The position numbers and the translations under genes are program-made. The notes below the pieces were generated by a model. That model did not search any database. It was given only the letters and a program-made list of their open reading frames with translations, and was not told the DNA's origin. DNA of 64,000 nucleotides from Morganella morganii (GTDB taxonomy: Bacteria > Pseudomonadota > Gammaproteobacteria > Enterobacterales > Enterobacteriaceae), in contig NZ_CP066129.1 in assembly GCF_019242955.1 (NCBI RefSeq), positions 2,480,001-2,544,000 on the forward strand, in the 5' to 3' direction. This document shows, piece after piece, positions 1 to 64,000 of this stretch (the first letter of the stretch is position 1; each line of letters starts with the position of its first letter).

Positions 1-11
1 GATAAGGCCTG

Positions 12-3000
12 ATGTCCGGAAACAACCCTGAAACCCGTGCCGGCGGACCGTCCCGCCTGTTTATCCTGCGTCCGGTTGCCACCAGCCTGTTTATGCTGGC
101 GATCCTGCTGGCAGGGATTGTCGGTTACCGCATGCTGCCGGTCTCTTCGCTGCCGGAAGTGGATTACCCGACTATCCGCGTGGTGACACTCTATCCCGGC
201 GCCAGTCCGGATGTGATGACCTCCGCGGTGACCGCACCGCTTGAGCGCCAGTTCGGGCAGATGTCCGGCCTGAAACAGATGTCATCGCAAAGCTCGGGCG
301 GCGCTTCGGTGATCACCCTGATGTTCCAGCTTTCTCTGCCGCTGGATGTGGCGGTGCAGGAAGTGCAGGCGTCCATCAATGCAGCAACCAACCTGCTGCC
401 GAATGATCTGCCTTATCCGCCGATTTACAGCAAAGTCAACCCGGCCGATCCGCCGGTACTGACCCTTGCCGTCACCTCCGATGCCATGCCGATGACCCGG
501 TTACAGGATATGGTGGAGAACCGCATCGCCCAGAAAATCTCACAGGTTGAGGGAGTCGGGCTGGTGACACTGGCGGGCGGTCAGCGCCCTGCCGTGCGGG
601 TTCAGCTGAATGCCAATGCGGTTGCCGCTTACGGGCTGGACAGCGAAACTATCCGCACCGCGATTAATAACGCCAACGTCAACTCCGCCAAAGGGAGCCT
701 CGACGGCCCGGCACGCTCTGTAACACTGTCCGCCAACGACCAGATGAAATCGGCGGAAGATTATCAGAACCTGATTGTCAGCTACAAAAATAACGCTCCG
801 ATTCGCCTGCGCGATGTGGCAACTGTTCAGGAGGGGCCGGAAAATACGCAATTAGGTGCCTGGGTCAATGACAAACAGGCCATCGTGATTAATGTGCAGC
901 GCCAGCCCGGCGCAAACGTGATTGCCACCACCGATACCATTCGCGCTCTGATCCCGGAACTGGTGGAAACCCTGCCGGAATCCGTGACAGTGACGGTTCT
1001 GACTGACCGGACAGATGCTATCCGCGCCTCGGTTAAAGATGTGCAGTTTGAACTGTTTTTAGCGATCGCGCTGGTGATCATGGTGATGTACCTGTTCCTG
1101 CGCAATATGGCCGCGACGCTGATCCCCGGGGTGGCCGTACCGCTCTCGCTCGTCGGTACGTTTGCGGTGATGTATTTCTGCGGCTTTTCTGTCAATAACC
1201 TGACGCTAATGGCGCTGACTATCGCCACCGGCTTTGTGGTGGATGATGCGATTGTGGTAGTGGAGAATATCGCCCGCTATCTGGAAAAAGGTGACAAACC
1301 GCTGACCGCTGCCCTGAAAGGTGCCGGTGAGATTGGTTTTACCATTATCTCGCTGACCTTCTCGCTGATCGCCGTGTTAATTCCCCTGTTATTTATGGGG
1401 GATATTGTCGGCCGCCTGTTCCGCGAATTTGCCATCACCCTCGCCGTGGCAATCCTGATTTCCGGTGTGGTATCGCTGACGCTGACACCGATGATGTGCG
1501 CCCGGTTCCTGAAACCGGAATCCGCACAGCGTCATAACCGTTTCAATCTCGCCACCGAACGCTTTTTTGAGCGGGTGATTGCCGGTTACGGCCGCTGGCT
1601 GACATGGGTATTACGCCATCAGTGGCTGACGCTCGGCGTTGCGTTCAGCACTATGGCGATCACCGTTATTCTTTATCTGTTTATTCCGAAAGGCTTTTTC
1701 CCGGTTCAGGATAACGGGCTTATCCAGGGCACGCTGGAAGCGCCGCAATCTGTGTCGTTTCAGGCGATGAGTGAGAAACAGCAGGCGGTCAGCCGTCTGC
1801 TGGCGGATGACCCGGCGGTCGCAAATATCGCGGCATTTGCCGGTATCGACGGCAGCAACGCCACTCTTAACACCGGACGTCTGCAAATCACGCTGAAACC
1901 GCTGTCTGAGCGGGCTGACCGCGCCGAAGCTATCATCACGCGGTTACAGGAAAAAGCAGATACCCTGCCCGGCGTGAAGCTGTATCTCCAGCCATCCCAG
2001 GATCTGACTATCGATACCCAGACTTCCCGCACCCAATATCAGTTCACCTTACAGGCGAACTCCCTTGAGGAGCTGGATCTGTGGGTGCCGCGTCTGATGA
2101 CAGAATTAGAGAGCAGCGATGCCCTGACCGATACCGGTAATGACTGGCAGAACAAAGGACTGGTGGCTTATATCGATATTGACCGCGACACAGCCTCACG
2201 ACTGGGGCTGACCATGACCAATATTGATAACGCGCTGTACAATGCGTTTGGTCAGCGGCTGATCTCCACGATTTATACCCAGGCCAGCCAGTACCGGGTA
2301 GTGCTGGAGAATAATACCGCGCTGACACCGGGTGCGGACGCCCTCAACAGTATCCGTCTGACCAACAAAGACGGCAATTCCGTGCCGTTATCAGCGTTTG
2401 CCACTGTTTCGCAGCGCTTCGGGCCGCTGGCCATTAACCATCTGGCTCAGTTCCCGTCCGCCACTTTCTCCTTTAATATCCCGGCGGGTGGTTCACTGGA
2501 AGCGGCGGTGAACGCGGTGAAATCAGCAGAGCAGCGTATCGGTCTGCCGAAAGATATCACCACCCAATTCCAGGGCGCGACCCTCGCCTTTGAAAATGCC
2601 CTCTCCGGCACATTGTGGCTGATCCTCGCCGCCGTAGTGGCAATGTACATTGTGCTCGGTATTCTGTATGAGAGTTTTATTCACCCGATTACCATCCTCT
2701 CCACCCTGCCCACTGCCGGGGTCGGTGCGCTGCTGGCGCTGATCATGGCGGGCAATGAGCTGGATGTCATCGCGATTATCGGTATTATTCTGCTGATAGG
2801 GATAGTGAAGAAAAACGCCATTATGATGATTGACTTCGCCCTCGCCGCAGAACGCGAACAGGGACTGTCACCGTATGATGCTATCTATCAGGCCTGTCTC
2901 CTGCGTTTCCGTCCGATCCTGATGACCACCATGGCCGCACTGTTCGGCGCGGTACCGCTGATGCTCAGTACCGGGGTCGGTGCCGAACTGCGCCAGCCGC

Positions 3001-3152
3001 TGGGGGTCTGTATGGTCGGCGGGCTGATTATGAGCCAGATCCTGACCCTCTTTACCACCCCGGTGATTTACCTGCTGTTTGACCGCCTGTCACACTGGCG
3101 CGATCACGCTCGGTTTACCCCGGAAAGCGACAACACAGGAGCCTCATCATGA
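12..3152 (+). CDS. mdtB: RND multidrug efflux permease subunit MdtB
   Basis: Inner-membrane proton-driven pump subunit. MdtB and MdtC form a heteromultimer that works with the periplasmic adaptor MdtA and TolC to expel bile salts, novobiocin and similar compounds (family knowledge). The 1046-residue length fits MdtB. The RND layout is visible: a first membrane helix near residue 25, a large periplasmic loop, a helix block at about 340-500, a second loop, and a final block from about 865. The TM4 proton-relay aspartates are D411 and D412 in [16 protein letters not shown] at 12 follows an AAGG-containing stretch; the adaptor gene mdtA would lie just upstream, outside the window. The stop overlaps the mdtC start by 4 bases. 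Paralogy with the next gene is obvious along its whole length. Confidence 0.96.
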
Positions 3153-6100
3153 GGCTGTTCGCCCTGTTTATCGCCCGTCCGGTGGCCACAACGCTGATAA
3201 GCCTCGCCATCACGCTGTGCGGGGCAATAAGCTTCCTGTTTCTGCCGGTGGCACCGCTGCCGCAGGTGGATTATCCGGTGATCAATATCTCGGCGTCACT
3301 GCCGGGCGCATCACCGGAAACCATGGCATCGTCTGTCGCCACGCCGCTGGAACGCTCACTCGGGCAGATAGCCGGGGTGTCAGAAATGACATCATCCAGT
3401 TCGCTCGGCAGCACCAGTATCACCCTGGAATTTGAGCTTAACCGTGATATCAACGGCGCCGCCCGTGATGTGCAGGCGGCACTGAATGCCGCACAAAACC
3501 TGCTGCCGTCCGGGATGCCGTCACGGCCGCGTTACTATAAATCCAACCCGTCCGATGCGCCTATTATGATCCTGACGCTGACATCAGACACGCTCGATAC
3601 CGGCAAACTCTATGATATCGCCTCCACCCGGCTGGCACAGCGCCTGTCGCAGATTGAGGGCGTGAGCGAGGTTTCTGTCGGCGGCGGTTCACTGCCTGCC
3701 GTGCGGGTGGAACTCAATCCGTCACAGCTGTTTAACCAGGGCGTTTCCCTCGACAGCGTACGCAAGGCGATTGCTGATGCCAACGTGCTGCGCCCGCAGG
3801 GTTCCGTATCTGACAATGAGCGCCGCTGGCAAATTGGCAGTAACAGCGAACTGAAAACCGCGGATGATTATCGTCCGCTGATTGTGCATTACAATGACGG
3901 CGCGGCAGTACGCCTGGCCGATGTCGCCACAGTGAAAGACTCGGTACAGAACGTCCGCGCGGCCGGGATGAGCAACGGCAAGCCTGCTATTCTGCTGGTG
4001 ATCCGCCGTGAAGCCGGTGCCAATATCATCGCCACCGTAGCCCGTATCCGTGAACAGCTGCCGGTATTACAGGATGCCATTCCCGCCAGCGTGGATATGC
4101 AGGTCGCGCAGGATCGCACACCGACCATCCGTGCCTCACTGACCGAAGTGGAGCGCGCCCTGACCATTGCGGTAGGGCTGGTGATCCTGGTGGTCTTCCT
4201 GTTTCTGCGCTCCGGCCGCGCCACCATTATCCCGGCGCTGGCCGTGCCTGTTTCCCTTATCGGTACTTTCAGCGCCATGTATCTGTGCGGGTTCAGCCTC
4301 AATAACCTGTCACTGATGGCGCTGACCGTCGCCACCGGCTTTGTGGTGGATGATGCCATTGTGGTGCTGGAGAATATCGCCCGTCATATTGAAAACGGCC
4401 TGAAACCCAAAGAAGCGGCGCTCAAAGGGGTCAGCGAAGTCGGTTTCACCGTGCTTTCGATGAGTATTTCCCTGGTGGCGGTGTTTATCCCGCTGCTGCT
4501 GATGGATGGCCTTGTCGGGCGGCTGTTCCGCGAGTTCGCCATCACGCTGACCACGGCTATTGCTATCTCGCTGGTGATCTCCCTGACACTCACCCCGATG
4601 CTCTGCGCCTATCTGCTGAAAAACCGCGCGGCTCCGGCACGTGAGCGCAAACGCGGCGCGGGCAGGCTCCTGTTCCGTATTCAGCAATGGTACGGACGCA
4701 GCCTGACCGTAGTACTGGCACACAGCCGCTGGGTGCTGCTGATTTTCACCGGCACCATTGCCCTGGCGGTCTGGCTCTATATCTCCGTACCAAAAACCTT
4801 TTTCCCGGATCAGGATACCGGGCGCCTGCTGGGCTTTGTCCGCGCTGACCAGAGCATTTCGTTCCAGTCGATGGAGCAGAAAATGCGCACCTTTATGCAG
4901 CGTATTCACAGTGATAAAGATGTCGCCAGCGTCACCGGTTTTACCGGCGGCGGCCGGGTGAACAGCGGGTTTATGTTTATCTCCCTCAATCCGCTGGATG
5001 AGCGGACAGACAGCGCCCAGGATGTGATAAACCGGCTGCGTGTGACCCTCGCGGATGAACCGGGTGCCAACCTGTTTCTGATCCCGGTGCAGGATGTGCG
5101 GGCGGGCGGCCGTCAGTCCAACTCCAGTTATCAGTACTCCCTGCTGGCGGATGATTTATCCCTGCTGCGCGAATGGGAGCCGAAAATCCGCAAGGCACTC
5201 GGTGAACTGCCGCAGCTGGCCGATGTCAACTCGGATAAAGAGGACAAAGGCGCGGAGATGGCGCTGACTTATGACCGCGATGTGATGGCACAGCTCGGGA
5301 TCAGCGTGAATGATGCCAATAACCTGCTCAATAACGCCTTCGGTCAGCGGCAGATCTCCACGATTTATGAGCCTCTGAATCAGTACAAAGTGGTGATGGA
5401 AGTTGCGCCGCAATATACGCAGGATGTCAGCGCACTGGATAAGATGTTTGTTATCAATAAAGAGGGACAACCGGTTCCGCTGGCGTATTTTGCACAATGG
5501 CGCCCGGCGAATGCGCCGCTGAGTGTAAACCATCAGGGGCTGTCGGCGGCGTCAACAATCGGCTTTGACGTGGCGCAGGGGTATTCTCTGTCAGATGCGG
5601 TAACTGCGGTCGAACGCACCATGGTGGAGCTGGGTGTGCCATCCGGGGTGCGCGGGTCGTTTGCCGGAACCGCACAGTTATTTCAGGAGACATTACAGTC
5701 CCAGGTACTGCTGATTATCGCCGCTGTTATTACCGTGTATCTGGTGCTCGGTATGCTGTATGAAAGCTTTATTCATCCGCTGACCATCTTATCCACCCTG
5801 CCCTCCGCGGGCGTCGGCGCACTGCTTGCGCTGAAGTTTTTTGATACACCGTTCAGCCTGATTGCCCTGATAGGTATCATGCTGCTGATCGGGATTGTGA
5901 AGAAAAACGCCATTATCATGGTGGACTTCGCCATTGCTGCCCAGCGCGGCGGGCAAAATGCACGGGATGCGATTTTTCAGGCCTGTCTTCTGCGTTTCCG
6001 CCCGATCCTGATGACCACACTGGCTGCCCTGTTCGGTGCACTGCCGCTGGCACTCGGCAGCGGTGACGGGGCGGAACTGCGTCAGCCGCTCGGCATCACG

Positions 6101-6241
6101 GTGGTCGGCGGGTTGCTGGTCAGCCAGATCCTGACATTGTATACCACCCCGGTGATTTACCTGTTTTTTGACCGGCTGCGCCGCAAAAAAACCGGAGAAT
6201 CAACCGGACAGCCTGTTCTGAACACGGAGGGAAATACATGA
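3149..6241 (+). CDS. mdtC: RND multidrug efflux permease subunit MdtC
   Basis: Second RND permease of the MdtBC pump, 1030 residues, partner of MdtB in the inner membrane. It shows the same two-fold RND architecture. TM4 aspartates D401 and D402 lie in [13 protein letters not shown], and the conserved [14 protein letters not shown] segment lies in the second half. The start codon is in an ATGA overlap with mdtB, which suggests translational coupling. Its own stop overlaps the baeS start in another ATGA. In Escherichia coli an MFS gene, mdtD, sits between mdtC and baeS; here there is no room for it, so the operon reads mdt(A)BC-baeSR. Confidence 0.96.
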
Positions 6242-7599
6242 AAACCGGTATTGGTCACAAACTGTTTCTCGCCATTTTTGCCACCTGCATGCTGGTGGTA
6301 CTGACCATGCATCTGGCTATCCGCTTCAGTTTTGAGCAGGGCTTTCTCGGCTATCTCCAGCGCTCTGCCGAAGACCGGACAGAACTGATCGCTGATGTTG
6401 TCGCTGAACAATATGCCGATTACGGCAGCTGGTATTTTCTGCGTAATAATCAGCGCGGATTTATGCAGGCACTGCGGGCGCTGGATACCGACCGTCATAT
6501 GCAGCATATGGAGCGCGGCTGGAAAATGCGTTTCTGGCTGCTGGGTGAAGATGATCAGCGTCTGTTCGGGCACGGTCCGGTACCGCAGGGTGAACTCTAC
6601 CGCAAACCGGTCAGATATAACGGCGATATTGTCGGCTGGGTGGTGATGCCGGCAGATGATAATATCAACCGCGCTGCCGATCAGAGCTTTTCACATCAGC
6701 AGGCGCGTACCAGCTGGATAGTGTCGGCGCTGGTGCTGCTGGTCACCCTTGTGGTGACCTGGCTGCTGACACGCGGCTTTCTGCGGCCCGTCAAACGGCT
6801 GGCGGAAGGCACACATCAGCTGGCAGCGGGCAATTTCAGCAGCCGTGTACCGGTTCACGGTAAGGATGAAATTGCACAACTGGCGAATGATTTTAATCAG
6901 CTCGCCTCCGCGCTGGAGAAAAATGAACTGATGCGCCGCGACTATATGGCGGATGTGTCACACGAACTGCGTACCCCGCTGGCCGTATTGCAGGGCGAAC
7001 TGGAAGCCCTTCAGGACGGAATACGCCAGCCGACACCGGAAACTCTCGCATCTCTGCTGGCGGAAGTTCAGACACTGACAAAACTGGTCAGTGACCTGCA
7101 TCAGCTCTCATTATCCGACAGCGGGTCACTCTCTTACCGTAAAGAGTTATGTAACCTGAGCGATGTGATCAGCCGTTCCATCGGCGTTTTCCGTCACCGG
7201 TTGCAGGAAAAAAATCTCACCGTAACCACTGAACTGCCGGACACGCTGATGATTTTCGGCGATGACGCGCGGCTCGGCCAGCTGTTCCATAATCTGCTGG
7301 AAAACAGCCTGCGTTATACCGACAGCGGCGGACAGATTATGGTACGCGGACAGCAGGATGAAACACAGATCCGGATCGATTGGTCAGACAGTGCACCGGG
7401 GCTGACTGAAGAACAGTTCTCACAGATTTTTGAACGCTTCTACCGCAGTGAATCCTCCCGCAACCGAGCCAGCGGCGGCTCCGGGCTCGGCCTTGCGATC
7501 TGTGATAAAATAGCGGAAGCGCATCACGGGCAGATCAGTGCATCCGCATCCCCGCTCGGCGGCGTGACGATTACGCTGACTCTGCCCCGCCCTGACTGA
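6238..7599 (+). CDS. baeS: Sensor histidine kinase BaeS
   Basis: Envelope-stress sensor kinase of the BaeSR two-component system, 453 residues. Visible parts in order: N-terminal membrane helix (about 10-30), periplasmic sensor region (about 30-155), second membrane helix (about 158-180), HAMP linker (about 180-230), phosphoacceptor motif [10 protein letters not shown] with His242, and an ATPase domain with the N-box around [13 protein letters not shown] and the GSGLGLAI G-box. In E. coli, BaeSR activates mdtABC and acrD in response to indole, flavonoids and bile (family knowledge). The start overlaps the mdtC stop by 4 bases, and baeR follows after 14 bases, so sensor and target genes share one transcript. 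Confidence 0.95.
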
Positions 7600-7613
7600 C
7601 AGGAGTTTACCGC

Positions 7614-8333
7614 ATGGAACAACATGCCGAACTGATTCTTATTGTGGAAGATGAGCCGAAACTGGCTCAGTTACTGACAGATTATCTGCACGCCGCACAT
7701 TACCGTACACACTGGCTGGCACGCGGCGGTGAAGTGACAGACTGGGTTAAGGCACATCATCCGGATCTGATTTTGCTGGATCTGATGCTGCCGGAGAAAG
7801 ACGGCCTGACACTCTGCCGAGAGATCCGTCAGTTCAGCGATGTGCCCGTCATGATGGTGACGGCGAAAACGGAAGAGATTGACCGCCTGCTGGGACTGGA
7901 AATCGGTGCCGATGATTATGTCTGCAAGCCTTACAGCCCGCGTGAGGTTGTGGCGCGGATCAAAACCATTCTGCGCCGCTGTCAGCGCAGTCACGAAACG
8001 TCAGAAGATAAATCTGACACCCTGGTTATTGATGAAGTAAATTATCAGGTGCGTTTCGGGACCCAGAGTCTGGATCTCACTCAGGTCGAATTCCGCCTGC
8101 TGCGCACGATGGTGTCACACCCGGGCACTGTGCTGTCCCGTAACCAGTTACTGGATAATCTGTACGATGATTACCGCGTGGTGACCGACCGCACCATCGA
8201 CAGCCACATCAAAAATCTGCGCCGCAAGCTCGGACAGCTGGAAAGTGACCGTGATTTTATTCATTCGGTGTACGGATTAGGCTACCGCTGGGAAGGCGGC
8301 CCCGCTGAGATTATCGCCGCCACCATTCTCTGA
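7614..8333 (+). CDS. baeR: Response regulator BaeR (OmpR family)
   Basis: DNA-binding response regulator of BaeSR, 239 residues. The receiver domain holds the acidic pair in IVEDEP near the N-terminus, the phosphoacceptor Asp56 in [12 protein letters not shown] and the conserved lysine in [10 protein letters not shown]. The C-terminal half is a winged helix with the [16 protein letters not shown] recognition region and the GLGYRWE end typical of OmpR/PhoB regulators. The gene is preceded by CAGGAG before ATG. It is the last gene of the efflux operon; downstream lies a terminator split by a dispersed repeat. Confidence 0.96.
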
Positions 8334-8356
8334 CGGCGGTTATCTGACAGAGACAA

Positions 8357-8377
8357 AAAACGGCGGAATATCCGCCA
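8357..8377. terminator. Upstream copy of a duplicated bidirectional terminator stem
   Basis: Stem GGCGGA-ATA-TCCGCC preceded by six A residues. Read on the minus strand, the A run becomes a U run, so this copy can terminate leftward transcripts from the gene at 8557-9318. On the plus strand the bases after it (ATTTGAG) are a poor U tract. The same 19-base stem and 5' flank recur at 8521-8539 on the other side of the repeat. Confidence 0.7.
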
Positions 8378-8378
8378 T

Positions 8379-8523
8379 TTGAGATTGCTGACAATGCAGG
8401 ATAAAACGTGGTTTTTCCTGCTTTGTGTTATCAGCCGAAAATCAATAAATTGATTTTCCTGGTTTATTTTTACAACCTCTGTCAGTCGTCGCCAATCCCT
8501 GCGGGTTTGTCAACGGCCTGAAA
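8379..8523 (+). repeat. 145-bp dispersed repeat, copy 1, nested inside a terminator
   Basis: A 145-base segment whose only other copy in the window is 29505-29649: same length, same orientation, four substitutions by eye (about 97% identity). Internal structure: an imperfect hairpin pairing GCTGACAATGCAGG with CCTGCTTTGTGTTATCAGC, a near-perfect palindrome at 8437-8458 (GAAAATCAAT-AA-ATTGATTTTC), and ends that carry the related inverted motifs GCTGACAA and TTGTCAAC. There is no ORF. It sits between convergent genes, bracketed by two copies of the local terminator stem. It does not match the ERIC, REP or BOX consensus as I remember them. Confidence 0.9.
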
Positions 8524-8552
8524 CGGCGGAATATCCGCCGTTTATTGTTTTT
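8521..8552 (+). terminator. Downstream copy of the duplicated terminator stem
   Basis: The same GGCGGA-ATA-TCCGCC stem as at 8357-8377, here followed by GTTTATTGTTTTT. This is the copy with a plus-strand U-rich tract, so a baeR transcript would cross the whole repeat before terminating here. Confidence 0.75.
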
Positions 8553-8556
8553 CTGG

Positions 8557-9318
8557 TTACTGAATAACTGACGGACGCTTCAGCCGCGCCAGGATTTTAT
8601 CGAGCGTATTTTGCTCATCCTGCAATAAATCCGCTTTTGCAATACGGAATGTCCGATCCAGTTCAGCGGTTCTGATATGCAGTTTCAGTGCAGAACGGTT
8701 GTCTGTTATCACGGTGAATGCACTCAGCGGTGCTTCATAACAGACCGCATACTGCCCCGGGGTAAACAGAAGATTATCACCGACAATCGCCAGCATCGGA
8801 TAATACTGGATACGCCGCGCGTTAATCATCAGCACAATCCCCACCGCAACCATGATACCGCCGAAGTCCATACCGATAACCAGCAGCACCACACCGAGCA
8901 CCGCATACATCGCAGCCATGCTGACCTGACGCTGTTTATTGAATTTCAGCAGAACCTCAAACGGTAACTGCGCCAGTTTCGGGACACTTTTCAGTGAACT
9001 GTAGACCACGCGGTTATAGTCGTAGAGATAACCGACGATAAAGATAAAGCCCAGCGGAACAAAAATAATACCGCCGATCATAGCGAAAATCAGACCCAAT
9101 TTCGGCTGGTTACGCAGAGATGCCAGACTGATAAGCTGTGCCGCGATCCCGCCGGTCATCAGAATTTTCACGTACGGTAAGACTTCGATCAGTTGTTGTG
9201 TCTGATAATCCAGCTGATCCCGGTACGGCTCAAGTGCCGACGGAATATAAGCAATAATCCCCAGGAAAATCAGGTTAAGAACCAGACCAATCCAGACTGC
9301 AATATGACGTTTTTCCAT
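8557..9318 (-). CDS. Multi-pass inner-membrane protein of unknown function
   Basis: 253 residues; I do not recognise the family. Hydrophobic segments at about 6-27, 48-67, 73-97, 133-150 and 152-166 suggest five membrane helices. They are followed by a soluble C-terminal part of about 85 residues, rich in charged residues and ending LARLKRPSVIQ. ATG is preceded by GTGGATAC, a fair ribosome site. Codon use and GC resemble the neighbours, so it looks like a native gene. It is convergent with baeR and divergent from trhP; E. coli has yegP at the equivalent place, and this is not yegP. Confidence 0.85.
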   Translation of the reverse strand: MEKRHIAVWIGLVLNLIFLGIIAYIPSALEPYRDQLDYQTQQLIEVLPYVKILMTGGIAAQLISLASLRNQPKLGLIFAMIGGIIFVPLGFIFIVGYLYDYNRVVYSSLKSVPKLAQLPFEVLLKFNKQRQVSMAAMYAVLGVVLLVIGMDFGGIMVAVGIVLMINARRIQYYPMLAIVGDNLLFTPGQYAVCYEAPLSAFTVITDNRSALKLHIRTAELDRTFRIAKADLLQDEQNTLDKILARLKRPSVIQ

Positions 9319-9441
9319 GTATCCACGCTGTAACAGACTATAGTAAATGATAACGCAGCGGAGATTTTCCGCCGCGTCACTGAATTTAACGAAACTATAT
9401 CAAATCGTTATCCGATATTCATGCCATTTTCAGTAATTCAT

Positions 9442-9470
9442 TTGATACCGGGCGGATGACGCGCTAGAAT
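9442..9470 (+). promoter_or_regulatory. Predicted sigma-70 promoter of trhP
   Basis: TTGATA, a 17-base spacer, then TAGAAT: near-consensus -35 and -10 boxes with ideal spacing, pointing into trhP with a leader of about 60 bases. The leader contains a small TCCCC/GGGGA hairpin. Confidence 0.65.
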
Positions 9471-9536
9471 CCATCGCCTTGATTACGCCTCCCCCGCAGG
9501 GGAAGGTTCTGACTTGAACTCAGATCGGAATACATT

Positions 9537-10922
9537 ATGTTTACACCCGAATTACTCTCTCCGGCAGGCTCGCTGAAGAATATGCGCTATGCGTTCGCCT
9601 ACGGTGCGGATGCGGTTTATGCCGGACAGCCGCGTTACAGCCTGCGTGTCCGTAACAACGAATTTAACCACGAAAACCTCGCCAAAGGCATTCAGGAAGC
9701 CCACGAACTGGGTAAAAGATTCTATGTCGTGGTGAATATCGCCCCGCATAACGCCAAACTGAAAACCTTTATCCGTGACCTGGAGCCGGTGATTGCCATG
9801 GGTCCGGACGCCCTGATTATGTCCGATCCCGGTCTGATCATGATGGTGCGCGAACATTTCCCGCAGATGGATATTCATTTATCCGTTCAGGCCAACGCCG
9901 TGAACTGGGCAACCGTGAAATTCTGGCGTCAGATGGGTCTGACCCGGGTTATCCTGTCCCGTGAACTGTCCCTCGATGAAATCGCTGATATCCGCAAAAA
10001 TGTGCCTGATATGGAGCTGGAAGTATTTGTCCACGGCGCACTGTGCATGGCCTACTCCGGCCGCTGCCTGCTTTCCGGTTATATTAACAAACGCGACCCT
10101 AACCAGGGAACCTGCACCAATGCCTGCCGCTGGGAATATAAAGTGGAAGAAGGCAAAGAAGATGTGATCGGCAATATTGTTCACAAGCAGGAACCTATCC
10201 CGGTGAAAAATATTGAGCCGACTCTCGGCGTTGGCGCACCGACTGATAAAGTATTCCTGATTGAGGAAGCACAGCGCCCGGGTGAATATATGACCGCGTT
10301 CGAAGATGAGCACGGCACGTATATTATGAACTCCAAAGATCTGCGGGCTATCGAACATGTCGAAAACCTGACGAAGATGGGTGTTCACTCCCTGAAAATC
10401 GAAGGCCGTACCAAATCCTTCTATTACTGCGCGCGCACCGCACAGGTTTACCGTCGTGCTATTGATGATGCCGTTGCCGGAAAACCGTTTGATCCGTCAC
10501 TGCTGACCACGCTGGAAGGCCTGGCACACCGCGGTTATACCGAAGGGTTCCTGCGCCGTCATACCCATGATTCTTATCAGACTTATGAGTACGGCTATTC
10601 TGTTTCTGATTCCCAGCAGTTTGTCGGCGAGTTTACCGGCAACCGCGTGAACGGCCTGGCCGAAGTGGATGTCAAAAACAAATTCTCTGTCGGTGACAGC
10701 CTGGAACTGATGACGCCAAACGGTAATATCAGCTTTACCCTCGATGCCATGAATAACCGCAAAGGGGAAGCCACGGATGTCGCACCGGGTAACGGTCATA
10801 TTGTTTATCTGCCGGTACCGGATGATGTGAACCTGGAATTTGCATTGCTGATCCGTAACTTACAGGGTACCAGCACCCGTAATCCGCATATGCCGGAATT
10901 TACCGACGCTGCGGCTCTGTAA
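9537..10922 (+). CDS. trhP: tRNA hydroxylation protein TrhP (YegQ, peptidase U32 family)
   Basis: 461 residues. TrhP acts in prephenate-dependent formation of 5-hydroxyuridine at the wobble base of several tRNAs (family knowledge). The sequence starts with the U32 signature ELLSPAGSLKNMRYAFAYGADAVY. It keeps the central FVHGALCMAYSGRCLLSGY motif and the cysteine-rich NQGTCTNACRWEY stretch, whose cysteines are probable iron-sulfur ligands. The C-terminal part (about 370-450) is a small beta domain. The name peptidase is historical. Gene order trhP-cyaR-yegS partly follows E. coli. Confidence 0.94.
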   Translation: MFTPELLSPAGSLKNMRYAFAYGADAVYAGQPRYSLRVRNNEFNHENLAKGIQEAHELGKRFYVVVNIAPHNAKLKTFIRDLEPVIAMGPDALIMSDPGLIMMVREHFPQMDIHLSVQANAVNWATVKFWRQMGLTRVILSRELSLDEIADIRKNVPDMELEVFVHGALCMAYSGRCLLSGYINKRDPNQGTCTNACRWEYKVEEGKEDVIGNIVHKQEPIPVKNIEPTLGVGAPTDKVFLIEEAQRPGEYMTAFEDEHGTYIMNSKDLRAIEHVENLTKMGVHSLKIEGRTKSFYYCARTAQVYRRAIDDAVAGKPFDPSLLTTLEGLAHRGYTEGFLRRHTHDSYQTYEYGYSVSDSQQFVGEFTGNRVNGLAEVDVKNKFSVGDSLELMTPNGNISFTLDAMNNRKGEATDVAPGNGHIVYLPVPDDVNLEFALLIRNLQGTSTRNPHMPEFTDAAAL

Positions 10923-10940
10923 CAGGGAAAATTCCGAATT

Positions 10941-10983
10941 TTCGAATCCGATCACAACAATCACTTCCGTTGTTTCGTAATAT
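10941..10983 (+). promoter_or_regulatory. CRP site and promoter of cyaR
   Basis: TTCGAATCCGATCACA at 10941-10956 has a perfect TCACA half-site and a weaker left half. TAATAT at 10978-10983 serves as -10 box. If transcription starts at 10990, the CRP site is centred at -41.5, the class II activator position known for cyaR in E. coli. Confidence 0.7.
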
Positions 10984-10989
10984 CGGACA

Positions 10990-11077
10990 GGAAAATAAAG
11001 AACTAAAACGCAACATGTAATACCAGGAACCACCTCCTTGGTTGGCTCAATCTCCCTTGAGCCAACCTTTTCTTTTT
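10990..11077 (+). ncRNA. cyaR: CyaR small regulatory RNA
   Basis: Hfq-dependent sRNA located right after trhP (yegQ), as in E. coli. It contains the conserved core ACCAGGAACCACCTCCTT, whose CCTCC stretch pairs with Shine-Dalgarno regions of targets such as ompX and nadE (family knowledge). It ends in a strong terminator, GGTTGGCTCA/TGAGCCAACC, followed by a U-rich tail. The AATCTCCCTT loop sequence is also conserved. Predicted length is about 86-88 nt, like the E. coli RNA. The upstream CRP box and -10 support regulation by CRP-cAMP. The 5' end is inferred from the promoter. Confidence 0.9.
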
Positions 11078-11078
11078 T
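11040..11078 (+). terminator. Rho-independent terminator of cyaR
   Basis: Ten-base-pair stem GGTTGGCTCA/TGAGCCAACC with an eight- to nine-base loop, followed by TTTTCTTTTTT. It is an integral part of the sRNA and may also stop trhP read-through. Confidence 0.9.
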
Positions 11079-11170
11079 GTGCCCTTCCCTTTTTCTCCGC
11101 CCTTTTTTCCCGGCAGAATCCGTCCGTGTTTGTTATCTTTAAAAGACGAAATCTGAACGCGGAGAGTAAT

Positions 11171-12064
11171 ATGGCGGAAACGCATATAGTGATTCTTAAC
11201 GGAAAACGTGCCGGTGATGATGGTATTCGTCAGGCTGTCAGCTGCCTGCGGGACAGCGGTGAAGATATTCAGGTGCGGGTGACATGGGAAGCGGAGGATA
11301 TTCCGCGCTTTGTCCGCGAAGCGCACCACCTGAACGCAGCAACCGTGATTGCCGCGGGGGGTGACGGCACAATTAATGCCGTATGCAGCGCACTGATGTC
11401 ATATCCGGCTGAGGAGCGTCCTGTTCTCGGCATTCTGCCGCTCGGCACCGCTAATGATTTTGCCGCTGCGGCAGGTATTCCGGCAGATAAAACCAAAGCC
11501 CTGCTTCTGGCTGCAAAAGGCAGTTCCATCGCTATCGATATCGGCTGCATCAATGAATCTCACTATTTCATCAATATGGCCACCGGCGGGTTCGGCCCGA
11601 AAATCACCACCAATACCCCGGAAGCGCTGAAAAGCACCTTCGGCGGCGCCGCTTATTTTCTCCACGGACTGACCCGCAGCGATTTACTGAAAGCCGATCA
11701 CTGCACCATCAGCTGTGATGATTTCCACTGGCAGGATGACGCACTGGTGATTGGTGTCGGCAACGGCTGCCAGGCGGGCGGCGGACACAAGCTGTGCCCG
11801 GATGCGCGGATCAATGACGGGCTGCTGAACCTGAGTATCCTGCCGGAACGCAACTGGCCGCGTTCACTCTGGAACAGCCTGTTTAATGACGGTGAAGCGG
11901 AAGGCGTCATTATGAAAAGCAGCAGACGGATCACCATCAGCGCGGCACATGAGATGGTGTTTAATCTCGATGGCGAACCGCTGACTGGTCAGCAATTCAC
12001 CTTTTCCGTGCTGCCTGAAGCGATCCAGTGCCGGTTACCGCCACACTGCGGGTTGTTATCTTAA
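11171..12064 (+). CDS. yegS: Lipid kinase YegS (diacylglycerol kinase-like)
   Basis: 297 residues from the ATG at 11171, which follows GGAGAGTAAT; this matches the E. coli protein length and its MAE start better than the longer open frame. The DAGK catalytic domain shows the ATP/metal loop AAGGDGTINAVCSAL and the PLGTANDFAAA motif, with a C-terminal beta-sandwich domain ending in the NLDGEPL motif. E. coli YegS phosphorylates phosphatidylglycerol in vitro (family knowledge). It is transcribed alone, between cyaR and fbaB. Confidence 0.93.
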   Translation: MAETHIVILNGKRAGDDGIRQAVSCLRDSGEDIQVRVTWEAEDIPRFVREAHHLNAATVIAAGGDGTINAVCSALMSYPAEERPVLGILPLGTANDFAAAAGIPADKTKALLLAAKGSSIAIDIGCINESHYFINMATGGFGPKITTNTPEALKSTFGGAAYFLHGLTRSDLLKADHCTISCDDFHWQDDALVIGVGNGCQAGGGHKLCPDARINDGLLNLSILPERNWPRSLWNSLFNDGEAEGVIMKSSRRITISAAHEMVFNLDGEPLTGQQFTFSVLPEAIQCRLPPHCGLLS

Positions 12065-12127
12065 ACACAATCCACGACAATCCGTGACAATTTTATAACA
12101 CGCTACAGGAATCGGAGTTTACATACC

Positions 12128-13177
12128 ATGACTGATATCGTTAAGTTGTTAGGCAATGATGCATCATCTCTTCTTGAACACACCTGCACCACTATTCCCA
12201 AAGACAATCTCTATCTGCCGGGCGATGACTTTGTCACCCGCGTGATGATTGACAATAACCGGCCGAATACCGTGCTGCGCTCTATGCAGTCGCTGTTTAA
12301 TCACGGTCGTCTGGCGGGAACCGGTTATCTTTCCATCCTGCCGGTGGATCAGGGCGTAGAACACTCTGCCGCGGCCTCTTTTGCGGCCAATCCGCTCTAT
12401 TTTGATCCGAAAAATATTGTTGAGCTGGCTATCGAAGCGGGCTGTAACTGTGTGGCATCCACTTACGGCGTACTGGCTTCTGTTGCCCGCCGTTATGCAC
12501 ACCGCATCCCGTTCCTCGTCAAAATCAACCACAATGAAACCCTCAGCCTGCCTGCGCAGTATGATCAGACACTGTACGCCAGTGTTGAGCAGGCGTTTGA
12601 AATGGGTGCAGTGGCTGTCGGGGCGACAATTTATTTCGGTTCACCGGAATCCCGCCGTCAGATTGAGGAAATCTCAGCAGCTTTTGAACGTGCGCATGAA
12701 CTGGGAATGGTCACGGTATTGTGGGCTTACCTGCGTAACCCGGCATTCAAAAAAGATGGTGTGGATTATCATGCCAGCGCGGATTTAACCGGCCAGGCAA
12801 ACCACCTTGCGGCGACAATCGGCGCAGATATCGTCAAACAGAAGATGGCGGAAAACAACGGCGGCTTTAAAGCTATCGGTTTCAGCCATACTGATGAACG
12901 CGTTTACAGCACACTGACCACCGATAACCCGATTGATCTGGTCCGTTATCAGCTGGCGAACTGCTATATGGGCCGTGCGGGGCTGATTAACTCCGGCGGT
13001 GCATCCGGTAATAATGACCTCGCGGATGCCGTCCGTACTGCGGTGATCAACAAACGTGCCGGCGGTATGGGGCTGATCCTCGGCCGTAAAGCCTTTAAGA
13101 AATCGATGAAAGACGGGGTGGCACTGATTAATGCAGTACAGGATGTGTATCTCGATAAGAAAGTGACGATTGCTTAA
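12128..13177 (+). CDS. fbaB: Class I fructose-bisphosphate aldolase FbaB
   Basis: 349 residues of the DhnA-type class I aldolase. It cleaves or forms fructose-1,6-bisphosphate through a lysine Schiff base, in gluconeogenesis and glycolysis (family knowledge). The likely catalytic lysine is K237 in [12 protein letters not shown]. Other conserved parts are [10 protein letters not shown] near residue 75 and SGGASG near 300. ATG at 12128 has a GGAGTTTACATACC leader. A strong terminator follows the stop. Confidence 0.95.
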
Positions 13178-13184
13178 ATGCAGA

Positions 13185-13213
13185 ACAGGCCGGATAACCG
13201 GCCTGATTTTTTT
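13185..13213 (+). terminator. fbaB terminator
   Basis: Stem CAGGCCGG/CCGGCCTG with an ATAA loop, followed by ATTTTTTT, starting eight bases after the fbaB stop codon. Confidence 0.9.
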
Positions 13214-13242
13214 GCGCTCCCTGTTTGTTCCGGGGAGCTGCT

Positions 13243-13339
13243 GATAACGGGCAAAACGAAAAGCCGCTGTAAATACATCCCTGTAAGCTCAGGCGCGTCA
13301 TCCATGACGCGCATGCTTTTCGTCCGCCTGCCCGTTATC
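13243..13339. repeat. Long palindromic intergenic element
   Basis: 97 bases flanked by a long inverted repeat: GATAACGGGCA..ACGAAAAG on the left pairs with CTTTTCGT..TGCCCGTTATC on the right, with a few unpaired bases. A nested perfect stem GCGCGTCA/TGACGCGC lies at 13293-13312. The centre holds TACATCCCTGTA, itself a palindrome, and ATCCAT. Similar ACATCCCTGT-with-variable-stem elements are, as I recall, dispersed in many Enterobacterales intergenic regions. No other copy is in this window. It lies between convergent fbaB and rluF. Confidence 0.7.
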
Positions 13340-13383
13340 GCATTATTACCTGTACTGCAGATCACTTTTCAGCAGACAGATAA

Positions 13384-14280
13384 TTATCTTTTCTTCTTCT
13401 TCCGCCCTGCCTGTGCAAAGCGCTGGCGGTTATTATCGCTGCTGCTTTCTTTCTTCTTCTGCTGTTTGTCTGACCCCGGATAAACCGGCGGAGCAACCCT
13501 GATTTTGTTATCGCGCTTCTGCGGTTTCGCGGCCGGTTTTTTGGCTTTTTTATCTTCGGATGAGGATTTTTCAATCGCATCAAAGAGCTCAACCAGCTCA
13601 TCATCCGTTAAATCACGCCATTCGCCCACCGGAATCCCGGTCAGGCTGATATTCATGATACGGACGCGCTCGAGTTTCGTCACTTCATAGCCGAAATGTT
13701 CACACATCCGGCGGATCTGACGGTTCAGACCCTGAACCAGTGTGATGCGGAAAACAAACGGCGCTTCCTGCTTCACTTTGCATTTTTTGGTTACCGTACC
13801 GAGGATCGGCACACCTGCCGCCATACCACGGATAAAATCATCCGTGACTGGTTTATTGACCGTTACCACATACTCTTTCTGGTGGTCATTTCCGGCACGC
13901 AGAATTTTATTCACCAGATCGCCGTGGTTGGTCAGGAAAATCAACCCCTGAGAGTCTTTATCCAGGCGGCCGATAGGGAAGATACGGGTGCTGTGATTGA
14001 CGAAATCAACAATATTGTCTTTCTCACCCTCATCGGTGGTACTGACAATACCCACCGGTTTATTGAGGGCAATCAGAACCAGATCATCCTGCTCCCGCGC
14101 CTCAATCAGCTGACCGTTGACTTTAACCACATCCCCCGGCACCACTTGTGAGCCGATAGCCGCACGTTTGCCGTTGATCAGGACTAATCCCTGCTCAATA
14201 TAGCGGTCTGCATCCCGGCGGGAGCAGATGCCGCTTTCGCTGATGTATTTATTAAGACGCACAGATGAACCCGTTTCCAT
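13384..14280 (-). CDS. rluF: 23S rRNA pseudouridine synthase RluF
   Basis: 298 residues, RsuA/RluB/E/F family. RluF modifies U2604 of 23S rRNA (family knowledge). An N-terminal S4 RNA-binding domain (about 7-65, [21 protein letters not shown]) is followed by the synthase domain with the catalytic aspartate in [16 protein letters not shown] and the [17 protein letters not shown] motif. The last 60 residues are a low-complexity Lys/Arg tail ([10 protein letters not shown], then QQKKKESS and GRKKKKR), as in E. coli RluF. ATG follows GGGGGAAGAT. RluB is excluded mainly by tail and fine sequence; I am fairly sure. Confidence 0.9.
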
Positions 14281-14328
14281 ATCTTCCCCCCTGAAAAGCG
14301 CGCAATATACACGAATTACCGTGCGATA

Positions 14329-15126
14329 TCACCACCACTGATAAAAATGGTGAACCGGACCATGTCCGTGCCCTACTTCGAGACTATCTGCCGCAGCCAG
14401 TGCTCCGTGCAGATACTGTTTTGCGGCCTCCGTAGTTTCCGCCCAGTCCGCACACTGCGGCCGCAGTGCTGCCATTGCCGCCGATAATGTGCAGCCGGTG
14501 CCGTGACTGTTTTTGGTCGGGATACGGACAGAGGTAAAGCGGTGGCGGCCTTCCGGCAGAAACAGCCAGTCAGGGCTTTCGGCGTTATCCAGATGACCGC
14601 CTTTCAGCAGTACCGCGTTTGCCCCGGCAGCCATAAGCGCCTCGCCCTGCTGCTGCATCATTTTTTCATCTGTGGCAACTGCTGTTTTCAGCAACGCGGC
14701 CGCTTCGGGAAGATTGGGAGTGATAATCGAAACATGGGGTAATAATTCAGAGATCAGTAAATCAACCGCATCAGCTTTCAGCAGCGGATCACCGCTTTTC
14801 GCCAGCATCACCGTATCCAGTACCACATACGGCACCGGGTACTGACGCAGTTTTTCAGCCACAATGCGGATCACGCCGCCGTCAGACAACATGCCAATCT
14901 TGGCACTGTCAATTCTGACATCCGTCAGTACCGCATCCAGTTGCGCCCCGATAAACTCAGGCGGAACAGAATGGACTGAGTTCACGCCGCAGGTATTTTG
15001 TGCCACCAGCGCTGTCATCACCGTGGTGCCGTAAACGCCCAGTGCGGAAAAGGTTTTTAAATCCGCCTGAATACCCGCACCGCCGCTCGGGTCGGTTCCT
15101 GCAATGGTTAATGCGTTGATTCTCAC
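14329..15126 (-). CDS. thiD: Hydroxymethylpyrimidine/phosphomethylpyrimidine kinase ThiD
   Basis: Phosphorylates HMP and HMP-P in thiamine biosynthesis (family knowledge). I place the start at the GTG at 15126, preceded by AGGAGATATCAGG, giving 265 residues beginning VRINALTIAGTDPSGG, almost the same length and start as E. coli ThiD. The ribokinase-like fold is seen in GTDPSGGAGIQADLKTF at the N-terminus and in the anion-hole/catalytic motif KNSHGTGCTLSAA near residue 210. Here it stands alone, not in a thiMD operon, and I see no TPP riboswitch in the short leader. Confidence 0.93.
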   Translation of the reverse strand: MRINALTIAGTDPSGGAGIQADLKTFSALGVYGTTVMTALVAQNTCGVNSVHSVPPEFIGAQLDAVLTDVRIDSAKIGMLSDGGVIRIVAEKLRQYPVPYVVLDTVMLAKSGDPLLKADAVDLLISELLPHVSIITPNLPEAAALLKTAVATDEKMMQQQGEALMAAGANAVLLKGGHLDNAESPDWLFLPEGRHRFTSVRIPTKNSHGTGCTLSAAMAALRPQCADWAETTEAAKQYLHGALAAADSLEVGHGHGPVHHFYQWW

Positions 15127-15208
15127 CCTGATATCTCCTGTTTTGCTGTGGCGCTCTGTATAGTGAATTATACGCATCCGGTGACAGGAAACCACCGCAG
15201 AACAGGCA

Positions 15209-15241
15209 ATAAAAAACCCCATGCCCGCAAGGGCACAGGGT
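15209..15241 (-). terminator. cspE terminator
   Basis: Read on the minus strand: CCCTGTGCCC-TTGC-GGGCATGGGG followed by TTTTTTATT. It lies about 105 bases beyond the cspE stop and just before the thiD leader. Confidence 0.75.
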
Positions 15242-15346
15242 CTGAATTTGCGTCAGTGATATACACTCGTTATTAAACGGCTATCAGGCTGTCGCGTTAA
15301 CCACGCTGGTAAAACCAACTATCAGAGGCAGTGCTGCCGGAGATAA

Positions 15347-15556
15347 TTATGCTTTAGTGACGTTGGCAGCAGCTGGGCCTTTAGGACCATCCTGCACTTC
15401 AAATTCAACTTGTTGGCCTTCAGCAAGTGTTTTGAAACCATCGGTCATGATTGCAGAGAAGTGAACGAACACGTCTTTGCTGCCATCAGCTGGAGTGATG
15501 AAACCAAAACCTTTTGATTCGTTAAACCACTTAACAGTGCCTTTAAGTTTAGCCAT
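15347..15556 (-). CDS. cspE: Cold-shock-like protein CspE/CspC
   Basis: 69-residue single-domain OB-fold protein that binds single-stranded nucleic acid and acts as RNA chaperone and antiterminator (family knowledge). RNP1 (KGFGFI) and RNP2 (VFVHF) are intact. The start [15 protein letters not shown] at 15556 is the usual one; the longer open frame is rejected. The sequence lies between CspE and CspC, but the neighbour pagP on the other side of the intergenic region matches the E. coli pagP-cspE order, so I use cspE. Confidence 0.9.
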
Positions 15557-16035
15557 TGATAAAATTCCTATCCTACAAATTTGCCGATAACCGGCGATAT
15601 ACAAACTAGTCGTTACTGCTTAAAAAACAGAAGCGTACCTCGTTTACCCATTTGAGTTATCACATAGGACAGGTCGGAAATCAAGCGATTTTTTCAGCGG
15701 GAAGATCTGGTGCACATATTTAGAAATATTAATAACATGTTCCGATAAATTTATACGCAAAATTGATAACCGCTTGTGTTTAAACATATAAAGAAATTAC
15801 AACTTTGTTCTTTTCCTGCAAGAACGATAAGCTGTCTTGCTTCATTATTTCCATACTAAGAATCTGCTTATTACCGCTCTTCATTGATATTTTGTTTAGA
15901 TTTAAGCCGTATCAGCAGTATAAAAACAATATGAAATCTATGTTATTATAATTGTTATCTATTAATTCGAATTCTTTGTTATGAGCAGAATAATCGTTTT
16001 AGGATAAATGATTATCGTCACACCAGGAGTTATTC
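15557..16035. promoter_or_regulatory. Intergenic control region between cspE and pagP
   Basis: 479 bases without a gene, AT-rich in the right two-thirds. For cspE (minus strand) TTGATT at 15684-15679 and ATAACT at 15660-15655, 18 bases apart, form a plausible promoter with a leader of about 90 bases. For pagP (plus strand) I see a good CCAGGAGTTATTC ribosome site. TGTTTA half-sites occur, for example at 15893-15898, but I found no properly spaced PhoP box. Confidence 0.4.
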
Positions 16036-16641
16036 ATGAAGCTTTCTTTAAGCACGGCCGGCGCCCTGACGCTTACCTCCCTGCTGATGGTTTCACAGCC
16101 CGCAGCAGCGCAGGAACAGGACACACAAAAAAATGACAGCGTCACCAATGATGCGGCAACTTCAGAAGGACTCTGGGGCACATTTAAACGCAATGTCACC
16201 AATGTCTGGCAATCAGACCAGTACGATCTCTATGTCCCGTTCTGGACCTGGCATAACCGTCTGACCTACGACAAAGAAAAAACCGATACCTACAATGAAA
16301 AGCCGTGGGGAGCCGGGTTCGGCAAATCCTACTATGATGAGGATAACGACTGGCACAGTCTGTACGCCATGGCATTTAAGGATTCACACAACAAATGGGA
16401 ACCTATCGTCGGTTACGGATTCCAGAAGATGTGGATGCCGCAGGGGCAGGATGGCTTCAAAGCCGGTGTCGGCTTTACGATTGGTGTGACCGCGCGGGAT
16501 GATTATCACTATATTCCGATCCCGGTACCGCTGCCGCTGGCTTCCGTGGAATATAACCGTCTGGCGATTCAGGCGACCTATATTCCCGGTACCTACAATA
16601 ACGGTAACGTCCTGTTTATGTGGGCCCGCTGGCAGTTTTAA
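16036..16641 (+). CDS. pagP: Lipid A palmitoyltransferase PagP
   Basis: Outer-membrane enzyme that moves palmitate from phospholipids to lipid A, giving resistance to cationic peptides (family knowledge). 201 residues with a signal peptide of about 26 residues, cleaved after an AAA stretch before QEQDT. The mature protein keeps the catalytic set of PagP: His in [10 protein letters not shown] and Asp-Ser in [10 protein letters not shown]. The end FMWARWQF is a typical outer-membrane beta-barrel C-terminus with terminal Phe. A terminator follows at once. Confidence 0.95.
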
Positions 16642-16654
16642 GTCTTGCTGAACA

Positions 16655-16688
16655 TAAAAAAACCGGGGAAAAATCCCCGGTTTTTTTA
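16655..16688. terminator. Bidirectional terminator between pagP and pheP
   Basis: AAAAAAACCGGGG-AAAAA-CCCCGGTTTTTTT: a strong GC stem with an A run on the left and a T run on the right, serving the convergent genes on both strands. Confidence 0.92.
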
Positions 16689-16704
16689 TTGTCCGAAAGA
16701 ATGA

Positions 16705-18105
16705 TTAGGCTTTCGCTGCACGGCGGCGCTCATAATAACGATATGTCAGCCACAGGAAAGCAATCCAGAACGGCAGCAGGATCACAGAAATCCGCAGACC
16801 GTCCATCAGCGCAATCAGCACCAGGATAAAGGCCAGGAATGCAAGACAGATATAGTTGCCCCACGGATACCACAGCGCCTTAAAGAACGGCTCCACGCCC
16901 TCTTTCATCTTCGCCTGACGGAATTTCAGGTTAGAGATACAAATCATAATCCAGTTAATCACCAGTGTGGTGACCACCAGCGACATCAGCAGGGAGAACG
17001 CCTCTTTCGGCAGGAGGTAGTTGATCAGTATCCCCGCAGAGGTGACCAGGCCGGACAGAATAATCGAGTTAACCGGTACACCACGCGGGCTGATACGTTG
17101 CAGGAATGAAGGCGCATTTCCCTGACGTGCCAGGCTGTAGAGCATCCGGCTGTTACTGTAAACACCGCTGTTGTATACAGAGAGTGCAGCGGTCAGTACC
17201 ACCACGTTCAGCACATGGGCAATCCACAGATTGATATTCCCCTGTAACGAATCCGCCGCACCAAAGGTATGGCCGATTTCACGGAAGATCAGCACAAACG
17301 GGCTGACGTTCTCGACAATTTTTGTCCACGGATAGAGTGAGAGGATAACGGTAATAGAGCCGATATAGAAAATCAGGATACGATAAACCACCTGATTAAT
17401 GGCTTTCGGAATACTGTAGCGCGGGTTTTCCGCCTCTGCTGCCGCCAGACCGACCAGTTCAAGGCCGCCGAAGGAGAACATGATGATTGCCATCGCGAAG
17501 ATCAGACCACCCCAGCCGTGCGGCATAAACCCGCCGAACTCCCAGAGGTTACTGACTGACGCCTGCGGGCCGCCGCTACCGCTGATCAGCAGATAAGCAC
17601 CAAAGGCAATCATACCGAGAATGGCCACCACTTTGATCATGGCAAACCAGAATTCAGTTTCCCCGTAAACCTTAACATTCACCAGGTTTATCAGGTTTAT
17701 CAGCACAAAGAAAACAGCGGCAGAAATCCAGGTCGGGACGTCCCACCAGAATTTAATATACTCACCGACTGCGGTCAGTTCGGCCATACCGACCAGAACA
17801 AACATCGCCCAGTAGTTCCAGCCGGATAAGAAACCGGCAAAACCACACCAGTATTTATGCGCAAAGTGGCTGAATGACCCGGTAACCGGTTCTTCCGCCA
17901 CCATTTCGCCAAGCTGGCGCATGATCAGAAATGCAATAAACCCGGCAACTGCATAGCCGAGCAGGACAGAAGGCCCCGCCATCTGAATCGTTGTTGCTGT
18001 TCCCAGAAACAGCCCCGTCCCCACAGCACCACCCAATGCGATAAGCTGTATGTGTCTGTTTTTTAAACCGCGCTTGAGCGTCTGCTCCTGCTGTACTTCT
18101 GACAT
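16705..18105 (-). CDS. pheP: Aromatic amino acid permease, PheP-like (APC family)
   Basis: 466 residues from the ATG at 18105, preceded by AGAGGATATA; the upstream extension lacks a ribosome site. It is an inner-membrane proton symporter with 12 predicted helices. APC signatures include HIQLIALGGAVGTGLFLG at the N-terminus and the central IIMFSFGGLELVGLAAAEAENP. Segments such as NYWAMFVLVGMAELTA, SVYNSGVYSNSRML and VINWIMICISNLKFR resemble the phenylalanine permease PheP more than the general carrier AroP, so phenylalanine is the likely substrate. AroP remains possible. I see no TyrR box upstream. Confidence 0.8.
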   Translation of the reverse strand: MSEVQQEQTLKRGLKNRHIQLIALGGAVGTGLFLGTATTIQMAGPSVLLGYAVAGFIAFLIMRQLGEMVAEEPVTGSFSHFAHKYWCGFAGFLSGWNYWAMFVLVGMAELTAVGEYIKFWWDVPTWISAAVFFVLINLINLVNVKVYGETEFWFAMIKVVAILGMIAFGAYLLISGSGGPQASVSNLWEFGGFMPHGWGGLIFAMAIIMFSFGGLELVGLAAAEAENPRYSIPKAINQVVYRILIFYIGSITVILSLYPWTKIVENVSPFVLIFREIGHTFGAADSLQGNINLWIAHVLNVVVLTAALSVYNSGVYSNSRMLYSLARQGNAPSFLQRISPRGVPVNSIILSGLVTSAGILINYLLPKEAFSLLMSLVVTTLVINWIMICISNLKFRQAKMKEGVEPFFKALWYPWGNYICLAFLAFILVLIALMDGLRISVILLPFWIAFLWLTYRYYERRRAAKA

Positions 18106-18244
18106 TATATCCTCTGTAACGGCTATATTATTATTCTGCGTTGTGCATCGCTGCATCCTGAAAAGTTTAAGGCCGTTATTAAAACATCATTTTGCTGCCT
18201 TGAATACCGTTAGCAACAAGATAATCAGAGGGAAAAGGCAAAAC

Positions 18245-18391
18245 TCAGCCCTTGTCTGACGGAATAAATTTCGTAATCTCACAGATTCCCAGCATAAAAT
18301 CCTCGCGCTGATCACAATACTTATCGAGGGCCGCGATATAAAAAAACACACCGGCGACAATCAGCAGCAGGATAATTATGATTTTTTTCAT
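18245..18391 (-). CDS. mgrB: MgrB-like small inner-membrane inhibitor of PhoQ
   Basis: A 48-residue ORF. MKKIIIILLL begins a single membrane helix (about 4-22); a periplasmic tail follows with C26, D27, Q28, G35, C37, F42, I43 and P44 in the pattern CDQ..(6)..GIC-x-I-x-x-FIP. This is the MgrB signature, including the two cysteines needed for activity. MgrB binds the sensor PhoQ and damps PhoP output; its loss causes polymyxin resistance in Klebsiella (family knowledge). The ATG has an AGG seven bases upstream. It is divergent from the SoxS-like gene. In E. coli mgrB lies elsewhere, so the locus is different. Confidence 0.85.
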   Translation of the reverse strand: MKKIIIILLLIVAGVFFYIAALDKYCDQREDFMLGICEITKFIPSDKG

Positions 18392-18538
18392 GTTTTGCCT
18401 ATTTTCATCTGATTTATACCTGTTTAAAAGAGTTCGTTACATTCGGGTACCGGCACATACTTTAGCGGATAGAGGGTGCTGTTTCACAAAAAAATTCATT
18501 TCATCAGCAGGAAGCGCATAAACAGATAACACCCTGTT

Positions 18539-18566
18539 TTGTCATAATGAAATAAACTTGTATACT
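18539..18566 (+). promoter_or_regulatory. Predicted promoter of the SoxS/PqrA-like gene
   Basis: TTGTCA, 16-base spacer, TATACT; one mismatch in each box to sigma-70 consensus, about 30 bases before the ATG at 18598. Confidence 0.5.
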
Positions 18567-18597
18567 TGGAAAACCCTGAAACTGAGTCGAAATCGTC

Positions 18598-18981
18598 ATG
18601 CCGCAAGATAATCACGTCGCACTTGTGTGCGCTCTTAGTAAATGGATAGAAAACCACACGGGTCGTGTTATCCACCTCGAAGAACTGGCTGCCTATTCCG
18701 GGTACTCGCTCTGGCATATGCAGAAGATCTTCAAAGAAGTTGCCGGCATCTCTCTCGGCAAGTACATTCGCCAGCGTCGTCTGGCCGGTGCTGTTAACGC
18801 CCTGCGCCAGAGTGAACAGACTATCTTTGATATTGCCCTTGATTTCGGTTTCGGGTCGCAATCTCATTTTACCTATATGTTTCGCAAAGAATATAACATC
18901 ACCCCCTACGACTACCGCCAGAATCCTGATATCACCCTGGATATCAAAGAGCCGTGGCATTTCAGTCATGACTGTAACTAA
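18598..18981 (+). CDS. SoxS/MarA/PqrA-like AraC-family activator
   Basis: 127 residues consisting almost only of the two helix-turn-helix AraC DNA-binding domain: first helix-turn-helix in LEELAAYSGYSLWHMQKIFKEVAG, linker SLGKYIRQRRLAGAVNALR, second in IFDIALDFGFGSQSHFTYMFRKEY. This is the MarA/SoxS/Rob/RamA/PqrA group, which activates efflux and oxidative-stress genes and lowers porin synthesis (family knowledge). It carries a short C-terminal extension after the domain (NPDITLDIKEPWHF). No SoxR-like gene is next to it, so it is not a soxRS pair; PqrA of Proteus is the closest guess. Which of these paralogues it is cannot be settled by eye. Confidence 0.85.
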   Translation: MPQDNHVALVCALSKWIENHTGRVIHLEELAAYSGYSLWHMQKIFKEVAGISLGKYIRQRRLAGAVNALRQSEQTIFDIALDFGFGSQSHFTYMFRKEYNITPYDYRQNPDITLDIKEPWHFSHDCN

Positions 18982-19053
18982 GGCAACTTAAACAATTAAT
19001 AACAGAACTATATTTAGCCATATGATTTCAACTATCATATTCAGCATTCAGAT

Positions 19054-19073
19054 CGGCAGGGCAAATCCCTGCC
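19054..19073. other. Stem-loop before yidA
   Basis: Perfect CGGCAGGG/CCCTGCCG stem with a four-base loop, without a U run on either strand, in the leader between the SoxS-like gene and yidA. It may be an mRNA structure or a weak terminator. Confidence 0.4.
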
Positions 19074-19115
19074 GCAGTACAATCAGTGGTGCATTCCGCT
19101 GTTTCAGGAGCCAGC

Positions 19116-19922
19116 ATGTCTGTAAAACTTATCGCCATTGACCTCGATGGCACCCTGCTTAATGCTCACCATCAGATTACCCCCGCAGTCAGTGCTGCTG
19201 TTACCCGCGCAAAAGAAAAAGGTCTGCATATCATCCTGACATCCGGCCGCCCGTTTAACGGCATTCTGCCCTATCTGAGGGAACTCGGGCTGGATAAAGC
19301 AGATCATTACTGCATCAGCAATAACGGCGCGGTTATTCACGACGCTGAAACCGGCGAGCCGGTGATTGAAACACTGATGGATTTTGAGGATTACCGCTAT
19401 TTTGAGGCACTGGCCCGCGATATAAACGTCCATTTCCATGTACTGAGTAATGGTGAGATGTTTACCACCAACCGCGATATCAGCCACTACACCCTGATGG
19501 ATGCTTACCTGACTCGGACACCACTGCACTACTGCCCGCTGGCGGAAATGGACAGCGAAATGCAGTTCAGCAAATTTATGATGGTTGATAACCCTGTACG
19601 TCTGAATGAAGCAGCCGGTTATATCCCGCAGGTTTCGTTTGACAGTTACAATATTCTGCGGACAGCACCGCATTTTGTGGAGATTTCTGCAAAAAGTGCC
19701 ACCAAAGGCCGGGCCGTGGCGCTAATTACCGAAAAACTGGGGCTGACACCGGACAAAGTCATGTGTATCGGCGATCAGAACAATGATATTTCTATGCTGG
19801 AGTACGCTGGTGTGGGTGTTGCCATGGGCAATGCGGCTGACCACATTAAGCAAAAAGCCGGATTTGTGACGACCTCTAATGATGAAGATGGTGTGGCGGC
19901 TGCCATAGAAAAATTTGTGTAA
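19116..19922 (+). CDS. yidA: Sugar-phosphatase YidA (HAD superfamily, Cof type)
   Basis: 268 residues from the ATG at 19116, which has a CAGGAGCCAGC leader. HAD motifs: I, DLDGTLL with the nucleophile aspartate at the N-terminus; II, LTSGRP; III with a lysine in SATKGRAV; IV, GDQNNDISMLEYAGVGVAMGNA. The C2B cap lies between motifs II and III. E. coli YidA hydrolyses erythrose-4-phosphate and other sugar phosphates (family knowledge). It is a single gene between the SoxS-like regulator and brnQ. In E. coli yidA lies in another region, so synteny gives no extra support. Confidence 0.88.
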   Translation: MSVKLIAIDLDGTLLNAHHQITPAVSAAVTRAKEKGLHIILTSGRPFNGILPYLRELGLDKADHYCISNNGAVIHDAETGEPVIETLMDFEDYRYFEALARDINVHFHVLSNGEMFTTNRDISHYTLMDAYLTRTPLHYCPLAEMDSEMQFSKFMMVDNPVRLNEAAGYIPQVSFDSYNILRTAPHFVEISAKSATKGRAVALITEKLGLTPDKVMCIGDQNNDISMLEYAGVGVAMGNAADHIKQKAGFVTTSNDEDGVAAAIEKFV

Positions 19923-20079
19923 CCGGGATTATATTTTTTCAAATTCCCCTAATTAATGAATTTGTCCCGTTTACTCTTTTGAGTCTTTCAATCAACCTGC
20001 ATTTTGTTACTATTTTAACTGTTTCATTTAAAAAATAACTAAATCACAGTATTTAATTTTAACATGTACAGGTTGTTTT

Positions 20080-21402
20080 ATGTTTTCAACAAAAGACATG
20101 CTCGTTCTCGGGATGATGGTTTTTGCACTTTTCCTGGGTGCGGGCAACATAATTTTTCCGCCGATGGCGGGCTATCACTCAGGGACTGACTGGTTCAGTG
20201 CCTCCCTCGGATTTATCGTCACCGGTGTGGTTCTGCCGTTTATCACCCTGATTACCGTTGCGGCCAAAGGCCGTGGTGAGCGGTTATCAGTCGATCTGCC
20301 GCGCTGGGTTTCAGTGACATTCTGGGTGGCACTCTATCTGATCCTCGGTTCGACTTTCGCCATGCCGCGTGTGACCAATACCGCGTATGAGCTGGGTTTT
20401 CTGCCGCTCGGTCTGGTTGAGAAAAGCACGGCCAGCCATCTGATTTTTGCCTTTGTCTTTAACTTCGTTTCCATGTTCTTTATGCTCAAACAGGGAACGA
20501 TGATCAGTGCTATCGGTAAGTTCATGACCCCGGCACTGCTGTTTCTCCTGGTCGCAGTGGGGATCGCTGTGGTGCGCACGCCACTTTCCCCGATCAATGA
20601 ACCGATCAATCAGTATGTGGATTTTGCCTTCTTCTCCGGCATTGTTGATGGTTATCAGACCATGGATGTGCTGTCCGCAATGGCGTTCGGCGGTATTGTT
20701 GCCCGTGCTCTCGCATCACGCGGAATCACCTCGCCGCAGGAGGTGGTGATCATTACCATCAAAGCCGGGCTGATTGCTGTCGGCCTGCTGGCTGCACTCT
20801 ACATCTGCCTGTTCTATCTGGGCGCAACCAGTGACATGGTGTCACAGACCGCCACCAACGGCGGACAGATTTTCTCCCGCTATGTCGATGTCCTTTACGG
20901 CGCGCTCGGCACCTGGCTGATGTGCGGCATTGTGCTGCTCGCCAGTATGACCACCTTTGTCGGTGTAACCAGTGCCTGTGCGGATTTCTTCGCGACATTC
21001 AACCGCCGGCTGGATTACCGCTTCTGGGTGGTGGTATCCACACTGCTGACCACAATCGTGTCCACATTCGGCCTGGATACCCTGCTGCGCGTCACCATCC
21101 CGGTACTGCTGCTGATCTACCCGACCACCGTTGCACTGGTCTTCCTGCAGTTTGCCCGCCGTAAAATGCGTAATCCGCGCTTTACCTACGGTTTCACTGT
21201 CGCGGTACTGGTTGTGATGAGTGCTTTCGACACACTGAATAATATCGGCCTGCTCAGTGAGAACGTCCTGGATGTGTTACACCGGATGCCGCTGTTTAAG
21301 GAAGGGATCGGCTGGTTACTGCCGGGCGTGATTGCCTTTATCATCTCTTTCGTTGCCGGCAATATGAAACCGGCAAAAATGCAGCCGGATACGGCCGCAT
21401 GA
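20080..21402 (+). CDS. brnQ: Branched-chain amino acid transporter BrnQ
   Basis: 440 residues, LIVCS family, about 12 membrane helices. It imports leucine, isoleucine and valine with a cation (family knowledge). The N-terminus shows the conserved LVLGMMVFALFLGAGNIIFPP segment, followed by repeated long hydrophobic stretches to about residue 425 and a short polar tail. The gene is preceded by 157 bases of AT-rich leader and followed by a strong terminator, so it is monocistronic. Confidence 0.93.
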   Translation: MFSTKDMLVLGMMVFALFLGAGNIIFPPMAGYHSGTDWFSASLGFIVTGVVLPFITLITVAAKGRGERLSVDLPRWVSVTFWVALYLILGSTFAMPRVTNTAYELGFLPLGLVEKSTASHLIFAFVFNFVSMFFMLKQGTMISAIGKFMTPALLFLLVAVGIAVVRTPLSPINEPINQYVDFAFFSGIVDGYQTMDVLSAMAFGGIVARALASRGITSPQEVVIITIKAGLIAVGLLAALYICLFYLGATSDMVSQTATNGGQIFSRYVDVLYGALGTWLMCGIVLLASMTTFVGVTSACADFFATFNRRLDYRFWVVVSTLLTTIVSTFGLDTLLRVTIPVLLLIYPTTVALVFLQFARRKMRNPRFTYGFTVAVLVVMSAFDTLNNIGLLSENVLDVLHRMPLFKEGIGWLLPGVIAFIISFVAGNMKPAKMQPDTAA

Positions 21403-21404
21403 TA

Positions 21405-21438
21405 TAAAAAGCCCGGTTCGCTGACCGGGCTTTTTTTT
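21405..21438 (+). terminator. brnQ terminator
   Basis: AAAAAGCCCGGT-TCGCTG-ACCGGGC followed by eight T residues, a few bases after the stop; the A run on the left could also serve the convergent strand. Confidence 0.92.
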
Positions 21439-21474
21439 CGTTATTTATTATGCCGTTATTTATTACGTTACTGT

Positions 21475-22161
21475 TTAGTGTGCCGCTGCCCGTTCCAGAA
21501 TAGCGGCCAGATTACGGTAGCCATGACGTTTTGCCAGAGTCAGTGGTGAATCTCCGGCAGCATCCGGCAGATTAACATCTGCACCGCCCTCAATCAGTAA
21601 AGTGACAATATCCGCATATTTCTGACTGCCGTCACCGAGAATGATCGCTTCAATCAGCGCGGTCCAGCCAAGATTATTAACATGATTAACATTCACTCCT
21701 GCATCAATCAGTGTCTTCACTGTTTTGACATGACCGCGCTCTGATGCGGGGATCAGCGCAGTACCGCCATAACGGTTCGTGCTTTTCAGATCGGCCCCGT
21801 GACTGAGTGTCATTTCCAGAATATCCTGTAATCCGCGTGCACCGGCATATAAATACGGCGTGTCCATAATAGCATCTGCGGCATTCACATCAGCACCCTG
21901 TTCTATCAGATAGCGGGCCACCTCTGTGCGGTTACCGTGTACTGCTGCCATCAGCGGTGTACGCAGGCGGTTATCACGCTGCTCAATATCGCCGCCCTGT
22001 CTGATTAACTGCTGAACCGTATTAAGATCACCCTTTTCCGCTGCGGTAACCAGATCAGGCCGGTCTGTTTTTGTCATACCTGTTGCCATTGTTATCAGTG
22101 AGAAAAAAATAATACCGGATAGCCCGATCAGCCTGCCGGCACTCAGAATGCGTTTTTTCAT
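21475..22161 (-). CDS. Exported ankyrin-repeat protein
   Basis: 228 residues from the ATG at 22161, which follows AGGAGTGGCAGA. A hydrophobic N-terminal segment (about 10-28) looks like a signal peptide or anchor, so the protein is probably periplasmic or membrane-tethered. The rest is about five ankyrin repeats, recognisable by TPLMAAVHGNRTEVARYLIEQ, GADVNAADAIMDTPYLYA, GGTALIPASERGHVKTVKTL and GADVNLPDAAGDSPLTLA. The partner and function are unknown. It sits 82 bases beyond the amiD stop on the same strand, so it may be cotranscribed with it. Confidence 0.85.
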   Translation of the reverse strand: MKKRILSAGRLIGLSGIIFFSLITMATGMTKTDRPDLVTAAEKGDLNTVQQLIRQGGDIEQRDNRLRTPLMAAVHGNRTEVARYLIEQGADVNAADAIMDTPYLYAGARGLQDILEMTLSHGADLKSTNRYGGTALIPASERGHVKTVKTLIDAGVNVNHVNNLGWTALIEAIILGDGSQKYADIVTLLIEGGADVNLPDAAGDSPLTLAKRHGYRNLAAILERAAAH

Positions 22162-22243
22162 TCTGCCACTCCTGTTGTGCTGATCCTGTGAATACTCATA
22201 CCATAACAAAACAGCATGATTTTTCACCTGACAGATAACAGGG

Positions 22244-23077
22244 TTATTGTGCGCCGTATTTTTTCAGAAGGGCTTTCACCAGAGCCAGTGTTTCCGCGTC
22301 CGCCTCACCGTTTACTTTATGAGAGCGGAAATGCATCTGGAATGCTTTGATAACATTGCGGGTTTTACCATCCATTTTGCCGGTTACGGTGATTTCATAG
22401 CCATATTTTTTCAGTGCCTGCTGTAACTCTCCGGCATTGATTTTATCCGACGGATGCCGGTTTCCGAGAAAATGTTTTACATCAGATGCGTCCGGCCAGG
22501 CGCCGATCCCGCGTTTCGCCAGATATTCCCACGGGAACATCGGCCCCGGGTCCAGTTTACGCTGCGGTGCAATATCACTGTGTCCCACCACATTTTGCGG
22601 TGCAATGTTATGCCGCGCGATCACATCCTGTGCCAGTTTTACAATCAGGTCTATCTGGGCTGTCTGATACGGCACCCAGCGCTGCCCGACAGACATTTTC
22701 ACTGTACCGGGATTAACAATCTCCACACCGACTGAGCTTTTATTCAGACTGCTTTCACCGCGCCAGTAACTCTTTCCGGCATGCCACGCTTCACTGCCTT
22801 CCGGCACCAGCTGCAATACCACCGGCTTACCATCACGCACCGCCGGTATTGTCGGCACCAGATACTGAACACTCACCCCGCCGGCGGTCAGCACCCGCAG
22901 CGATGCCTCATCATTCAGCGCGGTATAATGAAAAACCAGATAATTATTCGGTTTGGATAACCACGGCTCTTTGATATTCCGCTGATCGACAATAAATTCA
23001 CCATGATCAATATACCGGCTCTGATTACTGCATCCTGTCAGTATCAGTGCACACACCAGACACACGCTACGCCACAT
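22244..23077 (-). CDS. amiD: N-acetylmuramoyl-L-alanine amidase AmiD (lipoprotein)
   Basis: 277 residues. The lipoprotein signal ends in the lipobox LTGC, so the protein is anchored in the outer or inner membrane. The amidase_2 domain (about 40-185) contains the zinc ligands: His in LVFHYTALND and the His/Asp in VVGHSDIAPQRKLDPG. A C-terminal peptidoglycan-binding domain (about 205-272) follows, with INAGELQQALKKYGYE. It cleaves the amide bond between MurNAc and the stem peptide, and in E. coli also accepts anhydro-MurNAc substrates (family knowledge). Confidence 0.92.
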   Translation of the reverse strand: MWRSVCLVCALILTGCSNQSRYIDHGEFIVDQRNIKEPWLSKPNNYLVFHYTALNDEASLRVLTAGGVSVQYLVPTIPAVRDGKPVVLQLVPEGSEAWHAGKSYWRGESSLNKSSVGVEIVNPGTVKMSVGQRWVPYQTAQIDLIVKLAQDVIARHNIAPQNVVGHSDIAPQRKLDPGPMFPWEYLAKRGIGAWPDASDVKHFLGNRHPSDKINAGELQQALKKYGYEITVTGKMDGKTRNVIKAFQMHFRSHKVNGEADAETLALVKALLKKYGAQ

Positions 23078-23270
23078 CTTTCTTTATCCTGTACAATTTT
23101 ATCCGGCACTGTGCCGGTACAGCCCCTTTCCGGGAAATATCACGATCGTATTATTCATAACGAACATTATGTCACAGCAGTATATTATGACGACTTCATT
23201 GCGGTAGTGCTATGCTCTGAAAACGAATCATCATGAGGTTTTTCGGATTTTTATTCACGCGGAGAATGAA

Positions 23271-23882
23271 ATGGATATTTACACTTACCCGAAGTCGCGC
23301 TCCATCCGCGCCACCTGGATGGCAGAAGAGCTGAGTCTTGATTATCAGTGTCACTTTACCGATGTAATGTCTGCCGGAAAACAGATTCCGGGTAAAAATC
23401 AGAAAGTCCTTGCACTGTCTGATAACGGGCTGGTCATTTTTGAATCCTCCGCCATCTGCATTTACCTCGCGCAAACTTACGGTAACGGACGTTTTTACCC
23501 GCAGGATATAAAAAAACAGGCCATAGTAAACCAGTGGCTCGCCTATATTATTTCGGAACTGGAAAGCCCCCTCTGGATCATACTGAAACATGCCGTGGTC
23601 TTACCGGAAACTATGCGGCAACCGGCTGCTATCGAACCGGCAAAAGAGGATTTTCTGCGGGCCATTAAGGTCATTGAACAAGAGATCTGCGGAAAAACAT
23701 GGCTGTGTAACGATGATTTTTCTGTGGCGGATATTTTCTTATTTCATATCTCACGCTGGGCCATGATGCTGGGTTTTGTATTGTCAGAGGATCTTGTGCA
23801 CTACACTGAGGCACTGGAGAAGCGTCCGGCACTGCAACGCGCCCGTCAGCGGGAGCAACAGGCAGCTGAAAACGCACGATAA
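23271..23882 (+). CDS. Glutathione S-transferase family protein
   Basis: 203 residues with a CGGAGAATGAA ribosome site. The N-terminal thioredoxin-like domain starts MDIYTYPKSRSIRATWMAEE and holds the glutathione gamma-glutamyl contact motif FESSAICIYLA near residue 62. The C-terminal helical domain contains the N-capping aspartate motif in DDFSVADIFLFHI. The substrate is not predictable; related proteins act in detoxification or as stress proteins. It is transcribed alone, divergent from amiD. Confidence 0.85.
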   Translation: MDIYTYPKSRSIRATWMAEELSLDYQCHFTDVMSAGKQIPGKNQKVLALSDNGLVIFESSAICIYLAQTYGNGRFYPQDIKKQAIVNQWLAYIISELESPLWIILKHAVVLPETMRQPAAIEPAKEDFLRAIKVIEQEICGKTWLCNDDFSVADIFLFHISRWAMMLGFVLSEDLVHYTEALEKRPALQRARQREQQAAENAR

Positions 23883-23908
23883 AAAATACCCGCCGCGGCG
23901 GGTATTCA
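23881..23908 (-). terminator. Terminator of the CatB-like gene
   Basis: On the minus strand AATACCCGCCGCGGCGGGTATT followed by TTTT; the A run overlaps the stop codon of the convergent glutathione transferase gene. Confidence 0.8.
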
Positions 23909-23917
23909 ATCATCTAT

Positions 23918-24580
23918 TTACGGCTGAGTGCTGTTTTGTGCCCTGTCATACTGTTCTGATGCCGCTTTCAGCCCGGCCAGATCTGCGGAGCAAATCAGCG
24001 GTCTCAGCGCATCAAACTTCGCCTGCGGCCAGTCATAGAGGGACAGCGACAGTAACTCCGTGACAATATTTTCATCAAACCGGCTGCGGATAACGGCAGC
24101 CGGATTACCGCCGGCAATCGCATATGGCGGCACATCGCGGACAACCACACTGTTTGCCGCAATCACCGCGCCCTCACCGATAGTCACACCGGGCATAATC
24201 ATCGCCCGCATGCCTATCCAGGCACCGTCACCAATCCGGGTATCCCCTTTGCCTATATAAGCCTCATCAATGATATCCGGAAACGGATACAGGCTGAACC
24301 AGTCATGGCGGTGTGTATGATTACCGCCCATCAGGATCACGGCTTCTGCACCGATGCAGACATAATCCCCGATATACAACTCATCCACTTTCCAGCTGAG
24401 CTGCCAGTCACGGCTTATTTCATCGCCCTGTAAATAACGGACAACGGAGGCTTCAAACCCTTTATCCCAGCAGTCGCTGTAATAGCTGTGAGTGCCTTTG
24501 ATATGAATATTCGGATTTGTGACCGTTTCATGCAACCGTTCACAAACGGACCAATGTTTTTGTTTCATGGTAAATCTCAT
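23918..24580 (-). CDS. CatB-like xenobiotic O-acetyltransferase
   Basis: 220 residues in the open frame; a second ATG at 24568 gives 216 residues and neither start has a strong ribosome site. It belongs to the left-handed beta-helix hexapeptide family of type B chloramphenicol and streptogramin acetyltransferases. The catalytic histidine region GGNHTHRHDW matches the GNQGHRYDW-type motif of CatB/Vat enzymes. The hexapeptide coil runs through IGDGAWIGMRAMIMPGVTIG and IAANSVVVRDVPPYAIAGGNPA. The real substrate may be an antibiotic or a cellular compound. Codon use resembles neighbouring genes, so it looks chromosomal and old rather than recently acquired. Confidence 0.85.
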   Translation of the reverse strand: MRFTMKQKHWSVCERLHETVTNPNIHIKGTHSYYSDCWDKGFEASVVRYLQGDEISRDWQLSWKVDELYIGDYVCIGAEAVILMGGNHTHRHDWFSLYPFPDIIDEAYIGKGDTRIGDGAWIGMRAMIMPGVTIGEGAVIAANSVVVRDVPPYAIAGGNPAAVIRSRFDENIVTELLSLSLYDWPQAKFDALRPLICSADLAGLKAASEQYDRAQNSTQP

Positions 24581-24701
24581 TATTGATGAATAGTTACCAC
24601 AGAACGCTGCTCTGTGGTGATGTACCCGCGTTCAAAGCACATCACACCGGGTTATCCTCGCCCGTTTCAGCCGGGGATTATCCATTATTCTCTCCCATAC
24701 A

Positions 24702-24727
24702 GAAAAACACCCGCAAAAGCGGGTGTT
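24702..24727 (-). terminator. Terminator of the alanine symporter gene
   Basis: On the minus strand ACACCCGC-TTTT-GCGGGTGT followed by TTTTCTG, just beyond the stop codon at 24732. Confidence 0.88.
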
Positions 24728-24731
24728 GTCG

Positions 24732-26186
24732 TCAGTTAACCTTTTGTTCAACCAGCGGTTCCGGTGTTTCTTCCCAGATGCCGTCTTCAACCTGTTTACG
24801 AATTTCAGGATAAAGGTTGATATCAAACTGCGGTAATTTCCCCGTTTTGCGCTGTTGGTTATAATCTTTCGCCAGCTTAAATGCAACGCCGGACAACAAC
24901 AGGATAGCAATCAGGTTTGTCACCGCCATCAGTCCCATCGAGAAATCAGCCATTTTCCAGACCAGCGGCATTTCTGACAATGCCCCGAACATCACCATAC
25001 CCAGCGAAGCCAGGCGCAGGACAAACAGCCCTTTGGTGTGTTTGTGCTCGAGGAACACCATATTGCTTTCCGCATAGGCGTAATTGGCAATAATGGAGGT
25101 AAACGCAAAGAAGAAGATAGCCACGGCCACAAAGACAGAACCCCAGCTGCCGACAACCGAACTCAGTGCCAGTTGCGTGATCTCAATACCGTTGATATCC
25201 CCCTGCGGATTGTCCAGCACACCGGAGGAGAGAATAATCATCGCGGTAGCGCTGCAGATAACCAGTGTGTCCATAAAGACCCCCAGCATCTGCACATACC
25301 CCTGAGAAACAGGATGCGGCGGAAATGGTGCCGCAGACGCTGCAGCGTTCGGGGCGGAGCCCATGCCTGCCTCATTCGAGAACAAACCACGCTGTACGCC
25401 GTTAATCATGGCCTGTGCCACACCATAACCGACAGCACCGGAAACCGCCTCCTGTAATCCGAAAGCACTTTTGATAATCAGCATAAAAATTTCCGGCAGG
25501 CGTTCTGCATAATGCCCCATCACCCAGAAGGCGAGAATGAGATACGCAACCGCCATCACCGGTACCACCAGCTCCGCCACCCGGGCAATGGAGCGCAGGC
25601 CGCCGAAAATGATCACACCACAGATAACCACCAGACCGGCACCGACATAACCGGCATCCGCGCCAAAGGCCATTTTGGACGCCTGAGCAATCGAGTTTGC
25701 CTGAACGGCATTAAAGACCAGTCCGAATGCGATAATCAGGAAGATTGAGAACAGCACGCCCATCCAGCGGGCTTTCAGTCCGCGTTCCATATAATACGCC
25801 GGACCACCGCGATAATTCCCCTGATCGTCACGGGTTTTATAAAGCTGGGCAAGCGTACTTTCAATAAAGGATGTCGCCATACCGATCAGCGCGACAACCC
25901 ACATCCAGAAGATAGCGCCGGGACCACCCGCGGTCAGGGCGATCGCCACCCCGGTCAGGTTCCCGGTCCCCACCCGTGCAGCCAGACTTGTACACAGTGC
26001 CTGAAACGGGGAAATGCCGGATTTATCCGATTTCTTACTGTGCTTTAGCACGCTGAACATGTGTCCGAAGTGACGGAATTGGATAAATCCGGTACGAAAT
26101 GTGAAGTACAGTCCGATACCCAGTAATAAATAGATGAGCAGGTGGTTCCAGAGTAGTCCGTTTAATGTATTAATTATATCGGTCAA
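24732..26186 (-). CDS. Alanine/glycine:cation symporter (AGCS family)
   Basis: Inner-membrane sodium/proton-coupled amino acid symporter with about 11 helices. I choose the TTG at 26186 (484 residues, starting LTDIINTLNGLLWNHLL), because AGAGG lies seven bases upstream. The only longer option is another TTG at 26228 with an unsuitable spacing. Family signatures are FQALCTSLAARVGTGNLTGVA near residue 80 and the central QRGLFSNEAGMGSAPNAAA. It resembles YaaJ/AlsT proteins. The substrate is most likely alanine or glycine, but glutamine carriers exist in the family. Confidence 0.88.
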   Translation of the reverse strand: MTDIINTLNGLLWNHLLIYLLLGIGLYFTFRTGFIQFRHFGHMFSVLKHSKKSDKSGISPFQALCTSLAARVGTGNLTGVAIALTAGGPGAIFWMWVVALIGMATSFIESTLAQLYKTRDDQGNYRGGPAYYMERGLKARWMGVLFSIFLIIAFGLVFNAVQANSIAQASKMAFGADAGYVGAGLVVICGVIIFGGLRSIARVAELVVPVMAVAYLILAFWVMGHYAERLPEIFMLIIKSAFGLQEAVSGAVGYGVAQAMINGVQRGLFSNEAGMGSAPNAAASAAPFPPHPVSQGYVQMLGVFMDTLVICSATAMIILSSGVLDNPQGDINGIEITQLALSSVVGSWGSVFVAVAIFFFAFTSIIANYAYAESNMVFLEHKHTKGLFVLRLASLGMVMFGALSEMPLVWKMADFSMGLMAVTNLIAILLLSGVAFKLAKDYNQQRKTGKLPQFDINLYPEIRKQVEDGIWEETPEPLVEQKVN

Positions 26187-26228
26187 AGTTATACCTCTTA
26201 TATTGCTGTGCTGATTTGCGGCGAACAA

Positions 26229-26886
26229 GCCCCTTAACGAATGACAGGTAATATCCGTATTGTCATATCTGACGGTAATTGTTTAAAAAAAAGACACCTC
26301 TTATTAAGAATCAGCCCGACTTTACCATAAGAAATATTTCTCTGTATATTTTTTTATTCCTTTTTTTTCACTCTATTAATTAACGTTAATTTTTCGCATT
26401 AATACAACGATTAATCCGAACGATTACTTCAATAATCAACTATCAAAAATAAACAAAAAATCACTTTAACTACAATTACTTATGATAGTCGTTACTTTAT
26501 CTCCTATTAGTTTATTTATACTTTCAATTTACCACCACATTTTATTATCCCGCCATAAATTAAAACACATGATTGAATAAAAAATAAAATTTATTCATTA
26601 ATTACTGGTTAAATTAACGAAAAAGAATAATGTTCATCATCCTGGAAATAAAAATAAATAATAAAAACGGTTAAATGCGATATAAACATTCCGGTTACCC
26701 GTAATAAAATAACGTATTTAATAACCGGGAGCGACCCTCTGCCGCAGCCTCCCGCCAGTCTGATACTGCTGCCCATCGCAGGCAGAGCCTGATTCCGCGC
26801 CAAACTTTGCTCTGCGACACACTCCGGTGAAAAAAAGCTTTCGCAGCTGACCGGTTTCCGCTAACATAGCGTTATATAATCTGTTA
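26229..26886. other. AT-rich gene-poor stretch left of the orphan terminator
   Basis: About 660 bases, mostly very AT-rich, with homopolymer runs of A and T. Small open frames exist on both strands but none has a ribosome site or a recognisable product. A GC-richer patch around 26730-26830 stands out against its surroundings. CAGCTGACCGG at 26844-26854 is repeated exactly in the terminator arm at 26930-26940. Confidence 0.6.
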
Positions 26887-26950
26887 TATACCGGATTGTA
26901 TACATTGCTCTTAATATTTTTTTGCCGGTCAGCTGACCGGCAATTTTTTT
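26887..26950 (+). ncRNA. Candidate small RNA ending in an orphan terminator
   Basis: TATAAT at 26875-26880 could be a -10 box (the -35 is poor). About 64 bases downstream a strong intrinsic terminator follows at 26922-26950, and no coding sequence lies in between. The terminator therefore either ends a small RNA or is a remnant. I do not recognise the RNA. Confidence 0.3.
26922..26950 (+). terminator. Strong terminator without an upstream gene
   Basis: Perfect 22-base palindrome TTGCCGGTCAG/CTGACCGGCAA followed by seven T residues. The nearest plus-strand gene upstream is several kilobases away, so it must serve an unannotated transcript. Confidence 0.85.
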
Positions 26951-27099
26951 GTCTGCCCTGTCTGATTGCAATCTGTGAAAATGTGATCCCGCCTGATATT
27001 TAGCATAAAGGCAGGAATAACAGTGTGGTAATTTTGTTATTAATCATTATTATCAGAACAGATAATCGTGCATTTCTTCGTTATTTTTTCTTTCTTTTT

Positions 27100-27187
27100 G
27101 CTCCCTTCCGGGAGCATTTTCTTATCCGCCGGGTAAAAAAACACAGCTGCCGGCACGGAAAATCGCAGAAATTCCGGTGCCGGCAGC
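27100..27187. other. Two hairpins upstream of the OrtT-like gene
   Basis: GCTCCC/GGGAGC at 27100-27115 followed by ATTTTCTT (weak terminator), and a long stem GCTGCCGGCACGGAA/TTCCGGTGCCGGCAGC at 27146-27187 with one bulged base. They lie 70-160 bases before the toxin-like ORF and could shape its leader or end an upstream transcript. Confidence 0.5.
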
Positions 27188-27255
27188 AGATCCGTCATGA
27201 TTTATCGCCGCGGGTAAGGTACACTAGCCGCATCAGTTTAACTAATGTAACCGTT

Positions 27256-27433
27256 ATGTCCTCTGCACAAATTTTACTGACTATCTACGCGACAGGTGGT
27301 CTTTTTTCATTCATTCTGACTTTTTTTTCTGACAAAAGATCCGAATCCGTTTTTCCGCCTGCTCAGTTGCCTGCTGATAGCACTCACCTGGCCGATGTCA
27401 CTGCCGGTGGTGATTTTATTCTCGCTGTTCTGA
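27256..27433 (+). pseudogene. GhoT/OrtT-like membrane toxin gene with a one-base frameshift
   Basis: Frame 1 from ATG 27256 reads MSSAQILLTIYATGGLFSFI-LTFF. After a run of eight T residues (27321-27328) the family-like sequence continues in the next frame as LTKDPNPFFRLLSCLLIA then LTWPMSLPVVILFSLF and stops at 27433. With seven T residues the two parts join into a 58-residue protein with two membrane helices. Its C-terminus matches the TWPMS-x-PV-x-LLFSLF end of E. coli GhoT and OrtT, 57-residue inner-membrane toxins that lower membrane potential (family knowledge). No GhoS-like antitoxin gene is upstream, as for the orphan OrtT. The shift may be a true mutation, a phase-variable or slippage-corrected tract, or a sequencing error. 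Confidence 0.75.
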
Positions 27434-27439
27434 CTGCGT

Positions 27440-27628
27440 TCAGAGCCATACTATTCCCGCAGTCACCACAAGACACAAAAATATCAGCCGCCCCCATGTC
27501 AGAGAACTGCCGTGCTGCTGCCACAGTACATTTATTTCAGGCGCCAGTGCATAACCGCGCTGACAAATACGACGGCGGATACGGCGGGTAAGGAAAACAC
27601 GGAACGAACCGGATTGTGGTGATTTCAT
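27440..27628 (-). CDS. Small basic protein with a C-terminal membrane segment
   Basis: 62 residues from ATG 27628, with AGAGGTATGT directly before the start. The N-terminal half is strongly basic (FLTRRIRRRICQRGY). The last 18 residues, from WGRLIFLCLV to the C-terminal WL, form a hydrophobic segment, so a tail-anchored inner-membrane protein is plausible. I do not recognise it. Its stop lies six bases from the stop of the convergent OrtT-like gene, a compact arrangement that supports both as real genes. Confidence 0.55.
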   Translation of the reverse strand: MKSPQSGSFRVFLTRRIRRRICQRGYALAPEINVLWQQHGSSLTWGRLIFLCLVVTAGIVWL

Positions 27629-27780
27629 ACATACCTCTGCTGAGAAAGAGAACGTATGTGAAACCTGATACTCCCGGAAGATAATTATTATGCGGACATT
27701 ATAAAAGAGAACCGCAACCACAAAAAGGGAGAGATTATGCGGCTGAGTTCTCCTTTATTCAGAATCAGGGCTGGTAACCA

Positions 27781-27981
27781 TCAATCCAGTGCATTGATAG
27801 CTTTTTCATAGATGACATTCATAAAATCATCGTTCTGCTGTTCCCAATATATTTCCAGCATCACCTGAATGGCTTCTTTGGTGACAGGCTCACCGCTTTT
27901 GCATAAAAGGACAGCGGCTCTGCCGATTGCCTGGCAAATTTCGCCATAAACATATGCGTCGCTAACTCGTTCTGAAATCAT
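27781..27981 (-). CDS. Small protein, possibly YmgB/AriR-like
   Basis: 66 residues, ATG preceded by AGGCATAAAT. It looks all-helical and acidic, with the pattern ICQAIGRAAVLLCKSGEPVTKEAIQVMLE. This recalls the YmgB/AriR/YcgZ group of small biofilm and acid-resistance regulators (an L-x-x-A-x-x-L-x-x-SG-x-x-V stretch followed by helical repeats). The similarity is weak and I judge it by eye only. It lies on the minus strand after 900 bases of AT-rich DNA. Confidence 0.55.
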   Translation of the reverse strand: MISERVSDAYVYGEICQAIGRAAVLLCKSGEPVTKEAIQVMLEIYWEQQNDDFMNVIYEKAINALD

Positions 27982-28894
27982 ATTTATGCCTATTTATTTT
28001 TAATATAACTACTGCCGTTCTGTCTTTACGTATGGCATCCCGGCATTGCTGTTGACTGCACCCCGGTAAGAATTATCTAAAATTCCCTGTGATTTATTAT
28101 CGTCACATTGCGTTTAATGTTCAAAGAAAAACATATTATTCCGGAGAATATTTTCAGGAAAAAACAAAAATGTTTGGTATCAATAAGTTATGATAGATCC
28201 ACATTATTACTCTTGCAAATTGTTAACTTTTTGTTTCTTATGGGTTAATACTATATCATGCGACTTGTGCTTTTTCGCTATTAAAATACATAAATTTATA
28301 AATTTTCACCTGCATAAATAACACCCTTTTTTACCTGGTAATAAAATATATTAAATCACTTCACCATACTCATTTATGGATTATTATAATCACATAAAAT
28401 ATCAATACCGATTAAACAGACAGTGATTCACATTATTCCTTTACTCTTTATGTGGAAATAAGGGTATTTACACAATATAAGGATATAAGTATTAACCGAT
28501 ATGCTATACTCTTTTAATGGGTAATTTCTTCATTATGGTTAACTATATTTTTATTAATATCAGCAACAGACAAATAACGCCATAAAATTATTCGTCATTC
28601 TTCTATTCCATTTATATAAGATTATAAAACATATCATCGTAATTTTGCCTAATCATAATAAGAATACGCATATTACCGGTAAAAAGATTCTTTATCCTGA
28701 CCGCAGCTCTTCCCTCAACTGCCATAATTTTAAACAAATCTGTCGTAAACAAGACATCTTGTTTTACAATATATTAATATTTAACATTTACCCTGCAAAA
28801 ATCAGTTTTTTATAGTTGTATTTCTGTACATTTCCCCTTATCATCCGCGCCTTTGAATAGTGTGTCTCTCTTTTATTTATCTGATTGAGGTTCT
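27982..28894. other. AT-rich intergenic region upstream of satP
   Basis: 913 bases, very AT-rich, no open frame with a ribosome site and no clear terminator. It probably holds the satP promoter and regulatory sites on its right side and the promoter of the 66-residue gene on its left side. TGCTATACT near 28501-28509 looks like an extended -10 box but points to nothing obvious. Confidence 0.5.
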
Positions 28895-29464
28895 ATGAGC
28901 TCTGACCGTATTGCGAATCCAGGCCCGCTGGGCTTACTGGGATTTGGTATGACGACTATCCTGCTGAATGTCCACAACGCCGGATTCTTCCCGATGGCTT
29001 CTGTTATTCTGAGCATGGGGATTTTCTACGGTGGTATTGCGCAGGTCATCGCCGGTATTTTCGAATATAAGAAAGGAAATACTTTTGGTGCGACAGCCTT
29101 TACTTCGTACGGCTTTTTCTGGATAAGTCTGGTCGGCATACTGTTAATGCCGTCAATGGGATTCGGTGAGGCAACCAGCCATGAGTTCCTGGCTGTTTAT
29201 CTGGCACTGTGGGGTATTTTCTCATTCTTTATGTTTCTTGCCACTCTGAAAGCAAACCTCGCGCTGCGTGCGGTTTTCTTCCTGCTGGTGATTTTATTTG
29301 CCCTGCTCGTTATCGGTAATGCTACCGGTAATGCCGCATTACTGAAAATTGCCGGTTATGAAGGTATTTTATGTGGTGCAACCGCATTTTATCTGGCAAT
29401 GGCTGAAGTACTGAATGAGCAGTACGGCCGGACGATTTTACCTGTCGGCGGGCGTCACGCCTGA
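28895..29464 (+). CDS. satP: Acetate/succinate-proton symporter SatP (YaaH)
   Basis: 189 residues, GPR1/FUN34/YaaH family, six membrane helices. It takes up acetate and succinate with protons (family knowledge). The family motif NPGPLGLLGFG stands at residues 8-18 and the whole protein is hydrophobic up to the polar tail GRTILPVGGRHA. ATG has a GATTGAGGTTCT leader. It is monocistronic; the terminator after it carries copy 2 of the dispersed repeat. Confidence 0.94.
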   Translation: MSSDRIANPGPLGLLGFGMTTILLNVHNAGFFPMASVILSMGIFYGGIAQVIAGIFEYKKGNTFGATAFTSYGFFWISLVGILLMPSMGFGEATSHEFLAVYLALWGIFSFFMFLATLKANLALRAVFFLLVILFALLVIGNATGNAALLKIAGYEGILCGATAFYLAMAEVLNEQYGRTILPVGGRHA

Positions 29465-29482
29465 TAACAGTTTTTTATATAA

Positions 29483-29506
29483 AAAAACCCGTTCACTGAA
29501 CGGGTT
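29483..29506. terminator. Upstream copy of the duplicated satP/yfaZ terminator stem
   Basis: CCCGTTCA-CTG-AACGGG-type stem (ACCCGTTC/GAACGGGT) preceded by seven A residues. The A run gives a U run on the minus strand, so this copy ends leftward transcripts from yfaZ, while the plus-strand side (TTGAG) lacks a U tract. The same 22 bases recur with one loop change at 29647-29668. Confidence 0.75.
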
Positions 29507-29649
29507 GAGATTGCTGACAAAGCAGGATAAAACGCGGTTTTTCCTGCTTTGTGTTATCAGCCGAAAATCAATAAATTGATTTTCCTGGTTTATTTTTACA
29601 ACCTCTGTCGGTCGTCGCCAACCCCTGCGGGTTTGTCAACGGCCTGAAA
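29505..29649 (+). repeat. 145-bp dispersed repeat, copy 2, nested inside a terminator
   Basis: Same length and orientation as 8379-8523 with four substitutions. Here the first internal hairpin pairs slightly better (GCTGACAAAGCAGG with CCTGCTTTGTGTTATCAGC). The central palindrome GAAAATCAAT-AA-ATTGATTTTC is identical. It lies between convergent satP and yfaZ, bracketed by two copies of their terminator stem, whose sequence is unrelated to the stem at copy 1. Confidence 0.9.
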
Positions 29650-29672
29650 CCCGTTCACAGAACGGGTTTTTT
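29647..29672 (+). terminator. Downstream copy of the duplicated satP/yfaZ terminator stem
   Basis: AAACCCGTTC-ACA-GAACGGGTTTTTTG: the copy with six T residues on the plus strand. satP transcripts would run through the repeat and stop here. Confidence 0.8.
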
Positions 29673-29691
29673 GTTGTCTGCAACAAGGGGA

Positions 29692-30231
29692 TCAGAAACT
29701 CAGACCCGCGCCCAGATAAGCGCCGTCTGCAATGCGGTTTTCATGGCCGCTGTTAGATTCAACTTCAATCTTACGATAACCCGCTTTAACATTCAGTGGT
29801 GCAAATACTGTCCAGTTTGCGCCCACATCAGCTTCTTTATAAGAATCATTACCGGATGTCAGACCTGACGGTGCGCCGTAAAATTCACCGTAAACGCGGA
29901 CTGACGGCAGAATGCTCCATGCCACACCAACACCCGGTGCGACAGCCATTCCTTTTTTACCCACTTCCGGATCGAGATAAATTGCTTTACCGCCGACACT
30001 GGCGGAAACCGGCCCCAGCGGGAATGCAAATTTAGCACGTGCGCCGCCTAACTGCCCCTGGTGATCACTGCGTGCCCAGTTACCGTCAAATGACAGTCCG
30101 GAGTACGGGTCGCCGACACCGATATTAATATCAGTATATTTTTTACCGGCCTGAACATCCATTGAGATTGCATTTGCCGCGCCCGCCGCGAGCATCAGTG
30201 TTGCAGCCACAGCTGCTTTATATTTTTTCAT
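29692..30231 (-). CDS. yfaZ: YfaZ-family outer-membrane protein
   Basis: 179 residues from the ATG at 30231 (start MKKYKAAVAATLMLAAGAANA). The signal peptide of about 21 residues ends in ANA. The mature protein has alternating beta-strand patterns and ends in GLSF with a terminal Phe, as expected for an outer-membrane beta-barrel. The length equals E. coli YfaZ, whose function is not known. The longer open frame is rejected because the signal peptide would be internal. Confidence 0.87.
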   Translation of the reverse strand: MKKYKAAVAATLMLAAGAANAISMDVQAGKKYTDINIGVGDPYSGLSFDGNWARSDHQGQLGGARAKFAFPLGPVSASVGGKAIYLDPEVGKKGMAVAPGVGVAWSILPSVRVYGEFYGAPSGLTSGNDSYKEADVGANWTVFAPLNVKAGYRKIEVESNSGHENRIADGAYLGAGLSF

Positions 30232-30528
30232 TTTTTGCCACCACTTAAAATAAGACAGGGTTTTCGGCATTTTCCCCGAAACTGTCACCATTTGAAAGTT
30301 AATATTCTGATTTTTATGTAAAGTTATCTATATACACAATCAATAGGTCACACCAATTCATCAAATCGACGCATTCTTTTTATGACAGTGCTATATTTTA
30401 TACCAAGTCATACATTCAGATAAAAACAACAATGCACAATACAGCTTATGACTTAACATGCTGATTTTGCACATCGCGCCAAATTCTGCATATCAGCGTT
30501 TTTTTCCTTTACCGACTGGAGATATGTG

Positions 30529-31971
30529 ATGAAGAAGAAAGGATTAACAACGGCCGCGGGCGCACCCGTCGTTGATAACAATAATGTCATGACTGCCGGA
30601 AAACGCGGTCCGATGCTGCTACAGGATGTCTGGTTCCTGGAAAAACTGGCACATTTTGACCGTGAAGTAATCCCTGAGCGCCGTATGCACGCCAAAGGCT
30701 CCGGTGCATTCGGTACATTTACAGTTACCCATGATATTACCCGTTATACCCGTGCAAAAATTTTCTCTCAGGTCGGCAAAAAAACCGACATGTTTGCCCG
30801 TTTCTCCACCGTTGCCGGTGAGCGCGGTGCGGCAGATGCGGAGCGGGATATCCGCGGTTTTGCCCTGAAATTTTATACCGAGGAAGGTAACTGGGATATG
30901 GTGGGTAACAACACCCCGGTGTTCTACCTGCGCGACCCGCTGAAATTCCCGGATCTGAACCACGTTGTAAAACGTGACCCGCGCACTAACCTGCGCAATA
31001 TGGCATATAAGTGGGATTTCTTTTCTCACCTGCCTGAATCCCTCCACCAGCTGACGATTGATGTCAGTGACCGTGGTCTGCCGCAGAGCTACCGCAATAT
31101 GCACGGTTTCGGCAGCCATACTTACAGCTTTATCAGCGGCAACAATGAGCGTTTCTGGGTAAAATTCCACTTCCGCTGCCAGCAGGGTATTGCCAACCTG
31201 ATGGATGATGAGGCAGAACAGTTAATCGGGAAAGATCGTGAAAGTTCACAGCGTGACCTATTCAATGCGATTGAAAAAGGGGATTATCCGCGCTGGAACC
31301 TGCAAATTCAGGTGATGCCGGAAGCTGAAGCAGCAAAAGTTCCGTACAACCCGTTTGATCTGACCAAAGTGTGGCCGCATGCGGATTATCCGCTGATGGA
31401 TGTCGGTTATTTTGAGCTGAACCGTAACCCGGAAAACTATTTCTCCGATGTGGAACAGGCGGCATTCAGCCCGGCCAACGTCGTTCCCGGTATTGGATTC
31501 TCTCCGGACAAAATGTTGCAGGGGCGTCTGTTCTCCTACGGCGATGCTCACCGCTACCGCTTAGGTGTTAACCACCATCAGATCCCGGTGAATAAACCAC
31601 GCTGCCCGTTCCATAATTATCACCGTGACGGTGCAATGCGTATCGACGGCAACAGCGGTAATACTGAAACTTACGAGCCGAACAGCGCCGGTCTTTTTCA
31701 GGAACAGCCTGATTTCAGCGAGCCGCCGCTGTCTGTCGACGGTGCCGCCGACCACTGGAATCACCGTGAAGACGCGGATTACTTCAGCCAGCCGCGCGCA
31801 CTGTATGAACTGCTCAGTGATGCCGAGCATCAGCGCATGTTTGCCCGTATCGCCGGTGAGCTGGTTCAGGCCGCCGAAGAAACACAGGCCCGCCAGATAG
31901 CACTGTTTAAACAGGTGCATCCGGAATACGGTGCCGGTGTGGAAGCGGCCATCGCGAAACTGAAAAAATAA
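30529..31971 (+). CDS. katA: Monofunctional heme catalase KatA
   Basis: 480 residues, small-subunit clade catalase that converts hydrogen peroxide to water and oxygen in the cytoplasm. The distal catalytic His54 is in [14 protein letters not shown], the distal Asn lies in [17 protein letters not shown], and the proximal heme ligand Tyr337 is in [13 protein letters not shown]. The NADPH-binding clade features are present. It resembles the Proteus mirabilis catalase closely from memory. Start at ATG 30529 with GGAG seven bases upstream; the GTG just before is less likely. I found no convincing OxyR site. Confidence 0.96.
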
Positions 31972-31987
31972 TCGTGTGATAACATGA

Positions 31988-32024
31988 CAAAACCGCTGCC
32001 GTCAGTGACCGCAGCGGTTTTTTT
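31988..32024. terminator. Terminator between katA and menE
   Basis: AAAACCGCTGC-CGTCAGTGACC-GCAGCGGTTTTTTT: strong stem, T run on the plus strand for katA and A run on the left for the convergent men operon. Confidence 0.9.
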
Positions 32025-32032
32025 ATATGAAT

Positions 32033-33424
32033 TCAGCGGATATGAAAACGATCCTGCGCCATCTGAATCAGCGGTGCGCGGGTACGTTTTATGCCGCTGC
32101 CCGCATCCGTTTCCGGTAATGCATAACAGGCCGCCGGACGCATAAACGCAGGCAGTTCCGCCTGACACCACTCACTGAAATGCTGCCGTTGTTCCGCTGT
32201 CCAGTCATCATAATCACGGATGAGATACACCGGGACAGCACCGAACTCGTCACTGCTGACGGGCACCACCAGACATTCCGTGATCAGCGGATAATGCATC
32301 AGCTGTTTTTCTGTTACTTCCGGCTGTACGTTCTCGCCGCCGCAGCAGAAAAGATTATCCAGCCGTCCGTCGATCACCAGTTCCCCCTCCGCCATATGAC
32401 CTTTGTCGCCGGTCGGATACCAGCCGTCGTAAGAAAGCAGTGTATGCAGTGCACCGTTCAGCCAGACACCGGCGGCAAAACTGTCACCTTTGATCAGGAT
32501 CTGCTGCTGTTCATCCGTGCGGATGTCTTTGCCGGACAGCGGATTTCCGACACCCGGTTTGCCGTCCGCCCGTTTGGCACAGACTGTTGAGGCAAACTCT
32601 GTCATGCCGTAACCGCACCAGCAGCGGATACCCCGGGCTTCCGCAGCTTCCGTCAGCGCAACAGGGATAGCCGCTCCGCCGAGCAGAACATCACGCAGCG
32701 GCGGCAGGGTTTCAGGTGATTGCAGCAGACGCCAGAGTTGTGTCGGTACCAGGGACGCGTGAGTACATCCGCGCAGTGATTCTTCCAGTGTTTCACCGTC
32801 TGCCCGTACCACCATTTCCCCGCCCTGTAACAGCCAGCGCCAGAGAATCCCCTGTCCGGAGACATGATACAGCGGCAGCGATAACAGCCAGCTGTCACCC
32901 GCCTGATAATTCAGCAGTGATACCACGCCCTGCGCCGCCGCGAAATGCGCCACCGGACGATGGGCGATCGCTTTCGGCAATCCGGTGGAGCCGGATGTCA
33001 GTATCAGTGTTGCCAGCCGTTTCGGATGCGGGATCACTTCCGGTGCCTGCGCACCGTTCAGGCACGGATCAAGGGTTTTCAGCGGCAGTACCACTGTGCC
33101 GTCACTCAGGTCGCACAAAAAATCCGCATCCAGTGACGTGACCAATTCTGCCTGCAACTCACGCGGCAGCCCCGGATTGAGTGTCAGAGTGACCGCCCCG
33201 CAGCGCAGCAGCGCCAGAAAAGCGATGACCAGTTCTGTGCTGTTTTTGCCGCGCAGCACCACGCAGTTACTTTCCCGCAATCCCTGCTGATAAAAACCGG
33301 CGGCGCGCGCATCGATCCGGTTCGTCAGCTCTGTCCATGTCAGCGATGAGTCCGCACAGCGCAGCGCCGTTTTATCCGGCGTCTGCTGCGCATGTGCAAC
33401 CCACGGCCATTGTGCAGCCGTCAT
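32033..33424 (-). CDS. menE: o-Succinylbenzoate-CoA ligase MenE
   Basis: Activates o-succinylbenzoate with ATP and CoA in menaquinone biosynthesis. 463 residues from the ATG at 33424, which overlaps the menC stop in TAATG and has AGGACAATGGTA upstream; the ATG at 33430 is too close to that site. The AMP-binding domain shows the P-loop TLILTSGSTGLPKAIAH, the YGMTE motif as CGYGMTEFAST, and the DGRLDNLF hinge before the C-terminal lid domain. Last gene of the men operon. Confidence 0.95.
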   Translation of the reverse strand: MTAAQWPWVAHAQQTPDKTALRCADSSLTWTELTNRIDARAAGFYQQGLRESNCVVLRGKNSTELVIAFLALLRCGAVTLTLNPGLPRELQAELVTSLDADFLCDLSDGTVVLPLKTLDPCLNGAQAPEVIPHPKRLATLILTSGSTGLPKAIAHRPVAHFAAAQGVVSLLNYQAGDSWLLSLPLYHVSGQGILWRWLLQGGEMVVRADGETLEESLRGCTHASLVPTQLWRLLQSPETLPPLRDVLLGGAAIPVALTEAAEARGIRCWCGYGMTEFASTVCAKRADGKPGVGNPLSGKDIRTDEQQQILIKGDSFAAGVWLNGALHTLLSYDGWYPTGDKGHMAEGELVIDGRLDNLFCCGGENVQPEVTEKQLMHYPLITECLVVPVSSDEFGAVPVYLIRDYDDWTAEQRQHFSEWCQAELPAFMRPAACYALPETDAGSGIKRTRAPLIQMAQDRFHIR

Positions 33425-34395
33425 TACCATTGTCCTGTCTGAGTGAGTTGTTCTGCGGTTATCAGTGCCAGTGTGCTGCCCGGCCACGGCCGGACCAGTT
33501 GTGATTGCATCAGGGAGAGCGTGTCCAGCCCCGGCAGAGTATCCGGGGTCAGGTGCCCCGCAAGACGGGCCAGTTGTGTCAGGCCAAAACTGCTCTCCAG
33601 CGAGGAGCTGATCACGGCCTGCAATCCTTCCCGGTGTGCCGCCGTAATCAGTTCACGACAGCGGGCGATACTGCCTGTCAGTGTGGGTTTGATAACAATC
33701 GCTGCCACGCCGGGCTCTGCTTTTACCGTAAACCCCGGCTCACGGACAGATTCATCCCAGGCGATCGCAATTCCGGTGTCCTGAGCATAACGCAGTGATT
33801 CTTCGGGTGTTTTGCACGGCTCTTCCAGGAAATCGATCCGGGCACGGTGTTCCGGTGCCACATATTTTGCAAAACCGTCCGCTTTGGCGCGGGTCCAGCT
33901 GCGGTTGGCATCCAGACGCAGACGCAGATCCGGCACCGCCTCCAGCAGCAGGTTCACCACCATCCCGTCCCGGACCGCCTCATACAGCCCGACTTTCACT
34001 TTGGCGATTTTCTCACCGTCCATGGCATCGAGAGCAAGGATCAAATCATCCGGATCACCGGTACAGAGTGGTGCTTTACGGGTGTTGAGAAGCTGCGGCA
34101 GTGTGCCGTCCAGCTCGGCGAGCGCACAACTCAGGCCGAACGCCGCTGACGGCAGCGGGCTTTCCGCCGGTATGCCGCCCTGACACCAGGCAGCAATCCA
34201 CTGCTCTGCCGCCTGTTGTGCCTCCGCAAGCGTTTCATGACTGAATTCCGGCAGCGGGGAGATTTCCCCCCATCCTTCACGACCATCCTCCCGCAGACAG
34301 ACCAGCAGTCCGTCGCGGGTTTTCAGGCGCTGATTACGCAGAATAACGCCTGCCTCCATCGGCAGGCTGAAGCTGTACAGTGTGGCGTGGCGCAT
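33424..34395 (-). CDS. menC: o-Succinylbenzoate synthase MenC
   Basis: Enolase-superfamily enzyme that dehydrates SHCHC to o-succinylbenzoate. 323 residues. Catalytic lysine in [10 protein letters not shown], metal ligands Asp in LRLDANRSW, Glu in DFLEEPCKT and Asp in IAWDESVRE, and the second lysine in [10 protein letters not shown] are all present. The start overlaps the menB stop in a TAATG junction and the stop overlaps the menE start, so translation is probably coupled. Confidence 0.95.
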
Positions 34396-35252
34396 TACGG
34401 GTTACGTTTGAATTTAGAGAAATCCGGTGAGCGTTTTTCGTTGAATGCGTTACGCCCTTCCTGACCTTCTTCGGTCATGTAGAAGAGCATGGTGGCATTA
34501 CCCGCCAGCTCCTGTAAACCGGACTGACCGTCACAATCCGCATTGAGTGCCGCTTTCAGGCAGCGCAGCGCCATCGGGCTGTTTTCCAGCATCTCACGAC
34601 ACCAGCGCACGGTTTCTTTTTCCAGATCGGCATAAGGCACGACGGTATTGACCAGTCCCATATCCAGCGCTTCCTGTGCATTGTACTGACGGCACAGGAA
34701 CCAGATTTCACGGGCTTTTTTCTGGCCGACAATCCGCGCCATATAAGAGGCACCCCAGCCGCCGTCAAACGAACCGACTTTCGGCCCGGTCTGACCGAAT
34801 ACCGCATTATCCGCCGCGATGGTCAGGTCACAGATCATGTGCAGCACATGGCCGCCGCCGATAGCGTAACCGGCAACCATGGCCACAACCGGCTTCGGAC
34901 AGGTGCGGATATCGCGCTGTAAATCGAGAACATTCAGATGATGTGTGCCGCTGTCATCGCGGTAGCCGCCGTAGTCACCGCGGATCTTCTGGTCACCGCC
35001 CGCACAGAACGCTTTTTCGCCCTGTCCGGTAAAAATAATGGTGCCGATGCCGTCATCATAACGGGCATTCGCCAGCGCGCTGATCATCTCTTTCACCGTT
35101 AACGGACGGAACGCGTTGCGCACCTGCGGACGGTTAATGGTGATTTTGGCGATACCGTCTTTTGATTTATGAAACAGAATATCCTGATAATCGCCGGTGC
35201 AGTCGACCCATTCAACCGGGGCAGAGAGCTTTTCTTCGCTCGGATACATCAT
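34395..35252 (-). CDS. menB: 1,4-Dihydroxy-2-naphthoyl-CoA synthase MenB
   Basis: Crotonase-fold enzyme that closes the naphthoquinone ring. 285 residues. Oxyanion-hole segments [19 protein letters not shown] and [20 protein letters not shown], the bicarbonate-binding type motif [19 protein letters not shown], and the C-terminal [13 protein letters not shown] are typical of MenB. Two ATG codons stand in tandem; I use the first (35252). It follows menH after 14 bases, with AAGGAAC between. Confidence 0.96.
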
Positions 35253-35266
35253 AGCGGTGAGTTCCT

Positions 35267-36040
35267 TTAAACAGAATGTAATGATAAAAATGTCCGGACT
35301 GCCTCCGCAAACGCGGCGGGATTAGCCTGATGGGTGTTATGCCCGGCATATCGGATAGTCCGTAACGGAAAATGGTGTGCCTCTGCGATGGCGCGGAATT
35401 TGCTGTCCTGTTCACCGCAGAGATAGAGCAGCGGCAGATTCAGGGCGTGCAGCTTTTCTGCCAGTTGCGGCTGGTGCCCGAGGGAGGTGTCCGAGAGCAT
35501 GTCCGCAACCGCAAAGGCGTTATGATGCAGATGCTGTTCCACCCGCTGCTGCCGCTGAACCTCATTGAGATCAGCAAAAACGCCCTGACGATACCAGTCA
35601 TACAGGAACGACGCCAGCGGGCGTTCACGTAACTGTTGTGCCTGCCGGTTATCGTGCAGCAGCCGGGCATTGCGCTCGTCCAGTGTGGCAAGGCCGGGAT
35701 TCCCGGCTTCAATAATCAGCCCGCGCAATCCTGCCGGATCACCGTATGCAGCGTGATACATCGCCAGCCGCCCGCCGAGCGAGTAACCGATCAGCCAGTA
35801 GTCCTGAATCTGATGTGCAGCAAGGGTAGCGGTGATCAGCTGAGTGACATGCGGAAAGGTTTTTGCGCGGATGGATTGCGAGCCGCCGTGGCCCGGTAAA
35901 TCAATCAGTAATGAGGGATAATGTCCGGCCGCTTCTGCCGCCGGAAGCCACTCTTCTTTATTGCCCCACAGACCGTGCAGCCAGACCAGCCACGGGCCGG
36001 GCCAGTCAGCGTTACAGCGCTGTGCCGCCAGAACCGTCAT
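35267..36040 (-). CDS. menH: SHCHC synthase MenH
   Basis: Alpha/beta hydrolase-fold lyase that removes pyruvate from SEPHCHC. 257 residues. The nucleophile serine sits in [14 protein letters not shown], the oxyanion region in [13 protein letters not shown], and the histidine in [24 protein letters not shown] is the usual strand-4 segment. The ATG overlaps the menD stop by 4 bases. Confidence 0.94.
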
Positions 36041-37707
36041 TGTGCGGCCTCACGTACCAGTTGCTGAAGGTATTTTGCCCCCTCATCACCGTTTGTCACT
36101 ACTTCAATAACCGTGGCAGAGTGCTGTGACCAGGCTTTGCTGACCGCCGCTTTCAGTGACGGCCAGTCCTGCGGGGCACTGTAGCTGAGGCCGAACATCT
36201 GTGCGGCACCGGCAAAACTGACCGACTGTGGCATACAGTAGAAGCGCTGACGCTCCTGTTCGGGTGTCGGCAGCATGGAGAAAATCTGTCCGCCGTTGTT
36301 ATTGACGATCAGCAGCACAAACGGCCCGGAGGTATAACGCAGCAGCGCCAGGCTGTTGAGATCATACAGCGCGGAGATATCCCCGACGACAGCGAGTGCC
36401 GGTTTGGCACTGCCGCGCTGAACACCGGCAGCCGTGGAAATCAGCCCGTCGATACCGCTCGCGCCCCGGTTACTGTACACCGGATAGCCGCACGGCAGCT
36501 GAGCAAAGGCATCAATCAGACGGACAATCAGGCTGTTACCGGCAAATAATACCCCCTGCGGCGGCAGCAGTTCCGGCAGGCGGCAGGCAATCTGCGCCTC
36601 ACCCCAGCCGTCACCCAGGGTTTCTGTCACCTGTGTGTTCAGTGTCTGTGTCCATTCCGTCAGCTGCGGTGCCCACGGTGTGCGCATCTGAGCCGGATGG
36701 TCATCCAGCCATTCACTGACACTGCATTCAAATTTGCGGCCCCGGTGATTTGCCGGGTCCAGCCGTCCCGGGATGGTATCCACAATCCAGTATTCCGGCG
36801 GGGTGCAGGCGGCCTGCCACTGCAACAGCCGTTTACCGGTCAGGCTTGATCCGAACTGGATAACCACATCCGCCTGTGCCAGAACTTCACGGTAGCGCGG
36901 GGATGCCAGCCAGAGATCCGCATGCGGCAACAACTGTCCTGTCTGGGAAAGCACATCACTGATCAGCGGCCAGCCGAGGCATTCCGCCCACTGACGTAAC
37001 TGTTTTCCTTCCGCGGCCTGCATGCGCCCGGCAATAATCACCCCTTTTTTCTGCCGCCAGAAAAACCAGTCATCCACGCTGATCACAGAGGTACAGCGGG
37101 TCTGCTGTAACCAGGGCTTATCACTCTGCCACCAGTTACCGAGCTGAGCCTGCCAGTCTTTGCCGGTTTGTCCGTCATCGTCATACAGCGGTTCGGCAAA
37201 CGGGCAATTGATATGCGCCGCACCGTGATGCAGACGGTTCATAATGTCATCGAGGGAGGAAACCAGCCAGGATGCCGGGATATCAAATACCGGACGCGGC
37301 AGTGCCAGCGAAGCAAACGGATGGGATGAAAAAATACCTGGCTGGCGGATAGCCTGGTTAGCGCCGCAGTCTATCAGTTCCGGCGGACGATCCGCGGTCA
37401 GGAAAACAAGACGCTCACCGGTCAGTCCGGCTTCAATCAGTGCCGGATACAGATTTGCCACAGCCGTACCGGAGGTGACAATCACCGCCACCGGCAGCCG
37501 GGTGCTTTTTGCCAGCCCCAGTGCCAGATGCGCAAGTCCGCGTTCATCAAAATGGGTGTGGCAGACAAATTTGTCATTGGCGGCGGCGGCCAGTGTCAGG
37601 GGTGTTGACCGTGAACCCGGTGCGATACAGATATGACGCAGCCCGTGACGGCTGAGCGCCTCCAAAATCACCTCCGCCCATCGACGGTTCAATGCACTGT
37701 TTGACAT
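36037..37707 (-). CDS. menD: SEPHCHC synthase MenD
   Basis: Thiamine-diphosphate-dependent enzyme that adds the succinic semialdehyde unit from 2-oxoglutarate to isochorismate. 556 residues. The ThDP-activating glutamate lies in [19 protein letters not shown] near residue 55. The magnesium/ThDP motif runs from [17 protein letters not shown] to [15 protein letters not shown] small palindrome CCGTAG-T-CTACGG at 37735-37747 lies upstream of the gene in the 126-base gap to menF; its role is unknown. Confidence 0.95.
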
Positions 37708-37833
37708 AGCTCACCTTTCCTGACCTGTAGTTTTCCGTAGTCTACGGACTGACTCAGGAAATACTTTAATGTAGTTCAATAAACCGGTGGATTATTTCAT
37801 GATTTCTGCCCCGGCAAGCAGAAAATGGCACAA

Positions 37834-39165
37834 TCAGTGTGTCTCGCTCTCCAGCAATGTTCTCAGACCTGCTGCTTTATTTTCAATTTCGCTCCACTCC
37901 GCCTGCGGATCAGAACCGGCAACAATACCCGCGCCGGCATATAAATCCACCCGGCTGCCGCTGATTTTCGCACAGCGCAGAGAAACCGCAAATTCACTGC
38001 GGGACGGGCTGCAATAACCGCCGCTGCCTGCATACCAGTCGCGGTCAAACGGTTCGTTATCCCGTAAAAATGTCATCGCGGCACTGCGCGGCAGACCGGC
38101 AACGGCGGCAGTCGGCTGAAGCCGCTGTAAACAATCGCTGTCACGGGGGGCATATAACGTGGCAGAAATAACACGGTAAAGATGCTGAACTTTGCGCAGA
38201 CGGATAACCTCCGCCGCACTCACATCCAGTGTGCTGACCGCGCCTTTCAGGCGCTGACAAATATCATCAACCACCACACTGTTTTCATGCACATTCTTTT
38301 TATCAGAAAGAAGCCACTGTGCGGCCTCTGCCGCACGTTCATCTTCCGGGTAATTGGCCACGGTTCCCGCCAGTGCCTCAGTATATAACTGCTCACCTGC
38401 CCTGAAATAGAGCCGTTCCGGCGGTGAGGCCACAAACGCACTGTCCGGGCCGGTGACCAGCATATAGTGATAACAGTGGTGATTACAGTCACAGCTGGCC
38501 TGCATAAAGGCCGCCGGTGAGACTGGCGCAGACAGTGCCAGCGAGGTTTTGCGGGCGGTGACCACTTTTTCCATCTGTCCGCCGCTGATGGCCGTCACCG
38601 CATCCGTGACCAGTTGTGTCCATCCGGCTTCATCCGGAGAGTGCCGGGCACTGATAACCGTGCTGTTCAGCACAGGAGGGGTTACCTGCCAGACCAGCGA
38701 GCGCAGAAATGTCAGTGTCTCTTCCGGCGGGCGGCTGCCGTCAATATTCACCAGAAATTGTGTCCCGCTGCCGGTTTGACGCAGCTCTGCACGGGGAACA
38801 AACAGATAACTGCCGCCGGTGCCCCGCACCGGGGCCGGTGTATCAAACTGCCAGCTGTTCAGCCCCCAGATCCTGATTTGGCTGTCTGCCGGTAAGGTAT
38901 CCAGCAGTGCCTGGGCATCGCTGATATGGGTAAAACGGCACACTTCCCCGCACACTGCCGCGGTTTCCGTTCCGTCGCGGTGCTGCCAGTAAAACTGCGG
39001 CCGGCAGGTTTGTGCACTCAGCCAGCCGGTCAGGGCTGACTGCGGTAATGCATCCGCCAGTGACGGCGGTAATGTCACCGCATACTGATAAATACCATCG
39101 GGTTTATTTTTGTTATGCGTTATTTCAGTACAGACCTGAGAAATAAAATCAGAAAAAAGAGTCAC
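37834..39165 (-). CDS. menF: Isochorismate synthase MenF
   Basis: Converts chorismate to isochorismate, the entry step to menaquinone. 443 residues from a GTG start with CCGGAG upstream. The chorismate-binding domain fills the C-terminal two thirds: AGTVANYPEDE, HENSVVVDDI, GLPRSAAMTFL, and the end AGAGIVAGSDPQAEWSEIENK. The N-terminal third is less conserved. First gene of menFDHBCE, the same order as in E. coli; divergent from the toxin genes. Confidence 0.94.
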   Translation of the reverse strand: MTLFSDFISQVCTEITHNKNKPDGIYQYAVTLPPSLADALPQSALTGWLSAQTCRPQFYWQHRDGTETAAVCGEVCRFTHISDAQALLDTLPADSQIRIWGLNSWQFDTPAPVRGTGGSYLFVPRAELRQTGSGTQFLVNIDGSRPPEETLTFLRSLVWQVTPPVLNSTVISARHSPDEAGWTQLVTDAVTAISGGQMEKVVTARKTSLALSAPVSPAAFMQASCDCNHHCYHYMLVTGPDSAFVASPPERLYFRAGEQLYTEALAGTVANYPEDERAAEAAQWLLSDKKNVHENSVVVDDICQRLKGAVSTLDVSAAEVIRLRKVQHLYRVISATLYAPRDSDCLQRLQPTAAVAGLPRSAAMTFLRDNEPFDRDWYAGSGGYCSPSRSEFAVSLRCAKISGSRVDLYAGAGIVAGSDPQAEWSEIENKAAGLRTLLESETH

Positions 39166-39349
39166 TGCTTGCTCCGGATATGCAAAATGCGCGGGTCATC
39201 GTGATTATACGGTGAGATAAAAATTATTAAAACCACCCTTCTTTTTTATCCTTGTCACTACTGTGCATTTTAAGCAATTAATGCTGAAACCGATACTTTT
39301 TCGGCCCCATTAACCACCGGGTTATGTATCTCATGACAGGGAGATATTT

Positions 39350-40549
39350 ATGCATACACAAACCATGCCGGCTGACCGGATTATTACAACTGATGAAATA
39401 GGTACTGCCACATTAAAATTACTTCTGAATGAAGATGAAGATACTTTCCGGCCCGCGGGTATCTTTACACATAATGATTTGGTTCAGATCAAGCGTTATA
39501 TTAATTACGGAATGACACTACCCAAAGAAACGGAAGATGTTATTGAGTTTATCGGCTACCGCGATACTGAACTGCCGGGATTTGAGCCGCATAATATTCA
39601 GCGTTTGTTTTCCCATATTCATCAGCATGCACTGAGCTGGGAACATGTTGAATCCATGACCAAGCAACAGGCGATTGATCTTGAAATTGCCGGTGCCGGT
39701 ATCACGACAACCGGAAATTATATTCTGAATGCGATAAACGAAATGCCGATCATTAATCAGGCAAAAATCGTCATGCAGGACACGCCGCCGGAAAATCTGA
39801 AAAACATTATTTACAAAAGGCAGGATCAGGTTATTTCCGGTGAACTGACAAAAATATTAACCACCATGCGGGATGATATTGCTGAGGAAAGAAAAAAAAC
39901 ACAACGGGTAAAAAATATTATCGCACGATTCCGGCTGGAACTTATCGGGGGCCTTGATGATTCCGGCAATGAGATTCCGTCGCTGATTTATGAAGTGAAA
40001 CGGAAGCAAAAAGTACTGTTAAAAAATCAGAACAGCGGTGCCACGTCTGAATTGCAGGCAGAAATCAGAGTCAGAAGAGATGAGATTGAGATCCTGAAGC
40101 GGGAATACAATCAGTTCGTTAAGCTCTCCTTCTCCGGCCTTGTCGGCGGGATCATCGGGCTTCTCATCACCGGGGGTATTTTCGGCTACCGTGCCGAACA
40201 GGTCAGACGGCGGAAAAATAAAATGATTGAGGAGGTGGCGGAGCTGGAAGAACAAATTATCACTCAGCAAAACATACAAAAACTGATTATTAAACTGGAT
40301 AAAGAACTCAATACGCTGGACGGTTATTTTGCTGATGCGCATGTTGCGCTCGACCATCTGGATTTTATGTGGCAGGTCATGCTGACTGAAATCAGTGAAT
40401 CGCTGAATACCTTTATGCAGATAAATGATGCATACAGCCTTTTACAGTTTTCATTGCAGCTGAAAAAAATCACCCTCCCCTGGCAGCGGGTCCGTGGTTA
40501 TGCAAAAGAACTCATTGCTATTTTTGATACCGCAAATCTGGCCGCATGA
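39350..40549 (+). CDS. xaxA: Alpha-xenorhabdolysin/YaxA-type binary cytotoxin subunit A
   Basis: 399 residues. The protein is mostly helical with long predicted coiled coils (about 150-260 and 285-340) surrounding one hydrophobic hairpin-like segment at 261-280 (FSGLVGGIIGLLITGGIFGY). This is the architecture of XaxA of Xenorhabdus and YaxA of Yersinia, alpha-helical pore-forming toxins of the ClyA superfamily that act together with subunit B on eukaryotic cells (family knowledge). There is no signal peptide, as usual in this family. ATG follows CAGGGAGATATTT. GC is lower than in the flanking men and nuo genes, which hints at acquisition. Confidence 0.85.
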   Translation: MHTQTMPADRIITTDEIGTATLKLLLNEDEDTFRPAGIFTHNDLVQIKRYINYGMTLPKETEDVIEFIGYRDTELPGFEPHNIQRLFSHIHQHALSWEHVESMTKQQAIDLEIAGAGITTTGNYILNAINEMPIINQAKIVMQDTPPENLKNIIYKRQDQVISGELTKILTTMRDDIAEERKKTQRVKNIIARFRLELIGGLDDSGNEIPSLIYEVKRKQKVLLKNQNSGATSELQAEIRVRRDEIEILKREYNQFVKLSFSGLVGGIIGLLITGGIFGYRAEQVRRRKNKMIEEVAELEEQIITQQNIQKLIIKLDKELNTLDGYFADAHVALDHLDFMWQVMLTEISESLNTFMQINDAYSLLQFSLQLKKITLPWQRVRGYAKELIAIFDTANLAA

Positions 40550-40562
40550 TAAGGAAATAAAT

Positions 40563-41549
40563 ATGACACATTCTGACATTAACCCTGAACATATTACCCT
40601 GGCACAGATGAGAGCCGGAAGTCATGATATCAGCAATAACGCGGAAACATTATCCCTGCCCGCAGCAGATTTGCATTTTCAGATCCGTGATATAAAAAAA
40701 TGGCAAAACAGAATTCTGGGCATGATTTCCGCTGAATCTGCCGTTATCTATTCTCAGCTTCATAATTTTGACCTGGAAAATTTATTCAGCACACTTTCTC
40801 CTGATGCAGGTATAAATATTCAGGTACTTCCTCATGAGAAACAAATTTATGATTTCTTAACCTGCCAGATAAATATGATTTATCACTCAGTGAACCGTAT
40901 CAATACCCTGTTTAATACTGAATTTGATTCCGCCGCTATTCCGCTGCTGCAGGGCGGGTTATTCCATCATCAGTCCTGTCTGGACAAAGCAATCAGCAAT
41001 GCACTGCCGGATATTGATAAATTCAGCAGCGATAAACTCTATTGGGAAGAGAAACTGGCCGTCATTATTCAGTCTGAAGAGATTATTCATCAGCGCGGAT
41101 TACAATCTATCTTCGGTACAACCACACTGCCAACCGCCGAGCAGCTGAAAGATGTCGAACTATCCTCATCAGAGCGGTTTATTATGGATGAATTGCAGCG
41201 GGTTATTTCAGCAGTTATTAGCTCATTAACCGAAGGTCTGAGTTATGTTCAGCTGGTGGAAACCCGGACAACACTCAGCCAGCGGATCTATGACCTCAGT
41301 AAACTTATCCGTAATCTGAAAAAAGACCTGAAACAATCACAGGATCATATGCAGGAAATCAATAATGCGCTGGCATTGCTGCCAAAACTGAGAAAGTTTA
41401 ACAACCTGATCAGTGCGGTGCTGTTATTCTGGCTGCAAAATGTCCGGCAGTATGAGCCTTATTTCAGTCAGAGTACCCCGCTGCCCGGCCTGGATACGGT
41501 TATTCTGGCGCACCGCCGCTATTTTTCGGCATTTATCGGTATGGCATAA
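40563..41549 (+). CDS. xaxB: Alpha-xenorhabdolysin/YaxB-type binary cytotoxin subunit B
   Basis: 328 residues from the ATG at 40563, 13 bases after the xaxA stop, with AAGGAAATAAAT between; an overlapping longer frame is rejected. It is an all-helical protein with coiled coil around 240-285 and a hydrophobic stretch about 290-305 (NLISAVLLFWLQNV). Size, position and helical layout match XaxB/YaxB, the partner that assembles with subunit A into the pore. The assignment rests partly on the neighbour. AT-rich like xaxA. It ends in a terminator shared with nuoN. Confidence 0.82.
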   Translation: MTHSDINPEHITLAQMRAGSHDISNNAETLSLPAADLHFQIRDIKKWQNRILGMISAESAVIYSQLHNFDLENLFSTLSPDAGINIQVLPHEKQIYDFLTCQINMIYHSVNRINTLFNTEFDSAAIPLLQGGLFHHQSCLDKAISNALPDIDKFSSDKLYWEEKLAVIIQSEEIIHQRGLQSIFGTTTLPTAEQLKDVELSSSERFIMDELQRVISAVISSLTEGLSYVQLVETRTTLSQRIYDLSKLIRNLKKDLKQSQDHMQEINNALALLPKLRKFNNLISAVLLFWLQNVRQYEPYFSQSTPLPGLDTVILAHRRYFSAFIGMA

Positions 41550-41581
41550 AAAAACCGGGCTGACTGCAGCCCGGTTTTTCT
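41547..41581. terminator. Bidirectional terminator between xaxB and nuoN
   Basis: AAAAAAACCGGGCTG-ACTG-CAGCCCGGTTTTT; the left A run overlaps the xaxB stop. It can end both the toxin operon and the complex I operon. Confidence 0.9.
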
Positions 41582-41625
41582 GTCAGAACTCAGAACAGTG
41601 TTCAGAACCCTGCTCACAACGATGA

Positions 41626-43083
41626 TCAGTAACTCAGTACCGCGTATCCGGTCAGTGTGATAAACGGCTGCGGCCAGACACCGAGCACAAACACGATAAT
41701 CGCGGAGAGCAGCACCACAATACCGCCTGCACTCATCGCCCAGTTGGACGGCGCCATACGCGCCGGGGATTCCGAACCGCGGATATACAGACTGATCATC
41801 ATACGCAGATAGTAGTACAGACCGATTGCACTGCCGAGTACCACCGCCGCCGTCAGCCACCACAGTTCTGCATTCACGGCGGTTGCCACCACATAGAACT
41901 TACCGATAAAACCGAATGTCATCGGTATCCCGGCCAGTGACAGCATCATCACAGTCATTACCGCTGCCAGCACCGGCTTACGCCAGAACAGACCACGATA
42001 AGCATGCAGGGAATCCGCATCCGGCCCGGTGTACGGACTGGACATCAGACTGACCACACCGAACGCACCGAGGCTGGCAAACAGATAACCGGCCAGATAG
42101 ATTCCGGCAGTCTCTTCCGCCAGTTTCGGATCATTCACCGCGATAAAGGCTACCAGCAGATACCCGAGGTGGGCAATGGACGAATACCCCAGCATCCGTT
42201 TGATGCTGTTCTGGGTGATCGCCATCAGGTTACCGAACAGGATAGAGGCAATCGCAATCACCGTCAGAACAATCTGCAATGTCCCGGAATCCGCCATCGG
42301 TGCCAGTACCAGCAGGCGCAGCACCGTGGCAAAAATCCCGATTTTGCTGGCCGTCGCCAGGAAAGTGGAAACCGGTGCCGGTGCTCCCTGATACACATCC
42401 GGTGTCCATAACTGGAACGGAAACAGTGACAGTTTAAAGCCGATACCGACAATCATCATGCCCAGTCCGGTCAGTACCAGCGGCTGATGAATCTGACTGT
42501 CCGCCAGACTGCGGCCTAATCCTTCAAATGATAAGTCACCGGATTCCGCGTACAGCAGCGCCATCCCGAACAGCAGGAAAGACGAGGCCGCCGCTGACAT
42601 CAGCATATATTTGATGGATGCTTCCAGTGAGCGTTTCTGACGGAAGGCATAACCGATCAGCCCGAACAGCGGCAGCGTCAGCAGTTCAATCCCGATAAAG
42701 AAGGACGCCAGGTGATCCGCCCCCGACAGCAGGATGCCGCCGAGCGTGGCAATCAGTACCAGCAGATAGAACTCTTCTTTGTTATCCGGATAGGTCTCCA
42801 GCCACGAATAGGCAAAGGTCGTGGTGGCCAGTGACGAAATCAGGATAAGCCCGGTGTAAAACATGCTGTAGCCGTCGATATGCACCAGCGGTGTCACATC
42901 CATCGGCTGCTGCTGTCCGACAAAGTACAGAGACAGCAGCGCAAGGTTCAGACCAATGACGGTCAGTGTGGCATTAATAAAGTGATCGCGTCGCCACGCA
43001 ATGGACAGCATCACAACCACCACTGTCAACCCGATAATCAGCAGTGGTGAGAGTGCGATCAGTTGTTGAGGAGTTATTGTCAT
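41626..43083 (-). CDS. nuoN: NADH-quinone oxidoreductase subunit NuoN
   Basis: Antiporter-like membrane subunit of complex I, 485 residues, about 14 helices, taking part in proton pumping. Conserved charged residues in helices are seen, for example the lysine in [21 protein letters not shown] and the glutamate in [15 protein letters not shown]. Last gene of the nuo operon; it starts six bases after the nuoM stop. Confidence 0.97.
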
Positions 43084-43089
43084 GGCGCG

Positions 43090-44610
43090 TTACAACCCTG
43101 TATTTGAAATTGAAGCAGTGTACCACTGCTGAATATTTGCCATCGCCGCTGACGAGGTATCCAGCACCGGTTGCGGGTAAACACCCAGAATCACCAGTAA
43201 GACCACCAGCAGCATCACGATGGAAAATTCACGCAGATTCATGCCCGCGATAGGCTCTTCAGACTTCGGTGCGCCGTAATACGCCTGCTGCATCATCCAC
43301 AGCGCGTAGACGGAGGCAAACACCAGACCTGCCGAGGAAATCACAGTGATCAGGGTGTAGCTGCCGAAGCTGCCGAACAGGATCATAAACTCACCGACGA
43401 AGTTACCGGTGCCCGGCATCCCGAGCGTCGCCACCGCAAAGAACAGTGACAGCGCAGGCAGGAACTTAATCCGCTTCCACAGACCGCCCATCTGCCGCAT
43501 ATCACGGGTACCGAGGCGCTCATATAACTGACCGCACAGAATAAACAGACCCGCCGCGGACAGACCGTGTGCAATCATCTGCATCACCGCGCCCTGATAC
43601 GCCAGCATACTTGCCGAGTAAATCGCAATCAGCACAAAACCCATATGCGAGACACTGGTGTAGGCGATAAGACGCTTGATATCCGTCTGTTTAAAGGCCA
43701 TCCACGCGCCGTAGAAGATACCGGCGACACCCAGCCACATCGCGATTGGTGTGAAGTCCGCAGAGGCTTCCGGGAACAGCGGCAGACTGAAACGCAGCAG
43801 ACCATAAGCCGCGGTTTTCAGCAGAATCCCCGCCAGGTCGACGGAACCGGCTGTCGGCGCCTGACTGTGGGCATCCGGCAGCCAGCCGTGCAGCGGCACC
43901 ACCGGCATCTTAACCGCGAACGCGATAAAGAAGCCCAGCATCAGCATATACTGCACACCATAGCTCATCGGTGTATTCAGCAGATCTTCATACGCGAAGC
44001 TCCACTGACCGGTGGCGTTCTGGTGAACAATCGCCAGTGCCATAATGGCAATCAGCATCACCAGACCACTCGCCTGGGTATAGATGAAGAACTTGGTTGC
44101 CGCCCCGATACGGGTTTTGCCGTCTGAACCGCTGTGTCCCCAGAGTGCGATCAGGAAGTACATCGGCACCAGCATCATTTCCCAGAAGAAGAAGAACAGG
44201 AAAAGATCCATCGCCAGGAACACGCCCATCACACCGCCGAGTATCCACAGCAGGTTAAGATGGAAGAAGCCCTGATACGGCTGGTTTTCACCCCAGGAAC
44301 AAAGGATAGCCAGCAGGCCGAGCAGTGCGGTCAGCACCACCATCAGCAGTGACAGGCCATCCAGAGCCAGATGAATATTAATGCCGAAACGCGGTATCCA
44401 CTCCAGGAAATACTGCTCCTGCCAGTCCGGAAGACCTTTCGGGTTAACTAAGCTGTAATTCCCCTGCATCCACAGATACAGAGAAAGGAATAACGTAATC
44501 CCCATCGCCAGCAGCGCGATCCAGCGCGGCAACTTTGTGCCGAAGCGCTCAGCCTGCCAGCACAGCAGGCCGCCGATGAAGGGAAGTAAAATCAGCCAGG
44601 GTAATAGCAT
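43090..44610 (-). CDS. nuoM: NADH-quinone oxidoreductase subunit NuoM
   Basis: Second antiporter-like proton-pumping subunit, 506 residues, about 14 helices. The key lysine lies in the FFIAFAVKMPVVPLHGWLPDAHSQAP stretch and the glutamate in LFFFFWEMMLVPMY. The gene lies between nuoL and nuoN, in the order conserved across enterobacteria. Confidence 0.97.
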   Translation of the reverse strand: MLLPWLILLPFIGGLLCWQAERFGTKLPRWIALLAMGITLFLSLYLWMQGNYSLVNPKGLPDWQEQYFLEWIPRFGINIHLALDGLSLLMVVLTALLGLLAILCSWGENQPYQGFFHLNLLWILGGVMGVFLAMDLFLFFFFWEMMLVPMYFLIALWGHSGSDGKTRIGAATKFFIYTQASGLVMLIAIMALAIVHQNATGQWSFAYEDLLNTPMSYGVQYMLMLGFFIAFAVKMPVVPLHGWLPDAHSQAPTAGSVDLAGILLKTAAYGLLRFSLPLFPEASADFTPIAMWLGVAGIFYGAWMAFKQTDIKRLIAYTSVSHMGFVLIAIYSASMLAYQGAVMQMIAHGLSAAGLFILCGQLYERLGTRDMRQMGGLWKRIKFLPALSLFFAVATLGMPGTGNFVGEFMILFGSFGSYTLITVISSAGLVFASVYALWMMQQAYYGAPKSEEPIAGMNLREFSIVMLLVVLLVILGVYPQPVLDTSSAAMANIQQWYTASISNTGL

Positions 44611-44629
44611 GGCGCAATGTGTCCCTTAT

Positions 44630-46471
44630 TTAAACCAAAAACAGCAGAGCGAGAACCAGCACTGCACCCAGCCCCATAGAGGCGATATACCAGCGGACCT
44701 GTCCGTTTTCACTCAGGCTCAGTCCTTTGTTACTCCAGCGGGCAAACAGCGCAGGCAGATTCATCAGGCTGTTCAGCGGATCACTTTGCAGTAACCAGCC
44801 CACCGCTTTAAACGGCTTAACAAAAATCGCATCATACAGGTCATCAAAGCCCCATGCGCGGAACCACCAGGCCGAGAAGAAGCGTCCCGGCGCGGAATTC
44901 GCGATCGCTGTCACCAGCGTGCGGCGTCCCAGCCAGAGCATTGCGGCCAGCACAATCCCCGCCACAGCAACCACACCGGAGATAATTTCGGTGGTCAGTT
45001 TGCCGTCAGCAGAACCGGTCAGGGTTTCCGCCGGGAACACGCCGTGCAGCGGCTGCGGGATAAAGGCACCGGCTGCGGTGGACAGCACCATCAGCACCAG
45101 TAACGGGAAAGTATGCGTAAAGCCTTTCACCGCATGCGCCTGTGTATGCTCTTTACCGTGGAACACGATGAAAATCATCCGGAAGGTATAGAGGGATGTC
45201 ATAAAGGCACCGACCAGACCGGCGATAAACAGCGGATTCTGCCCCTGAACCACGGCACCCCACAGGATTTCATCTTTACTGTAGAAACCGGCGGTGATAA
45301 GCGGCAGCGCGGCCAGTGCGGCACCGCCGACCAGGAAGCAGAGATAGACAAACGGAATTTTTTTCCGCAGTCCGCCCATCTTAAAGATGTTCTGCTCGTG
45401 GTGACAGGCCAGGATCACTGAGCCGGAGGCCAGGAATAACAGGGCTTTGAAGAATGCATGGGTCATCAGGTGGAAAATCGCCGCATCCCACGCCTGCACA
45501 CCGAGCGCCAGGAACATATAACCAATCTGGCTCATGGTGGAGTACGCGAGAACACGTTTGATATCCGTCTGCACCAGTGCGGCAAAACCGGCCATCACCA
45601 AGGTGACAGCACCGACCACGCCGACTAAATGCAGCACTTCCGGTGATAACAGGAACAGCTCGTGGGTACGGGCAATCAGATACACACCCGCGGTTACCAT
45701 GGTCGCGGCGTGGATCAGTGCCGAAACCGGTGTCGGACCGGCCATTGCATCCGCAAGCCAGGTCTGGAGTGGTAACTGCGCGGATTTACCAACCGCACCG
45801 CCGAGGATCATCAGTGTCGCCCAAAAAATCAGGTCGGAGCCCGCTGCGATATGCTGCGGAGCCAGAACCGCCAGTTCACGGAAGCTCAGCGTGCCCAGTT
45901 TATCCCACAGAATAAACATACCGATCGCCAGGAACACATCACCGATACGGGTCACGATAAAAGCTTTCATCGCCGCCGCACCGTTGGCCGGATTGGTGTA
46001 ATAGAAGCCGATCAGCAGATAACTGCACAGCCCCACCCCTTCCCAGCCGAGATACATCAGCAGCATGTTATCGGCCAGTACCAGAATCACCATACTGGCG
46101 ATAAACAGGTTGGTATAAGCGAAGAAGCGGGAATACCCCTCCTCACCGCGCATATACCAGGAGGCATACATGTGGATCAGGAAGCCAACCCCGGTGACCA
46201 CACCCAGCATGGTCAGCGACAGGCCGTCCAGTACCAGGGTGACCGGGATGGAAAAGGAAGCGGTATCCATCCATGTCCACAGTGTCTGCTGATACACCCC
46301 GCCGCCGTTAGCGAAGAAATCCATCCCCGCCCACAGCGCCGTGAGTGCCGCCAGTCCCACCGACCCGGTGCCGATGGTGGCTGACACATTTTCTGACCAG
46401 CGGCCGCGTGAAAAGGCTAATAACAGAAAGCCAATCAGCGGCAGCAAAATGGTTAAAAAGAGTAAGTTCAT
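44630..46471 (-). CDS. nuoL: NADH-quinone oxidoreductase subunit NuoL
   Basis: Distal antiporter-like subunit, 613 residues, about 16 helices including the C-terminal lateral helix and anchoring helix. The pumping motif is visible in [35 protein letters not shown] overlaps the nuoK stop by 4 bases. Confidence 0.97.
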
Positions 46472-46770
46472 CCGCGCATCTCACTGACTTTATCAATATC
46501 CAGATCCTGACGCTGACGATGCAATTGCAGCAACAGTGCCAGCCCGATACTCGCTTCAGCCGCCGCCAGACTGATGGCCAGGATATACATCACCTGTCCG
46601 TCCGGCTGGTTCCAGTAACTGCCGCCGACGACAAACGCCAGAGCCGCCGCGTTGATCATCACTTCCAGGCCAATCAGCATAAACAGCAGATTGCGGCGGA
46701 TCACCAGACAGGTGAAACCGAGGATGAAGAGCACAGCCGCGAGAATTAATCCGTGGTGCAGAGGGATCAT
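46468..46770 (-). CDS. nuoK: NADH-quinone oxidoreductase subunit NuoK
   Basis: 100 residues, three membrane helices with buried glutamates ([15 protein letters not shown] and [13 protein letters not shown]). It is part of the proton path near the quinone module. It overlaps nuoJ and nuoL by 4 bases on each side. Confidence 0.97.
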
Positions 46771-47303
46771 GCTTTTTCCTCCGAGTTGCGCTGACTGACA
46801 AGATCGCCGCCCGCTTTTTCGTCACGCCCGATATGGTATGCCACCACCAGACCCGCCAGCAGCAGGAAAGAGGCAAGCTCAACCACCAGAACATACGGGC
46901 CGAACAGACTGATACCCACCTGTTTTGCAGTGACAACGTCACCGGCGATACCGTTATCACTCAGTGAGCGGATACCGTAGATCATCACGCCGAGCAGAAC
47001 CGCCGAGAGCAGGCCCGGCCCCATCCAGACGGACGGGGACAACCATTTGCGTTCCTGGTCAACAACCGCCCGCCCGAGGTTGAGCATCATCACCACAAAC
47101 ACGAACAGCACCATGATGGCACCCGCGTAGACGATAATCTCCAGAGCACCGGCGAAATACGCACCGAGGGCAAAGAAGACCGCAGAGAGTGCCAGCAGCG
47201 AGGTGATCAGATACAGCAGCGCATGCACCGGGTTGGTCTGTGTGATCACACACAGCGTGGCCAGAATGGCGATCAGTCCGGCAACATAAAAGGTAATTTC
47301 CAT
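46767..47303 (-). CDS. nuoJ: NADH-quinone oxidoreductase subunit NuoJ
   Basis: 178 residues, five membrane helices, including the conserved [19 protein letters not shown] helix whose pi-bulge is important in coupling. The polar C-terminus [15 protein letters not shown] is cytoplasmic. It lies 13 bases after nuoI. Confidence 0.97.
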
Positions 47304-47316
47304 CGTTATTCTCCCC

Positions 47317-47859
47317 TTATGGCAGCAGACTTTTCACATCAATCGGCTTGGCTTCGTTGTCGGCTTCGCCTTTGGCTTTGCCCGCAACCGCCATCCCGGT
47401 TTTGTGATAGAAGTTATAGTCAGGATATTTACCCGGACCGGAGATTAATAAATCTTCTTTTTCATACACCAGATCCTGGCGCTTAAACTCACCCAGTTCG
47501 AAATCCGGCGTTAACTGGATTGCGGTGGTCGGGCAGGCTTCTTCGCATAATCCGCAGAAAATGCAGCGTGAGAAGTTGATGCGGAAAAATTCCGGATACC
47601 AGCGGCCGTCTTCCTGTTCTGCCTTTTGCAGCGAGATACAGCCGACCGGACAGACCGCGGCGCACAGGTTACAGGCGACACAGCGCTCCTCACCGTCCGG
47701 GTCGCGCGTCAGCACAATCCGGCCGCGGTAGCGCGGCGGCAGGTAAACCGGCTCTTCCGGGTACATCTGGGTTTCGCGTTTATGGAAGGCATGAAGCCCT
47801 ATCATCCAAATACTGCGTACCTGGGTGGCGAAACCAACCACTAACTCTTTCAATGTCAT
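47317..47859 (-). CDS. nuoI: NADH-quinone oxidoreductase subunit NuoI
   Basis: 180 residues. Two ferredoxin-type 4Fe-4S motifs, [12 protein letters not shown] and [12 protein letters not shown], each with the distal cysteine shared in the usual way, bind clusters N6a and N6b between NuoG and NuoB. It has an N-terminal amphipathic region and a variable C-terminal tail. Confidence 0.97.
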
Positions 47860-47873
47860 GGTTCAATCACCCC

Positions 47874-48851
47874 TTATTGAGCTATCAGGATCACGGCTGC
47901 TGTCACCAGCAGGTTTATCAGTGTCAGCGGCAGACACACTTTCCAGCCGAATGACATCACCTGGTCATAACGCGGACGCGGCAGCGACGCACGGATCAGG
48001 ATAAACATCATCATAAAGAAAGCGGTTTTTAACGCGAACCAGACAAACGGCGGCAGGAAAGGTCCGTGCCAGCCCCCGAAGAACAGCGTCACAATCAGGG
48101 CGGAAACTGTCACAATACCGATATATTCCCCGACGAAGAACAGACCGAACTTCATCCCCGAATATTCAATGTGATAACCGTCCGCCAGTTCCTGTTCGGC
48201 TTCCGGCTGGTCAAACGGGTGACGGTGACATACGGCCACGCCCGCAATCGCAAAAGTGATAAAGCCTAAAATCTGCGGAATGACGTTCCATACCGTGCTC
48301 TGGGAGTTGACGATATCCAGCAGGTTAAACGACCCCGCCTGCGCCACCACACCGAGAACCGACAGACCAAGGAACACTTCATAACTGACCGTCTGAGCCG
48401 ACGCACGCATCGCCCCGAGCAGCGAGTATTTGTTGTTACTCGACCAGCCCGCGAACAGCACGGCATACACGGCCAGGCCCGCCAGCATCAGGAAGAACAG
48501 AATCCCGATATTGAGATCCGCCACCACCCAGTCAGGGCTGACCGGCACAATCGCAAAGGCCAGCAACAGCGAGGTAAATGCCACCATCGGTGCCAGAGTG
48601 AAGATAAAGCGGTCAGCGAATTTCGGTGTCCAGTCCTCTTTAAAGAACATTTTGATCATGTCCGCGACCAGCTGGAGCGACCCGCCCCAGCCCACACGGT
48701 TCGGCCCGTAACGGTTCTGGAACAGCCCCAGCAGGCGGCGTTCCCCGAAGCTCATAAAGGCACCGCAGGTCACGACCACCAGCAGGATCACAATGGCTTT
48801 GAGAATATTAATCAGCACATCGATTAATTCAGGTGTAAACCAGCTGCTCAT
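47874..48851 (-). CDS. nuoH: NADH-quinone oxidoreductase subunit NuoH
   Basis: 325 residues, eight helices, forming the quinone chamber with NuoB and NuoD. Conserved segments are [19 protein letters not shown] and the acidic loop [19 protein letters not shown], and the protein ends in the run [20 protein letters not shown] and a last helix. ATG overlaps the nuoG stop by 4 bases. Confidence 0.97.
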
Positions 48852-51580
48852 TGTGCCACCTCCTGCAGATTAACCGACGCACCCGCCAGTACCGGTGAAA
48901 TACCCGGCATCCCCAACGGCAGACCGATTTGTCCGGCGGCCAGCTGTGTGCTGATACGTACCGGCAGTGTCAGCGCGCTGTCAGTCAGTTGTACCGACAG
49001 AATCTGACCTTCCGCCACATTCAGCTGCTGTGCATCCTGAGCATTCAGCATCACATAGCTTTCCGTCATACGCTCCTGAATCACCGGTGAGCGCTGTGAT
49101 AACTCTTCACTGCCGAACAGGTGATAATACGGCGCAACTGTCCAGACATTCTGCTGCGGTGCAAATGCAGCCGGGATGGTGCTGAAATAATCCATACCAC
49201 CGTCTTTTTCGCTGAACAGACGCACACCCGGATCACCGAAACGCAGATGACCACCCACTTCTGCCTGGAATTTGTTCCATGCCTGCGGTGAGTTCCAGCC
49301 CGGCGCCCAGGCAAACGGAATTTGCTGACGCGGCGCTGACGGGCTGTTGTTCCCTTCCATCGAGAAGGCAAACGCCGTGTCTTTATCCTGCGGCTGACGC
49401 TGCTCATGAACACTGACATTGGCCAGCATCGCAGTACGCCCGCTGTAACGGTGCGGCTCACGGGCCAGTTTCTGTCCGCGGATACGGAATGAGGCATCCG
49501 GTGCGGCATCTTTGATACCGGCCAGGTGCGGCATTTGTTCAATGCAGGCATCAATCACATGATCCAGCTGTGACCAGTCACGGGTATTTTCATTCAGGTC
49601 GTTGTACAGCGCGGTCAGCCAGCGCCAGCTTTCATGCATAATAATGGATTTGTCGTAGAAGGATGGCTCATAGACCTGGAAGAAGCGCTGCGCGCGGCCT
49701 TCGTGGTTGATGAGCGTACCGTCACTTTCCGCAAAACTGCTGGCGGAGAGGATCAGTGAGGCTTTATCCATGATGTCAGTGCGCTGATGATCCAGCACAA
49801 TCACATTCGCAGCGGCGTCCAGAGCACGATCAACGGCGGCTTTATCCGCATGGCGGTAAAGGTCGTTTTCCATCACCACCACGGTATCCGCACTGCCGTC
49901 TGCCAGCAGAGCCAGTGCTTTATCCAGCGGCTGTGCTTCTGTCATCGCGGCACCAAAGCTGTTGGCTTCCGCACCGACAAAGGTCAGTCCGGCGTCAATG
50001 CCTTTATCTTTCAGTGCCCAGGCTACGTTTGCCGCCGCCTGAATCAATGCATCACTGCCGGGATTGCTGCCGCTGATAATCAGCGGTTTTTTCGCACCAC
50101 TCAGTGCCTGTGCAATCATTTCCGCCTGTGCTTTCACATCAGCCGGTAAATCCGTCACTGCCGGTGCCGTGTTATCAATGATATTCGCGACGGCAAAGCC
50201 CAGACGCGCCTGATCATCCACAGGTGCGTTGTAGTGCAGCGCGGCCACATCCGCCAGACGGGTGGTATCTGCCGCCGTGACAAACAGCGGGTATTTCGCA
50301 CGCTGGCCGATATTCTGGATAGCGGCAATCTGCCAGTCCGCCACTTTCTGTGCGGCGGCCATTTCACGGGCTTTGCCCTTCACGGCCTGACGGACAGAGA
50401 GCGCCACGCGGGCAGCGGTCTGGGTCAGATCCTCCCCCAGCACCAGCACGGCATCATAGTTTTCCATCTCACGCAGTGACGGGGTATAGATACCGCCCTG
50501 CTGTAAGATTTCCAGCATCATTTCCAGGCGGTGCTGCTCACCGGCTGACAGGCCGCTGAAGAAGTTTTCCGCCCCGACCAGTTCACGCAGTGCAAAGTTG
50601 CTTTCCACGCTGGCACGCGGCGAACCGATACCGATAGTGCGTTTCGCGTGATACAGCATATCTGCCGCGGCACGTTCCGCCTGCTCCGCATTGATCGTGA
50701 GCCAGTCATCACCACGACGCTGCTGCGGCTGACGCGGACGGTCATCACGGTTGACATAACCGTAACCGAAGCGGCCTTTATCACAGAGGAAGTAATGGTT
50801 GATGGTGCCGTTATAACGGTTTTCGATACGGCGCAGTTCGCCGTAACGCTCGCCCGGGCTGATGTTACAGCCGACGCTGCACTGCTGGCAGACGCTCGGT
50901 GCAAACTGCATATCCCATTTTCGGTTATAACGTTCAGAGTGCGTTTTATCGGTAAAGACCCCGGTCGGGCAGATCTCCACCAGGTTACCGGAGAATTCAC
51001 TTTCCAGTGTGCCGCTTTCCGGACGCCCGAAGTACACGTTGTCGTGTGCGCCGTAAACCCCGAAATCCGTACCATCCGCATAATCTTTGTAGTAACGGAC
51101 ACAACGGTAACAGGCGATACAGCGGTTCATTTCATGTGCAACAAACGGCCCCAGCTCCTGATTGTGATGAGTACGTTTTGTGAAGCGGTATTTGCGCACT
51201 GAATGCCCGGTCATGACGGTCATATCCTGAAGATGGCAGTTACCGCCCTCTTCACAGACAGGACAATCGTGCGGGTGGTTGGTCATCAGCCACTCCACCA
51301 CACTTTCCCGGAACTGTCTGGCTTCTTCATCATCAATCGAGATAAAGGTGCCGTCCTGTGCCGGTGTCATACATGACATTACCAGACGACCACGGGTGTC
51401 ATCGGCATTCTGATATTGCTTTACCGCACACTGGCGGCAAGCGCCGACGCTTCCCAGCGCCGGATGCCAGCAAAAATAGGGAATATCAAGTCCGAGCGAA
51501 AGACAGGCATGCAGCAGGTTATCCGCCCCGTCGACTTCATATTCTTTGCCGTCTACATGTATTGTAGCCATAGTCAGCAT
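48848..51580 (-). CDS. nuoG: NADH-quinone oxidoreductase subunit NuoG
   Basis: 910 residues; the largest peripheral subunit, carrying several iron-sulfur clusters. The N-terminal 2Fe-2S domain has [20 protein letters not shown]. The HxxxCxxC-type 4Fe-4S site is [13 protein letters not shown]. The next is [11 protein letters not shown]. The extra N7 site, [17 protein letters not shown], is typical of enteric NuoG. The rest is a molybdopterin-oxidoreductase fold without cofactor. A second ATG three codons in (51571, [13 protein letters not shown]) fits the E. coli start better; the spacing from GGAAGC is short for the first and long for the second. Confidence 0.96.
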
Positions 51581-51630
51581 GCTTCCAAAAGGCCTGCTAT
51601 GCAGGCGTTAAACGAAAAATCCGTAAGGGA

Positions 51631-52983
51631 TCACCAGCGCTGCTTCAGCAGGTTCGGCTGTATCCCGGCAATGGTCTGCACGTTGCCGTAAACCGGCTGT
51701 ACGATCCCCGCTTCAAACTCATCACGGAAATATTTGATCGCACTCTGTAACGGCTCTACCGCGCCCGGCGCGTGTGCGCAGAAGGTTTTACCCGGTCCGA
51801 GGAAACGACATAATTGCTCTAATGTCTCAATGTCTCCCGGCTGGCCTTCCCCTTTTTCTATTGCGCGCAGAATTTTCACGCTCCACGGCAATCCGTCACG
51901 GCACGGTGTACACCAGCCGCAGGATTCACGGGCAAAAAATTCTTCGAGGTTACGGGTCAGTGACACCATGTTGATTTCATTATCCACCGCCATCGCCAGC
52001 GCCGTTCCCAGACGGCTGCCTGCTTTGCCGATATGTTCGAAATCCATTGGTAAATCAAGATGATCCTGTGTCAGAAAATCCGTTCCCGCACCGCCCGGCT
52101 GCCAGGCTTTTAAGGTCAGTCCGTCACGCATACCCCCGGCGTAATCCTCCAGGATCTCGCGGGCAGTGGTGCCGAACGGCAGTTCCCAGACACCCGGATT
52201 TTTCACCCGGCCGGAAAAGCCCATCAGCTTGGTCCCGGCATCGGTGCTTTTGCCTTCACTCAGACCGATATACCACTCTTTGCCGTGCGCCAGAATCGCC
52301 GGCACGTTACACAGGGTTTCGACGTTGTTGACACAGGTCGGTTTTCCCCATACCCCGGAACTGGCCGGGAACGGCGGTTTGGAGCGCGGATTGGCGCGGC
52401 GGCCTTCCAGGGAGTTAATCAGTGCGGTTTCTTCCCCGCAGATATAACGCCCGGCACCGGTGTGCACAAACAGCTCGAAATCAAACCCGCTGCCGAGGAT
52501 ATTTTTTCCCAGCAGACCGGCGGCTTTCGCTTCTTCAATGGCGTGACGCAGGTGTTTCGCTGCCTCAATGTACTCGCCGCGCAGGAAGATATAGCCCCGG
52601 TATGCTTTCAGGGCAAAGGCACTGATCAGCATCCCTTCCACCAGCAGGTGCGGCAGTTGTTCCATCAGGAGCCGGTCTTTGTAGGTCCCCGGTTCCATTT
52701 CATCGGCGTTACACAGCAGGTAACGGATATTCATGCTCTCGTCTTTCGGCATCAGGCTCCACTTCAGACCCGTGGAGAACCCCGCACCGCCGCGGCCCTT
52801 CAGACCCGCGTCTTTGACGAGACCGGTGATCTCATCCGGTGCCATGCCTTTCAGGGCGCGTTCCGCCCCCGCATAACCGTTTTTACTGCGGTATTCATCC
52901 AGCCACACCGGCTGATGGTCATCACGCAACCGCCAGGTGAGAGGATGGGTTTCCGCAGTACGGCAAACCGTTTTCACTGTCAT
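51631..52983 (-). CDS. nuoF: NADH-quinone oxidoreductase subunit NuoF
   Basis: 450 residues. Binds NADH and FMN and carries cluster N3. The glycine-rich nucleotide site [16 protein letters not shown] lies near residue 62, the FMN region around [15 protein letters not shown], and the N3 cysteines in [11 protein letters not shown] with the distal Cys in [10 protein letters not shown]. The stop of nuoE overlaps its start by 4 bases, and 50 bases separate it from nuoG. Confidence 0.97.
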
Positions 52984-53528
52984 GGATACTGCTCCAGTAA
53001 CGTTTCAATGGCTTCAGGCGTCACGTGACTGTGGGTATCTTCATCAACCATCATGGTCGGCCCTTTGTCACAGTTTCCGAGGCAGCAGGTCGGCAGCAGC
53101 GTAAAGCGGCCGTCGGCGGTTGTCTGTCCCGGCTGAATATTCAGTTTGCGCTCAAGTGCGGCCTTGATCCCCTGATAACCGGTGATGTGGCACACCACGC
53201 TGTCACAGTAACGGATCACATGACGGCCGACCGGCTGGCGGTAGATCTGGCTGTAGAATGTCGCCACACCTTCCACGTCACTTGCCGGGATACCCAGCAC
53301 ATCGCTGATGGCGTAAATCGCGCCGTCTTCCACCCAGCCACGGTGTTTCTGGACAATTTTCAGCGCTTCGATAGAGGCGGCACGCGGATCTTCATAATGG
53401 TGTTTTTCCGCTTCGATTTCGGCGCGCTCTTCGTCACTCAGCACAAAATCAGGTTGTTTTCCGGCTGGCTGCGCCGCATTCACTGCGCCTTGCAGTGCTT
53501 TTTTTGCTTCAGGGTTCAGTTCTTGCAT
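52980..53528 (-). CDS. nuoE: NADH-quinone oxidoreductase subunit NuoE
   Basis: 182 residues, thioredoxin-like subunit with the N1a 2Fe-2S cluster. The four cysteines are in YCDSVVCH and LPTCCLGNC. It has a slightly extended N-terminus ([20 protein letters not shown]) compared with the E. coli protein as I recall it. Start two bases after the nuoCD stop. Confidence 0.96.
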
Positions 53529-53530
53529 AA

Positions 53531-55330
53531 TCAGCGATCCACATCCGACATAACGAAATCGATACTTCCGAGGTACACAATCAGGTCAGACACCAGACTG
53601 CCGCTGATCACTGACGGGATCTGCTGCAGATGGGCATAACTTGGTGTACGGATTCGGGTACGGTAACTCATGGTGCTGCCGTCACTGGTCAGGTAATAGC
53701 TGTTAATTCCTTTTGTCGCCTCAATCATCTGGAATGATTCCTGAGCCGGCATCACCGGACCCCATGACACCTGGAGGAAATGGTTAATCATGGTTTCAAT
53801 GTGCTGTAAGGTGCGCTCTTTCGGCGGCGGCGTGGTCAGCGGGTGATCCGCTTTGAACGGCCCTTCCGGCATGTTTTTCAGGCACTGTTCCAGAATGCGC
53901 AGACTCTGGCGCACTTCTTCTACTTTCAGCATCACACGGTCATAACAGTCGCCGTTGGCGGCAACAGGCACTTCAAAATCGAAATTCTCATAACCGGAGT
54001 ACGGACGCCATTTACGCACGTCAAAGTCAATCCCGGTCGCACGTAAACCGGCACCGGTTACGCCCCAGTCGAGCGCTTCTTTCGCGTTGTATGCCGCCAC
54101 GCCGACAGAACGGCCTTTGAGAATGGAGTTTTTCAGTGCGGCAGTGACATAGGATTCCAGGCGTTTCGGCATCCAGTCGAGGAAATCACGCAGCAGGCGA
54201 TCCCAGCCTTTCGGCAGATCGTGCGCCACACCGCCGATACGGAACCAGGCCGGATGCATACGGAAACCGGTAATGGCTTCCACCACATCATAAATCTTCT
54301 GGCGGTCGGTAAAGGCAAAGAAGACCGGCGTCATCGCCCCGGTATCCTGAATGAACGTACTGATATACAGCAAGTGACTGTTAATGCGGAACAGTTCTGA
54401 CAGCATCACGCGGATCACATCCACACGTGCCGGAACCTCAATCCCCGCCAGTTTTTCCACCGCCAGCACATACGGCATTTCGTTGACGCAGCCGCCGAGG
54501 TATTCGATGCGATCGGTGTACGGAATGTAGCTGTGCCATGACTGACGCTCACCCATTTTTTCCGCACCGCGATGGTGATAACCGATATCCGGCACACAGT
54601 CGACAATCTCTTCACCGTCGAGCTGCAAGATGATACGGAATGCACCGTGGGAAGACGGGTGGTTCGGGCCGAGGTTCAGGAACATAAAGTCCTCGTTCTC
54701 ATTGCCGCGTTTCATGCCCCACTCTTCCGGTTTGAAGGTCAGCGCCTCCATTTCCAGATCTTCTTTCTGTTTGGTCAGAACAAACGGATCAAATTCCGTT
54801 GCCCGCGCCGGGTAATCTTTACGCAGCGGATGCCCTTCCCAGGTCGGCGGCATCATAATGCGGCGCAGATTCGGGTGCCCGTCGATAATAATGCCGAACA
54901 TTTCCCAGGTTTCGCGCTCATACCAGTTCGCATTCGGGAACGCGGAGATCACCGTCGGCACATGCAGGTCGTTTTCACTCAGCGCCACTTTGAGCATGAT
55001 ATCGCGGTTACGCTCAATGGAAATCAGGTGATAAAACACGGAATAGTCCGCCGCAGGCAGACCTTCGCGATGGGTGCGCTGGCGCTCATCCGTCCCGTGC
55101 AGATCGAACAGCATCACATACGGTTTCGGCAGCGACTTAAGATAAAACAGTACTTCCAGAAGCTGCTCACGCTTCACCCAGACGACCGGCATCCCGGTAC
55201 GTGTCGGCTGAACCGTAAATGCGTCAGGACCGAACTTACGGCGCAGTTCCTCAATAACCGGATCATCCAGGTAATCATGAGTCTGCCACGCGGGACGCTG
55301 TGCGGTCTGCGTATTACTTTCTGTCATCAT
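53531..55330 (-). CDS. nuoC: NADH-quinone oxidoreductase fused subunit NuoCD
   Basis: 599 residues. The NuoC part (about 1-200) contains the signature [21 protein letters not shown]. The NuoD part (about 210-599) is the [NiFe]-hydrogenase-like large subunit with [28 protein letters not shown] and the C-terminal [14 protein letters not shown]. The C-D fusion is the normal state in Enterobacterales. Two tandem ATG codons exist; the first is used. Gene symbols nuoC or nuoCD are both used for it. Confidence 0.97.
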
Positions 55331-55405
55331 TCTTCACCACAACAGTTGTTCAGGGTTCAATGGACGCAACACATTGCAAATATTGCGCCCGGTGGCCCGA
55401 AAGCC

Positions 55406-56080
55406 TTAAATTTCGTCCGGGGAGCGCAGGTTTGTTACTGCAATCCGTTCACCGCGTTTTCGTTCTTTTTCTGACTGCATATTGGCGCGGTAAACACCCT
55501 GATCACCCACCACCCACGACAGCGGGCGGCGCTCTTTTCCGATAGATTCCTGTAACAGCATCAGCGCCTGCATATAAGCTTCAGGACGCGGCGGGCAGCC
55601 TGGGATATACACATCCACCGGAATGAATTTATCGACACCCTGTACTACGGAGTAAATGTCATACATACCACCGGAGTTGGCACAGGCGCCCATGGAGATA
55701 ACCCATTTCGGTTCCAGCATCTGGTCATACAGACGCTGAATAACCGGAGCCATTTTGGTAAAGCAGGTTCCGGCCACAACCATAAAGTCCGCCTGACGCG
55801 GCGAGGCACGCAGTACTTCCGCACCAAAACGGGCGACGTCATGTACTGCCGTGAAGGAGGTCACCATCTCTACGTAACAGCAGGAAAGACCGAAGTTAAA
55901 CGGCCACAGGGAGTTTTTACGGCCCCAGTTAACCATATCGTGTAATGCATGTTCGAGTTTCCCCATATACACGCTGCGGTGAACGTGCTGCTCAAGCGGG
56001 TCACTGACAACCTCTTGTTTTTGCAGGGGATAACGGTCATTCTCACCGTTTGGATCGATGCGGGTGAGCGTATAATCCAT
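55406..56080 (-). CDS. nuoB: NADH-quinone oxidoreductase subunit NuoB
   Basis: 224 residues from ATG 56080 ([15 protein letters not shown]), preceded by GTGAGGCACAAG; the longer frame is rejected because E. coli NuoB starts the same way. It binds the terminal cluster N2 with cysteines in [22 protein letters not shown] and [10 protein letters not shown]. Compared with the E. coli protein as I recall it, a short insertion (EHALHD) lies in the segment [16 protein letters not shown]. Confidence 0.96.
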
Positions 56081-56098
56081 CTTGTGCCTCACTATTGA

Positions 56099-56545
56099 CT
56101 ACGGTTGATTGTTATTGATTTTGTTCACAACGCTCGGGTGTTTTACCTCGCGGCGTGAACGTACAGGTGTCCAGTCCAGCGCGCCGATACGTGCCAGATA
56201 GAAAAGCCCTGCCAATAACACCAGAATAAAGATTGCGGCTTCGGTGAACCCTATCCAGCCTGTTTCTCTGACCGAAACAGACCAGGCAAACAGGTATAAG
56301 GCTTCAACATCGAAAATCACGAAAAACATGGCAACCAGGTAGAACTTCGCAGACATCCGCAGACGTGCGCTGCCGACCGAGTCAATACCTGATTCGTAAG
56401 GGAGATGTTTGGCGCGTGCTTTTGCACGGCCCCCGAGATAACGGGCGCCCAGCAACATAAATGCACATAACCCGAGAGCACCTAAAAGATAGATGGCAAA
56501 TGCCCAGTTATGGGCCAGAACTTCAGTGGCTGTTGACATACTCAT
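56099..56545 (-). CDS. nuoA: NADH-quinone oxidoreductase subunit NuoA
   Basis: 148 residues, three membrane helices. The conserved loop and second helix appear as [41 protein letters not shown], which contacts NuoB and NuoH. First gene of the operon; two possible ATG codons (56545, 56539), the first used. Confidence 0.96.
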
Positions 56546-57140
56546 TGCTTACTCATTAAAGGTGGTGTTGCCTGCCGTACCTGCATACAGCACCACAGCG
56601 ACACACGAGAGGAACAACTTAATGGCGGATACAACACTTATCGTGATGAGAAAGCCGGTCACCCGGATTGTTCCCCGCTCTTCCAGATTTTGTTACAAAC
56701 TATCAACTTAAGATTAACCCGTCGTGCGACTTTATCGCTAAAACGTGTCAGTAAGTAACCAAATTGAAAATTAACTTTATTATATTAACGGATACATCGC
56801 TTTTACTAACCCATTATCTCAGGAAAAACCTGTCTTTCCATCGGTAAACAGGGTCAATATTTATGATCTCAATCACAGTTTGGCTGAAAATTATTTAACA
56901 AATGATTAATTCATAACCATTTATAAAAACCTGATAAATATAGTCAGGTTTTTAACAAAGTTTTATTGCAATGTAATGAGCGCTGTTAATTTTGGCAATC
57001 ACAGAACATGTGTTTTGTTAACATTGTAACAAACAAGTAAACAAAACTGCGATACGGCGCTTAAAACAACATCAAAAACCTGAACACGGCGTGATGCTGT
57101 TAACATTTATATGAGATTTCCGTACGGGGGGAGAGGATAC
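56546..57140. promoter_or_regulatory. Control region upstream of nuoA
   Basis: About 595 bases without a gene, AT-rich. A perfect 10-base-pair inverted repeat AAAAACCTGA/TCAGGTTTTT at 56925-56953 could be an attenuator or terminator in a long nuo leader. GTTAACATTGTAACA around 57017-57031 resembles an ArcA-type box on the plus strand. In E. coli nuo is controlled by ArcA, NarL and Fis, so binding sites are expected here, but I cannot fix a promoter. Confidence 0.45.
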
Positions 57141-57169
57141 AAAAAAGCCGGGGGAAATTATCCCCCGGC
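57141..57169 (-). terminator. lrhA terminator
   Basis: On the minus strand GCCGGGGGATAATTTCCCCCGGC followed by six T residues, about 55 bases beyond the lrhA stop. Confidence 0.9.
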
Positions 57170-57222
57170 GGTGTGTCTGACTGTCACAAATTATGTCTGT
57201 TCCGCGTCAGATTATCACAGCA

Positions 57223-58134
57223 TTACTCTGCTGCTTTATCATCGTCCGCCGGTGTGACGGTATACGGTGTCTTTTTGTTTTCAATAGCCTGGTACACTGT
57301 CAGCACTGACTCGCTCTGCTCGTCACTGTTACGGTATAACCAGTACTGAATTTCCGGCAGGCGCGGCAGCCCTTCGCTGACACTCAGAATGCGCAGGTCG
57401 GCATTCTGCATTTCCAGCGGACGGGCGGTGATCCCGACTTCAGCATTCACGGCTGCACGGACAGCAGAAAGTGATGCGGCTTCATAAGCAACACGCCACG
57501 GTACCCCTGCCTCATCCAGTGTTTCCGCCGCGAGATGGCGGAACGGGTTAGTTTCATCCATCACCACCAGCGGAATCGGCTCATTCGGCTGTAACTGGAA
57601 ATCAGGCGCACAGTGCCACAATACCGGTGCGGTACGCAGGGCAGTACGCGGGTGATGGGCGATACGCGCGGTGGTCAGCGCCAGATCAATTTCATGGTTA
57701 TCCAGCATACCTTCAATGTACTGGCTGCGTTTGATGCGGACATCAACGGCCATACGCGGGTATACCGAAGCAATACGGTTGAGTAAGAAAGGCAGCAGTG
57801 AGTCAACGGAATCATCGGATGCCCCGATGCGTAACTCCCCTTCTGCATCGTTGTATGCCAGTGATGCGGTGGCATCATCATTTGCACGCAGGATTTGACG
57901 GGCATAACCTAACAGTTGTAACCCGTGATCGGTCAGTAACTTGTTACGGCCATGACGCGCAAACAGTTCGCGCCCGACGAGTTGCTCGAGACGCTGCATT
58001 TGCTGACTGACGGCAGACTGAGTACGGCATACTGCCGCTGCTGCCGCCGCGAAGGTGTTCAGATCTGCGACTGCCACAAATGTCCGCAGCAGGTCGAGAT
58101 CCAAATTTAACACTGGACGGTTTGAATTTATCAT
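57223..58134 (-). CDS. lrhA: LysR-family regulator LrhA (HexA/PecT-like)
   Basis: 303 residues. The N-terminal winged helix (about 10-70) has the recognition segment [29 protein letters not shown] and the rest is the effector domain. LrhA/HexA/PecT proteins repress motility, exoenzymes and virulence traits in enterics and act on flhDC and rpoS (family knowledge). The neighbourhood lrhA-alaA-yfbR next to nuoA is the E. coli order, which secures the name. The polar tail ends DDDKAAE. Confidence 0.94.
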
Positions 58135-58873
58135 TGTTTTTTCTTCACTAATTTTGATTTTTAATAACTACCTGGTGTTTATTGGCATGAAAAATAGCTT
58201 AGCCAACTAAGACATTACCCTATATATCAGGGTAGAGTAAAACATAACTAACACTAACAAAAATACGTAACTGTGAGTAACTCCATTATGTAATGCAGCA
58301 TGGTAAAACAGCAGGCCTGCTATACAAACACGCAAATTTTTCGTAACTTACAGCATTGTTTTCCAAACATTGCGAAACAAGACAATTTGTAACTTATAAA
58401 AATGCATGCTGCGAATTCGTCCTGCTGCAAGATAAATCTGATTATTCTGCAAATTTAAGGTCAAATACTCTTAAAACCAGATCATGCCGTGAAATCTCAT
58501 TAGTTATACTACTAATAATTACCAGCATCATAGGTTAATATATAAGAAAAGATTATACAATTTCAACAACTGCTGACCATTTAGTAAAAACACTGTATTA
58601 CTTTACTAATTATGATCTTCCGATAGATAACTTTACAAAACTCCGTAACCACCCACACGCCAGTCACAACATCCGCATTAAGCGCAAAAATAAGAATAAT
58701 ACTCCGACATATCAATAATTAACCGGCACTCCAGATCCTTTCCAAAACAAATTCTGTTGTTTTTCACCAAAAGACGTTTACCGGCTTCAAAAGCCCTGAC
58801 GGTAAGAGTACAGTGGGTTATAACGGGTTTTGCCTGATTAAATCCAAGATTAACGCGCTAAGGTCCTGAACAG
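58135..58873. promoter_or_regulatory. Long divergent control region between lrhA and alaA
   Basis: 739 bases, AT-rich, no credible gene. Such a long gap between these genes also exists in E. coli, so it is probably a regulatory region for both. A hairpin TTACCG/CGGTAA with nested GGCTT/AAGCC at about 58779-58804 lies in the alaA leader. I cannot assign specific promoters. Confidence 0.5.
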
Positions 58874-60088
58874 ATGAATATAATAAAGAAATCCAACAAA
58901 CTCGATAATGTCTGTTACGACATTCGCGGGCCGGTGCTCAAAGAGGCTAAACGTCTCGAAGAGGAAGGCCAGAAAGTTCTCAAACTGAATATCGGTAACC
59001 CGGCGCCGTTTGGTTTTGATGCCCCGGACGAAATTCTGGTTGATGTTATCCGTAATTTACCAAGCTCCCAGGGTTACAGCGATTCAAAAGGCCTCTATTC
59101 TGCCCGTAAAGCCATTGTCCAGTTCTATCAGGAACGCGGCATGCGCGATATGACCGTGGAAGATGTCTATATCGGTAACGGTGTTTCTGAACTGATTGTG
59201 CAGTCCATGCAGGCACTGCTGAATAACGGGGATGAAATGCTGGTGCCGGCACCGGATTATCCGTTATGGACAGGTGCTGTCTCTCTTTCCGGCGGTACTG
59301 CCGTGCACTATATGTGTGACGAAGAACAGGGCTGGATGCCGGATATCGAAGACATCAAAAAGAAAATCACTCCGCGCACCCGCGGTATTGTGGTGATTAA
59401 CCCGAACAACCCGACCGGTGCTGTCTACAGTAAAGACCTGTTACAGGAGATCGTCGAAATCGCCCGTCAGAATGATCTGATCATCTTTGCTGACGAAATC
59501 TACGACAAAATTCTGTATGACGATGCTGTCCACCACTCAATTGCGGCAATGGCACCGGATCTGCTGACCGTGACTTTTAACGGCCTGTCAAAAACCTACC
59601 GTATCGCCGGTTTCCGTCAGGGCTGGATGGTGCTGAACGGACCGAAGAAACACGCCAAAGGGTATATCGAAGGGCTGGAAATGCTTGCGTCTATGCGTCT
59701 GTGCGCCAACGTGCCGATGCAGCATGCTATCCAGACCGCTATCGGCGGTTATCAGAGTATCAACGAGTTTATTCATCCCGGCGGCCGTCTGTATGAACAG
59801 CGCAACAAAGCCTGGGAACTGATTAACCAGATACCGGGCTGCTCGTGTGTCAAACCGATGGGCGCACTCTATATGTTCCCGAAATTTGATGCCAAACGCT
59901 TTAATATTCACGATGACCAGAAAATGATCCTCGACCTGCTGTTACAGGAAAAAGTGCTGCTGGTACAGGGTACTGCCTTTAACTGGCCGGAACCGAACCA
60001 TTTCCGTATCGTGACACTACCGCGTGAGGACGATCTGGAGATGGCAATTAACCGCTTCGGGCGTTTCCTCTCCCACTACCGTCAGTAA
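58874..60088 (+). CDS. alaA: Alanine transaminase AlaA
   Basis: 404 residues, fold-type I aminotransferase that makes alanine from pyruvate and glutamate (family knowledge). The PLP lysine is K240 in FNGLSKTYRIAGFRQGW. The PLP-contacting NPNNPTGAVYS and ADEIYDKILYDD motifs and the C-terminal NHFRIVTLP arginine site are present. ATG follows a GGTCCTGAACAG leader. Followed by a terminator. Confidence 0.95.
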   Translation: MNIIKKSNKLDNVCYDIRGPVLKEAKRLEEEGQKVLKLNIGNPAPFGFDAPDEILVDVIRNLPSSQGYSDSKGLYSARKAIVQFYQERGMRDMTVEDVYIGNGVSELIVQSMQALLNNGDEMLVPAPDYPLWTGAVSLSGGTAVHYMCDEEQGWMPDIEDIKKKITPRTRGIVVINPNNPTGAVYSKDLLQEIVEIARQNDLIIFADEIYDKILYDDAVHHSIAAMAPDLLTVTFNGLSKTYRIAGFRQGWMVLNGPKKHAKGYIEGLEMLASMRLCANVPMQHAIQTAIGGYQSINEFIHPGGRLYEQRNKAWELINQIPGCSCVKPMGALYMFPKFDAKRFNIHDDQKMILDLLLQEKVLLVQGTAFNWPEPNHFRIVTLPREDDLEMAINRFGRFLSHYRQ

Positions 60089-60101
60089 TCGTTTCTGCTG
60101 T

Positions 60102-60128
60102 CAACGGCTTCCCCCGGGAAGCCGTTTT
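60102..60128 (+). terminator. alaA terminator
   Basis: AACGGCTTCCC-CC-GGGAAGCCGTT followed by TTTA(T); a strong stem with a short U run, 14 bases after the stop. Confidence 0.85.
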
Positions 60129-60202
60129 TATTTACATCCCGCCCGGAACACCGCAGAATATCCGCTCTTATTATCAACAGATTGCTGTCAGGAATGTTGT
60201 CT

Positions 60203-60784
60203 ATGAGTTACTTTTTTGCCCACCTTTCCCGTCTGAAACTGATCACCCGCTGGCCGCTGATGCGCAATGTGATTCAGGAAAACGTCTCTGAGCACAGTCT
60301 CCAGGTGGCGTTTGTGGCACATGCGCTGGCCGTGATTAAAAACCGCAAATTCGGCGGTACACTCAACCCGGAAAAAATCGCCCTGCTGGCGATGTACCAT
60401 GATGCCAGCGAAGTGATCACCGGTGACCTGCCGACGCCTATCAAGTATTACAATCCGCAGATTGCGCATGAATACAAAAAAATCGAACGGATGGCACAAA
60501 AGAAACTGATTGCCATGATCCCCGAAGAATTACAGGCAGATTTTGCCCCGCTGATTGATGAAGACGCGCATTCACCGGAAGATGCAGCAATCGTCAAACA
60601 GGCAGATGCCCTGTGTGCTTATCTCAAGTGTCTGGAAGAGATTGGTGCAGGCAATACCGAGTTTCATCTGGCGAAAGCCCGGCTGGAAAAAACCCTGGAA
60701 GAACGCCGCAGCCCGGAAATGGATTATTTCCGCGACGTGTTTATTCCCGGCTTCAGTCTGTCACTGGATGAGATCAGTCAGTAA
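60203..60784 (+). CDS. yfbR: 5'-deoxynucleotidase YfbR (HD domain)
   Basis: 193 residues from ATG 60203, chosen because TCAGGA lies nine bases upstream; the ATG at 60194 is too close. It dephosphorylates deoxyribonucleoside 5'-monophosphates in a metal-dependent way (family knowledge). HD-domain metal ligands: His in [16 protein letters not shown], His-Asp in [21 protein letters not shown], and Asp in [15 protein letters not shown]. The end LSLDEISQ is the same as in E. coli. Confidence 0.94.
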
Positions 60785-60802
60785 CGAACGGGATACTTGT
60801 TT

Positions 60803-61186
60803 ATGCATGAAACAGAATTATTCAGAAAACTGATTCGTCAGGAGAAACGGTTGCACCGTCCGTGGTACAGAGGGGATTATCAGACGCTCTCAGTCCTGCT
60901 GCATCCGGCATTCTTTGAATTTTGCCGCTCAGGTGTATCCGCTGACAAAGACGACACACTGAATGACCTGTTATCACCGGTACAGCATGCACAGCACATC
61001 TATTCCGGTGATTATCGCTGTTCACAAATCAGCGACAATTGTGTGTTAATAACCTACCGCAGCTTTCAGCTGGCCGGAGGCCGCTGTATCAGAGAAACGA
61101 ACCGCTCATCCCTGTGGACAGAAACCGCCCCGGATATCTGGCAACTGCGTTTTCATCAGGGCACGCCGTCAGAACGGGAAGAGTAA
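60803..61186 (+). CDS. DUF4440/SnoaL-like protein
   Basis: 127 residues from ATG 60803, 18 bases after the yfbR stop, so possibly cotranscribed with it. The pattern of an NTF2-like DUF4440 protein is clear: an N-terminal helix ending in W[19 protein letters not shown], a central strand [22 protein letters not shown], and the end [12 protein letters not shown]. Function is not known; relatives bind small molecules. Its 3' end overlaps the convergent yfbS gene by 18 bases. Not present at this place in E. coli. Confidence 0.8.
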
Positions 61187-62998
61187 CGGGATCACCGCGA
61201 TACTGATTGCCATCACCACCAGCGTAAACGGCACGCCGATTTTGACGAAATCCCCGAAGGTGTAATTTCCCGGCCCGAGCACCAGCGTATTGACCGGTGA
61301 TGACACCGGCGTCATAAAGGCCGCCGACGCCGCCACCCCCACCACCATCGCAAACGGCAGCGGCGATACCTGCATTTCATACGCGGCCTGAATAGCAATC
61401 GGTGCCATCAGAACGGCGGTTGCGGTATTCGAGATAAACAGGCCAATCGTGGCGCACAGCACAAACAGCGCTGTCAGCATGACATGCGGCCCCAGATCAC
61501 CTGCGACATCCATCAGCCCGCTGACAATCAGCGTGATACCGCCGGTTTTCTGTAACGCCAGCGCAAACGGCATCATCCCCACAATCAGAATGATGCTCGG
61601 CCAGTGAATTGAGCGGTACGCACTTTCCATATCGATACAGCGGAATTTCCCCATCAGCAGGCAGGCAATCAGTGCCGCAATAAAATTCGGGATTTCATTG
61701 GTGACCATCATCGCCACCATCAGCGCCAGACAAAACAGGGCATGCGGTGCCTGAGATGCTGCCGGCACCACAGCTTCCGCTTCCGCTGCCAGATTCAGCA
61801 CAATAAAGTGACGCCGTTTGGTCGCCAGCGCGCGGATAATTTTCCAGTCGCCGACCACCAGCAGAATATCCCCGAGTTGCAGCGGCTCATCCACAATATT
61901 GCCGTCAAGGGCAGAGCCGCCCCGCCGCAACCCCAGCACATTCAGGCCGTAACGGGTACGGAAACCGATATCCCGCAGGCTTTTGCCGATAAGTTCACTT
62001 TCAGGATTCAGGGAGACTTCCGCCATCCCCACGTTGCGGGAGTGTTCAGAGAAATATTCACCGCGCAGGATCATCGGTTCCAGCATCTGTTCGGCACAAA
62101 ATTCGCGCAGATCCATATCACTGGCCGACATATCAATCAGCAGTACATCACGGTCACGCAGTTCCATACCGCCGGTTGCACCGACCATCACCCGCCGGAA
62201 ACGCCGCCAGCGCTCAATCCCCACCACATTGGCACCGTAACGGGTACGCAGGTGCAGTTCATCGAGCGTTTTGCCAATCAGCGGCGAGCCGTTACGGACA
62301 GCAAGACGCCGCGCACGGCCGCTCAGTTTGTAGTCGCGGATCAGGTCACGAAAGGTACGCTGTACATTGTCCCCTGCTTTCTCCGGCTGTTTGCTGCCCA
62401 GCCAGCGGCGGGCAATCAGCATATAGCCGACACCGGCCAGCAGGATCAGTAATCCGATAGGGGTAACCGAGAAGAAATGAAAGCCTTTGATACCTTCCAT
62501 TTCCAGGACACTGTTCACCACCATGTTCGGCGGTGTCGCCACCAGCGTCATCATACCGCTGATAAGCCCGGCAAAGCCGAGCGGCATCATCAGCCGGGAA
62601 GGCGGGATTTTCATACGTGCGGAGACACTGAGCACAACAGGGATAAAGATAGCCACCACGCCGGTCGAACTCATAAACGCGCCGAGCCCGGCAACACTGA
62701 CCATAAGGAACACCAGCAGACGGGTTTCGCCGGAGCCGGCCACCCGCACCAGCCAGTCACCCATCTGATAGGCAACCCCGGTACGCACCAGCCCCTCCCC
62801 GATAACAAACAGGGCGGCAATCAGCAGAATATTGGGATCACTGAAACCGGCAACGGCTTCATTAACGGTAAGCGTACCGCTGAGTACGAAGGCGGTGATC
62901 ACCAGCAACGCCACAACATCCATCCGGACCTTGTTGGTGGTAAATAAAACAATGGCGATAAACAGCAGGGTCAGCACCCACACGAGTTCCGTATTCAC
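61169..62998 (-). CDS. yfbS: Putative transporter YfbS (DASS family with two TrkA_C domains)
   Basis: 609 residues from the GTG at 62998, with AGAGGACGTTG upstream (an adjacent TTG is less likely). About 12 membrane helices of the divalent anion/SLC13 type are interrupted by a cytoplasmic region (about 210-400) with two RCK_C/TrkA_C domains, seen in [25 protein letters not shown] and [24 protein letters not shown]. Family signatures include the [16 protein letters not shown] and [17 protein letters not shown] segments. The substrate is unknown, possibly a dicarboxylate or sulfate-like anion. Confidence 0.9.
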
Positions 62999-63118
62999 CA
63001 ACGTCCTCTTTCGTCAATGCCCGGACAGCGAACATCCTGTCTCATCGTTTTCTGTTAATGCACAGCCCCGGGGTTCTTCATCGTCTGACCGGGTACTGCG
63101 CCGCATGTTTACCGGCGG

Positions 63119-63787
63119 TCAGCCGGGACGACGGGTCAGCGTCACCGTGCCGTCCGCCGCTTTCTGAATCTCTATTTCTGTCAGTGAATCCACCCGCATC
63201 GCCAGTTCATCCGTGCGCGGTGTTCCGGCCGGGACATGTACGGCAATTACCTGACAACCGGCATCCAGCCCGGAGAGCAGACCGGCGGTGGCATCCTCAA
63301 ACACAAAACAGTCACGGGGTGCCAGCCCGAGCTTTTCCGCACCCAGCAGGTAGGGTTGCGGGTCCGGTTTACCGCGGGTGATATTATCGGCTGTCACCCA
63401 GGCATCCGGCTCCGGCAGATTCGCCGCACTGTGACGCGGACGGGCTATCGCCACTGAACCGGAAGTGACTATCGCCCACGGAATTTCAAGGGAAACCAGA
63501 CGCGCCAGCAGCGCCTGCGCACCGGGCAGGTCTGTGACCTGGTCACTCTCCCTGATCTCCTGCTCTGTCACCCACGCCAGCTGTGCGGCGATTTCGCTTT
63601 CATCCGCATCCGGCAGAAAATGGCGGATAGATTCAACCGCCGGTTTGCCGTGAATAAAATGCTTAACTTCATCCTCATCCGCACCGGTACGACGGGCAAA
63701 TGCCAGCCAGGCACGCTCCACCACATGCAGAGAATCCGCCAGTGTGCCGTCCAGATCAAACAAAAAGCCTTTTGCAGTCAGTGTCAT
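63119..63787 (-). CDS. yfbT: HAD sugar phosphatase YfbT (HxpA)
   Basis: 222 residues, beta-phosphoglucomutase-like HAD phosphatase acting on hexitol and sugar phosphates in E. coli (family knowledge). Motif I FLFDLDGTLADS, motif II VTSGS, the lysine in ITRGKPDPQPYLLGAEKLG, and motif IV FEDATAGLLSGLDAGC are intact. A helical cap lies at about 20-85. It lies upstream of yfbS on the same strand, as in E. coli, with 120 bases between. Confidence 0.92.
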   Translation of the reverse strand: MTLTAKGFLFDLDGTLADSLHVVERAWLAFARRTGADEDEVKHFIHGKPAVESIRHFLPDADESEIAAQLAWVTEQEIRESDQVTDLPGAQALLARLVSLEIPWAIVTSGSVAIARPRHSAANLPEPDAWVTADNITRGKPDPQPYLLGAEKLGLAPRDCFVFEDATAGLLSGLDAGCQVIAVHVPAGTPRTDELAMRVDSLTEIEIQKAADGTVTLTRRPG

Positions 63788-63816
63788 GCGTGCCTCGCCG
63801 TGCGGATACCGGAATG

Positions 63817-64000
63817 TTATGCGTTAAGGATCTGATTAATTTCCACTTCACTCAGGTGGTACTGGCGCGGACAGTTATGCCATGCACCCAGCATACGGAC
63901 GTATTTATCCCACATTGGTGTCTGGGAGTTAAAACCGTGGCTGCCGCTGTCAAAGTGGGTGTAACGTCCTTCCGTATTTACCAGAAAACGTACATAACTT
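63817..64000 (-). CDS. yfbU: YfbU family protein, 3' part only
   Basis: The last 61 codons of a minus-strand gene that continues beyond the window. The visible part reads through [21 protein letters not shown] and [18 protein letters not shown] to the final NA, which follows E. coli YfbU closely. The function of YfbU is unknown. The gene lies 30 bases upstream of yfbT on the same strand, the same order as in E. coli. Confidence 0.92.

Follow-up and report, generated by a model that had tools for sequence, protein, structure and literature searches.

A YPAL-like repeat of Morganella at duplicated terminator hairpins, probably mobilized in trans by an IS1182-family transposase

The element between satP and yfaZ and its twin

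The window analyzed here, a stretch of 64,000 nucleotides from Morganella morganii, contains the genes satP (28895–29464, + strand; NF007941, 304 bits at a cut-off of 297), which encodes an acetate uptake transporter, and yfaZ (29692–30291, − strand; PF07437, 175 bits at a cut-off of 23). Between them lies an element of 142 nt (29506–29647, + strand) with the ends T(G/C)AG...CT(G/C)A, the junctions of which were compared over the located copies and five empty sites. The satP/yfaZ terminator hairpin stands on both sides of it (29486–29505 on the left, 29648–29667 on the right, both unstranded); the left one is distal for leftward (yfaZ) transcripts, the right one for rightward (satP) transcripts, and each has kept its U-tract. 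A preliminary description of this DNA had noted the stem CCCGTTC/GAACGGG and a flanking direct repeat of 22 nt, and both were recovered, the repeat at 29485–29506 and 29647–29668 with a single mismatch in the loop.

Five families of direct repeats of at least 40 nt were detected in the window. One of them pairs 29505–29650 with 8379–8524, and the remaining four sit at 1112–6178. The match to the satP/yfaZ element (copy 2), together with the junction comparison, delimits a second copy at 8380–8521 on the + strand (copy 1, locus L010). An alignment of the two over 146 positions shows 4 differences, so that they are as nearly identical as had been described. Copy 1 is flanked by the hairpin ACGGCGGAATATCCGCC at 8359–8379 (21 nt, one mismatch to the right one) and at 8522–8542 (placed by junction comparison), both unstranded. 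This hairpin is unrelated to that at satP/yfaZ, as had been remarked earlier. The neighbors of copy 1 are baeR (NF007982) and an open reading frame without a family match, a convergent pair. The convergent setting noted earlier holds for both copies of the window, but not genome-wide: by a crude ORF rule, 15 of the 32 copies with both ends in this genome lie between convergent, 13 between tandem and 2 between divergent genes, with 2 unassigned.

Copy 2 begins with a left terminal inverted repeat TGAGATTGCTGACAAA (29506–29521, + strand) and ends with a right one (29632–29647), which reads TCAGGCCGTTGACAAA on the − strand. The left repeat is identical to the left end of IS1182-type IS at 14/16 positions and the right repeat at 13/16; the IS repeat matches them with 2 and 3 mismatches of 17, respectively. 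A left subterminal palindrome ACAAAGCAGGA...TCCTGCTTTGT (29517–29552, unstranded), with 18-nt arms that are 89% complementary, occupies the position of CAAAGTCCT...AGGACTTTG in the IS, and a right subterminal hairpin AACCCCTGCGGGTT (29620–29633, unstranded, identified by eye) that of AACCCC...GGGGTT in the right end of the IS. The inner palindrome GAAAATCAATAAATTGATTTTC (29563–29584, unstranded; 8437–8458 in copy 1), which recurs in other genera, holds two overlapping matches to WATCAANNNNTTR, the IHF consensus. The window gave 8 matches to WATCAANNNNTTR against 2.39 expected in all, and 4 of the 8 lie inside the two element copies.

At satP/yfaZ, all five congeners lack the element and have a single terminator of the same kind. 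At the site of copy 1, the hairpin is single and the element absent in three of the five, and the other two, also without the element, show a diverged stretch of about 180 nt. The empty sites with a single hairpin therefore indicate that the element moved in and that the second hairpin arrived with it. Together with the 32 both-ended copies of this genome, they also mean that the match between the two window copies is not due to chance.

Among 43 copies read rightward, at least five T within the next 8 nt followed the inner (near) hairpin in none and the outer (far) hairpin in 38; read leftward, the counts were 0/43 and 22/43. As the near hairpins are without a T-run and the far ones often have one, both neighboring genes keep a hairpin followed by a U-tract beyond the element. 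At copy 2, a consensus scan returned only two terminators, both facing outward (− strand 29506–29486 and + strand 29646–29670); over 1.3 kb the scan gave 6 sites, compared to 2.1 in shuffled sequences. With regard to the transcripts, we infer that the element should be part of the 3' UTRs of its neighbors. That the duplication leaves a terminator hairpin and U-tract to both neighbors in many cases would explain how tens of copies are carried without harm.

Copies in Morganella and beyond

A search of the whole genome, recommended in the preliminary description, revealed 32 copies with both ends (4,135,673 bases, one contig), besides fragments of the element. Of these copies, 29 are near full length, namely 25 of 138–146 nt, whose mean divergence from their consensus is 2.7%, and four that reach 158 nt and contain a 16-nt tandem repeat; the other three are 101-nt forms with an internal deletion. 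The element was matched in 6/6 Morganella genomes, i.e., this one and 5/5 congeners, and the congeners added 18 located both-ended copies, giving 50. Matching GTDB contigs include some titled Morganella morganii and M. psychrotolerans.

In a wider collection, 20 of 119 genomes matched the MITE query, including G000 and G003 of Morganella. The weak matches in four very small genomes (G018, G035, G084, and G120) are taken for chance, and the match in G016 spans 41 nt only. Copy counts for this wider family are minima, as at most seven candidates were scored per genome in the 119 genomes. The relatives outside Morganella mostly have the left ~93 nt in common, and their right part is different. 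The E. coli genomes searched for the MITE gave no match, and 12 records of the plasmid collection contained partial matches. An enterobacterial element of this type was also seen in a record titled Chryseobacterium sp. 18061 (L260), a name of the Bacteroidota; perhaps this is a mixed assembly.

Some ends occur without a partner. The unpaired ends at 920251, 976557, and 3836710 of this genome and five in congeners had no correctly arranged second end within the stretches examined, except in L128; for this genome there are at least those end-motif matches noted here, from among the matches listed. Some of these stretches look coding by eye. A solo left end at 3062854 was considered as a full-length IS and rejected, only a truncated left end beside a hairpin being present. 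Near 976557 (L123, 2758–2774; G000:C1), a lone left terminal repeat is immediately flanked by two pieces of one hairpin, as though the whole element except one end had been deleted. In L128 (1142–1199; G001), a palindromic unit of about 56 nt consists of both terminal repeats with one hairpin between them. Such a pair is also found in G002:C10 (259448–259503), so that it occurs in two congeners and is perhaps a minimal form of the element.

Duplication of whole hairpins at the target

Target duplications were scored as ungapped flanking duplications with a score of 8 or more. In the first set, 69 loci comprised the 50 located copies, 16 loci at which two ends were not present (truncated copies, relics, or repeats of others), and 3 duplicates; L056, L059, and L069 were left out of this set. 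A target duplication of 14–26 bp (median 20) was present in 43/50 Morganella copies. After folding, the hairpin dyad lay at most 1 nt from the center of the duplication in all 43, and at least four terminal base pairs were in register in 32/43, compared to 0 or 1 of 43 when the windows were slid by 1–8 nt. The second set was picked by the inner motif, disregarding the flanks, and its 77 stretches included 59 with both ends, 15 without, and 3 cut by a contig end. Here 48/59 copies were duplicated, 47 of these 48 were centered on the dyad, and 38/48 had at least four end pairs (0 to 2 in slid windows). Nine of the 77 stretches carry Morganella in their record title and may already be counted in the first set; when the Morganella records were removed, 42/51 copies were duplicated. 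Other genera were also checked on a smaller scale: of 22 loci, 17 were both-ended and 13 duplicated.

With hairpins of unrelated sequence and a duplication centered on the dyad, the earlier suggestion that the target is the hairpin structure and not a sequence was borne out. Copies in genes or at sites without hairpins, which had been named as evidence to the contrary if equally frequent, were few (e.g., L026/L053, L209, and L214 have no duplicated hairpin). The natural insertions for which a duplication was scored, 85 in number (43 from Morganella and 42 from outside it), provide material for studying target choice by DNA shape.

No duplication could be scored in 7/50 Morganella copies and in 11/59 of the second set; several of these adjoin two different hairpins and a few adjoin none. 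In the first set, the hairpins to the left and right of L011 are not the same, and L026 and L053, both without duplication, are apparently a single orthologous site. One hairpin copy of L016, L029, and L041 contains indels (by eye), and the flanks of L047 show six differences. The latter look closer, by eye, if one copy is inverted. Judged by eye, the MITE copies L230, L231, and L247 and the IS copies L178, L144, and L145 likewise lie between two unlike hairpins; these two-hairpin elements, L011 included, appear as if two copies had recombined or adjacent DNA had been lost.

Between the duplicate hairpins of the first set, 5/670 paired positions were mismatched vs. 29/191 unpaired ones (p = 1.8e-15), and in the second set 5/758 vs. 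14/217. Stems kept in this way would fit copies that are retained as 3' UTR regulators of mRNA stability, with a distribution that reflects selection and not target choice. YPAL, a repeat compared below, is reportedly expressed with upstream genes and perhaps influences RNA stability (Delihas, 2007). We nevertheless consider selection an unlikely explanation of the distribution, as the precise target duplication and the empty sites show insertion at the hairpin itself, and positional selection would not put the center of the duplication on the dyad. As a separate observation, differences at unpaired bases are more common than the 2.7% divergence of the element from its consensus suggests; loop mutability or errors during insertion are possible.

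For the recognition of the hairpin, two readings were weighed. The transposase may read an extruded cruciform and attach the element to the 5' foot of each stem, the whole hairpin being the stagger, which we place near, and slightly below, an even chance. The other reading concerns the target step only: a G+C-rich dyad could be recognized in double-stranded DNA and cut ~10 nt on either side, without a cruciform, and this we regard as a serious possibility that we would not call likely. It agrees with the half-length of the duplication, which varies little (sd 1.2), follows the G–C stem foot weakly (rho 0.26, p = 0.017, n = 84 of 85, stem foot as estimated), and shows no correlation with loop length (rho 0.08). 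A fixed duplication length is usual for DDE elements, whereas the lengths found here span 14–26; moreover, 68/84 duplications end 0–2 nt outside the outermost G–C pair (by our own definition), and no primary-sequence preference was seen, informally, at the targets. Because the half-length is tight and weakly tied to the stem foot, the data do not establish a cut at the foot of the cruciform, and a cut exactly at the stem foot was weakly supported by the above correlation.

IS1182-type relatives and the proposed mobilization

A search of the 119 genomes with NF033551 (IS1182 transposase) gave matches in 27, of which 3 were above cut-off, and the MITE end motif adjoined NF033551 matches in G077, G110, and G086. 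G077 has half-copies on contig ends, two of them left and two right; paired by eye through their common hairpins (L130/L134 and L132/L136), they make two further IS with the target and duplication of the MITE. Complete IS copies were found on plasmids of Providencia, Klebsiella, Vibrio, Salinivibrio, and Salmonella. Their transposases reached 487–514 bits with NF033551 (cut-off 270) in 5/5 scanned, and the Pfam domain DDE_Tnp_1_6 was present in 3/3 scanned. Among 14 distinct complete IS, 12 are 1586–1609 bp long, L153 is 1397 and L144 1494. The layout of the IS is that of the MITE: on the left a terminal repeat and a CAAAG...CTTTG hairpin, on the right an AACCCC...GGGGTT hairpin and a terminal repeat. 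When the IS terminal repeat was compared to the 64-kb window at up to 3 mismatches, four matches were obtained where 0.15 were expected, and these four are the four MITE ends. The left part of the IS is carried by 6/119 genomes, only two of which (G080 and G110) also match the MITE query. Three loci with long IS1182 matches (L102, L103, and L105) had no such end in the stretch examined when up to 2 mismatches were allowed.

A larger coding relative, which the preliminary description had sought, hence exists in the form of IS1182-family elements with the same terminal repeat. Ordinary short target duplications in such a relative had been named as an argument against the hairpin target; instead, 10 of the 14 complete IS duplicate whole hairpins of 14–26 bp, and in the other four (L178, L144, L145, and L158) the flanks differ between the two sides and no duplication could be scored. 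The MITE and the IS1182-family IS of Gammaproteobacteria are alike in the terminal repeat, the hairpin beside each end, the terminator-hairpin target, and the whole-hairpin duplication. They are unlike in that the IS measure 1.4–1.6 kb and have a DDE transposase gene, whereas the MITE has 101–158 nt and no such gene. At the level of sequence, the empty sites establish insertion, and the comparisons establish duplication of the whole hairpin as well as ends and a target habit in common with IS1182 elements. With 32 copies, empty sites and the ends of IS1182 elements, the repeat has the properties of a non-autonomous mobile element, as had been proposed.

The mover of the Morganella element is probably an IS1182-family transposase. 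In its own genome the NF033551 search found no IS1182 transposase, and across the six Morganella genomes it gave only weak matches below cut-off, in one genome (three rows, one ORF). Many IS families have MITEs, and another transposase, e.g., of the IS5 type in this genome, could be the mover of an element whose IS1182-like ends arose by convergence. We regard this as improbable, however, as IS1182-type IS match the element in both terminal repeats, in having a hairpin next to each end, in the choice of hairpins as targets, and in the 14–26 bp duplication. The preliminary description had further considered an RNA-level element, which might insert by reverse transcription at transcript 3' ends or be retron- or intron-like. 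The insertion sites are likely transcript ends and folding of the element with its flanks as RNA gives a favorable score (z −7.67), but its terminal repeats are inverted, a DNA transposon has the same ends and target, the duplication is centered on the dyad, and in 6 loci no Rfam family reached the gathering score over the element (MicA reached it in L099, outside the element). An RNA-level origin is for these reasons very improbable. Of the proposed dependence on a transposase or a reverse transcriptase, the former is supported, with a transposase that we infer to come from elsewhere, and the latter is not, a DDE transposon having the same ends and duplication.

YPAL/RU-2 of Yersinia and Erwinia carotovora is described as a small non-coding intergenic repeat of about 168 nt with internal inverted repeats and target duplications of 3–26 bp, the targets spanning or adjoining a dyad symmetry (Delihas, 2007). 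The Morganella element is likewise small, contains internal palindromes, has T(G/C)AG...CT(G/C)A and not TA ends, and its dyad-centered duplications fall within the YPAL range; with 142 nt, it differs in length. As printed there, the left end of RU-2 is identical to the IS1182-type left end at 16/16 and its right end at 11/16 positions, and the sequence continues with AACCCC after the terminal repeat, as does the right end of the IS. The left and right ends in the window agree with the RU-2 left end at 14/16 and 13/16 positions and with the RU-2 right end at 13/16 and 12/16; this likeness comes from the ends alone, as the core of the printed RU-2 sequence differs to the eye. Going by these sequence features, the element is a member of the YPAL kind. 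ERIC/RU-1, in the same source a repeat of 127 bp with 5'TA3' termini (Delihas, 2007), is also a small enterobacterial intergenic repeat, but the Morganella element has 142 nt and no TA ends. The available part of the review leaves the mode of transposition of such elements for future work and names no mobilizer. No link between YPAL and IS1182 was found in a partial literature search, mostly without subscription papers or ISfinder, and it may be recorded elsewhere. The IS1182-family transposase is a concrete candidate mobilizer for YPAL-type enterobacterial repeats.

Within the IS1182 family, two studies report that IS1272 and TnSha1 of staphylococci use inverted-repeat and terminator targets without primary-sequence specificity, and that IS1272 deletes the stem-loop and gives no target duplication (Furi, 2016; Wan et al., 2017). 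The hairpin or terminator target is thus common to IS1272 and the elements studied here, whereas the Morganella element and its IS relatives duplicate the hairpin. As a drawn alternative, the "pathway b" of Wan et al. (2017) duplicates the stem-loop when the 5' feet of a cruciform are attacked, and the present elements behave as this pathway would. If the cruciform reading is true, the insertions would be a natural counterpart of the stem-loop deletion by IS1272, YPAL and related repeats throughout Enterobacterales would be accounted for, and terminators would be a general safe harbor chosen by DNA shape.

Taken together, it is highly probable that the element is a MITE of the YPAL/RU-2 kind mobilized in trans, an IS1182-family DDE transposase inserting it at terminator hairpins with duplication of the whole hairpin. 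In the proposed mechanism, the transposase of a full-length IS with the same ends would act on the MITE in trans. Its target would be the hairpin of an intrinsic terminator, recognized as a palindrome, perhaps in the form of an extruded cruciform. Strand transfer would be staggered on either side of the dyad, and repair would then duplicate the whole hairpin. Each neighboring gene would be left with an intact hairpin and U-tract beyond the element, which would join the 3' UTR, so that the insertion would be nearly harmless. As no mobilizer was found in their own genome, the Morganella copies may now be stranded, or they may be moved upon entry of a plasmid bearing the IS; Providencia plasmids with such IS exist.
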